This document shows positions 1 to 40,153 of a stretch of 40,153 bases of DNA, piece by piece. Below the pieces are notes generated by a model, which saw nothing but the letters and a program-made list of their open reading frames with translations, was not told the DNA's origin and made no database searches. Location of the stretch: the NCBI GenBank assembly GCA_902615835.1, contig CACMQL010000015.1:1-40153 (forward strand), given 5' to 3'. The position numbers and the translations under genes are program-made. Numbering within the stretch: the stretch's first letter is position 1; every line of letters starts with the position of its first letter. The stretch is from an uncultured Verrucomicrobiota bacterium (GTDB taxonomy: Bacteria; Verrucomicrobiota; Verrucomicrobiia; Opitutales; Seribacteraceae).

Positions 1-1289
1 ACAATTTGCCCGATCAAATCCCGCCTTGCTTCAAAAATTACTTTTCGGTAACACCTTGTTTTACCCATCAAGTCCCCCCTCCCCTTCCGTGCCTTTGATT
101 CGACTAATACCTCCATAGTCTTATCCACTTTCTTCAAATTTGATACCTCTGATTGTCTCTCTAAAATCTTCAACAAAGATTGATTTCTTTCCTCTTTAAT
201 TTCTTGTGAAATTTTATCGGGAAATTGTGTCGCTGGCGTTCCTGACCTCTCACTGTATTTGAAGATAAATGCCATTTCGAACGATGCTTCCTTGAATGCA
301 GAAATCGTTTCTTCAAAATCAGCTTTCGTTTCGCCTGGATAGCCAACAATTATGTCAGTACTGATTCTCATGTTTTGATTTACGGAGCGTAAGGTAGATA
401 CCAACTGAAGGAATTTCTTTTTATTGTAAGGTCTATTCATGGATTTAAGCACTTTATTTGAACCACTTTGCATAGGAAGATGAGTATAGTCACCAAGTTT
501 AGGCAAAGTGGCAAATGCATCAATTAAATCATGGCCAAAAGAAGTGGGGTGCGGAGAAGTGAAACGAATCCGCTCAATGCCTTTAATATCATGAATTTTG
601 TTCAAAAGCTGTACGAAAGGGGATTTGCCCCCAACTCGAGGCAAGACTCCCCTACCATATGCGTTCACAATTTGACCAAGTAGGATAACTTCTTTTACAC
701 CGCGATCCCGTAGAATCTTGATCTCATCATATATTTCCTCCATTGATCGGTATCTCTCACTTCCCCTAGTTTTTGGTACAATGCAAAATGAGCAATTCAT
801 ATTACAGCCTTGCATGATAGAAACAAAAGCTGAAACCTGATTAAGACTAGAATTTAAGTGTTGATTAATCCTATGTTGAGAACCCTCCTCTTCCTCTAGT
901 TCAATTAAACTAGATTGGTAATCAGTTTGACGCCCGGCGGAGATTTTCTCCAAGTACTGAGAAATCCTGTGTAACTTCTGTGTGCCAACAATTAAATTTA
1001 CGCCTTTAACTTCATGGAGAAGATCGGTTCCCCTATTCTGTGCCATACACCCAAGGATACCAAGAGTTACCTGTTTATTCTTCTTTCTCTGTGACAATAA
1101 ATTATTCGCTTTCCCGATTGCTTTTCTCTCAGCCTGTTCTCTTACACTACAGGTATTTAACAACACAATATCAGCGTCTGTTTCATTGTGTACTAGATCG
1201 TATCCATTTTGTATAAGATCGTGAGCGACAAGCTCGGAATCTCTTTCATTCATTTGACAACCATAGGTTTTTAAATGTACCCGCTTCAT
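1..1289 (-). CDS. miaB: tRNA-2-methylthio-N6-dimethylallyladenosine synthase MiaB (3' end outside window)
   Basis: Radical-SAM methylthiotransferase that adds the 2-methylthio group to i6A37 of tRNAs reading UNN codons, in the cytoplasm. The ATG is at 1289-1287 and 429 codons are visible before the left edge cuts the gene; the family is usually about 440-480 residues, so only the end is missing. The N-terminal UPF0004 domain supplies three cluster cysteines (about C11, C47 and C81, the first in YGCQMNE). The radical-SAM triad is GCNMNCSFC (C162, C166, C169). A TRAM-like RNA-binding domain has begun by the cut. The gene lies 33 nt downstream of the HAD gene on the same strand and is probably cotranscribed with it. 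MiaB rather than MtaB or RimO is favoured by the N-terminal motif and the spacing of the cysteines. Confidence 0.93.
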   Translation of the reverse strand, partial: MKRVHLKTYGCQMNERDSELVAHDLIQNGYDLVHNETDADIVLLNTCSVREQAERKAIGKANNLLSQRKKNKQVTLGILGCMAQNRGTDLLHEVKGVNLIVGTQKLHRISQYLEKISAGRQTDYQSSLIELEEEEGSQHRINQHLNSSLNQVSAFVSIMQGCNMNCSFCIVPKTRGSERYRSMEEIYDEIKILRDRGVKEVILLGQIVNAYGRGVLPRVGGKSPFVQLLNKIHDIKGIERIRFTSPHPTSFGHDLIDAFATLPKLGDYTHLPMQSGSNKVLKSMNRPYNKKKFLQLVSTLRSVNQNMRISTDIIVGYPGETKADFEETISAFKEASFEMAFIFKYSERSGTPATQFPDKISQEIKEERNQSLLKILERQSEVSNLKKVDKTMEVLVESKARKGRGDLMGKTRCYRKVIFEARRDLIGQI

Positions 1290-1322
1290 ACCCTATTGTT
1301 TCTAAGGTAATGACTCACATGG

Positions 1323-1964
1323 TCAATGTTGAAGGTATTTAGAAATTTCTCTTAAATCGTTTACTAAAAAATCGTGAAATTCGGTTAGCAAGGATTCCGA
1401 ATTATGACCCATTGAGGAAAGAATTGTCTCACAACCAATTTTATTTCCTATATCGAGATCGTGCAGGGTATCACCTATGATTAATATTTCTTCAGCCCTG
1501 TAATCGGAATTTAAAAAAAAACGCATAGCTAGTTCAACCTTTCCTTCTGCTTTGATATTATCAGTGCCCAGAATTCGTTCAAAATAGGAATTTAAGCCAT
1601 AATATTTTACGAATTTCTCAACATCGTACTGATTTCCAGCAGAAAGGACTGCTTGCTCAATATTAAGACTTTTTACATGATCGAGTATATCCAAAGTATT
1701 CGGTTGCAAGGGGCATTTAACCCACCTTTCCCGGTATCGGGAAATAAATTTTTTAGAGATTTCTTCAAACTCATTACCACTGTAAGGTAACGAAATTTTC
1801 CTGTAGAAATTGACCACCGGGAAGGAAAAATTCGCTCGGTAAAATTTTAAAGAAATATTTTTTTTTCCATATTCGTCCAAAAGCTCATTTAAAATATCAA
1901 CACATAAGGATGAATCGTCAACCAAGGTGCCATTCCAATCCCATAAAACGAGTCTGATCTTCAA
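1323..1964 (-). CDS. HAD-superfamily hydrolase, phosphoglycolate phosphatase-like
   Basis: A 213-residue haloacid dehalogenase-type phosphatase. Motif I is DWNGT near residues 9-13, giving the nucleophile Asp; the position two residues on, usually the acid/base Asp, is Asn here. Motif II is the LSAG segment near residue 108. The Lys of motif III probably lies in KAEGKVE, and motif IV is GDTLHDLDIG near residue 165. An alpha-helical cap lies between motifs I and II, as in the Gph/beta-phosphoglucomutase subclass. The only suitable start is TTG at 1964, with no Shine-Dalgarno. It is divergent from recA across about 100 nt and upstream of miaB. The substrate cannot be read from the sequence; small phosphorylated metabolites such as 2-phosphoglycolate are the family norm. 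Confidence 0.8.
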   Translation of the reverse strand: MKIRLVLWDWNGTLVDDSSLCVDILNELLDEYGKKNISLKFYRANFSFPVVNFYRKISLPYSGNEFEEISKKFISRYRERWVKCPLQPNTLDILDHVKSLNIEQAVLSAGNQYDVEKFVKYYGLNSYFERILGTDNIKAEGKVELAMRFFLNSDYRAEEILIIGDTLHDLDIGNKIGCETILSSMGHNSESLLTEFHDFLVNDLREISKYLQH

Positions 1965-2064
1965 GAGTTTACTAGTAATTAAGAAATGGATTGATAAGTA
2001 AGGAAATTATAAGAAAACGACTTGATATGTAGCGTAATGCTAACAAAGTAAGAATAAAAATCTT

Positions 2065-3126
2065 ATGGCAAAGCAATCTAAATCCAATCAATCCAATACA
2101 GGTACGAACGCTGACCTTGACCTCGCGGTTCAGGGAATAAATAAGAAATTCGGGGAAGGAGCCTTGATGCGACTTGGTGATGCCACCAAGATGAATGTTT
2201 CTGTAATCTCAACGGGTTCCCTCGCAATTGACTTAGCTCTAGGGGCTGGCGGGCTTCCAAGAGGAAGAATTGTGGAGATTTACGGTCCAGAATCATCTGG
2301 TAAAACTACATTTTGTCTTAGTGTCATAGCTGAAGCACAGAGAAACGGTGGTAATGCGGTTTTTGTGGATGTTGAGCATGCATTAGATCCAAGATACGCA
2401 AAGGTAGTTGGCGTGGATTTAGACAACTTAATGGTTTCTCAACCTGAGAGTGGTGAAGACGCCCTGAATATTACGGAAACTCTTATTCGTTCGGGTGCTA
2501 TTGATGTCATTGTTGTTGATTCAGTTGCTGCCTTGGTTTCAAGACAGGAATTGGACGGGCAAATGGGCGACACAACAGTTGGCTTACAAGCCAGAATGAT
2601 GAGCCAAGCCATGCGTAGACTAACAGCAGCCATTGCTAAAACCAATTGTGTTTGTATTTTCACTAACCAGATTCGTGAAAAAATAGGTGTGATGTTTGGA
2701 AGCCCTGAAACTACACCAGGTGGAAGAGCATTGAAGTTTTTTTGCTCTATACGCATGGATATCAGAAGGATAGGTCAGATCAAAGAACCTAGCGGAACGG
2801 TGACGGGTTCAAGAACAAGATTAAAAGTTGTTAAAAATAAAATTGCCCCTCCATTTACTGCTTGCGAATTTGACATTATGTACAACGAAGGCATATCCCG
2901 TACAGGCTCAGTTATTGACCTTGCAATAGAACATAAAATTCTAGCCAAAAAAGGAGCATGGATTTCATATGAAGGAGATTTAGTCGGTCAGGGACGTGAA
3001 GCAGCCAAACAGGCGTTAGCGGAAGATGAAGAACTTATGAAGAAAATCACAAACGCCATCTTAGAAAAAGTAGAAGTGACCGTGGGTGCTGTTTTGGCAC
3101 AAAGTACGGATGAAGATTCTGACTGA
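2065..3126 (+). CDS. recA: Recombinase A
   Basis: RecA forms ATP-dependent filaments on single-stranded DNA, carries out homologous strand exchange and activates SOS cleavage. At 353 residues it has normal length. Walker A is GPESSGKT at residues 74-81, Walker B is the [12 protein letters not shown] segment, and the L2 DNA-binding loop region ends with the conserved [19 protein letters not shown] stretch. The C-terminal tail is acidic (DEDSD), as in other RecAs. No inverted repeat resembling a known LexA box was found in the 100 nt upstream, but LexA operators vary between phyla. The gene starts with ATG and has no Shine-Dalgarno. It is followed after 19 nt by mnmE. Confidence 0.98.
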
Positions 3127-3145
3127 AGAAGCCAACTCACTCACA

Positions 3146-4501
3146 ATGACTGATACTATTGTCGCACTTGCGACACCCCATTCTCAATCTGCGTTGGGCA
3201 TCATACGAATCAGTGGAATAAAGGCATTGAAAATTAGTAAGGAGGCTTGTGGTGTTCTCTGCCCTACCCCTAGGTACGCTCATCTTACAAAATACAAATC
3301 AATAGAAAATGAAGTTCTGGATCAAATAATAATGGTGTATTATGAAAAAGGTAAATCTTTTACATCAGAAAACTGTCTTGAACTTACCTGTCATGGAAAT
3401 CCTTTTTTGACTGAGCAAATTTTAAGTGATCTCTTGAACAGAGGATGCCGACTAGCCAATCCCGGGGAGTTTACTTATCGTGCGTTTGCAAATGGAAAAA
3501 TAGACTTAACACAGGCTGAGGCAATTGCCGATTTGATCGGGGCCAAGAACAAGCAAGCATTAATGCTTGCAAACAAAAACCTGGATGGAAACCTAACAAA
3601 AAAAATTCGTCAGATTCAATCCCGGATTCTTGCACAACAGTCTAATATAGAGGCGTTTATTGACTTTCCTGAAGACGACTTAGGTGATAAAAAAGACGGA
3701 CAAGTTATCAACGCTTTGAATGATATTTCCTCTGAACTAAAAAGACTCATTGAGGTCGGTAAGAAAATAAATGTATTCAATCGATGCCTTAAAGTTGTGC
3801 TTGTAGGTCCACCCAATGTAGGTAAGAGCTCTATTTTTAATAAAATTATTGGGATAGACAGAGCTATAGTAAATCCAGAAGCAGGCACTACCAGAGATTT
3901 TATAGACTATAAAATAAACTTAGGGAAAATAACTATTCAGTTACACGATACCGCTGGAATCAGACCAGTAGAAAATCAAATCGAAGAAGCAGGAATTAAA
4001 AAAACACACATCCTGATTCAGGACGCTGATCTAACCTTGATCGTTTTTGATAGATCAATGCCCTACCCTTCTAAGATCGACAAAGAAATTATATTAAAAG
4101 TTAAAAATAAAAAATGCATTTTTATTCTTAGTAAATCAGATTTACCGAGGGTTGTTGACTTATCTGAAAGCAGTTTTCGAAACTATAAAACAAAGATGGT
4201 TTCAATTGATGATAATAAATCGATAGTATCTTTAATCAATCTAATCCAAGAACTTCTTCTCAAGGAATCTACTATAGAAAATGAATTCAATATGTCAGTA
4301 AATCTTCGACAGTCATCTGCCTTAATCAAATCAAGAGATGCCATCCAAAGGAGCATTAAAATTTTAGAGGATAAGGATGGAAGTGAATTTTCCGTCCCAG
4401 ATTTAAAAGATGCTATTCTTAATCTTAACTATGTCGTAGAAAAAAAAGATCATGAGGATATGCTAGATATACTTTTTTCAAACTTTTGTATTGGCAAATG
4501 A
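3146..4501 (+). CDS. mnmE: tRNA uridine-5-carboxymethylaminomethyl(34) synthesis GTPase MnmE
   Basis: MnmE is a K+-activated GTPase that works with MnmG to build cmnm5U34 in tRNAs ending in U34. The start ATG at 3146 gives 451 residues beginning TDTIVALATP, the family's N-terminus; an earlier in-frame ATG at 3086 lies inside recA and is not needed. The N-terminal tetrahydrofolate-binding domain is followed by a helical domain with an inserted G domain: G1 GPPNVGKS (221-228), switch motif GTTRDF, G3 DTAG, G4 SKSD. The protein ends in the diagnostic FCIGK, whose Cys is needed for the modification. The stop overlaps the mnmG start as ATGA, so the two subunits are translationally coupled. Confidence 0.96.
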   Translation: MTDTIVALATPHSQSALGIIRISGIKALKISKEACGVLCPTPRYAHLTKYKSIENEVLDQIIMVYYEKGKSFTSENCLELTCHGNPFLTEQILSDLLNRGCRLANPGEFTYRAFANGKIDLTQAEAIADLIGAKNKQALMLANKNLDGNLTKKIRQIQSRILAQQSNIEAFIDFPEDDLGDKKDGQVINALNDISSELKRLIEVGKKINVFNRCLKVVLVGPPNVGKSSIFNKIIGIDRAIVNPEAGTTRDFIDYKINLGKITIQLHDTAGIRPVENQIEEAGIKKTHILIQDADLTLIVFDRSMPYPSKIDKEIILKVKNKKCIFILSKSDLPRVVDLSESSFRNYKTKMVSIDDNKSIVSLINLIQELLLKESTIENEFNMSVNLRQSSALIKSRDAIQRSIKILEDKDGSEFSVPDLKDAILNLNYVVEKKDHEDMLDILFSNFCIGK

Positions 4502-6375
4502 ACATAAGTGACACAAAACAAAATCCTTATGATGTAATAGTTTGCGGTGCAGGTCACGCAGGTTGTGAGGCTGCTTTGGCTGCTGCACGCTCTGGAAGTA
4601 GAACACTTATACTCACTGGAAATCTTGATTCAATCGCACAAATGAGTTGCAATCCTGCGGTCGGAGGGCAAGCAAAAGGACAGATCGTAAGAGAGATTGA
4701 CGCGTTAGGTGGAGAAATGGCTCACAACACTGATATATCTGCTATCCAATTTAAACTTCTAAATACTTCAAAAGGACCATCAGTTCGGGCTCCCCGGGCG
4801 CAATGTGACAAAAAAGAGTACCAGTTCAGGATGAAACATGTGCTTGAGCAAAACGCTAACCTTGAAATCTTCCAAGTCCTTGTAACTGGTCTTATCGTTA
4901 AAAATGGAGTTTGTTTAGGTGTTAAAACATCATTGGATATAGAAATTTACGCAAAAACTGTGGTCGTAACGACAGGAACATTTCTTCGTGCTCTTATGTA
5001 TGTAGGCGAAAATAAATCAGATGGTGGGAGACTGGGAGATCATACTTCCAAAGGCTTATCTGCGGACTTTCAAAAATATGGTATCAAACTTGGAAGATTT
5101 AAAACAGGTACACCACCCAGAATTCTTGGTAGCTCGATTGATTTCACAAAAACTATAAAACAATATGGAGACAAAAATCCAATTAAATTTGCATTTTATG
5201 ATACATGCTCCGAGCAAGAAAGGTTCCATGTGGAGCATAAAAAAATGTTCCATGTGGAACATAATACAGACAAAACTTCTCAAGTTCCTTGTGAACAAAC
5301 TAATACCACTGCGGCTACAGCGAACATCATACGTAATAACTTACACAAATCACCACTGTACAAAGGCGATATAAGCGGCATAGGACCCCGCTATTGTCCA
5401 AGCATCGAAGACAAAATCGTCAAATTTAAAGACAAAGATAATCATAGAATTTATCTAGAACCAGAAGGAAGGAATACCGATGAATGGTATGTTAATGGCT
5501 TTTCAACGAGTTTGCCTTTTGATGTTCAAATAAAGGCATTGAGAACAATTCCTGGCCTTGAGAATTCCCAAATTATCCGTCCGGCTTATGCAGTAGAATA
5601 TGACTACGCTTTTCCTACACAACTTTCGTTATCTCTCGAATCTAATGTAATAAGCTGTGTTTTTTTTGCGGGACAAATAAATGGAACTTCTGGTTACGAA
5701 GAGGCTGCAGCACAGGGTCTAATTGCTGGTACTAACGCATCTCATAAAGCACAAGGGAAATCCGCTGTCATAATTGGCAGGGAGATTGGGTACATTGGTG
5801 TTCTGATTGACGATCTTACTTCAAAAGGAGTCACCGAACCTTATCGTATGTTTACCAGCCGGGCGGAGTTCAGATTACTTTTCAATCACGGTAGTTCTGA
5901 ACTTCGGTATTATTCTGTTCATGACCAGACCAGCCTAATTTCTACCAAGCGAAAATATAAAATTAAAGATAAAATAGAATCCATCCGAAAGTGGACATAT
6001 TTTCTAAATCGGACAAAGATTGAGTCTAATAAAACATTCGGAGATTTACTCCGGTCCGATCAAAAATTTGATTTTCCTACTGAATTTTCTTCACTTTCAA
6101 ATGAAATAAAGGAAGAAGTCATGTACCAAGTTAAATACGCAGGGTACCTGAAAAGGGAGCTCCAAAATTTAGAAAAATTCAAGCATTCCGAAAAAATTAT
6201 CATTCCTCAGGACTTTTCATACGATGGAATTCCCGGTCTTCGCAAAGAATCGATTGAAAAACTTAATTCCGTATCTCCCAATACGCTGGGTCATGCTTCC
6301 AGAATTCCAGGCGTCAATCCATCAGATGTTGAAATACTTATGATTATGATTCAAGGGAAGTCTATTCGAAAGTGA
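4498..6375 (+). CDS. mnmG: tRNA uridine-5-carboxymethylaminomethyl(34) synthesis enzyme MnmG (GidA)
   Basis: FAD-dependent partner of MnmE in the cmnm5U34 pathway. The start at 4498 overlaps the mnmE stop by 4 nt and gives 625 residues. The N-terminal Rossmann motif is GAGHAGCEAA; SCNPAVGGQAKGQIVREIDALGG, IGPRYCPSIEDK and LEPEG are family signatures, and GYEEAAAQGL marks the second FAD contact. The C-terminal helical domain ends in the RIPGV region. Between residues about 237 and 262 there is an insertion absent from E. coli MnmG. It contains a repeated FHVEH, encoded by two parS-like palindromes (5222-5261). The gene runs into trmB with no gap. Confidence 0.96.
   Translation: MNISDTKQNPYDVIVCGAGHAGCEAALAAARSGSRTLILTGNLDSIAQMSCNPAVGGQAKGQIVREIDALGGEMAHNTDISAIQFKLLNTSKGPSVRAPRAQCDKKEYQFRMKHVLEQNANLEIFQVLVTGLIVKNGVCLGVKTSLDIEIYAKTVVVTTGTFLRALMYVGENKSDGGRLGDHTSKGLSADFQKYGIKLGRFKTGTPPRILGSSIDFTKTIKQYGDKNPIKFAFYDTCSEQERFHVEHKKMFHVEHNTDKTSQVPCEQTNTTAATANIIRNNLHKSPLYKGDISGIGPRYCPSIEDKIVKFKDKDNHRIYLEPEGRNTDEWYVNGFSTSLPFDVQIKALRTIPGLENSQIIRPAYAVEYDYAFPTQLSLSLESNVISCVFFAGQINGTSGYEEAAAQGLIAGTNASHKAQGKSAVIIGREIGYIGVLIDDLTSKGVTEPYRMFTSRAEFRLLFNHGSSELRYYSVHDQTSLISTKRKYKIKDKIESIRKWTYFLNRTKIESNKTFGDLLRSDQKFDFPTEFSSLSNEIKEEVMYQVKYAGYLKRELQNLEKFKHSEKIIIPQDFSYDGIPGLRKESIEKLNSVSPNTLGHASRIPGVNPSDVEILMIMIQGKSIRK
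5222..5237. other. parS-like palindrome, degenerate copy, inside mnmG
   Basis: The 16-mer GGTTCCATGTGGAGCA lies 24 nt upstream of, and in the same reading frame as, a better copy. It differs from that copy at two positions (first base G for T, position 14 G for A). It encodes part of the first FHVEH of the repeated peptide. On its own it would be a weak ParB site; its value lies in the tandem arrangement. Confidence 0.45.
5246..5261. other. parS-like centromere site inside mnmG
   Basis: TGTTCCATGTGGAACA matches the widely conserved bacterial parS consensus TGTTCCACGTGGAACA at 15 of 16 positions. It is a perfect inverted repeat except for one central position. ParB proteins nucleate at such sites, and parS sites are often placed within genes near the replication origin. 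It sits in a lineage-specific insertion of MnmG, where it encodes MFHVEH. No parA or parB is in the window, so function is inferred from sequence alone. Confidence 0.6.
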
Positions 6376-6974
6376 TGGAAAATACTTTGGTAAGGCTAAA
6401 GACCGAAAAAAAGGCTAGGGAGGATAGGGTAGGGCAGTGGTTTACCGATGTACTGGGAACTTCCCTAAAGGCTACTGGAAAGAATATTGTCAACCTAGAA
6501 ATTGGTTGTGGACATGGACATTGGCTCACTTCCTTTGCAACGAAAGAATTCAATCAAAATTTCGTTGGAATTGATCTTATTACTAAAAGAATAGAAAAGG
6601 CTGTTGCCAAAGCGGAAAAGCGAAACCTGAAAAATCTTTGTTTTTGTAAAGCAGATGCACAGGAATTTCTAGAGCTTTGCCATTTTAAAATAGCAAACAC
6701 TTACATAATGTATCCTGACCCTTGGCCCAAGTTAAGGCATCACAAAAGGCGGCTCATCCAACCTGCTTTTCTTGATCTTCTTGCATCAAAAACTATTGTT
6801 GGAGGAAGGTTGTTTTTCATGACGGACCATTTGAGTTATTATGAATGGTCAGTCTCAAATATTTCTAAATCCGTTATGTGGGTTTTATCAAAAGATGATT
6901 GGCCACACGAAGCATCCAGTTATTTTCAAAATATTTTACCTAAAAATCAAATTCTCAGTGCGTTAAGGATATAA
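6375..6974 (+). CDS. trmB: tRNA (guanine-N7-)-methyltransferase TrmB
   Basis: SAM-dependent methylation of G46 in the variable loop of tRNA. The protein has 199 residues from the ATG at 6375, which overlaps the mnmG stop as TGATG; a GTG at 6372 is an alternative. The SAM-binding motif is LEIGCGHGHW, with GIDL as the acidic motif II loop. The signature PDPWPKLRHHKRRL, which contains catalytic and tRNA-binding residues, is complete. The C-terminal Thr-x-Glu-rich segment of the E. coli enzyme is replaced by a shorter tail, as in many small TrmB proteins. Position and overlap indicate cotranscription with mnmE-mnmG. Confidence 0.93.
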   Translation: MENTLVRLKTEKKAREDRVGQWFTDVLGTSLKATGKNIVNLEIGCGHGHWLTSFATKEFNQNFVGIDLITKRIEKAVAKAEKRNLKNLCFCKADAQEFLELCHFKIANTYIMYPDPWPKLRHHKRRLIQPAFLDLLASKTIVGGRLFFMTDHLSYYEWSVSNISKSVMWVLSKDDWPHEASSYFQNILPKNQILSALRI

Positions 6975-7084
6975 GTTTTTCTTATTGCGATTGATGATTA
7001 ATTTCACTTTTAGGCCAAAAAATACGATCATTCCAAATTTCCTGTTGTTGATTATTGACCCAAGCTAGTATTTCTCTATGAGTG

Positions 7085-7942
7085 ATGCTAATGGTTAAAT
7101 ACGGTTTATGTTTTCTCCCATTTTTCTTTTTTTCTCCTCTTTTTGGTGCTGGTGCTACAGGTGTAAGTTTGACCCCAGACAAAGCTTTTATGATAGGGTC
7201 TTTGCCCGTTACCAACTCCATGATCACCAGTTGGATCATATCCCTTGCTATTATAATTGTAATTAGATTACTTGTGGGGAAAACCTCTTTAATTCCGAAC
7301 AAAAAACAACTTTTTGTAGAATCTATTGTTGGTGGTCTTCGGAATGTAGTGGAGCCAATTGTCGGAAATAAACTATTCTTTCCTTCCTTCTGGTTACTCA
7401 GCGGATTATTTATTTTCATACTTATTCAAAATTGGAGTGGTCTTCTCCCTGGGGTCGGTTCCATCGGCTATTTTGATGAATCCGGCAAGTTCACCTATCT
7501 AATAAGACCTGGTAATGCTGATCTTAATATGACCTTGGCACTTGCTGCAGTTGCAAACCTAGCATGGCTTTATTTCATATTTAAATATGAAGGTTTCAAA
7601 AGCATCATGGCTCACATATTTGGCAATAAAGCGGATAAAAACGAAGTTGGCATTTATACTTTTATCGGTCTTATCCCCATATTTTTTGCTGTTGGTGTGA
7701 TTGAGGTAATTTCGATCCTGTTTCGCCCAGTCTCGCTAAGTTTTAGATTGTTCGGTAATGTGTATGGGGGTGAAAATCTTTTACACAAGATGTTTACTAT
7801 TGCGCCTGGCTTTGAATGGGTTATCCCGATTCCATTTTATTTTATGGAGATTTTAATTGGACTGGTACAAGCCCTTGTTTTTATGCTCCTGATAGCCGTT
7901 TTCATCGGTTTAATGTGCAATCATGGAGATGAACATCATTAA
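7085..7942 (+). CDS. atpB: ATP synthase F0 subunit a
   Basis: Membrane stator subunit that forms the two proton half-channels against the c-ring. It has about 285 residues. The first 20 or so residues look like a cleavable signal or extra hydrophobic segment (a run of Phe/Leu/Pro ending in GAGA). Further membrane helices follow. The essential Arg is in SFRLFGNVYGGEN near residue 220. Candidate starts are GTG 7082, ATG 7085 and ATG 7091; none has a Shine-Dalgarno, so the start is uncertain by three codons. It is the first gene of the atp operon; the usual atpI is not present in the 110 nt between trmB and atpB. Confidence 0.92.
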   Translation: MLMVKYGLCFLPFFFFSPLFGAGATGVSLTPDKAFMIGSLPVTNSMITSWIISLAIIIVIRLLVGKTSLIPNKKQLFVESIVGGLRNVVEPIVGNKLFFPSFWLLSGLFIFILIQNWSGLLPGVGSIGYFDESGKFTYLIRPGNADLNMTLALAAVANLAWLYFIFKYEGFKSIMAHIFGNKADKNEVGIYTFIGLIPIFFAVGVIEVISILFRPVSLSFRLFGNVYGGENLLHKMFTIAPGFEWVIPIPFYFMEILIGLVQALVFMLLIAVFIGLMCNHGDEHH

Positions 7943-8015
7943 ATTACTACTTTTGCAACGGGATTATGCTCAAGCGTAGACGTTGACAACCAAAACATTA
8001 AAACCTAATATTATT

Positions 8016-8261
8016 ATGATAGAAGTACTCGCACAAGCAACTGATCAAGTAACGCAAACAGCCGCACAACCTGGCGGAATAACCGGAAGCATCCAGGGAG
8101 GACTCGGTTGCCTTGGTGCTGCAATCGGGGTTGGAATTGTTGGCATGAAAGGAGCAGAAGCAGTTGGAAGAAACCCGGACGCATCAGGAGCTATCCTTGT
8201 TCAGTCAATCATCGGCATGGCACTTGCCGAAGCTGTGGCCTTTTATTCTTTATTTTTGTGA
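8016..8261 (+). CDS. atpE: ATP synthase F0 subunit c
   Basis: The 81-residue hairpin subunit of the rotor ring. The start is the ATG at 8016, giving MIEVLAQATD; an upstream TTG at 7983 would add 11 residues unlike the family. Helix 1 is Gly-rich (LGAAIGVGIVG), the polar loop is GRNP, and the ion-carrying carboxylate is E72 in ALAEAVAFY. The residues after Glu are Ala-Val, not the Ser/Thr seen in Na+-binding c subunits, so H+ coupling is likely. The N-terminus is about 15 residues longer than E. coli AtpE. It lies between atpB and atpF with short spacers. Confidence 0.94.
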   Translation: MIEVLAQATDQVTQTAAQPGGITGSIQGGLGCLGAAIGVGIVGMKGAEAVGRNPDASGAILVQSIIGMALAEAVAFYSLFL

Positions 8262-8285
8262 TCTTAAAGTAAGTCAATTCCCCTC

Positions 8286-8819
8286 ATGATTACATTAGCC
8301 AATCTTGCGGATACAGGTGAAAAAATTGTAAACCAGTTTGGTATTGATTATCCGCTATTGATCGCCCAATGCATAAATTTTGCAATAGTAGCATCTGCCA
8401 TCTGGTTTTTCGCATTCAAAAGAATTCTCTCAACGATCAAAGATCGTGAAAAACAGATCGCAGATTCCCTCAAAAATGCAGACAAAATAAAACTCGAGCT
8501 GGAAGAGACTCAACAAAAACAAAAAGATACTTTAAATGAAGCTTCACTGGAAGCTAAGAAAACTGTCTCTGTTGCCCAAGAACAAGCCAAGTCACTATTG
8601 GAAGCTCAGAAGGAGGAAGCACGCCAAGAGGCAGAAACAATAATTGCCAAAGCTAAAGCAGCAATGGAATTGGAACGGCAAAATGTTCTTAATGATGCAC
8701 GCCAAGAGATTACCTCGTTAGTCATCCTTGCAACATCCAAAGTTCTAGACAGGGAACTCAATGATGATGAAAGGAAACGCTTTACCGAGCAGGCTGAAAA
8801 TTATGTCGAACAGCGCTAG
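8286..8819 (+). CDS. atpF: ATP synthase F0 subunit b
   Basis: Peripheral-stalk subunit of 177 residues. There is one membrane helix near residues 23-45 (LLIAQCINFAIVASAIWFFAF). A long charged coiled coil follows, rich in Glu, Lys, Ala and Gln, as expected for a b subunit that dimerises and reaches the top of F1. The C-terminal end overlaps the start of atpH by 17 nt. Only one b-type gene is present, with no b' paralogue. Confidence 0.92.
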   Translation: MITLANLADTGEKIVNQFGIDYPLLIAQCINFAIVASAIWFFAFKRILSTIKDREKQIADSLKNADKIKLELEETQQKQKDTLNEASLEAKKTVSVAQEQAKSLLEAQKEEARQEAETIIAKAKAAMELERQNVLNDARQEITSLVILATSKVLDRELNDDERKRFTEQAENYVEQR

Positions 8820-9198
8820 AGTTAATAAGATTGCAGATCTTCTTTTTTCCCGTTCTCTGGATGCAAATGAAAGATTTGTGGAAGACAAGGTATCTGAGAT
8901 ATTGAAGGAGTTGCGCCAAAACCCTCCACCAAACTACATCGAGATTTTGAAGCGATTCGCTTTCCTAGTAAGACGACATGTTTCCACTTACCAGGGTACC
9001 CTTCAGTATATGGGTGGAGATGGTGTCGAAATTGCAGATCGACTTGGTCAAAAAGAATTCATTAAGAACAAGACCGCAGAAATTAAATCTTACAAATCTG
9101 CCTCTTTGATAGCAGGATTTAAGCTTAAGATTGGGGACGATGTCTACGAGGATTCCATTGCAAACCGCCTAAACAATATCCGAAAAGCACTTTTATAA
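8803..9198 (+). CDS. atpH: ATP synthase F1 subunit delta, short form
   Basis: The delta subunit joins the peripheral stalk to the top of F1. The ATG at 8803 gives 131 residues, against about 175-180 in most bacteria; even the earliest in-frame ATG (8761) gives only 145. The C-terminal region that contacts subunit b is recognisable (GDDVYEDSIANRLNNIRKAL, like the VRGRL motif of E. coli). The N-terminal helical bundle that binds alpha looks shortened by roughly 45 residues. The position between atpF and atpA supports the identity more strongly than the sequence does. Confidence 0.85.
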   Translation: MSNSARVNKIADLLFSRSLDANERFVEDKVSEILKELRQNPPPNYIEILKRFAFLVRRHVSTYQGTLQYMGGDGVEIADRLGQKEFIKNKTAEIKSYKSASLIAGFKLKIGDDVYEDSIANRLNNIRKALL

Positions 9199-9211
9199 TT
9201 TTTAAAAATTA

Positions 9212-10744
9212 ATGAATTCAATTACTGATCTTATCCGCAAAGAGATTGAAGCGATCTCTACAGACGCCAGTCGTTCAAATGTTGGAAAAGTTACCATGCT
9301 TGCAGATGGTGTTGCCCGTGTTGAGGGACTTTCCAAGGTTATGTATAATGAAATGGTCGAGTTTCCTGACAATGTCTTGGGAATCGCCCTTAATTTAGAA
9401 GAGGATTCAGTTGGATGCGTTCTTCTGGGAGACACAAGCTCCTTAAAGGAAGGAGATGATGCCAAAACTACTGGAAAACTGCTTTCCGTTCCTGTTGGTA
9501 TGGACTTACTTGGAAGAACAGTGGATGCAGTCGGGCGACCAATTGATGGCAAAGGTCACATTGATTCGAAAGAAGAATATTCAGTTGAAAGAATTGCTCC
9601 TGGAATCATTCCCCGCAAATCAGTGGACCAGCCTCTGCAATCTGGAATTATGGCGGTCGATTCCATGATTCCTATTGGGCGGGGACAAAGAGAATTAATC
9701 ATCGGTGATCGCTCTACTGGCAAAACTACCATTGCTATCGATACGATCATCAATCAGGCTAAAATCAATAAACAGGGTGAGCAATCTGGTAAACACGATT
9801 TTAGACCTGTATACTGCATTTATGTCGCTGTCGGTCAGAAAAACTCCAATGTCGCACGAACTGTTAAAGTGTTGGAAGAGACTGGAGCGATGGAATATGT
9901 GACCATAGTCTCTGCACCGGCCGCAGATAATCCAGCCAACCAATACCTAGCTCCCTACGCGGGATGCGCCATGGGTGAGTGGTTTATGGAAAACGGACGA
10001 GATGCACTGATAGTTTATGATGATTTGTCCAAACATGCTGTGGCATATCGCCAAATTTCTCTCATCTTAAAACGCCCATCCGGGCGTGAGGCTTATCCCG
10101 GCGATGTCTTTTATCTTCACTCCCGCTTACTTGAACGGTCAGCCCGACTCAATGAAGACAATGGAAACGGTTCGCTGACAGCACTTCCTATCATCGAGAC
10201 GCAAATGGGTGATGTTTCCGGATATATTCCAACTAATGTTATATCGATTACTGATGGTCAGATTTTTCTTGAAACGGATCTTTTCAACAAAGGGATTCGT
10301 CCAGCGGTTTCGGTTGGTCTTTCAGTTTCTCGGGTTGGCTCTGCTGCACAAATTAAAGCTTATAAGAAAGTCGCAGGAAAAGTAAAATTAGAACTTGCTC
10401 AATTCCGTGAACTTGCTGCTTTCTCTCAATTTGAATCAGATTTGGATGCAGCTACAAAAGCACGATTGGACAGAGGAGCTAGAATTGTGGAAATGTTTAA
10501 ACAAACCGCCTTCAATCCAATTCCTGTTGAAATACAAACTGCTATCATGTGGGGTATGCAAAATGATTTCTTTGATTCCATTGAGGTTGAACAAATTTCC
10601 AATGCAGTTGCTAGTCTAAAAGATTACTTGGGCACTCAGGGCAAGGATGTTTGCAATGAAATCTATCAAAGTGGTAAATTGGATGAAAATACTGAACAAA
10701 ATCTCAAAACCACTCTAGAAGATTGGAAGAGGACATTTGCATAA
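9212..10744 (+). CDS. atpA: ATP synthase F1 subunit alpha
   Basis: Non-catalytic nucleotide-binding subunit, 510 residues and full length. The P-loop is GDRSTGKT (165-172). The arginine finger lies in the conserved [13 protein letters not shown] segment, and [16 protein letters not shown] is the family signature. The C-terminal helical domain is complete. The ATG follows an AT-only palindrome rather than a Shine-Dalgarno. The gene is separated by 13 nt from atpH and by 20 nt from atpG. Confidence 0.98.
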
Positions 10745-10764
10745 CCTTTCACTAAACTATCACT

Positions 10765-11640
10765 ATGCCCAATACACGCGACATTCGAAACCGTATCAAG
10801 GGGGTAAAAAGTACTCGCCAAATTACGCGTGCGATGCAAATGGTGGCCACATCTAAAATGAAGAAAGCACAGGATGAAGCGAAGACAGGTCGCCCTTATG
10901 CACTTATTTTGGCTGATATAATTGTATCCATTGCAGACGAGTTCGAAGAGATTACCCAGTCGTATTTTACTCAAAAACCAATAAAACACCGTGGCTTATT
11001 GGTTATTGGCACAGATAAGGGTTTATGTGGTGCATTAAACGGCAACCTTTTCCGTAAGCTTAATGATGTGGAAAATTCAGCTAAATTCATTGCTGTTGGA
11101 AAAAGGGCATCGCAATTTCTAAGCCGAACAAAAAGGGACTTGTTGGCTGATTTTTCTCTACCCGACAAGCCTACTTTTCAAGATGTTCGAAAAATAGTGG
11201 ATTTTATTTTGCGTAGTTATGACGAAGGTGCAATTGACACTATCGAGATACTTTACACCAGCTTTATTAACACGCTTAGGCAGGAACCTGAGTTGCTTAG
11301 ACTTCTTCCACTTAACGATCTGGATTCAATGACTCAAAAACTACACGAGAGATTTGGTGAACCCGAACATACAACACCGAAAGATAACCGGGAAATTTTG
11401 TTCGAAGATAGAGATGCAGTTCTTTCAGAACTGGCGGGTCTTTACCTAAAGCAGGAAATTTTTCAGCTCGTTCTTGAGTCACAGGCTTCCGAGCATAGTG
11501 CCAGGATGGTGGCTATGAAAACGGCTACTGACAATGCAGGTAATTTAATTGATGATTTAACACTGCAATACAACCGTGCTCGGCAGGCTGCCATTACGCA
11601 GGAAATTCTTGAGATTTCAGCTGCCAGTTTTTCTAATTAA
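10765..11640 (+). CDS. atpG: ATP synthase F1 subunit gamma
   Basis: Central rotor shaft of F1, 291 residues. Both conserved ends of the coiled coil are present. The N-terminal helix contains RIKGVKSTRQITRAM, and the C-terminal helix contains SEHSARMVAMKTATDNA followed by NRARQAAITQEI. The central Rossmann-like region carries GTDKGLCGALN. No insertion like the chloroplast redox loop is apparent. The gene lies between atpA and atpD as usual. Confidence 0.97.
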   Translation: MPNTRDIRNRIKGVKSTRQITRAMQMVATSKMKKAQDEAKTGRPYALILADIIVSIADEFEEITQSYFTQKPIKHRGLLVIGTDKGLCGALNGNLFRKLNDVENSAKFIAVGKRASQFLSRTKRDLLADFSLPDKPTFQDVRKIVDFILRSYDEGAIDTIEILYTSFINTLRQEPELLRLLPLNDLDSMTQKLHERFGEPEHTTPKDNREILFEDRDAVLSELAGLYLKQEIFQLVLESQASEHSARMVAMKTATDNAGNLIDDLTLQYNRARQAAITQEILEISAASFSN

Positions 11641-13113
<1,473 letters not shown>

Positions 13114-13115
13114 TC

Positions 13116-13538
13116 ATGGCAAAATCCCTTATTAAATTAGAGATAGTCACTCCTAATGGAGTTGTATATTCAGAGGGTGTTGAGCATGTTGTTATCCCTA
13201 CCGCTAACGGAAAAATCGATATCCTTCAACATCACGCACCTCTGATCGACAGGCTTGTTCCCGCCGATGTTAAAGTAGTCAAGGATGGCAAAACCGAATA
13301 TCTGGCAATAAGTTCAGGATTTGTAGAAGTTTATGCTGAAAAAATTTCTATTATTACGGATCAGGCCATTTTGGTTGATGATGACGACGACCAAGAAATC
13401 GAGGCGGCAATCAAGCGTGCTGAGGAAGCACTTATAGAAGGAAAAAATAGTAAATTCGATGAGGCACAACTACAACTACTTGAGGCCAGTGCTAAATTTG
13501 AACAAGCCCGAAAGCTCGCCAAGGGAAAAGCCCGTTAA
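13116..13538 (+). CDS. atpC: ATP synthase F1 subunit epsilon
   Basis: Rotor and regulatory subunit of 140 residues. The N-terminal beta-sandwich begins LEIVTPNGVVYSEGV and contains the HAPL segment typical of the family. The C-terminal helical hairpin (residues about 88-140) is rich in Glu, Ala and Lys and could adopt the inhibitory extended form. It is the last gene of the atp operon. No convincing intrinsic terminator follows, only a 10-bp inverted repeat with a long loop. Confidence 0.93.
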   Translation: MAKSLIKLEIVTPNGVVYSEGVEHVVIPTANGKIDILQHHAPLIDRLVPADVKVVKDGKTEYLAISSGFVEVYAEKISIITDQAILVDDDDDQEIEAAIKRAEEALIEGKNSKFDEAQLQLLEASAKFEQARKLAKGKAR

Positions 13539-13585
13539 TTTAAGATTATTTGATCCTTTCCTTTTTTTCCTTGGTTTGAGGACAG

Positions 13586-13636
13586 TTAAATGGAAACCAG
13601 AGCAATTCGTTCAACAAGAAAGGACCTTCCATTTAA
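13586..13636. repeat. Inverted repeat downstream of atpC
   Basis: TTAAATGGAA (13586-13595) and TTCCATTTAA (13627-13636) are perfect 10-bp inverted repeats separated by 31 nt. The loop is too long and there is no following T-run, so this is not a classical intrinsic terminator. It could still act as a transcript-end stem or a protein-binding site between the atp operon and the SET gene. Confidence 0.4.
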
Positions 13637-13710
13637 GCTAGGTTTTAAATTAGCTACCTCGAATTACAAATCAATCTTAATTCTGCAGTTGTTAAGATTA
13701 TAATAATTTG

Positions 13711-14148
13711 ATGAGCAAGAAATTTTTTATTTGCTTTCCTGGCCTGAAATTAAATGAATTTTGCATGCCTAAAAGATGGACTCCAGAGGCGTTTGAAGTT
13801 CGGCCCTCAACTATTTTCAAGGCTGGGAATGGACTTTTTTCTTTGGTGAACATTAATCTCGAAGATACCATTGGTTATTACACAGGGAAAATTTTAGATA
13901 ATAATGATTTTCATGACCCAAAATGTCCATCTTCCAATTATTTTCTCTACCTTTGTAATAATCATATAATTCTAGGCGAAGGACCTCTGGCTAATTACAC
14001 TCGTTACATTAACCATTCTTCAAAAAAACCTAATGCATTCTTAATAACTTCCACTCGATGGAAAACGGCTCGTTTAGAAGCCATAAAATCAATTTCACCT
14101 GGAGAGGAAATCTTCTACAATTATGGCGATGACTATTGGGAAAATTAG
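13711..14148 (+). CDS. Small SET-domain protein (putative protein-lysine methyltransferase)
   Basis: A 145-residue protein that is essentially one SET domain. Recognisable motifs in order are AGNGLFS (SAM-binding Gly loop), RYINHSSKKPNA (like the RFxNHSxxPN core) and GEEIFYNYGDDYW (like GEELxxDYG, carrying the active-site Tyr). No pre-SET or post-SET cysteines are present. SET enzymes transfer a methyl group from SAM to lysine; bacterial targets are mostly unknown. The ATG at 13711 is preceded by an in-frame TTG. An internal ATG at 13768 would still keep the whole SET core. It stands alone between the atp operon and a tRNA gene. Confidence 0.8.
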   Translation: MSKKFFICFPGLKLNEFCMPKRWTPEAFEVRPSTIFKAGNGLFSLVNINLEDTIGYYTGKILDNNDFHDPKCPSSNYFLYLCNNHIILGEGPLANYTRYINHSSKKPNAFLITSTRWKTARLEAIKSISPGEEIFYNYGDDYWEN

Positions 14149-14266
14149 TGTCGGTAATGTTATTATTTATTTTTTAACACAAGAGATAATCAGAGATTTA
14201 GGGAACCGATCGCTCTCTTTTGAGGTTGCAAGAAAAAGAGCTGTAGAGCAGTATTTATCAACTAAC

Positions 14267-14342
<76 letters not shown>

Positions 14343-14344
14343 TT

Positions 14345-14377
14345 AAGTGGATATTTTTTATCCATTTTATTATTTTC
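14345..14377 (+). terminator. Intrinsic terminator of the tRNA gene
   Basis: The 6-bp stem TGGATA/TATCCA (14348-14353 and 14359-14364) has a five-T loop. It extends by one G-U and two A-T pairs and is followed by a T-rich run to about 14377. It starts three bases after the tRNA CCA. Confidence 0.6.
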
Positions 14378-14421
14378 TCTCCCCTCGGCATGGAGTCTTC
14401 TTAAAAGGTTAACTTTACCCC

Positions 14422-17400
14422 ATGAAAACAATACTTGCAGAAGAAAAACAACAACAACTAGGCATTGGTTCAGGATACAACTTAGGATCTCCTGAATACA
14501 ATGAGCTAGTAAATTATGCCAATCTTAAGCTTGCTACCCTTGGTTTGCCCACGGTCGGGGATCAAAGTGACAACCCCAGTCTGAGATTAAGTGGCTCCCT
14601 GGTAAAGGAATATCGAGAAAAGGTACGCTTATTACGAGGGTATTTATGTCCAGCAGACCGTAGAATACAGGACTTTCTTACCAAAATACTTGGCACGGAT
14701 CGCCCGAGTCTCCCTACCGAGTCCTTCGTTTTGGACCGTCACGGACTGGCACGTGTTACCTCCTTACCAAGAGATGGTTATAATTTTTCGTCTTCGATCA
14801 TGGAATCTAAAAGGATTGCGCAAGGAGTTCTCCATAACCCGGCAAGCGACCGAAGAACCACATCTGGTGTCTTCCATGTTGCCGATGTCGGACTACCGGC
14901 TGCTGATGATAAGAAGGTCGTTCCCTTAAACGCCGCCAAGGAGCTTCTTCGTATTGCTTTGAATCCACCCCAGAGTGACATGATCTTCCCCTTTTCTTCT
15001 GGAGAAGAAGATCCAGCGAAGTGCTGGGTATCCCTTATGCTTCGCCCTGTCGTATGTCCTGCAGTGGAAGGTTATATCAGAGAGAAATCTATGGAAGTTA
15101 GATTTTTTGCACCCGGCGGTTGTGTGGCAAATCTTGATTTCGTTGAGAGTATTTTTGGAAATGGGGGTGATCCCTTTTTGGCTGAAAATGATGCCGGACT
15201 GGATATTGAAAATTGGACCGGGCACACGGGATGCGTGATTGTCGCTCCACATCTGGCAGGCACTCCGAAACAGATTCTCAATCTGCCGTCTAAATCAAAT
15301 GCATCCGAAAGAGAAATTCGTGACGGTATGTATTATGAAAACCCAAATGAACTCTACAACAACGGTGGTGCTTTTAAGCTGACCTTTCGTGATTCATCCG
15401 GTCTTGTTGTTACGGTTATTGCAGATAATTATTTTGGATATTGTAAAAAAGAGGTTAAAACACAGGTTAGTTTCTCCGCTAATCTATCCGGACTATCAGA
15501 GGAAGAGCACGCAGGCGGAGCAGTTGTTTTCCCCAGCTATGACCTGGGCGAAGAATTTGATCCACAGGCAATTTTGCCAAGTACACCCCATACTTTTGAG
15601 GATACTCTCAGAACCCTCGGTATCTCTGAAACTCAGGCACCTGAAGGTGCGTATTGTGACCCTCATTTCCCTTCGATTGTATTTTTACCTGAAAATGCCA
15701 AATTCAGCCTCCGAGAACAGTCCATTTCATGGACTAATCAAAGTGATTCCAAAACGATGTCACTTATACCTGATAATTCTTATGTGCTACCATCTGGCTA
15801 CAAGGTCGAAATGAAGGTAGTTGAAAATGATGGTCCATGGAAATTAGTGGGAACAGTGGGAGAGGGCTTTCTTTGTCACAAGCCGTGTACAGTGTCCGGT
15901 GGAGGAAAATCAGAAATTTCAAAACCTTTGACTGATGCAATCGTCTGTGGGCCTGTTTTTATAGCCGATTGGAAGGAGGACATGAGACTTGCCCGAGAAG
16001 TAATTGACAAAGATTACTCAGGTAGATTTCTGGATTCCGAGAAAGGAAAAATCAGAAACCGTTCGATTCTGGATCCCGAGCGTTCTCTTGGTTCAGTTAT
16101 CAAACTGCTTACCCCGTCCCAATCTCTCTACACAGAAGATTTTAATAAATGGTTGGAGACGATACCGCAAAGGGTTAAGGATTTGGTTCTCATTATTAAA
16201 AGAAGATACCGAACTGAATGGGATGATGATTGGGAGAAATATTTTAGCGTGGATTCTGTCAATGGACAGCCTGCTAATGAGTTGAGGTTTAAGGGTGAAA
16301 AACTTATTACCCGTCTTTTACGGGTAGGTTTTGACCAAAACGGATCCTGGAGACTTTTTGCCCTACGAAAAGACTTTGTCCCTGCTGGTAAATTATTAGC
16401 TGAAGATGATATTACAGTTTCTACGGTAGCTCCCCTACATTTGTTAAATGAAATTGGTCCAGGAACCTTTAAAGAATCAGCCAAATTTGTCCACAACTGC
16501 GAATATCGTCTTTTTCAGCGTCCGGATGATGCAATTCATCGGGGGTTTGATAAACAAACCGAAAAAGATCTTTCCAGACCCGGTAATTTTATCAGTAATT
16601 TCCAGTGTCTTGACGAAAAGGACGCAAAGGAACAAATTTCTAAAACTCTTACATTTGATCAATATACAGGCCCTATGAGGGATCTGATTTTATCCGCTTC
16701 CGGAAAAGAGGGTGAGGCCAGCCAATTCGTTTCTTCTGCAAATCCACGTATCGTAGATGGAAAACCCACTAAAAACCCAAGGTATCTACAAACAAGACCC
16801 GATTTGTTCGATCCAAAGTCAGTATATCTAGCATTGGCCGGTACCCGATTGCGAAGAAAATTAAATCATAAACATTCGGTTCTTTATCCAGTCAGGTCAG
16901 TACTTCCCGGCCGTCGCAACAATCCGGCGGAAGACAATGGTAAAATACGACCACTCTGCTGCTTCGCTCCCATACATTATTTAGAACTCCCGGAGCTTTT
17001 TATAGATTTTATTGTATCCGTAACTGGTAAGTCACCTTCTACAACTGGTGCAGGTTCAGAAGGTGCACTTACCAAAGCCCCCTTCAATGCGGTTCTTCCA
17101 ATTCACGATCTTAATGCGGCTCTAGTATCCTACGCTTCTACTGGACAGGGTGCATTTGTTACCTCTGCAGGATATATTGGGCCGAAGTATAAAGTGGCTC
17201 ATGATGTAAGTTTATTAATTCCCGAAATATGGAGCCGACTTAGGGATTATGAAAATGATCCACAGGATATGATAAATAAAGGATACTTGGAGAAGGTACC
17301 TGAACTCACTTATAAAGGAAACGAATTACCCACGGAATATCTTGGGTTTCGAATAACACGAAGATTTGCTCATCAATTTTTAGGCAGAATTTTTACAGAT

Positions 17401-17895
17401 CCTGTTTCAATCTTCCCAGAGGATATGTTAAATCCCGAGTTGCAAGACGAGGATCAGTATGCTGACAGCTTGTTAAATCTGGTAGAGGCTGGAAAGATCG
17501 TTGCCTCAAGGTATTTTGAGGATGGTTGTATCGATCGTGCATGCCCACCCCTGAAAGCACTGCTTGAAATTATGGTAAACGGAAGCTGGGAAGGAAAAGG
17601 TCTAAAGGATCCTGAGTTCAGAAAACTTTTTGAATCTGAATCAATTATTGGGAGCGAGTGGTATCAGCAAAGGCTCGAAACCCGAATCGGTGTAACCGAA
17701 AGTTATTGGCGGGGTAGGGTGGAGTACCTTGAGGGATTCCTCAAGGATCATATTAACCGTGAGGCATCTGAAAGATTAGGCATTCAAGAAAGACTGGATT
17801 TTGCACAGGATGCACTTTCCCGACTGGAAGATAAATCAGAAGCTGTTTCAAGAATTCATGGATGTCTGGGTACTGACCCAAGCATATATAAATAA
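14422..17895 (+). CDS. Putative PPi-type phosphoenolpyruvate carboxykinase (1157 aa)
   Basis: A large soluble protein with no signal peptide or membrane segment. I recognise it, from memory and without a search, as resembling the about 1140-residue pyrophosphate-dependent PEP carboxykinases known from Entamoeba and Propionibacterium. These interconvert oxaloacetate + PPi with PEP + Pi + CO2. The most conserved-looking parts are LELPELFIDF, then TGKSPSTTGAGSEGALTK (near residue 875), the ITRRFAHQFLGRIF region, and YFEDGCIDRACPPLKALLEI (near residue 1040). The C-terminus is a short charged helix. The gene follows the tRNA terminator and is monocistronic. Its stop is 5 nt from the convergent PhoD-like gene. 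If the assignment is wrong it remains a conserved protein of unknown function. Confidence 0.55.
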   Translation: MKTILAEEKQQQLGIGSGYNLGSPEYNELVNYANLKLATLGLPTVGDQSDNPSLRLSGSLVKEYREKVRLLRGYLCPADRRIQDFLTKILGTDRPSLPTESFVLDRHGLARVTSLPRDGYNFSSSIMESKRIAQGVLHNPASDRRTTSGVFHVADVGLPAADDKKVVPLNAAKELLRIALNPPQSDMIFPFSSGEEDPAKCWVSLMLRPVVCPAVEGYIREKSMEVRFFAPGGCVANLDFVESIFGNGGDPFLAENDAGLDIENWTGHTGCVIVAPHLAGTPKQILNLPSKSNASEREIRDGMYYENPNELYNNGGAFKLTFRDSSGLVVTVIADNYFGYCKKEVKTQVSFSANLSGLSEEEHAGGAVVFPSYDLGEEFDPQAILPSTPHTFEDTLRTLGISETQAPEGAYCDPHFPSIVFLPENAKFSLREQSISWTNQSDSKTMSLIPDNSYVLPSGYKVEMKVVENDGPWKLVGTVGEGFLCHKPCTVSGGGKSEISKPLTDAIVCGPVFIADWKEDMRLAREVIDKDYSGRFLDSEKGKIRNRSILDPERSLGSVIKLLTPSQSLYTEDFNKWLETIPQRVKDLVLIIKRRYRTEWDDDWEKYFSVDSVNGQPANELRFKGEKLITRLLRVGFDQNGSWRLFALRKDFVPAGKLLAEDDITVSTVAPLHLLNEIGPGTFKESAKFVHNCEYRLFQRPDDAIHRGFDKQTEKDLSRPGNFISNFQCLDEKDAKEQISKTLTFDQYTGPMRDLILSASGKEGEASQFVSSANPRIVDGKPTKNPRYLQTRPDLFDPKSVYLALAGTRLRRKLNHKHSVLYPVRSVLPGRRNNPAEDNGKIRPLCCFAPIHYLELPELFIDFIVSVTGKSPSTTGAGSEGALTKAPFNAVLPIHDLNAALVSYASTGQGAFVTSAGYIGPKYKVAHDVSLLIPEIWSRLRDYENDPQDMINKGYLEKVPELTYKGNELPTEYLGFRITRRFAHQFLGRIFTDPVSIFPEDMLNPELQDEDQYADSLLNLVEAGKIVASRYFEDGCIDRACPPLKALLEIMVNGSWEGKGLKDPEFRKLFESESIIGSEWYQQRLETRIGVTESYWRGRVEYLEGFLKDHINREASERLGIQERLDFAQDALSRLEDKSEAVSRIHGCLGTDPSIYK

Positions 17896-17900
17896 ATTTT

Positions 17901-18947
17901 TCACCTTAGGTTATAATCAAGTTCATGCTTTATCTGACTGACTCCTTGTAGGTCACAAATACTTACCTCCACGGATGGCTTCTTTTGAGACCAATCTATT
18001 TCAATAAGGCCAAAATTTTCGTTAAAGTATTTTTCACCAATCCTATATGTGTTTTTTTCAGAATTTGGTCTCTGCCTTTGGTTCATAGCACTGGATGTAA
18101 TATCCAATAGTGGAAATCCGTCAGGTAAATGAAATTGAGAAATTTCTGCGGAATGCCTGTCACCGCTTATTATAATACTCGCACCTTTTGTATGCATTAA
18201 AAGATTTAAAAGACGTGCTCTGTCATTGGGGAAATTCCCCCATGTTTCCCAGCCATGATTTGCTGACAATACCTGAATACTTGATGCAATTATTCGTAAA
18301 TCCGCAGGAATTTTAAGGGTTTTTTCCAACCAGTTCCATTGTTCTCTTCCAAGAAGTTCTGCTTTTTTGGAGTCATTTGGTTCATAAGGACCATTCCCAC
18401 TTTTTCTTTGTAGTGCCCGCTTGAGAGAAGTCCGGAAATACCTGGTATCCAATAAGATAAACTGCACGCGTTTGCCAACGGGACCCAGAATAATGCTATC
18501 GTAAATTCCATGAGATTTTCTTCTTACTGAATCTCTTGGTTCATTCAAAAAATCAAGGAAGATCTGCTGAGATTCTGCTTTCCGTGGATACTCCAAACCC
18601 GCATCATTTTCACCGTAATCATGGTCATCCCAGACAGCCAAAAGACGACAGTTTGCACGAAGTTCTTGAAATCCTTGAATAGAATTAAATTTGTTCCACT
18701 TCTCTCTAAGTTTCGTCATATCATGCGTATCCCCATAGATGTTATCTCCCAACAATACGAAAATATCCGGTTTAAGATTGATAACACTCTTCCATATCGG
18801 TTGGGGTCTTGTTTCTTTAAGGCAGGAACCAAAAGCAATTGTCGTAATCGTTTGGTTGCCCCCACAATACAAAGTGGAAAGTAAAAATAAAATAGAGCAA
18901 ATCAGATTTACTCTCTCCAAATATTTAAATAAACTTTTGGGAATCAT
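17901..18947 (-). CDS. PhoD-like exported phosphatase/phosphodiesterase
   Basis: A 348-residue metallophosphatase of the PhoD/alkaline phosphatase D group. The N-terminus has a hydrophobic signal segment (residues about 14-28) ending at a Cys before GGNQ; the lipobox is not canonical, so export is clearer than lipidation. Metal-site motifs in order are FGSCLKE, LLGDNIYGD, WDDHDYGEND and SGDRHSAEI. Family members hydrolyse phosphomonoesters or diesters and use Fe/Ca or related metals. It uses an ATG with no Shine-Dalgarno and is convergent with the large gene to its left. No phosphate-regulon box was recognised upstream. Confidence 0.85.
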   Translation of the reverse strand: MIPKSLFKYLERVNLICSILFLLSTLYCGGNQTITTIAFGSCLKETRPQPIWKSVINLKPDIFVLLGDNIYGDTHDMTKLREKWNKFNSIQGFQELRANCRLLAVWDDHDYGENDAGLEYPRKAESQQIFLDFLNEPRDSVRRKSHGIYDSIILGPVGKRVQFILLDTRYFRTSLKRALQRKSGNGPYEPNDSKKAELLGREQWNWLEKTLKIPADLRIIASSIQVLSANHGWETWGNFPNDRARLLNLLMHTKGASIIISGDRHSAEISQFHLPDGFPLLDITSSAMNQRQRPNSEKNTYRIGEKYFNENFGLIEIDWSQKKPSVEVSICDLQGVSQIKHELDYNLR

Positions 18948-19170
18948 TACTTTATGTGAAGTGTAAATTTGCTAACTTGAGATACTGCTCTCATTCATAC
19001 TTAGTCATATCATGCTTACCTCTGCTGAGAGGATATCTTGTTCTTCCAATCGTCGTTACCAAAGTTAAGAAAGACATTAGTAATAATACACAGTCGCTTT
19101 AGTAAATTGAAAAGTCAGCACAATCTTACCTTATGCTTGGCAACCCTTGGCAAAGCAAGAAAGTAAAACC
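18948..19170. other. Non-coding interval between PhoD-like gene and integrase-like ORF
   Basis: No credible reading frame was seen on either strand. The interval holds a small perfect hairpin CCTCTGCTGAGAGG (19019-19032) and a short direct repeat TTGGCAA twice near 19137-19153. It probably contains the promoter of the minus-strand phosphatase gene, but no consensus elements stand out. Confidence 0.5.
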
Positions 19171-19205
19171 TTAACAAATAAGTCAGGCAGCCAGTTTGCC
19201 CGACT
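19171..19205 (-). terminator. Intrinsic terminator overlapping the stop of the 80-aa ORF
   Basis: On the minus strand AGTCGGGCA pairs with TGCCTGACT (9 bp with one G-U) around a 7-nt loop, followed by TATTTGTT. The stem contains the last codons and the stop of the ORF at 19183-19425. Confidence 0.65.
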
Positions 19206-19425
19206 GGGAAAGAATATCCTTAAGGATTTGATCCCTCAAATGCCTGGCTTCACTAAGATTTCTTGTTTTAAGAGAATGCCGAATTCTTTCAGCTGTTACG
19301 GGAGTTGGGTAGACAGTGTAGTGAATCCACCATGTACCATTGTTGTTCCAAAGATGGTGATTCAAGTTAGAATCGTCTATGCGAATAGCCGATTCTTCTG
19401 TTTGAACTAATAATGCATTATTCAT
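19183..19425 (-). CDS. 80-aa stand-alone protein resembling the N-terminal arm domain of tyrosine recombinases
   Basis: The protein has 80 residues from the ATG at 19425, chosen because a strong Shine-Dalgarno (AAAGGA, 9 nt spacing) precedes it. The centre reads NNNGTWWIHYTVYP and then HSLKTRNLSEARHLRDQIL. This is the pattern of the beta-sheet plus helix that opens many phage-type integrases (basic strands, then 'SLxTRxxxEARxxRD'). No core-binding or catalytic (R-H-R-Y) domain follows: the ORF ends inside its own terminator hairpin and the next 220 nt show no recombinase remnant. It may be a domesticated DNA-binding domain or the leftover of a mobile element. The canonical Shine-Dalgarno and the GC-rich leader set it apart from its neighbours. 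Confidence 0.6.
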   Translation of the reverse strand: MNNALLVQTEESAIRIDDSNLNHHLWNNNGTWWIHYTVYPTPVTAERIRHSLKTRNLSEARHLRDQILKDILSQSGKLAA

Positions 19426-19433
19426 TTTGCGTA

Positions 19434-19440
19434 TTCCTTT
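19434..19440 (-). promoter_or_regulatory. Shine-Dalgarno of the 80-aa ORF
   Basis: AAAGGAA on the minus strand lies 9 nt before the ATG at 19425. It is the only textbook ribosome-binding site I found ahead of a gene in this window and it decides the start of this ORF. Confidence 0.65.
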
Positions 19441-19466
19441 CGGTTTATACGCTTCACTCGCAAATT

Positions 19467-19550
19467 GAGCGAGGAGAGCGCTGTTTTCGGTTGTGCCAGG
19501 ACCGCGCATCCCGGAAAAGACCCTGTACCACCGTAGGAGCTCTCGCACTC
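19467..19550 (-). ncRNA. Candidate structured 5' leader RNA upstream of the 80-aa ORF
   Basis: An 84-nt, 62% GC segment (hand count) in AT-rich surroundings. On the minus strand it folds into a long interrupted hairpin with nested stems GAGTG/CGCTC, GAGAGC/GCTCTC, CGGT/ACCG, CAGGG/TCCTG and CCG/CGG, separated by short internal loops. Two pairs are G-U wobbles that become C-A mismatches on the plus strand, so the minus strand is the one that folds. The element ends 41 nt before the start codon. A TATAGT at 19614-19619 could be a -10 box. It matches no riboswitch class I know. Function is unknown; a cis-regulatory leader or small RNA is likely. Confidence 0.45.
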
Positions 19551-19557
19551 GGTTGGT

Positions 19558-19574
19558 AACCCAATGGTTGGGTT
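19558..19574. repeat. Short perfect hairpin next to the structured leader
   Basis: AACCCAA-TGG-TTGGGTT is a 7-bp perfect inverted repeat with a 3-nt loop, 8 nt outside the long hairpin at 19467-19550. There is no T-run on either side, so it is probably part of the same leader structure or an operator rather than a terminator. Confidence 0.45.
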
Positions 19575-19674
19575 GTCTATGGATGCAACAAATGGCGTGG
19601 TTTAAAGAACGAAACTATACTCTGACCTTAGGAGGCTGAATTTGCAACTCTTTCTTGTGTCATAAACCTTGGAT

Positions 19675-20670
19675 TTACCAAGTATTTTCTAGGGTAATTT
19701 TGCCGATTGCATTACCTGTTTCCCAGCATTCATGGGCACGGCCAACCTCTTCGAAGGAAAATCTTTGCTCATGTAATAATGGTTTGATTTTCGCTTGTTC
19801 AACCAAATCACTGATTTTAGTCAAAATTTCTCCATGGCTTTCTCTGCAGGTATTACGAAGAATTGGTAAAAGCATAAATACAACATGCAAGCTAAGGCTC
19901 TTCGTATGTATAGGAGTCAGGTCATGTTCTGAACGAGCAGCAATGGATACAACCGTTCCATGTTCTTTGGCCGCCCGAAATGATTGATCAAGGCATTTAC
20001 CTCCCACGGTATCAAAAACTAGATCATACCCGATTCCACCCGTAAATTTCTCTACATATTCTTGAACTTCAAATTCAGAATAATTGATCACTTCGTCCGC
20101 ACCCAAATCTTGAGCAAGATTAGCTTTTTGGTCGTTGGATACGGTGGAGTGAGTTTCCGCACCCATGACTTTCGCAAGCTGTAGTCCAAAATTTCCAACT
20201 CCACCGGCTCCCGCGTGTACCAAAACTTTTTGACCAGCTTTTATATTTGCCCGGTCAATCAGTGCCTTCCATGAGGTAATACCAACAAGAGGCAGGGATG
20301 CTGCTTCCAGCATCGAAATATTTCCAGGTTTTCTGGCCAAAAGTTTGGCATCAGCCAATGCATATTCAGATAAAACGCCGGGCATTCCCTTGAATCCTCC
20401 AACACACCCGTAGACCTCGTCGCCCACCTTAAACCTCTCAACTCCATTACCAATCTCTGTAACTATTCCGGCCACATCGCCATGAAGCACTCCTGGTAGA
20501 TCAGGACCTATCGCGGCCAACATTCCGCTTCTGATTTTGCAATCGACCGGATTTAGGCTGGATGCACAAACTCTAATTACTACATGCCCATCTACGATTT
20601 CAGGTTCATTAGTTTTAGCAAGAGAAAAATTTCCGGTCGAGCCATGCTCATGAAGAACAATTGCTTTCAT
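19675..20670 (-). CDS. Zinc-independent quinone oxidoreductase-like MDR family protein
   Basis: A 331-residue medium-chain dehydrogenase/reductase. The N-terminal GroES-like domain lacks the catalytic zinc ligands of alcohol dehydrogenases (SSLNPVDCKIRSG is the quinone-reductase pattern). The Rossmann nucleotide-binding motif is AGAGGVGNFGLQLAK near residue 152, followed by GADEVINYS and LVFDTVGG. Such enzymes reduce quinones or alpha,beta-unsaturated carbonyls with NADPH; the natural substrate cannot be told. Its ATG lies 4 nt after the stop of the DUF1501 gene on the same strand, so it is probably read from that operon. Confidence 0.87.
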   Translation of the reverse strand: MKAIVLHEHGSTGNFSLAKTNEPEIVDGHVVIRVCASSLNPVDCKIRSGMLAAIGPDLPGVLHGDVAGIVTEIGNGVERFKVGDEVYGCVGGFKGMPGVLSEYALADAKLLARKPGNISMLEAASLPLVGITSWKALIDRANIKAGQKVLVHAGAGGVGNFGLQLAKVMGAETHSTVSNDQKANLAQDLGADEVINYSEFEVQEYVEKFTGGIGYDLVFDTVGGKCLDQSFRAAKEHGTVVSIAARSEHDLTPIHTKSLSLHVVFMLLPILRNTCRESHGEILTKISDLVEQAKIKPLLHEQRFSFEEVGRAHECWETGNAIGKITLENTW

Positions 20671-20674
20671 TCAG

Positions 20675-22087
20675 CTAAGCAAAAAGTTCGTGCACCACTT
20701 TGCCATGAACATCCGTTAACCTAAAGTCTCTGCCCGAATACCGATAAGTCAGTCTTTCATGATCCAAACCAAGGGCATAAAGAATGGTGGCATGCAAGTC
20801 ATGCATATGAACGCGGTTGTCAACTGCAACCCCACCAATTTCATCAGTTGAGCCGTATGAAATACCCGGTTTAACTCCCCCTCCAGCGAGAAAAACAGTA
20901 AAACCTCTGGGATTATGATCCCGGCCGTCCTTGTTTTGAGAAAAGGGTGTTCTTCCAAATTCTCCCCCCCACCATACAAGGGTATCTTCAAGCAGGCCTC
21001 TCGCCTTGAGATCCTGCAGTAGGCCCGCAACTGGTTTATCCGTTGCTCTTGCATGGTCAGCATGCTTAGGCATATTTCCGTGTTGGTCCCACCTTGGATT
21101 GGCTGATTCATCCGAATAGTTCAGACATACGAACCTAACTCCACGTTCGACCATTCTTCTTGCGAGTAAGCATTGTTTACCAAAATCATCGGTGAGTTTT
21201 TCTTCTATTCCATAAATTGATTTGGTGGCAGCAGTTTCTTTGGACAGATCAGTAAGTTCAGGGGCTTCCATTTGCATTCTCCATGCCAGCTCATAATTGG
21301 AAATTGTTGCCTCAAGATTGTCATCCAGGGATGACTTTGCCTGCACCCGATTCAAACTCTGTAGCAAACCATATCGGTTCACTCTTTGAGCATCGCTCAA
21401 CATGGTGTTATCAATATTTTTGATTTTGGCTCCACTGACACTTCCGGCCCGGCCAATTGCTGTGCCCTGGTGAATGGAGGGTAAAAAGGCATTGTTGTAG
21501 TTTCGTGGACCACCCTTACTTGCAGATGGAGAAATGGTAACAAAGGCAGGCAGGTTTTGATTTTCTGTTCCAAGTCCGTAAGAAACCCAGCTACCCATCG
21601 ATGGACGGACTAGGTTGGTGGCTCCGGTATGCATAAAAAGGGTAGACGGGCCATGAGCTACACCCTCCGTGTGCATAGAATGAATAAATGCCAAATCATC
21701 GACATGCTTGGCTATGTTTGGAAATAAAGAGGATACATGTTGTCCGCACTCACCATATCTATTGAATTCCCAGAGAGGTTTCATCAAAGTTCTTTTGCTT
21801 GCTTTTCCGAAGGTGTTTGTGCGTACTCCAACGAAATCAATCTTCTTTCCATCTTTCGCAAATAATTCTGGTTTGTAGTCAAAAGTGTCCACATGGCTTG
21901 GGCCTCCTGCCATAAAAATAAAAATTACTCTTTTGGCACGCTGAGGAAACAGAGAGGCCTTAGTAACCAGGGAGTTGGAAGACGCTGCCTTTCCATAATG
22001 CATACCAGCTAATGCAAGCCCACCAAACCCACAGGTTGCTGTTTTAAGCATTTCTCTTCGGGTAAGTCTTTGAAGAATTTGTTGCAT
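20675..22087 (-). CDS. DUF1501 family protein, Tat-exported (alkaline phosphatase/sulfatase-like fold)
   Basis: 470 residues. A twin-arginine-type leader (TRREMLK, then a hydrophobic stretch ending near AGMHYGKAAS) predicts folded export. The body has FIFMAGGPSHVDTFDYKPEL early and the WWGGEFGRTPFSQ and GRDHNPRGF segments later, which place it in DUF1501, a relative of the alkaline phosphatase superfamily abundant in Planctomycetes and Verrucomicrobia. The catalytic role of this family is not established. Its start overlaps the stop of the DUF1549/DUF1553 gene by one base (TAATG), the standard pairing for these two families, which suggests a shared complex or pathway in the envelope. Confidence 0.9.
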   Translation of the reverse strand: MQQILQRLTRREMLKTATCGFGGLALAGMHYGKAASSNSLVTKASLFPQRAKRVIFIFMAGGPSHVDTFDYKPELFAKDGKKIDFVGVRTNTFGKASKRTLMKPLWEFNRYGECGQHVSSLFPNIAKHVDDLAFIHSMHTEGVAHGPSTLFMHTGATNLVRPSMGSWVSYGLGTENQNLPAFVTISPSASKGGPRNYNNAFLPSIHQGTAIGRAGSVSGAKIKNIDNTMLSDAQRVNRYGLLQSLNRVQAKSSLDDNLEATISNYELAWRMQMEAPELTDLSKETAATKSIYGIEEKLTDDFGKQCLLARRMVERGVRFVCLNYSDESANPRWDQHGNMPKHADHARATDKPVAGLLQDLKARGLLEDTLVWWGGEFGRTPFSQNKDGRDHNPRGFTVFLAGGGVKPGISYGSTDEIGGVAVDNRVHMHDLHATILYALGLDHERLTYRYSGRDFRLTDVHGKVVHELFA

Positions 22088-24936
22088 TAGTTAAGGTATC
22101 TAAAATCTAAGCATGCCAATAAAGAGTGTACAAGACCTTCCAGGCTCACTTTATGAAATTTTTTTTCGAGAAAAAGAAGGGATGTTTTCATTTCTTCTGC
22201 ATTAGGGAGGCGACCCAAACATTTTAAAAATGCCAAAGTGATTTTTCCGTTTAAATCATTAGTTTCCTTTTTTTCGATGATTTCTGAAACTAAGCGTGCC
22301 TGCTTGATTACAAACTCATTATTCATCATATATAATGCCTGCGTCGGGACTGAGCTTATGTTACGGTTACCAGAAACTAACCCGGGGTTCGGGTAGTCAA
22401 ATACTTCAAAAAGTTCCGAGAGATTATTACGATTAAGTTTTTGAAAGATGAATCTTCTCTTTTCAAGGACAGGATGGTTAGCTGAAATTTGTCCTCCCGC
22501 AAGAAGCATGGCATCTCCTATTGCCTCGGCTTCCAATCGCTTGCGGTTTTGCCTGGAAAAAAGATTGTTTTCTGGATCGATCTTCTGGGCAATGGCAGAT
22601 TCATATGTCGACATCTGATAAGTACTGGATAGGACGATTTTCCGGATAAGTGATTTGGATGACCAATTATTCTCAATTAAATATTTGGCCAAATAATCCA
22701 AAAGTTCGGGATGGGTAGGGCGGTCACCCATTTCCCCAAAGTTATCGGTACTTGCCACAATTCCTCTGCCAAAAAGATGGTGCCAGATACGATTTGCATA
22801 AACTCTTGCAGGTAGTGGATTGTTTGAAGACGCAATCCATTTGGCTAATTGAAGACGACCACTTGAACTGTCCGGAATTTCTGCAACCGATGAAGCTCCT
22901 TTAGGTATTGCCACCTTCAAAAAACCTCTTTCGACAAGGGGACCCAGGTTGCGAATACCTCCCCTCAAATGAATATGCCAGTCGCCTGTCTTTTCTTGTT
23001 CGAGAACTGACATTACCTTTGCAACCTTGGGCGGTTGACTCCTCTTGTGAATTTCAATTTCTCCTTTGAGCTTCTCTACACTTTTTTGGGCATCTGCTAA
23101 TTTTTTTTGGGCGACTAAATCGTGTTCAGTTTCTTTCGGTTTGTCCGAAAAATTTGGAACTCCATATTTATTTTCAATGGCAACCAACCTAATGGCATCG
23201 GCAATGACATAGCCTTCAGTCCCTTCGGTAGTAATCTGAACAACATCCCGTTCGATTGGCTCAAACCTAAACACACCTACTGAAGTAAAGGTGCCTAGTA
23301 TAGCGGGGGGCTTTGTTTGATCGATGTAAATTTTCTGTTCCCCATCGGCATGCATCACCGTGATCGGGGTTTTCTTCGAACGGTTTGAACCATCCGTATA
23401 GGATACCTGAACATCATACTCTCCTCCTTTGGAAATATTGGCTCTGTAAGTGATGGATTTATTACCCTTGCCGGTATTGTTATCATGATGATATCCACTC
23501 CCGACATAGCCTGGCGTATGAGTGGACAATTTCCAATTTCCCTTCTTCATTACGGCCAATTCATCCACCACAATTCCTTCCAATGTGAGAGGATCTAACG
23601 ATCTGGTATTACTGTTTGACTCCTTACCGCCAAGAGCCTTGAATAAATTTACTGCATCTTTGAGCCGCTTTTCTAAGGAAGCTAAAGTTTGGTCGTACTG
23701 TTCGCGTTGTTTCCCAAATTCATCCCGTAGCTCTCTTTCGTGAAAACCAGCCACATTTCCCGGAACCAGACTGTTGGTACTGCGAAAGATCCCTGCCATT
23801 GAGTAGTAATCAGTTATGGAGATTGGATCAAATGGATGGTCATGGCATCGGGCACAATCCATAGTTAGTCCCATAAAGGCTTTTCCAACAGCAGTGAGTT
23901 GCTCATCTACCACCTCCATTCGTAAAAGTTCTTTATCCTGAAGTTCGTAATTATGAGGCCCAAGGGCGAGAAAACCGGTTCCCGTAAGTTTCTCATTGTA
24001 TTCTTCGTCTGTAGAAGAAGGCATCAAATCACCCGCAATTTGTTCGATTATGAATTGATCGAAAGGTTTATCATTATTGAAGCTGTTGATCACATAATCT
24101 CTATATCTATGAGAATTTGGGAAAGGGTTGTTTCTTCCTCCTCCAGTTGTATCTGCATAGCGTGCCACATCCAGCCAGTGCCGACCCCATCTTTCACCGA
24201 AACGGGGAGACTCCAGCAGCTTATTCACTACATTTTCGAAGGATTCCTGAGATGAACTATTTTGATAATCTTTAATATCCTGCGGGGATGGAGGAAGGCC
24301 CGTGAGATCAAAAAAGATCCTGCGAAGCAATGTTGTGGGTTTCGCTTTCTGAGAGGGTTCTAAATCGTGCTCCTCAATCCCTCGCAAGATATAGCGGTCA
24401 ATTTCATCTTGGATCCATTCACCTTTTTGGACAGCTGGCAATAATGGCAGCTTGATTGGTTTGAATGCCCAAAATTTTCTGCCTTCTTTCAGGCTCTTAG
24501 CTTTCAGTCCCCCTACGGCAAAGACTTCCTCCATAGATGAATTTCTCGGGTCTGGTGCTCCCATGGATATCCACTTCTCAAAATCCGCCAACACAGTTTC
24601 GGATAATTTACCAGATGGAGGCATCTGTAATTCATGGTTATCATACTTCAAAGCATTCATCAGAATACTTTCATCTGGTTTTCCGGGATGAATTACCGCA
24701 CCATTTTTCCCACCTCTTACCCAACCGGCCTTGCGATCAAGAAGCAGTCCTGCCTTCAATGACTTTGACTTAGCCGAGTGGCATTCATAGCAACTCATTG
24801 ATAAAACAGGACGAATCTTTTTCTCAAAAAAATCGGTTCTTTGCTCGGCAAGTCCCGCTGATCGGATTAAAAGAAAAACCAACAAAAGATACAATCTTCC
24901 AAATAGGTTTCTTCGATGTGTTTTCTTTAAGAACAT
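22087..24936 (-). CDS. Exported PSCyt1-DUF1549-DUF1553 protein with two CxxCH motifs
   Basis: 949 residues. The signal peptide (about 14-30) is followed by a planctomycete-type cytochrome c domain with CYECH at 49-53. A DUF1549 domain begins near residue 165 (LLRRIFFDLTGLPP) and contains GERWGRHWLDVARYADT and a second CxxCH, CARCH, near residue 361. A middle insertion of about 110 residues (GYHHDNN...GYVIADAIRLV) resembles the golvesin C-terminal-like beta-sandwich. DUF1553 at the C-terminus has ARVYANRIWHHLFGRG and STDNFGEMG. These proteins accompany exported sulfatases or DUF1501 proteins and are thought to work in polymer or sulfated-sugar degradation, possibly by electron transfer; this remains inference. 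It is divergent from the MocA-type gene. Confidence 0.9.
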   Translation of the reverse strand: MFLKKTHRRNLFGRLYLLLVFLLIRSAGLAEQRTDFFEKKIRPVLSMSCYECHSAKSKSLKAGLLLDRKAGWVRGGKNGAVIHPGKPDESILMNALKYDNHELQMPPSGKLSETVLADFEKWISMGAPDPRNSSMEEVFAVGGLKAKSLKEGRKFWAFKPIKLPLLPAVQKGEWIQDEIDRYILRGIEEHDLEPSQKAKPTTLLRRIFFDLTGLPPSPQDIKDYQNSSSQESFENVVNKLLESPRFGERWGRHWLDVARYADTTGGGRNNPFPNSHRYRDYVINSFNNDKPFDQFIIEQIAGDLMPSSTDEEYNEKLTGTGFLALGPHNYELQDKELLRMEVVDEQLTAVGKAFMGLTMDCARCHDHPFDPISITDYYSMAGIFRSTNSLVPGNVAGFHERELRDEFGKQREQYDQTLASLEKRLKDAVNLFKALGGKESNSNTRSLDPLTLEGIVVDELAVMKKGNWKLSTHTPGYVGSGYHHDNNTGKGNKSITYRANISKGGEYDVQVSYTDGSNRSKKTPITVMHADGEQKIYIDQTKPPAILGTFTSVGVFRFEPIERDVVQITTEGTEGYVIADAIRLVAIENKYGVPNFSDKPKETEHDLVAQKKLADAQKSVEKLKGEIEIHKRSQPPKVAKVMSVLEQEKTGDWHIHLRGGIRNLGPLVERGFLKVAIPKGASSVAEIPDSSSGRLQLAKWIASSNNPLPARVYANRIWHHLFGRGIVASTDNFGEMGDRPTHPELLDYLAKYLIENNWSSKSLIRKIVLSSTYQMSTYESAIAQKIDPENNLFSRQNRKRLEAEAIGDAMLLAGGQISANHPVLEKRRFIFQKLNRNNLSELFEVFDYPNPGLVSGNRNISSVPTQALYMMNNEFVIKQARLVSEIIEKKETNDLNGKITLAFLKCLGRLPNAEEMKTSLLFLEKKFHKVSLEGLVHSLLACLDFRYLN

Positions 24937-25058
24937 AGAGTTATGAGCCGATTTGGTAGTTTTAAAACATATTTATTAAATAAACCTCCCAAGTAAAAAA
25001 TAAAAAAAGAGATTCTTTAGATTTGATTTAAGAGACTCTTCTGTGAAAACATCTCAAG

Positions 25059-26393
25059 ATGAGACAAATTAATCTAAATCGTCGCCAATTCCTCAATCAC
25101 TCGGCAAAGGGAGCCACCGCCGGAATTCTTGCCACTTCCACTTTTCCATTCATAACATCTGCTGATGAGAAATCACCTAATGAACGCCTCCAATTTGCTG
25201 CCATTGGGGTAGGGGGGCGTGGAGCAGGTATTGCCAATAGTGCCCGTAGGCTTTCTGATCTCGTCGCCGTTTGCGATCTGGATACCCAGCGGATTGACCG
25301 CGTAAATAAATCCTTGGCTCAGGGAAAAGCGAAAGGCTATCAGGATTATCGAAAGATTTTAGATCGTAAAGATATTGATTTCGTAACCATAGGTACGACC
25401 GATCATTGGCATACGAGAATTGCCATTCAGGCCATGCAGGCAGGTAAGGATGTTTATTGCGAAAAACCGCTCACTCTCACCATTGAGGAAGGAAAACAGA
25501 TTTGTAAGGTCACCAAGGAAACCGGACGAGTATTTCAGGTTGGTACCCAACAAAGAAGCGAAATGGGACAGAAATTCCTCACTGCTATTGGGATTATTCG
25601 TGAAGGAAGAATCGGGAAAATTAAAAAAGTTACCTGTAATATTGGTGGTGCCCCAAGAGGTGGTCCTTTCAAAAAATCAGATCCGCCTTCCAATATCGAC
25701 TGGAACATGTGGCTCGGACAAGCCCCGCTTGTTGATTACATAAAGGAAAGATGCCACTATCAATTCCGTTGGTGGTATGAATACTCGGGTGGAAAAATGA
25801 CCGACTGGGGAGCCCATCATGTAGACATTGCCCAGTGGGCTATGCAACAGGATGGAGTGGGGCAGGGGGTTCTATCCCTCGAACCCATTGTTGGAGAACA
25901 TCCCATTCCTCTCAAAAATGGAATGCCTACCAAAGACAACTACTACAATACTTCCCACAATTTTCATATTAAGTGTATGTTTCCAAAAAAGATGGAGATG
26001 GATATCGTAAGTCAGTCCAAGGAAGGAAACGGTATTCTCTTTGAAGGAAGCAAAGGAAACCTATTTGTTTCCCGTAGTAAACTATCTGGTCAGGCCGTTG
26101 ATGAACTGAGGGAGAGGCCACTTTCAGCCCAAACCGTATTGGATGTCTACAAAGGCAAGAAGACCATCAATCATATGGAAAACTTCTTTGAATGCATGAA
26201 AGACCGCTCTGATCCGATTTCTGATGTCTACACTCATCACAACGCCATGACTACCTGTCACTTGGCCAACATTTCGATAAGACTTGGCAGAAAGCTAAAG
26301 TGGAATCCAAAAAAGGAACAAATTGTTGGAGATGATGAAGCCAATCAATGGCAAGCTCGCGAACAAAGAAAAGGCTTCGAAACATATATTTAA
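25059..26393 (+). CDS. Gfo/Idh/MocA family oxidoreductase, exported
   Basis: 444 residues. The N-terminus has a Tat-like motif (NRRQFLNHS) and a hydrophobic stretch ending near ITSADE. The dinucleotide-binding motif is AAIGVGGRGAG, and the diagnostic CEKPLTL with the catalytic Lys lies near residue 139. The C-terminal sheet domain follows (WWYEYSGGKMTDWGAHHVDIAQWA). Family members oxidise or reduce sugars and related polyols with NAD(P). An exported form with this layout is typical of Verrucomicrobia and Planctomycetes, where the cofactor is thought to be bound tightly. The divergent DUF1501/PSCyt1 operon 122 nt away hints at common control. Confidence 0.9.
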   Translation: MRQINLNRRQFLNHSAKGATAGILATSTFPFITSADEKSPNERLQFAAIGVGGRGAGIANSARRLSDLVAVCDLDTQRIDRVNKSLAQGKAKGYQDYRKILDRKDIDFVTIGTTDHWHTRIAIQAMQAGKDVYCEKPLTLTIEEGKQICKVTKETGRVFQVGTQQRSEMGQKFLTAIGIIREGRIGKIKKVTCNIGGAPRGGPFKKSDPPSNIDWNMWLGQAPLVDYIKERCHYQFRWWYEYSGGKMTDWGAHHVDIAQWAMQQDGVGQGVLSLEPIVGEHPIPLKNGMPTKDNYYNTSHNFHIKCMFPKKMEMDIVSQSKEGNGILFEGSKGNLFVSRSKLSGQAVDELRERPLSAQTVLDVYKGKKTINHMENFFECMKDRSDPISDVYTHHNAMTTCHLANISIRLGRKLKWNPKKEQIVGDDEANQWQAREQRKGFETYI

Positions 26394-26450
26394 TATCTAT
26401 TTAAATAAATCTGACTTGTTCCCGATCTTACATCCAACTGTTCCTCATCA

Positions 26451-26479
26451 TTAAAAGAATGTGCATCAATTTCTTTTAA
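26451..26479. terminator. AT-only hairpin between convergent genes
   Basis: TTAAAAGAA (26451-26459) and TTCTTTTAA (26471-26479) form a 9-bp perfect stem with an 11-nt loop. It lies between the ends of the MocA-type gene and the GH18 pseudogene. With no G-C-rich core it would be weak, but its position suits a two-way transcription end. Confidence 0.3.
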
Positions 26480-26493
26480 AACAGAGCCTTGTT

Positions 26494-27386
26494 TTATTCT
26501 TGAAATCGTTTACCAAACTCTCTGGTTCTCCACTTGGTATCTTTCAGTTGAGCATCCCAAATTGCCAGTCCAACGGACTTGTCTTTTACAACCCACTCGA
26601 GATGCTTCTCAACGGATTTATTCTCCCAATCACTCGCTTGACTGGGTACTCCAAGGAGGAGTTTTGAGGAATAATTTCCCGCGGCGGCTTTAAGAAAATC
26701 ATAGGATCTCCAACCTGCTGACTTCAATCCGGTTTCTGAATAACCCATCACATGAAGGGCATCAATGTATGGAAGCATCATCTTCCACCATCCTTGATTC
26801 GGTGCATTCCATTTGTATGCAAAGCTATCAACGGTTAGCTCCTTTCCCTTGCCTTTAAGGGCAAAAGAAAGTTCCTTAATAAATTCGAAAAAAGCCTTTT
26901 TATCTTCTTGACGCGTTCCTTTCCCCTCAAAATCAATATCAACCCCGTCAAGTTGAAGGCGAACAGTTTCAGAAACTAGGTGGCAATGAATTGTTTTCGA
27001 TGCGTATCAAAGGCATTTTTGGCTAAATCCCAGTTCCAACCGTCTTTGTATCCATTGTAGACACAAAGTAATATCTGTACCTTGTGAGTGTCTCCCCATT
27101 TTCGGAATTGAATAATGGATGCATCATCGATCGGTTGAAAATCACCGACTAACTGAATCTTGCCCTTTTCAGAAGGACGCCAGAACTGAAGACCCAAGTG
27201 AGTAAGTCCATTTTTCATTCCCATACCCCCAAATGTCTCATTTAATCGATACATGCATATGTTAGTAGCGTAAGGAGGTACCCAAGTCATCACACGGGAA
27301 ATTTTAGCCTTTGAATTTTTTACACTCTCTGCCCCTAAGGAAAGAGTCGTCAGGATCAAAAAAAGGAGCTTCAGAATAAACTTTAT
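26494..27386 (-). pseudogene. Glycoside hydrolase family 18-like protein, frameshifted
   Basis: Two reading frames on the minus strand together make one secreted GH18-like (chitinase or endo-N-acetylglucosaminidase fold) protein. Frame 1 ends at a TAG at 26978-26976 after QFIAT. Frame 2 continues from that point as VSETVRLQLDGVDIDFEG, containing the complete DxxDxDxE catalytic motif, and runs to the stop at 26494 with a HVMGY segment typical of the family. Restoring one base before CTA joins them as QFIATLVSETV. The N-terminal signal peptide is in frame with ATA at 27386-27384, immediately after the lpdA stop, where an ATG would be expected; TTG at 27359 is the first common start. Two lesions suggest real decay rather than a read error. 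Confidence 0.7.
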
Positions 27387-28781
27387 TTAAATATGTATCG
27401 CTTCGCCATGTGCAGCAGCGGCTGCTTCAGCGAGTGCTTCACTCATAGTAGGATGGGCATGAATGGTGCCATGGATTTCATCCACCGTGGCTTCCAAATT
27501 CATCGCAAGGCCATATTCGGTAATTAGCTCAGTAGCATCGGATCCAATGATGTGGGCCCCCAATATCTCACCGTATTTTTCATCAACAATCACTTTAACA
27601 AAACCCTCCGAATGATTAACGGCAACGGCTTTACCAGAGGCAGCAAACGGAAATTTTCCTATTTTATAGTCAAAGCCCTCATCCTTGGCCTTTTCTTCGG
27701 TTATCCCAATACTGGCAACCTGTGGCTGGCAGTAAGTGCAACCGGGAAACGCATCAAAGGGAATTGGTTTCGAATGTTCGAACATGCCATTTACCGCCTG
27801 TATCGCACGGTAAGTAGCCACATGTGCCAACCAGGGTGGGCCCACGATATCACCGGTTGCATAAATTCCGGGGGTGGATGTTTGATAATTTTCGTCAACC
27901 TTTAGATAGCCACGATCTAGTTCTAGTTTTAAATCTTCAGAAACCGCACCTTCAAGATTGGGTACTACTCCGATGGCCAGAAGCAAGGATTCCACTTCTA
28001 ATTGTTCGGTATCATCGCCCTTCGCCATTGATAAAACAACCGATTTATCTTTTACTTCAATCTTATCGACTCTTGTGCTAGTCCGGCAATCTATCCCTTG
28101 TTTCTTAAAAGATTTTAGTAAAGCGTCTGAAACTTCCGTATCCTCAACGGGGAGTACTTTGGGGAGCATTTCCACAAGAGTTACTTTCGTCCCGAAGGCA
28201 TTAAGAAAGTAAGCAAATTCCGCCCCAATCGCCCCGGCTCCCATGATCGCAATGGATTTTGGTTGTTTTTTCATCGCCAAGGCTTCCCTTGATGTCATTA
28301 CCCTTTCTCCATCCACCGCCACTTTATCCAAAGATCTAGGTTTGCAACCGGTTGCAATCATGACCTTGCCTCCGGTGACAATCTTACCGGCATCTTTTCC
28401 TTCAGTAATTTCGACTTCTTCAGCTGTTCGAACCATACCTCTACCGACAATGTAATCCACTTTGTTTTTCTTAAACAGGAATTCAATGCCGCCACCCATT
28501 TGATCAGCAACCCCACGAGAGCGCTGGATGATCTTTTCGAAATCATAAGAAATATCACCGCAGGATATTCCAAGATCCTCCGCATGCTTGAAGTTTTGAA
28601 AAGTCTCAGCACTCTTGAGTAATGCCTTTGAAGGGATACAACCCCAATTTAAGCACGTGCCACCTGCCCTTTCCATTTCAATAACAACCGCCTTTTTTCC
28701 CAACTGCCCTGCCCGAATTCCTGCCGCATAACCGGCGGGGCCGCCCCCTAGTATAATCAAATCGTAAGTACCTTCGCTCAT
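27387..28781 (-). CDS. lpdA: Dihydrolipoyl dehydrogenase (E3)
   Basis: FAD enzyme that reoxidises the lipoyl groups of 2-oxoacid dehydrogenase complexes and the glycine cleavage system with NAD+. The start ATG at 28781 gives 464 residues (MSEGTYDLIILGGGPAG); earlier in-frame codons add an N-terminus unlike the family. The redox-active disulfide is in GGTCLNWGCIPSK (C43, C48). The NAD site is GAGAIGAEFA, and the C-terminal catalytic His-Glu pair is in HAHPTMSEAL. No E1 or E2 genes are in the window. The GH18 pseudogene begins right after its stop. Confidence 0.96.
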   Translation of the reverse strand: MSEGTYDLIILGGGPAGYAAGIRAGQLGKKAVVIEMERAGGTCLNWGCIPSKALLKSAETFQNFKHAEDLGISCGDISYDFEKIIQRSRGVADQMGGGIEFLFKKNKVDYIVGRGMVRTAEEVEITEGKDAGKIVTGGKVMIATGCKPRSLDKVAVDGERVMTSREALAMKKQPKSIAIMGAGAIGAEFAYFLNAFGTKVTLVEMLPKVLPVEDTEVSDALLKSFKKQGIDCRTSTRVDKIEVKDKSVVLSMAKGDDTEQLEVESLLLAIGVVPNLEGAVSEDLKLELDRGYLKVDENYQTSTPGIYATGDIVGPPWLAHVATYRAIQAVNGMFEHSKPIPFDAFPGCTYCQPQVASIGITEEKAKDEGFDYKIGKFPFAASGKAVAVNHSEGFVKVIVDEKYGEILGAHIIGSDATELITEYGLAMNLEATVDEIHGTIHAHPTMSEALAEAAAAAHGEAIHI

Positions 28782-28901
28782 AAGAAATTTTTGATAAAGT
28801 TGACAATTTTTAACAGGAGAAAGAGGTAGCGTCAATGCAACGAAATTCATTTATGTCCTTTGGCTTGAATTTTATCTTTGATTGAGTCTAGATCATTCGA
28901 G

Positions 28902-29894
28902 ATGAAAATTGAAGCCATCGATGTAAAGGATGATTACAGAGACATTGTTCAAACAAATATAGATAACTGTCTTACTAAAACAAATGTCGGTTTTCCAGTG
29001 GAATATCAAGGGAAAGTCCGTGACCGTATCGATCTGGGAAAATATTATGCTTTGATCACAACTGATAGGCAATCTGCCTTTGATCGTATCTTGGCATCTA
29101 TCCCATTCAAAGGACAGGTTCTTAACCAAACTTCAGCATGGTGGTTCCAAAAGACTGATCATATCATCAAAAATCACATAATAGATGTTCCACATCCGAA
29201 TGTCACCATTGCTGAGAAAGCGAAACCTTTCCCTATCGAGTTTGTGGTCAGGGGATATATCACCGGTTCATCCAATACATCTCTTTGGCATCACTACAAA
29301 AACGGCGAAAGAAACTATTGCGGAATTAAATTACCAGAAGGTCTAACGAAAAACAGACAACTTGAGTCGCCCATTTTAACCCCAACAACCAAGGAAGAAA
29401 ATAAGGACCGCCCAATTTCACCTGCAGAAATCATCGATGAGAGATGGATGTCGAAAGAACACTGGGAGGAAGCAACCCAAAAAGCATTAGATTTATTTAT
29501 TTTTGGAGAGAAGGAATCCAGCAAGAAGGGGCTTATCCTCGTAGACACAAAATATGAAATGGGACTCAATCAAAATGAAGAGATTATTGTTCTAGACGAG
29601 ATACATACTCCCGACTCAAGTAGGTACTGGCTTCAAGAAACTTATCAGGAAAGACTCGCGAGCGGACAAGAACCCCAGAATATTGATAAAGAATTCCTCA
29701 GGCTTTGGTTTAAGGAAAATTGTGACCCATACCTGGATGAGCAGTTACCCCAAGCACCCAATGAACTAGTGGTTGAACTAGCAATTAGATACATCTTCCT
29801 TTATGAAATGATTACGGGGAGGAAATTTAAATTCACCAAAACCTCAAACATCAATGGTGACATATTAAAAGCCCTAAATATTTATTTAAATTAG
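28902..29894 (+). CDS. purC: Phosphoribosylaminoimidazole-succinocarboxamide synthase
   Basis: Joins CAIR and aspartate with ATP to make SAICAR in purine synthesis. The ATG at 28902 gives 330 residues, longer than the about 240-residue E. coli type and closer to the yeast ADE1 form. Signatures are YQGKVRDRIDLG, ITTDRQSAFDR, VVRGYITGSS and LVDTKYEMG (metal and ATP contacts). A further in-frame TTG lies at 28878. The gene is transcribed away from lpdA and ends one base from the convergent plsC stop. Confidence 0.95.
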   Translation: MKIEAIDVKDDYRDIVQTNIDNCLTKTNVGFPVEYQGKVRDRIDLGKYYALITTDRQSAFDRILASIPFKGQVLNQTSAWWFQKTDHIIKNHIIDVPHPNVTIAEKAKPFPIEFVVRGYITGSSNTSLWHHYKNGERNYCGIKLPEGLTKNRQLESPILTPTTKEENKDRPISPAEIIDERWMSKEHWEEATQKALDLFIFGEKESSKKGLILVDTKYEMGLNQNEEIIVLDEIHTPDSSRYWLQETYQERLASGQEPQNIDKEFLRLWFKENCDPYLDEQLPQAPNELVVELAIRYIFLYEMITGRKFKFTKTSNINGDILKALNIYLN

Positions 29895-29895
29895 T

Positions 29896-30501
29896 CTATA
29901 ATTTTTGAATTTCACGCATCACCATATCGGAAATTTTTTGGTAACGGCTCCCATCGTCTAAAACAAACGAAAACTTGCTCGATGGAAGCAATTCTCCAAT
30001 ATTTAAATATAGTTTTTTTCCGATTCTTGGAACCATTTTTCCTTTTCCGAGAATTTCAAAAGATCCATGCAACCTTGCCGGTAATACTGGAACGCCGCTT
30101 TTGTGAACTAACAAGCCAAGCCCTTTTTGGGATTTTTGTAAGGTTCCGTCAGGGGAACGCGTGCCCTCGGGAAACAATAACACAGGTTTGCCATTTTTAA
30201 GAACTAGAAGGACTCTCCTCAAGGTTCCTAAATCAAGTTGTTTCCGATTTACCGGAATCGAATTGAGATTTGAAATCAAAAGGCCAAGAGGCCAAAAAAA
30301 CAACGAATCCCTTGCAAAATAATGCAGGTTTCTTGGTATCTTGCATCCAACGGCAGGTGGATCAATGTAGCTAAGATGGTTGCAGGCTAAAATAAAAGCA
30401 CCTTTTTGCGGAACATTTTCAGTTCCATTAACTTCGAAGCGATGAAAGCATCTAAGATAAGTATATGATAAAAATTGAGCAAGGCGATATGTTTTATTCA
30501 T
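29896..30501 (-). CDS. plsC: 1-acyl-sn-glycerol-3-phosphate acyltransferase
   Basis: A 201-residue membrane-associated acyltransferase making phosphatidic acid from lysophosphatidic acid. Catalytic block I is NHLSYID (41-47), block III is FPEGTRSPDG and block IV is VPVLPARLHG. The start overlaps the cmk stop as ATGA, so it is the last gene of the coupled tyrA-aroA-cmk-plsC set. Membrane association is probably through the hydrophobic segments around FFWPLGLLIS. Confidence 0.92.
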   Translation of the reverse strand: MNKTYRLAQFLSYTYLRCFHRFEVNGTENVPQKGAFILACNHLSYIDPPAVGCKIPRNLHYFARDSLFFWPLGLLISNLNSIPVNRKQLDLGTLRRVLLVLKNGKPVLLFPEGTRSPDGTLQKSQKGLGLLVHKSGVPVLPARLHGSFEILGKGKMVPRIGKKLYLNIGELLPSSKFSFVLDDGSRYQKISDMVMREIQKL

Positions 30502-31154
30502 CGAAGCAATTCCAAAGCTCGCATTACTTGCTCGTACACCTCATCTGGAGAAAACTGGCCTGTGTCTATTTTAATTGCTCCTTCCGCACATACCAATGGA
30601 GCTTCTATTCTATTCATATCCATTTGATCTCTGCTAATAATTGAATCGGTTTCACCGTCTGAACTTCTCCTCCTCACACGAATCTGAGCATCGGCCCACA
30701 AAAAGATTTTTAAATCCGCTTCAGGTAGGATTTTTGTTCCAATATCTCGTCCCTCTAAGATCACCCCATTAAATCCAGATTCTTTAGCCAACTCTACTTG
30801 AGAATACTGGTAATCAAATAGAAGTTTTCTCAGAGCGGGAATAGCTGCATATCGGGAAACATTCTGATTAACTTTGGGGCTCCGTAGCTTTTCCTTTGAA
30901 AAACTTTTTTGGTCAATTGTGATTAGTGACTTGTTTTTAATTATTTTTGATAGGATGGAAACCGAATTTGATTCTATGAACTCGTTGACCTTTTCTGGTT
31001 CTATTTCGCTCTCCATCAGCATCCAGGAAAAGGCTCGATAATGTGAACCGGTTTCCACATATAAATAATTATTTCTTTCAGATAGAAGGTTTGAGAGGGT
31101 GGACTTACCAGTACCGGCACCGCCATCGATAGCTAAAGATCTAAAGTTTTTCAT
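30498..31154 (-). CDS. cmk: Cytidylate kinase
   Basis: Phosphorylates CMP and dCMP with ATP. It has 218 residues. The P-loop is GGAGTGKST (11-19), and TGSHYRA and EGRDIGT are the NMP-binding signatures (the usual family form is DTGAMYRA). The lid carries RVRRRS. It overlaps aroA upstream and plsC downstream by 4 nt each (ATGA), so translation of the set is coupled. Confidence 0.94.
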   Translation of the reverse strand: MKNFRSLAIDGGAGTGKSTLSNLLSERNNYLYVETGSHYRAFSWMLMESEIEPEKVNEFIESNSVSILSKIIKNKSLITIDQKSFSKEKLRSPKVNQNVSRYAAIPALRKLLFDYQYSQVELAKESGFNGVILEGRDIGTKILPEADLKIFLWADAQIRVRRRSSDGETDSIISRDQMDMNRIEAPLVCAEGAIKIDTGQFSPDEVYEQVMRALELLR

Positions 31155-32497
31155 TGGAGTGATTGTAAACGCACCCCTTCTAAAACCTCAAAAAAATCAG
31201 GAAAGGTTTTACTACAGCATTGTGAATTCCTAATTCCAAGCCAACTTTTTCCCGTTCCAAATAAATCAAACGAACCAAGTATGCCGAATGACATGGCAAC
31301 ACGATGATCTTGGTATGTTTCAATCTCGATCAGACTTTTAGCTGCTCTTTTTAATTTATTTAAATCTGGAACAATTTTCAGACTGTCATTTGTCTCTTGA
31401 ACTTCCTGTCCTAGTTTTTTCAACTCCTGAGCCATTGCCCTAACACGATCTGTTTCCTGCAATCGCGTATGAGCAATTCCAGAAAGAAGTAGGGGGCTTT
31501 TCAGCAGGGGACTTACCGCAGCAAGAGTTAAAAAAGTATCAGATATATCATTAAAATTATAGTATCCGCCTGCCAAGTTTGATACGAAGGAAGACAGCAA
31601 TCCTTTGCTTCCTAGGGTAACCTCAGCACCCATGGTTCGTAGGATCTTGGAATATCCACTATCTCCTTGCAGCATTTCGTCCCAAATCCCATGCACTTCA
31701 CAAGATCCGCCTACAATTTGTGGTAATGTTAAAAAGTAACTGGCTGCCGTGGCATCTGGTTCGACATTATACACAAAGGAAGAAGTCCTTTTGTATTGAG
31801 CCCTAATGTTTATTTTTTCCTCCTCAAATTCACAAGCGAAATCATCATCACCACTAAATTCCTTAATCATTTGACTGGAAATATTGAGAAACGGCTTCGA
31901 TACGGTTCCATCAGGAAATAAGATTGTTTTCGATTTCCCATGTAGGGGAGCTATCATCATCAATGCGGTGAGCATTTGACTGCTTTTAGTGGCGTCTATT
32001 GTCCAATTTGCAGGCTTGAATTCTTGCGTCTCTGTTTGGAATGGAAAAAAACCCTGCTTCTTCTTGTAATTTACTGTAACTCCTCCAGATTGAAAAAACT
32101 TGAGTAACTCGCCAATTGGTCGCTTCCTCATTTCATCGGAGCCATCAAAGAGATAGTTTGAATTTTTCTGGGTTGCCAGCCATGCGGTTAAAAATCTCGC
32201 GACTGTTCCTGCATTTCCTACTTCAATTTCCTGATTTTTGATTGGTGCTAAACCCTTGCATCCCTTGATTTTCAATACATTGGAATTCCAATTCACATCC
32301 AATGAAACGCCTACTTTTCTTAATGCTTTAATCATCAGCTCCACATCCTGACTTTTGAGCACGCCCCGAAGCATAACTTGATTTTGAGAAAAACAGGATA
32401 GAAGAAGAGCCCGGTTGGAAATACTTTTTGATCCGGGTATCACCACTGAACCCATGCAAGGCTTCGTAAAAGGTAAAATCTTCCTTACATTTTCCAT
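31151..32497 (-). CDS. aroA: 3-phosphoshikimate 1-carboxyvinyltransferase (EPSP synthase)
   Basis: Sixth step of the shikimate pathway, from shikimate-3-phosphate and PEP to EPSP. It has 448 residues. Signatures are PGSKSISNRAL (PEP site), GNAGTVARFL, DGSDEMRKRPIGELL, the DATAASYF segment, and ETDRVRAMA followed by DHRVAMSF. GNAG takes the position where glyphosate-sensitive class I enzymes have GNAGTAMR, with Val after Thr here. It lies 4 nt downstream of tyrA and overlaps cmk. Confidence 0.96.
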   Translation of the reverse strand: MENVRKILPFTKPCMGSVVIPGSKSISNRALLLSCFSQNQVMLRGVLKSQDVELMIKALRKVGVSLDVNWNSNVLKIKGCKGLAPIKNQEIEVGNAGTVARFLTAWLATQKNSNYLFDGSDEMRKRPIGELLKFFQSGGVTVNYKKKQGFFPFQTETQEFKPANWTIDATKSSQMLTALMMIAPLHGKSKTILFPDGTVSKPFLNISSQMIKEFSGDDDFACEFEEEKINIRAQYKRTSSFVYNVEPDATAASYFLTLPQIVGGSCEVHGIWDEMLQGDSGYSKILRTMGAEVTLGSKGLLSSFVSNLAGGYYNFNDISDTFLTLAAVSPLLKSPLLLSGIAHTRLQETDRVRAMAQELKKLGQEVQETNDSLKIVPDLNKLKRAAKSLIEIETYQDHRVAMSFGILGSFDLFGTGKSWLGIRNSQCCSKTFPDFFEVLEGVRLQSLQ

Positions 32498-32501
32498 AAA
32501 A

Positions 32502-33350
32502 TCAATTTAGGAATTTTTGCAGTGCAGATCCCTTTTTTAAAAATTCTTCTAAGCCCTGCCCATCATCTTCTGCAATGAGATGTTTAATCTTTTCAATGGA
32601 CTGCTCAAATTTTTTCAGGCAAGTCAGAACCTGAGCTTTATTTTCGGAAAAAATGCCAGTCCACAACGAGGGGTCTCCACCGGAAATACGAATGGTATCC
32701 TTCAGTCCCTGCCCTGATAACTGAGATGCCAGTTTAGCCTTACTCGATATCGTAAATGAAAGAACGGAAGATACCAAATGAGGAAGATGACTCAATTCGG
32801 CTATAACCTTATCATGTTCAGCAGAGCTGAGTTGATAAACCTTCATTCCTAAAACTCCCCAAAATTCTTTTAATCTCCTTAAATGATTTTGATCACAATT
32901 TGACTCAGGCGTTACGATTACTGGACGGTTGGTAAACAAACTTGCAGAGGCATTGTTCATTCCTGATTTCTCAGAACCTGCCATCGGGTGAGAACCAATA
33001 AAAGAAATCCCGGGTAATTTAAATAAATCTTGAGCCTTTTCACAGATTACACTTTTCACACTCCCCACATCGGTAACCAAACACTCGTCTGTGAGATGTT
33101 TAATGGTTGAAGATAAAATCGATGCCATGGTTTCAACGGGTGTACAAATGATTACCAGATCGCTACCGTAAACCGATTCAGCAAGATTGGTTTCAACTTG
33201 GTCCGCTGCCAATTTCCTTCCTGCTTTTTCAGCAGTTTCCTTACTTCTTGCCCAAATCACGATATTTTCAGCCAAACCTTTTTCCCTAATAGCCATTACT
33301 AAAGACGCTCCTAATAACCCTGGCCCCATAATTGTCACTTGTTTGAACAT
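32502..33350 (-). CDS. tyrA: Prephenate dehydrogenase
   Basis: Makes 4-hydroxyphenylpyruvate from prephenate with NAD(P)+ on the way to tyrosine. It has 282 residues with no chorismate mutase or ACT domain. The nucleotide-binding motif is IMGPGLLGASL near residues 7-17, with Pro in place of the second residue of GxGxxG. SHPMAGSEKSG carries the catalytic His region, and LSHLPHLVSSVL is the helical-domain signature. It is the first gene of the coupled minus-strand set and divergent from the small membrane-protein gene. Confidence 0.9.
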   Translation of the reverse strand: MFKQVTIMGPGLLGASLVMAIREKGLAENIVIWARSKETAEKAGRKLAADQVETNLAESVYGSDLVIICTPVETMASILSSTIKHLTDECLVTDVGSVKSVICEKAQDLFKLPGISFIGSHPMAGSEKSGMNNASASLFTNRPVIVTPESNCDQNHLRRLKEFWGVLGMKVYQLSSAEHDKVIAELSHLPHLVSSVLSFTISSKAKLASQLSGQGLKDTIRISGGDPSLWTGIFSENKAQVLTCLKKFEQSIEKIKHLIAEDDGQGLEEFLKKGSALQKFLN

Positions 33351-33411
33351 GAAAAAAGTTTTAAATTAGATATTTCGAAAGTTCTGCTGATGAAGTAGAA
33401 TCAATCCATTG

Positions 33412-33588
33412 ATGCAAAAGCAATTGAAAGAGCAAGAACCAAAAGAGGAAGATGACTGGGGCAACCCACCTGCTCCCGATACTCCTGAAAATCGTAAAAA
33501 AGCTTTAAAAGCTCAAATTATACTAGGTATTTTTGGCTTCATTGGTATTTTACTGCCCGGTATTCTCTACTGGATTAAATTTAAATGA
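33412..33588 (+). CDS. 58-aa single-span membrane protein
   Basis: A short ORF of 58 residues with ATG at 33412 and TGA at 33586-33588. The first 35 residues are charged and Pro-rich (QEPKEEDDWGNPPAPDTPENRKK). They are followed by one hydrophobic segment (IILGIFGFIGILLPGILYWI) and a KFK end, predicting a cytoplasmic N-terminus. I do not recognise the family. It lies 61 nt from the divergent tyrA start and 41 nt upstream of the prepilin-like gene on the same strand. Composition and the clean topology argue that it is real. Confidence 0.6.
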   Translation: MQKQLKEQEPKEEDDWGNPPAPDTPENRKKALKAQIILGIFGFIGILLPGILYWIKFK

Positions 33589-33629
33589 TGCTATTGTAAC
33601 CTTTAAGTGAAAAGTTTTATAAGAAAATT

Positions 33630-33845
33630 ATGTCATTTCTAGAATCAAAATCCGCCGGATTCAGTAAATTAGAACTAATCCTATGGCTATCTATTTTAGT
33701 AGTCATTACTTTCATACTCATCCCTTTTTATAATTCCTGGAAGTTTGCTACATCAGAAAATTTATCCTCAGAAAACAACAATACCATTTTCCATTTTGAG
33801 TCTTGGAATCATGGGCTTGGAGATTCTAATTCTTCACAAGATTAG
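33630..33845 (+). CDS. Very small prepilin-like protein (71 aa)
   Basis: Residues 1-10 end in G, followed by FSKLE and a hydrophobic helix (LILWLSILVVITFILIP). This is the class III/type IV prepilin layout: cleavage after Gly10, Phe at +1 and Glu at +5 of the mature protein, then a helix ending in Pro-Phe-Tyr. The soluble part is only about 35 residues, rich in Ser and Asn, with no cysteine pair, far shorter than usual pilins or pseudopilins. The GTG of the TVP38-type gene overlaps its stop codon. No other pilus gene is nearby. Function is unknown. Confidence 0.6.
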   Translation: MSFLESKSAGFSKLELILWLSILVVITFILIPFYNSWKFATSENLSSENNNTIFHFESWNHGLGDSNSSQD

Positions 33846-34543
33846 TGAGTCCTAGCCGGTCATGGAAAGTGGATGTTAAAAAAATAACCATATATTTTTC
33901 TCTTTTTTTTGTTATTTTAATAATCTGTTTTTTCCTCACAGACTTTTTTCTCAGTTCGAAAAATAAGGAATTCCTGTTTGCTTTTTGGACTTATTTTTCC
34001 GAAGTACTAGTTGAAAACGGATTACTGTTATTTCTTGCTATTGTGTTTTTGCCGGCATTGATTCTTCCGGTATCTCCATTATTGGCTTTAGCAGGGATTT
34101 GGGGCGAATCGAATGGGATACTAACAGCCTGTGTTCTGGGTGCACTTTGTCTGACCGCAAACTGTTGTTGGACATACTGGATAGCAAGACTTTTTGGTTT
34201 AAATCTTGTAAATCGTTTTATTCTCCTGCTGAGAAAAAAGCCCATCACAATCCCTGCAGGGTCAGGAAATACTAATTTTTTTCTTTGGAGCCTCATTCTC
34301 AGGCTTACTCCGGGTATTCCATTCATTTTCAGCAATCTTATTCTTGGTGCGTTAAAAATGCCTTTTCATTTATATCTTTTCATCTCTACTCCCATCTTAA
34401 CTTGTTCCTCGTTTGGTTATATCTATACAACTGCAGGCTTAATTAGCGGTGATTTTGTTAACCTAGGAGCAGGAATTGCGATCATTTTATGTTTCTTTAT
34501 TGCTGGAAAAGTGGTCCTTAAAAAAAATAAAAATGCAGTCTGA
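33845..34543 (+). CDS. TVP38/TMEM64 (DedA-like VTT domain) membrane protein
   Basis: 232 residues with about six hydrophobic segments. The VTT-domain hallmarks are LPALILPVSPLLALAG (re-entrant loop), GALCLTANCCWTYWIARLFG, and FFLWSLILRLTPGIPFIFSN (second re-entrant motif with conserved Arg-Pro-Gly). DedA/TVP38 proteins are implicated in lipid scrambling and envelope homeostasis; the substrate here is unknown. The GTG at 33845 overlaps the preceding stop by one base and there is no earlier start. The 3' end overlaps the xseA start by 11 nt. Confidence 0.82.
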   Translation: MSPSRSWKVDVKKITIYFSLFFVILIICFFLTDFFLSSKNKEFLFAFWTYFSEVLVENGLLLFLAIVFLPALILPVSPLLALAGIWGESNGILTACVLGALCLTANCCWTYWIARLFGLNLVNRFILLLRKKPITIPAGSGNTNFFLWSLILRLTPGIPFIFSNLILGALKMPFHLYLFISTPILTCSSFGYIYTTAGLISGDFVNLGAGIAIILCFFIAGKVVLKKNKNAV

Positions 34544-35750
34544 GTTATTTCAAAGTCATGAAGAGCATTCAAGGATCTGGCATGTCTCAGAAATAAATTC
34601 TGAGATTAGAAAGGTTCTGGAAAAAAACTTCAGTCAAACATGGGTAAAAGGAGAAATTTCAAACCTTAGGGGTCATTCTAGCGGTCACTATTATTTTCAG
34701 CTCAAAGACTCAAAAGCCCAAATAAAAGCGGTTCTTTTTCGAAGAGATGCGAAAAACCTAGCCTCTCCTCCTGTAGAGGGAACAGAGTATCTTGCTTTTG
34801 GAGATGTAACCTTTTACGAGGCTAGGGGAGATTGCCAAATCAGAGTAAGGCATTTGATGCAGGAAGGAGTAGGAAACCTAAGGTTAGAATTTGAACGACT
34901 CAAAAAGCAATTGATGATGGAAGGGCTTTTTGATCGTCAGAGAAAAAAAGCGATTCCTCTTTTTCCGACCCGTATAGCACTGATAACATCCCCGGAAGGT
35001 GCTGCAATTCATGATTTCTTAACCATCTTGGATCGAAGAAACTGGAAGGGTGAAGTTCTTCTATTACCATCATTAGTGCAAGGACCCAAGGCTCCCGGGA
35101 ACTTAGTAAATGCACTTGGAAAAATAAAAAGTATCATCCATGGAATTGATTTGGTTGTAATGACGCGAGGAGGTGGGTCTGTCGAAGATCTATGGGCATT
35201 CAATGATGAGATACTGGTAAGGAAAATGGCCGATTTTGAAATCCCGATCATCTCTGCGATTGGACATGAAACAGATTTTGTTTTGTGTGATTTTGTAGCT
35301 GATCTTCGTGCAGAAACCCCTTCAGGTGCAGCTGAACTAATCAGCTCTAACTATCTGTCTCAAATTGAAAAATTCTCATTTCTCCAAGATCGATTTTGGG
35401 ATACTAAAAATCTTTTCCTTCAATCCATTCGTGATCAATTCGAACTTCTTTCGACAAAGCTTAAAGCATGCTCTCCCATGAATAACATTGAAAGACATAG
35501 TCAACAAATCGATGACTTGGAAATTAGATTACGCCAATCAACCGAAAGAATTTTTGAAAAGAAATCCGAAAGAATTCATTATTTGGCAAAATCTCTTGAG
35601 GCATCCAATCTACAGCGAATGCTTGAAAAAGGGTTCTCTATCGTTCGTAATCAAGCAGGTGAAGTTGTAAAAGATGGTGGAACTCTTGTGAAAAATGACA
35701 AGGTGCATGTAACTTTCAGAGACGGGGATAGAGACATGTCCGTTGGTTAA
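34533..35750 (+). CDS. xseA: Exodeoxyribonuclease VII large subunit
   Basis: Catalytic subunit of exonuclease VII, which degrades single-stranded DNA to oligonucleotides. The ATG at 34533 gives 405 residues. The N-terminal OB fold has SQTWVKGEISNL and HYYFQLKD. The catalytic core contains the ALITSPEGAA segment, TRGGGSVEDLWAFND and SAIGHETDF. The C-terminal half is a long coiled coil for binding the small subunit. No xseB follows; the next gene is convergent. The 5' end overlaps the TVP38 gene. Confidence 0.95.
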   Translation: MQSELFQSHEEHSRIWHVSEINSEIRKVLEKNFSQTWVKGEISNLRGHSSGHYYFQLKDSKAQIKAVLFRRDAKNLASPPVEGTEYLAFGDVTFYEARGDCQIRVRHLMQEGVGNLRLEFERLKKQLMMEGLFDRQRKKAIPLFPTRIALITSPEGAAIHDFLTILDRRNWKGEVLLLPSLVQGPKAPGNLVNALGKIKSIIHGIDLVVMTRGGGSVEDLWAFNDEILVRKMADFEIPIISAIGHETDFVLCDFVADLRAETPSGAAELISSNYLSQIEKFSFLQDRFWDTKNLFLQSIRDQFELLSTKLKACSPMNNIERHSQQIDDLEIRLRQSTERIFEKKSERIHYLAKSLEASNLQRMLEKGFSIVRNQAGEVVKDGGTLVKNDKVHVTFRDGDRDMSVG

Positions 35751-35758
35751 TGGGGAGG

Positions 35759-36613
35759 TCAGCATCCCGCTAATTTCATTTCGCAAAAGTCACCCGCGAC
35801 CTTGAAGCCGATAGCTTGGTACAAGTTTTTTTCTTTCAGATAGTCACTAAATAGAAGGCAACTACTAAAACCCCTCTTCTTTGCCATAATAATCATTGAA
35901 GAAACGAGATAGGATGCATATTTTTTACCTCTTAACTCAGGTGGTGTGAACACCATATTGATGACCATACAATTTGGCGTATTTCGGCCAAAGCCCGCCA
36001 TTCCTAGCGATTGCATACCTTCCTTTAGCAGAAAAAGGGATTTATTTTTAAGCATGGACTTAGCCATTTGAATGGCAGCCTGTCGGTCAAGGGCTGGGTT
36101 CGCTTCATCAGCAAAAATCGTAGCCCACAACCTAATTCTGGGCCACTCCAATTCGCCGGCTTGTACTATTTCCAATGTGCCATCGCCTGGCGGGCTGTTC
36201 TCCTCGGGTATGCGAAAAGATTGAAAAATAGTAAATCTCTTGGTTAGATTTCCTAAGGAATATTCACTCTTATTTTGCCATCTTAAACTAAATTCCTCGA
36301 CCGATTCCCTTGCTCCCATAATTCCTTTGATGTCCCAGTGCTTAATGCTACCATAATCCACTAGTCTTTCGACTGCTTCGGATTTACCGGTTGATAGCAA
36401 GAGATAACCAGATGCCATGTGAATGGCACTTAAGACAATCTTATGATTAAGAAAAACATTTCCTGCCCAGTTTATTTTTTTGCCGGACTGCCAGTTAGAG
36501 GTCACTTCCCAAAATAAATTATTCATGGTTTCATTCCAGACGAGAAATTTGGATGAGTTTCTCAAAAAAGAAGCTGCAGAATGATATTGTTGAACTTTAA
36601 GCTTTGGTTTCAC
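35759..36613 (-). CDS. GNAT-family N-acetyltransferase
   Basis: 284 residues from GTG at 36613. The N-terminal 130 residues are a poorly conserved domain. The C-terminal half is a GNAT fold with the acetyl-CoA loop PPELRGKKYASYL (motif A, RxxGxA-like) followed by SCLLFSDYLKEKNLYQAIGFK (motif B, ending in the usual YxxxGF). The two-domain layout matches uncharacterised GNAT proteins that acetylate small molecules or proteins. Convergent with xseA (8 nt apart) and divergent from purM. Confidence 0.8.
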   Translation of the reverse strand: MKPKLKVQQYHSAASFLRNSSKFLVWNETMNNLFWEVTSNWQSGKKINWAGNVFLNHKIVLSAIHMASGYLLLSTGKSEAVERLVDYGSIKHWDIKGIMGARESVEEFSLRWQNKSEYSLGNLTKRFTIFQSFRIPEENSPPGDGTLEIVQAGELEWPRIRLWATIFADEANPALDRQAAIQMAKSMLKNKSLFLLKEGMQSLGMAGFGRNTPNCMVINMVFTPPELRGKKYASYLVSSMIIMAKKRGFSSCLLFSDYLKEKNLYQAIGFKVAGDFCEMKLAGC

Positions 36614-36676
36614 TGACTAGTGTAAACAAAAAGTAATTGCATTGAATCAGGTTTATGATCAGTCAAGACAGATAGG

Positions 36677-37861
36677 ATGGAAGAAAACAATAGATATTCC
36701 AAACGGGGCGTTTCCTCGAGCAAGAAAGAAGTCCACGCGGTGGTCGAGAATATGGATAAAGGTCTCTTTCAGGGATCATTTTGCAAGGTAACCGAAGACT
36801 TACTTACCGGAAACCCCTCACTTTGTAATGTAATTCATTCGGATGGAGCAGGAACAAAATCAATCCTTGCCTACCTTGCCTACAGAGAAAACGGCGACCC
36901 CGGAGTGTTTCACGGAATTGCCCAGGATAGCATTGTGATGAACCTGGATGATCTTGCATGTGTGGGGGTGTGGGATCGTATTGTCCTGTCCAGTACCGTA
37001 AATCGTAATGCCCGTAATTTTCCGGGAGAAGCCCTTGCCTCCCTTATTGAAGGGACTGAAACTTTCCTGCAAAACCTCAGGGAACTTGGAATTGATGTTG
37101 TGAGTGGAGGAGGGGAAACAGCCGATGTAGGAGACTTGACCGGAACTGTCGCAGTTGATTCTTGTGCGGTAGCGGTGGCAAAAAGAGATACGATTATTGA
37201 CAATGCAAATATAACCTCGGACCTTTCTATCGTGGGGTTTTCATCCGCCGGGAAAGCTTCCTATGAAAATACTCTTAACAGTGGAATTGGGAGTAATGGA
37301 CTGACCAGTGCAAGGCATGAATTACTTTCCAAGCACTACGCCGAATATTATCCAGAGACTTACGATCCGCTAACCGAAGAAAAATTCATCTACTGCGGTC
37401 CACACCGAATGAATGATCCTCTACCAACTTCCGAGTTAACCATTGGGGAAGCTCTTTTAAGTCCCACCCGCACATACCTTCCGCTAATCAAAAAGATTTC
37501 AGAAGAAATTGGCAAAGAATTGAAAGGTGCGGTTCACTGCTCGGGAGGAGGTCAAACCAAATGCTTACGCTTTGGTACGGAGGTGAAGTATGTAAAGGAC
37601 AACCTATTCAATCCCCCGCCAATTTTTAGCGAGATTCAAAAGGTTTCGAAAACATCAGCGAGAGAAATGCACCAAGTGTACAATATGGGCCATCGACTGG
37701 AATTGTTTTGCAAACCACCATTGGAAAACATCCTGATAGACTTGGCTAATGAATTTAAAATTGAAGCAAAAGTAATCGGAAGAACCGTGCCTTCGGGAAA
37801 CCCCAATGGAAAAAATCAACTGCAGATAAGTCTAGCTGATGAAATTTTGCAATATGAATGA
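36677..37861 (+). CDS. purM: Phosphoribosylformylglycinamidine cyclo-ligase (AIR synthase)
   Basis: Makes AIR from FGAM with ATP in purine synthesis. It has 394 residues, longer than E. coli PurM (345) and like the Bacteroidetes/Verrucomicrobia variant. Signatures are [30 protein letters not shown] and [23 protein letters not shown] stands where most PurMs have FNMGVGM. A weak ATAGG precedes the ATG. The stop overlaps the start of the PNP gene, so salvage and synthesis steps share a transcript. Confidence 0.92.
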
Positions 37862-38693
37862 CTCAATACTCAAAATAGACCCAAACATAAACGAGTCAGC
37901 TGATTTTTTAAGAGCAAGATGGAAAAACCAAAAACCCACCACTGCTTTAATTTGCGGCTCTGGATGGGCAAACATAAGTTCTGGATTAACAATTATCGAT
38001 GAAATTCCTTATGATGAAATAAAATGCTTATCAAAAACCACCGTCGATGGACACCTAAGCAAATTACTTTTAGTTAAAACTTACGAGAATTATGCTGTTA
38101 TCTTTCTTGGAAGAAGACATTACTACGAGGGGGTAGGATGGGGCCCGATTGCAAAGCCTTTATTTCTATGTCATGAAATCGGATGCAAAAATCTAATTCT
38201 TACTAATGCTGCCGGTGGAATCGCAGATAACCTTAATGTTGGAGATCTCATGATTATTAAGGATCATATCAACTTCATGGGAGCCAATCCATTAATTGGT
38301 GAGAATCAACTTTCTGCTGTTCCAAGATTCCCAGATCAAACGGAAATCTACTGCCGTAGACTGCAAAAACTGGCTAAGAAAATAGGCAGGGAGAAAACAA
38401 TAGAGCTTAAAACTGGTATTTACTTGGCACTGTCCGGACCGGCCTTTGAAACTCCGGCGGAGATTCAAGCATATAAAACAATGGGGGTCACCGCAGTAGG
38501 AATGTCCACTGTGCCTGAAGCAATGGTGGGTAATGCCTTAGGCTTAAATATCTTAGGGATTTCATGCATTACAAATAAAGCAGCCGGCATTTCCAAGAAC
38601 CCTTTAAGTCATGAAGAAGTGAACCAAACCTCCTCAGAATCCTTACCTAAAATGCAAATGCTTATTGAGACACTACTTGCCCAAATTCATTAA
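37854..38693 (+). CDS. punA: Purine nucleoside phosphorylase (trimeric PunA type)
   Basis: Phosphorolysis of inosine and guanosine to free base and ribose-1-phosphate. It has 279 residues from the ATG at 37854; an ATG at 37839 would add five. Motifs are CGSGWA (phosphate loop), [28 protein letters not shown] with the base-site Glu, and [11 protein letters not shown], then TNKAAG. These identify the trimeric PNP family rather than hexameric DeoD. The 5' end lies within purM, so the two are translationally coupled. Confidence 0.93.
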
Positions 38694-39186
38694 TTTTAAA
38701 TAATTTTAAAGGTAGCATTTTAAAAATTCAGTCTATTATTAACATTACGTACCATCACTCTTTAGAAAGAGAAATCATTCTAAAACTAAGCTTTCGAAAA
38801 GGAAGAAAACTGACAGACTGGAATGTAAAACTCATACCGACAGTAGCTCAAGTTACAAACTCTGAAGAAGTATACATCTGGGAATAAGGCAAGCAAACTT
38901 AGTTTGGACACTGCTCAAAAAGAAAAGACAGCTACTTTTTAGATTACTACCCGTAATCAACTTGAACTAAAGGAAAACATCCGAGGAGTTTCTTTAGAAC
39001 ATAGAAACTTGTTAAAATTTCGATTCATACTCCATTCATTACCGCATAATTCTGCCAGAGGAATAGAGGCTTAAAGCAGACATGATAAAAATAACCATGT
39101 CATTTCAGGATGAAACTACCGCAATTTAAGAGAAAATGGTGAATTGAAATTTAAAGCAGGAAAGGAATAAGTAAATTTATTTATTT
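38694..39186. other. 493-nt gene-free interval, possibly decayed coding sequence
   Basis: No intact gene was found on either strand. Two plus-strand stretches read like protein but lack a start: one ending at 38887 (LEREIILKLSFRKGRKLTDW and on to a stop after IWE) and one at 38943-39074 (43 codons, with SLEHRNLLKFRF). They lie in different frames. They may be remnants of one lost gene or chance. The DNA is very AT-rich, and no terminator or operator stands out. Confidence 0.3.
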
Positions 39187-40153
39187 TTAGCAAAAATGGG
39201 CCCCCTCTGTTTCGACATAAAGGGAATAAATAGACTGACTTGCGGTCATAAAAAGTCGGTTCCTCTTTTCACCTCCGAAGCAAAGATTTGAACAAACCTC
39301 TGGCAGTAGAATTTGACCTATTCTCTTTCCCTCTTGAGGTTCAAACACATGGACTCCATCATATCCCTTTCCTGCCCAGCCCGCACTTGACCAAATATTT
39401 CCATCTTTATCACATCTAATACCGTCCGCACCACCCTTGAGGAGACGACCTTCTATTTCCATTTCCATAGAGGTAAACTCTTTTCCATCTCTTAAGGTAC
39501 TTTTGTCTGTCACCTTCCAAACTTTTATCTGCCTATCGGCCTCCGGGTAATGAGATTTTCCGGTATCGGATACGTAAAGTTTTTTATAGTCAGGACTAAA
39601 ACAAAGCCCATTAGGCTTAAAAATCTCATCCGTAACTTTTGCAACCTTGCCGGTTTTCGAATCAATACGATATACCGCTTCCTTTTGTACGGGCTGAACA
39701 CTTCCTGTATTCAAACGATTTCCCTCATAATTCATTAGAGTGCCATATCCGGGATCCGTAAACCAAATGGAACCATCTGGGTGAACGACCAGGTCATTGG
39801 GAGCATTATATTTTTTTCCCTCGAATGAATCTGTAAGCACGGTAACAGAACCGTCTAGTTCATAACGAATCACCCTTTGGTGTAGGTGTTCGCATGAAAT
39901 TTGTCTACCCTGATAATCAAATGAATTCCCATTACTATTTCCTGATGGCTTTCGAAATACAGTTACCTCACCATCATCGGGCAACCACCGCAACTGTATG
40001 TTATTTGGGATATCACTCCATAAAAGATATTTACCTACCGAACTCCATGCTGGACCCTCTGCCCAGAGCATATCCGGACTTGAGTAAACTCGCCGAATGG
40101 AAGCGTTCCCCAACCTGTATTTATTAAATGCGGGATCCAACGAGATCACATCG
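39187..40153 (-). CDS. SMP-30/gluconolactonase family protein (5' end probably outside window)
   Basis: A six-bladed beta-propeller lactonase. At least 320 residues are visible from GTG 40149, but the frame stays open to the right edge, so the true start and any signal peptide probably lie beyond it. Family markers are AEGPAW (first metal ligand Glu), NAPNDLVVHPDGSIWFTDPGYG (with the metal-binding Asn), KPNGLCFSPD, YVSDTG and GGADGIRCDKDGNIW (catalytic Asp). The Glu-Asn-Asn-Asp metal site appears complete. Members hydrolyse sugar lactones; the exact lactone is not evident. Confidence 0.88.
   Translation of the reverse strand, partial: DVISLDPAFNKYRLGNASIRRVYSSPDMLWAEGPAWSSVGKYLLWSDIPNNIQLRWLPDDGEVTVFRKPSGNSNGNSFDYQGRQISCEHLHQRVIRYELDGSVTVLTDSFEGKKYNAPNDLVVHPDGSIWFTDPGYGTLMNYEGNRLNTGSVQPVQKEAVYRIDSKTGKVAKVTDEIFKPNGLCFSPDYKKLYVSDTGKSHYPEADRQIKVWKVTDKSTLRDGKEFTSMEMEIEGRLLKGGADGIRCDKDGNIWSSAGWAGKGYDGVHVFEPQEGKRIGQILLPEVCSNLCFGGEKRNRLFMTASQSIYSLYVETEGAHFC

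Follow-up and report, generated by a model that had tools for sequence, protein, structure and literature searches.

The minus strand of the window, the 40,153-nucleotide stretch of DNA from an uncultured Verrucomicrobiota bacterium analysed here, carries at positions 19587-19473 a conserved RNA unit made up of the stems P1, P2, P3, P4 and P5 together with a pseudoknot between the P3 loop and the 3' tail. This RNA is likely to be a diverged aptamer of the SAM-I/SAM-IV superfamily. It lies in the 5' leader of a small gene, whose product is a putative arm-domain protein and whose expression it would repress in response to the predicted ligand, S-adenosylmethionine (SAM). The features of the locus, all on the minus strand, are as follows.

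19657-19666, minus: TTTATGACAC box, a DNA element that lies ahead of the promoter and is kept in 64 of 93 distinct upstream stretches
19642-19647, minus: TTGCAA, a -35-like box that follows the TATGACAC box by 9 nt; TTGC is conserved at that spacing
19582-19586, minus: P1 5' strand GCAUC, pairing with 19510-19506
19575-19581, minus: J1/2 CAUAGAC, exceeding the canonical AAGAG by about 2 nt (RF01725 alignment and alignment A2)
19558-19574, minus: P2, unbroken hairpin AACCCAA-CCA-UUGGGUU, with double changes at five of five counted pairs (own versus swapped strands, z -11.3)
19528-19556, minus: P3 with the SAM-clan core CCAACC ... GGUGG; core invariant in 25 of 25 rows, inner pairs covarying
19513-19522, minus: P4, weak in the window and stronger in relatives (for example GGUUUAAUAAACC), from covariation
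19506-19510, minus: P1 3' strand GAUGC, from the near-group alignment
19488-19504, minus: P5, hairpin CGGU ... ACCG, 3' of P1; invariant in the near group, with five of six pairs covarying in the Opitutaceae group
19474-19482, minus: 3' tail AGCGCUCUC, the pseudoknot strand, able to pair with the P3 loop GAGAGC (19544-19539)
19457-19473, minus: hairpin CUCGC-UCAAUUU-GCGAG, expression platform, seen in the sequence
19429-19452, minus: hairpin GCGUAU...AUACGC with the Shine-Dalgarno AAAGGA (19440-19435) in its loop, seen in the sequence
19183-19425, minus: 80-aa ORF, a putative stand-alone domain resembling the integrase arm-type DNA-binding domain (conserved protein family, codon-position pattern, AlphaFold2)
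19181-19205, minus: terminator-like hairpin at the stop codon, from a program scan

By DNA search the region 19640-19430 has homologues in 24 of 91 relatives, nearly always as a single copy per genome and within three genera of one family. Across the 25 rows of the near-group alignment, pairing holds for 92.5% of cells, whereas slid structures are only 32-39% paired. Double changes affect 17 pairs, against 7.0 by shuffling, and 42 cells, against 10.2, a level that none of 500 shuffles reached. Thirteen Opitutaceae leaders, aligned separately, are 94.1% paired with 33 double-change cells against 10.7 (0 of 500 shuffles). Such shuffle figures overstate significance for related sequences; nevertheless, both alignments and the slide controls point the same way. 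When own strands are compared with swapped strands among 23 representatives that are less than 85% alike, the z scores are -11.3 for P2, -6.3 for P4, -5.3 for P5 and -3.8 for the pseudoknot. In the near group five of the six pseudoknot pairs have had both sides changed at least once, and across families the P3 loop and the tail change together, as in AGGAGU/ACUCCU, GGGAGCG/CGCUCCC, GGAGA/UCUCC and GGGA/UCCC. The AUC/GAU of P1 and the CAACC/GGUG of P3, on the other hand, show no change in any row of either alignment (25 of 25 and 13 of 13).

The original prediction had drawn a GC-rich hairpin of five nested stems at 19467-19550. The segment does lie on the minus strand with the ATG (19425) of the 80-codon ORF 41 nt downstream, and the GC enrichment is real (0.607 in 19472-19555 versus about 0.35-0.45 in the surrounding DNA). 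As a functional fold, however, the isolated hairpin was rejected, the 84 nt folding no better than shuffles (minimum free energy -27.9 versus -27.24 +/- 3.24 kcal/mol, z -0.20). The plus-strand fold is likewise unremarkable (z -0.47) and, because both strands fold like shuffles, the G-U pairs that had been invoked in favour of the minus strand carry no weight alone; the strand was nevertheless called rightly on other grounds, namely conservation with the downstream ORF, covariation and a full-length SAM-I/IV match on that strand. The limits need to be redrawn, since the conserved RNA begins 37 nt further 5' with the P1 strand GCAUC (19586-19582), and so does the hairpin, whose outer stem corresponds to the pseudoknot helix between 3' tail and P3 loop and whose inner stems cut across P3, P4, P1 and P5. 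The broader proposal, a functional cis-regulatory RNA ahead of the 80-codon ORF, has good support from conservation and covariation, and the prediction's own test, a search for homologues with compensatory changes, returned them in two separate alignments.

To which class, then, does the RNA belong? The earlier statement that it matches none holds at the gathering score, where no Rfam family is found, and fails below it, where a full-length match reveals the SAM-I/IV superfamily. At the E-value level the Rfam scan gives one sensible match, to SAM-I/IV (RF01725), which spans the whole model at 19591-19472 (minus) with 26.9 bits (E 0.034 for 501 bases, 0.014 for 211 bases) against a gathering cut-off of 41.1 bits. 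The same family is found sub-threshold at the homologous place in 19 of 25 homologous loci (25.8-32.6 bits); the gathering score is reached neither in the window nor in its relatives (25-33 bits), and no SAM riboswitch was detected at that level in 14 loci carrying the small gene. Models built from the leaders themselves link them across families. Model R3, constructed from Opitutaceae leaders only, picks the window element (19472-19587, minus) as the single clear match in 11 kb (E 1.7e-4, next best 0.41), and also finds the canonical SAM-I/IV of locus L036, which scores above the Rfam cut-off and lies ahead of an S-methyltransferase-like gene (E 8.2e-6). Model R1, built from the window's family and close relatives, finds small-gene leaders in the families f10, f13, f18 and f22. 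The canonical SAM-I/IV copies of the order (L036 and L037) precede S-methyltransferase-like genes, SAM-I (RF00162) has no match in 103 genomes of the order, and the literature search returned no paper on SAM-I/SAM-IV in Verrucomicrobia or on DUF6538. The SAM-I/IV plan has a one-piece P2, a P4 and no PK-1, and SAM-IV has P5 and PK-2, in which the P3 loop pairs with the 3' end (PMC6890682). In the window-type RNA the lack of PK-1 is judged from the short P2 loops only. The RNA may thus be described as a diverged SAM-I/IV type that would function as these riboswitches do; it is not counted as a strict member, since its scores lie below the Rfam cut-off, J1/2 is not the canonical one and SAM binding is a prediction.

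The manner in which such an aptamer could control its gene differs between leaders. Among about 83 true leaders, from which four Akkermansia chance cores had been set aside, 29 contain a run of 7-10 nt able to pair with P1/J1-2, in most cases within or next to a terminator; for instance, the P1/J1-2 strand GCAUCAGG has its exact complement CCUGAUGC downstream. Terminator-like leaders number 36 in all, and in leaders L025-L027 an intrinsic terminator is inserted at the position of the CUCGC/GCGAG hairpin. A P1 complement borne by the terminator suggests a ligand-off switch, in which a P1 held by the ligand would prevent the complement from trapping the P1 strand as an antiterminator, such that the terminator would form. 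In the window's genus there is no terminator; the CUCGC/GCGAG and Shine-Dalgarno hairpins precede the ATG, and control there may act at translation, with the Shine-Dalgarno sequence held within a hairpin. This can be suggested only cautiously because that hairpin covaries little: the consensus fold has only three pairs there, with a single compensatory change.

The small gene is not the only one to lie under this RNA. In G034:C25 (L341:7290-2309) and G036:C282 (L343:6339-1355) the box and the RNA head genes for a MoxR AAA ATPase, a VWA (CoxE-like) protein and a SAM-synthetase-like protein on one strand, and in G656:C24 (L342:411-5902) the order is RNA, small protein, MoxR, VWA and SAM-synthetase-like. 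The RNA-headed MoxR-VWA-SAM-synthetase-like operon is found in two genera. The synthetase-like proteins reach 124-153 bits, below the metK cut-off of 309.4, and their N and C domains pass the Pfam cut-offs. A decayed copy (G029:C399, L344) has the RNA leading directly into the synthetase-like gene. SAM-clan RNAs also occur before ORFs of 253 aa (L042:3121-3007, minus), 100 aa (L034:2051-2160) and 178 aa (L342:8380-8255, minus), and the last of these has the TATGACAC box too.

What might the ligand be, and what would it do? SAM is favoured because the A-U pairs of P1 and the CAACC/GGUG core of P3 are invariant; the A-U, U-A and C-G pairs of P1 that adjoin the pocket are unchanged in 25 of 25 rows. 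The operon with the SAM-synthetase-like gene provides circumstantial evidence in the same direction. When abundant, SAM would bind between P1 and P3 and stabilise P1, whereupon the expression platform would adopt its off form, with the small protein being produced when SAM is scarce. SAM would most likely act as a repressor of the small protein. Against this reading stand the sub-threshold Rfam scores, the altered J1/2, a downstream gene that is no known methionine gene and the weak support for the expression platform of the window's genus. In SAM-I it is J1/2 that contacts the ligand. Here it is CAUAGAC in the window or of an AGGA type elsewhere, compared with AAGAG in the canonical class, and it departs from the canonical form in both sequence and length in all leaders of the small gene. 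It is conceivable, if rather unlikely, that the SAM-clan fold serves the same gene through the same P1 switch with a pocket that now accommodates SAH, another nucleoside or an analogue of SAM. The remodelled junction may hint at this, and so may a second target so diverged (124-153 bits versus 309 for metK) that it might make another compound; yet the elements with which SAM-I holds its ligand, the P3 core and the P1 A-U pairs, do not vary here.

The small gene of the window is a real one, as its changes by codon position (202/106/383) are dominated by the third position and the motif NHHLWNNNGTWW..T.ER.R.SL.T...AR.RRD is kept across the phylum, and the hairpin at its stop codon makes it probably monocistronic. 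It occurs in 147 of the 372 genomes searched in the order and in 94 of 387 across the phylum, with named loci from Opitutaceae, Puniceicoccaceae, Akkermansia, Chthoniobacter and Lentisphaera relatives. The RNA lies ahead of the same 75-85-aa protein in at least 15 families (f1, f10, f13, f18, f19, f22, f36, f37, f40, f45, f53, f71, f73, f75 and f80, with one copy in f59), at a P1-to-ATG distance of 130-262 nt, and in f47 it is recognised by the core motif only. The small gene lacks the RNA in f4, in the Akkermansia-like f29 and in the majority of f59 copies; these groups provide the negative controls for the models. Gene neighbourhoods conserved beyond genus level, which could have hinted at function, were not found, and a search of phage records for the origin of the gene gave no match; four loci lie in viral contigs. 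Some leaders have other arrangements. At L095:1520-2589 (G164) the RNA is followed by a terminator and then by a two-gene unit (a 220-aa ORF and the small protein), and L125 in f4 has a different structured leader with a terminator and no SAM-clan core, maybe another riboswitch class. The Lentisphaera relatives L068 and L077 and Akkermansia loci such as L081 and L087 have the small gene behind other inverted-repeat leaders with no riboswitch, the repeats being centred around GACAGTTAATTTTTGGAGAA or forming a GC-rich hairpin after rpmB.

The small protein is probably a DNA-binding protein, judging from its predicted structure. AlphaFold2 gives a β-β-β-α fold over residues 25-77 (mean pLDDT 76.6), whose best structural neighbour is 3rmp, a P4-like integrase arm-type DNA-binding domain (Z 4.6, 2.1 Å over 50 residues, 26% identity), a weak likeness given that unrelated rows reach Z 4.3. 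It agrees with the profile match to DUF6538 (PF20172), itself below cut-off (18.9 versus 27 bits), and with marginal profile matches in integrase-sized ORFs of 350-460 aa. Foldseek gave no significant match, and a search of solved structures by sequence gave only short matches (WRAP-T designs). The catalytic recombinase domain is absent, with the ORF ending at 80 aa and family members measuring 68-105 aa.

Upstream of the RNA, the TTTATGACAC box also precedes RNA-less copies of the gene in f4, f39, f40, f59 and f75; in the f4 copies L125 and L132-L134 it lies some 300-390 nt upstream. In other families the TTGC box is about 19-20 nt from it, and the two spacings, 9 and about 19-20 nt, differ by one helical turn, which would be in keeping with the behaviour of activator sites. 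The box is possibly bound by the small protein itself. In G682/G656 the arrangement is TTGC-17-TATAAA/TATACA, while a simple scan of the window found no promoter; its -10-like TATAGT (19619-19614) makes only a tentative promoter because it is 22 nt from the -35-like box. A methionine regulon based on the box, suggested by its seeming recurrence before ahcY, metH and metY, was dropped: the ahcY and metH matches are start-codon context (TT-ATG-ACA-CAA, encoding MTQ; 70 ahcY upstream regions inspected), the metY match is an upstream stop codon, and genomes with and without the small protein show no difference.

The near-constant company of RNA and protein, together with a box that accompanies even RNA-less copies of the gene, might suggest an autoregulatory leader in which the small protein recognises either its own transcript or the TTTATGACAC box, the SAM-like shape being a relic that no longer responds to ligand. 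This is very improbable given that the protein occurs without such an RNA in Akkermansia, f4 and most Lentisphaera copies, that the RNA precedes MoxR genes without the small protein (L341 and L343), and that the core residues are kept. A chance hairpin in a GC-rich patch, for which only the shuffle-like folding of the isolated 84 nt could be cited, is refuted by the covariation, and conservation and the cross-family model matches also oppose it.

A riboswitch of the SAM-I/IV type would enlarge the best-studied superfamily of riboswitches by a sizeable branch that databases do not show, in a phylum where a search for SAM-I in 103 genomes of the order found none. Its association with an orphan protein family, conserved in 15 or more families, offers a testable ligand and an assay for the role of the protein. 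A further lead is the operon with the diverged SAM-synthetase gene that this RNA heads. More tentatively, and with the balance leaning against it, the whole could constitute a phylum-wide, two-step SAM circuit, in which a database-invisible riboswitch with a remodelled J1/2 governs a DNA-binding microprotein regulator and the same RNA controls the MoxR-VWA-SAM-synthetase-paralogue operon.

Set beside known systems, the RNA shares with SAM-I/IV (RF01725; Weinberg et al. 2010, PMC2864571) the AUC/GAU of P1, an unbroken P2, the P3 core CAACC/GGUG, P4, a P5 located 3' of P1, the pseudoknot between P3 loop and 3' tail, the lack of a P2-loop pseudoknot and a covariance match over the full length. 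It differs in scoring 22-36 bits against the cut-off of 41.1, in a J1/2 of CAUAGAC or AGGA type, in having the gene of a small, putative arm-domain protein, not a methionine gene, as its target, and in expression platforms that reuse the P1 sequence. With SAM-I (RF00162) it has in common the ligand-binding core, P4 and the logic of P1, antiterminator and terminator, whereas it has no P2 kink-turn or P2-loop pseudoknot and does possess P5 and the 3'-tail pseudoknot. The protein, in turn, resembles the integrase arm-type domain and DUF6538 (PF20172; PDB 3rmp and 3jtz) in its predicted β-β-β-α fold, its W/R-rich strand motif and the SL.T....AR..RD start of its helix, but is distinguished from them as a stand-alone protein of 75-85 aa that has no catalytic domain, falls below the DUF6538 cut-off and is found phylum-wide.
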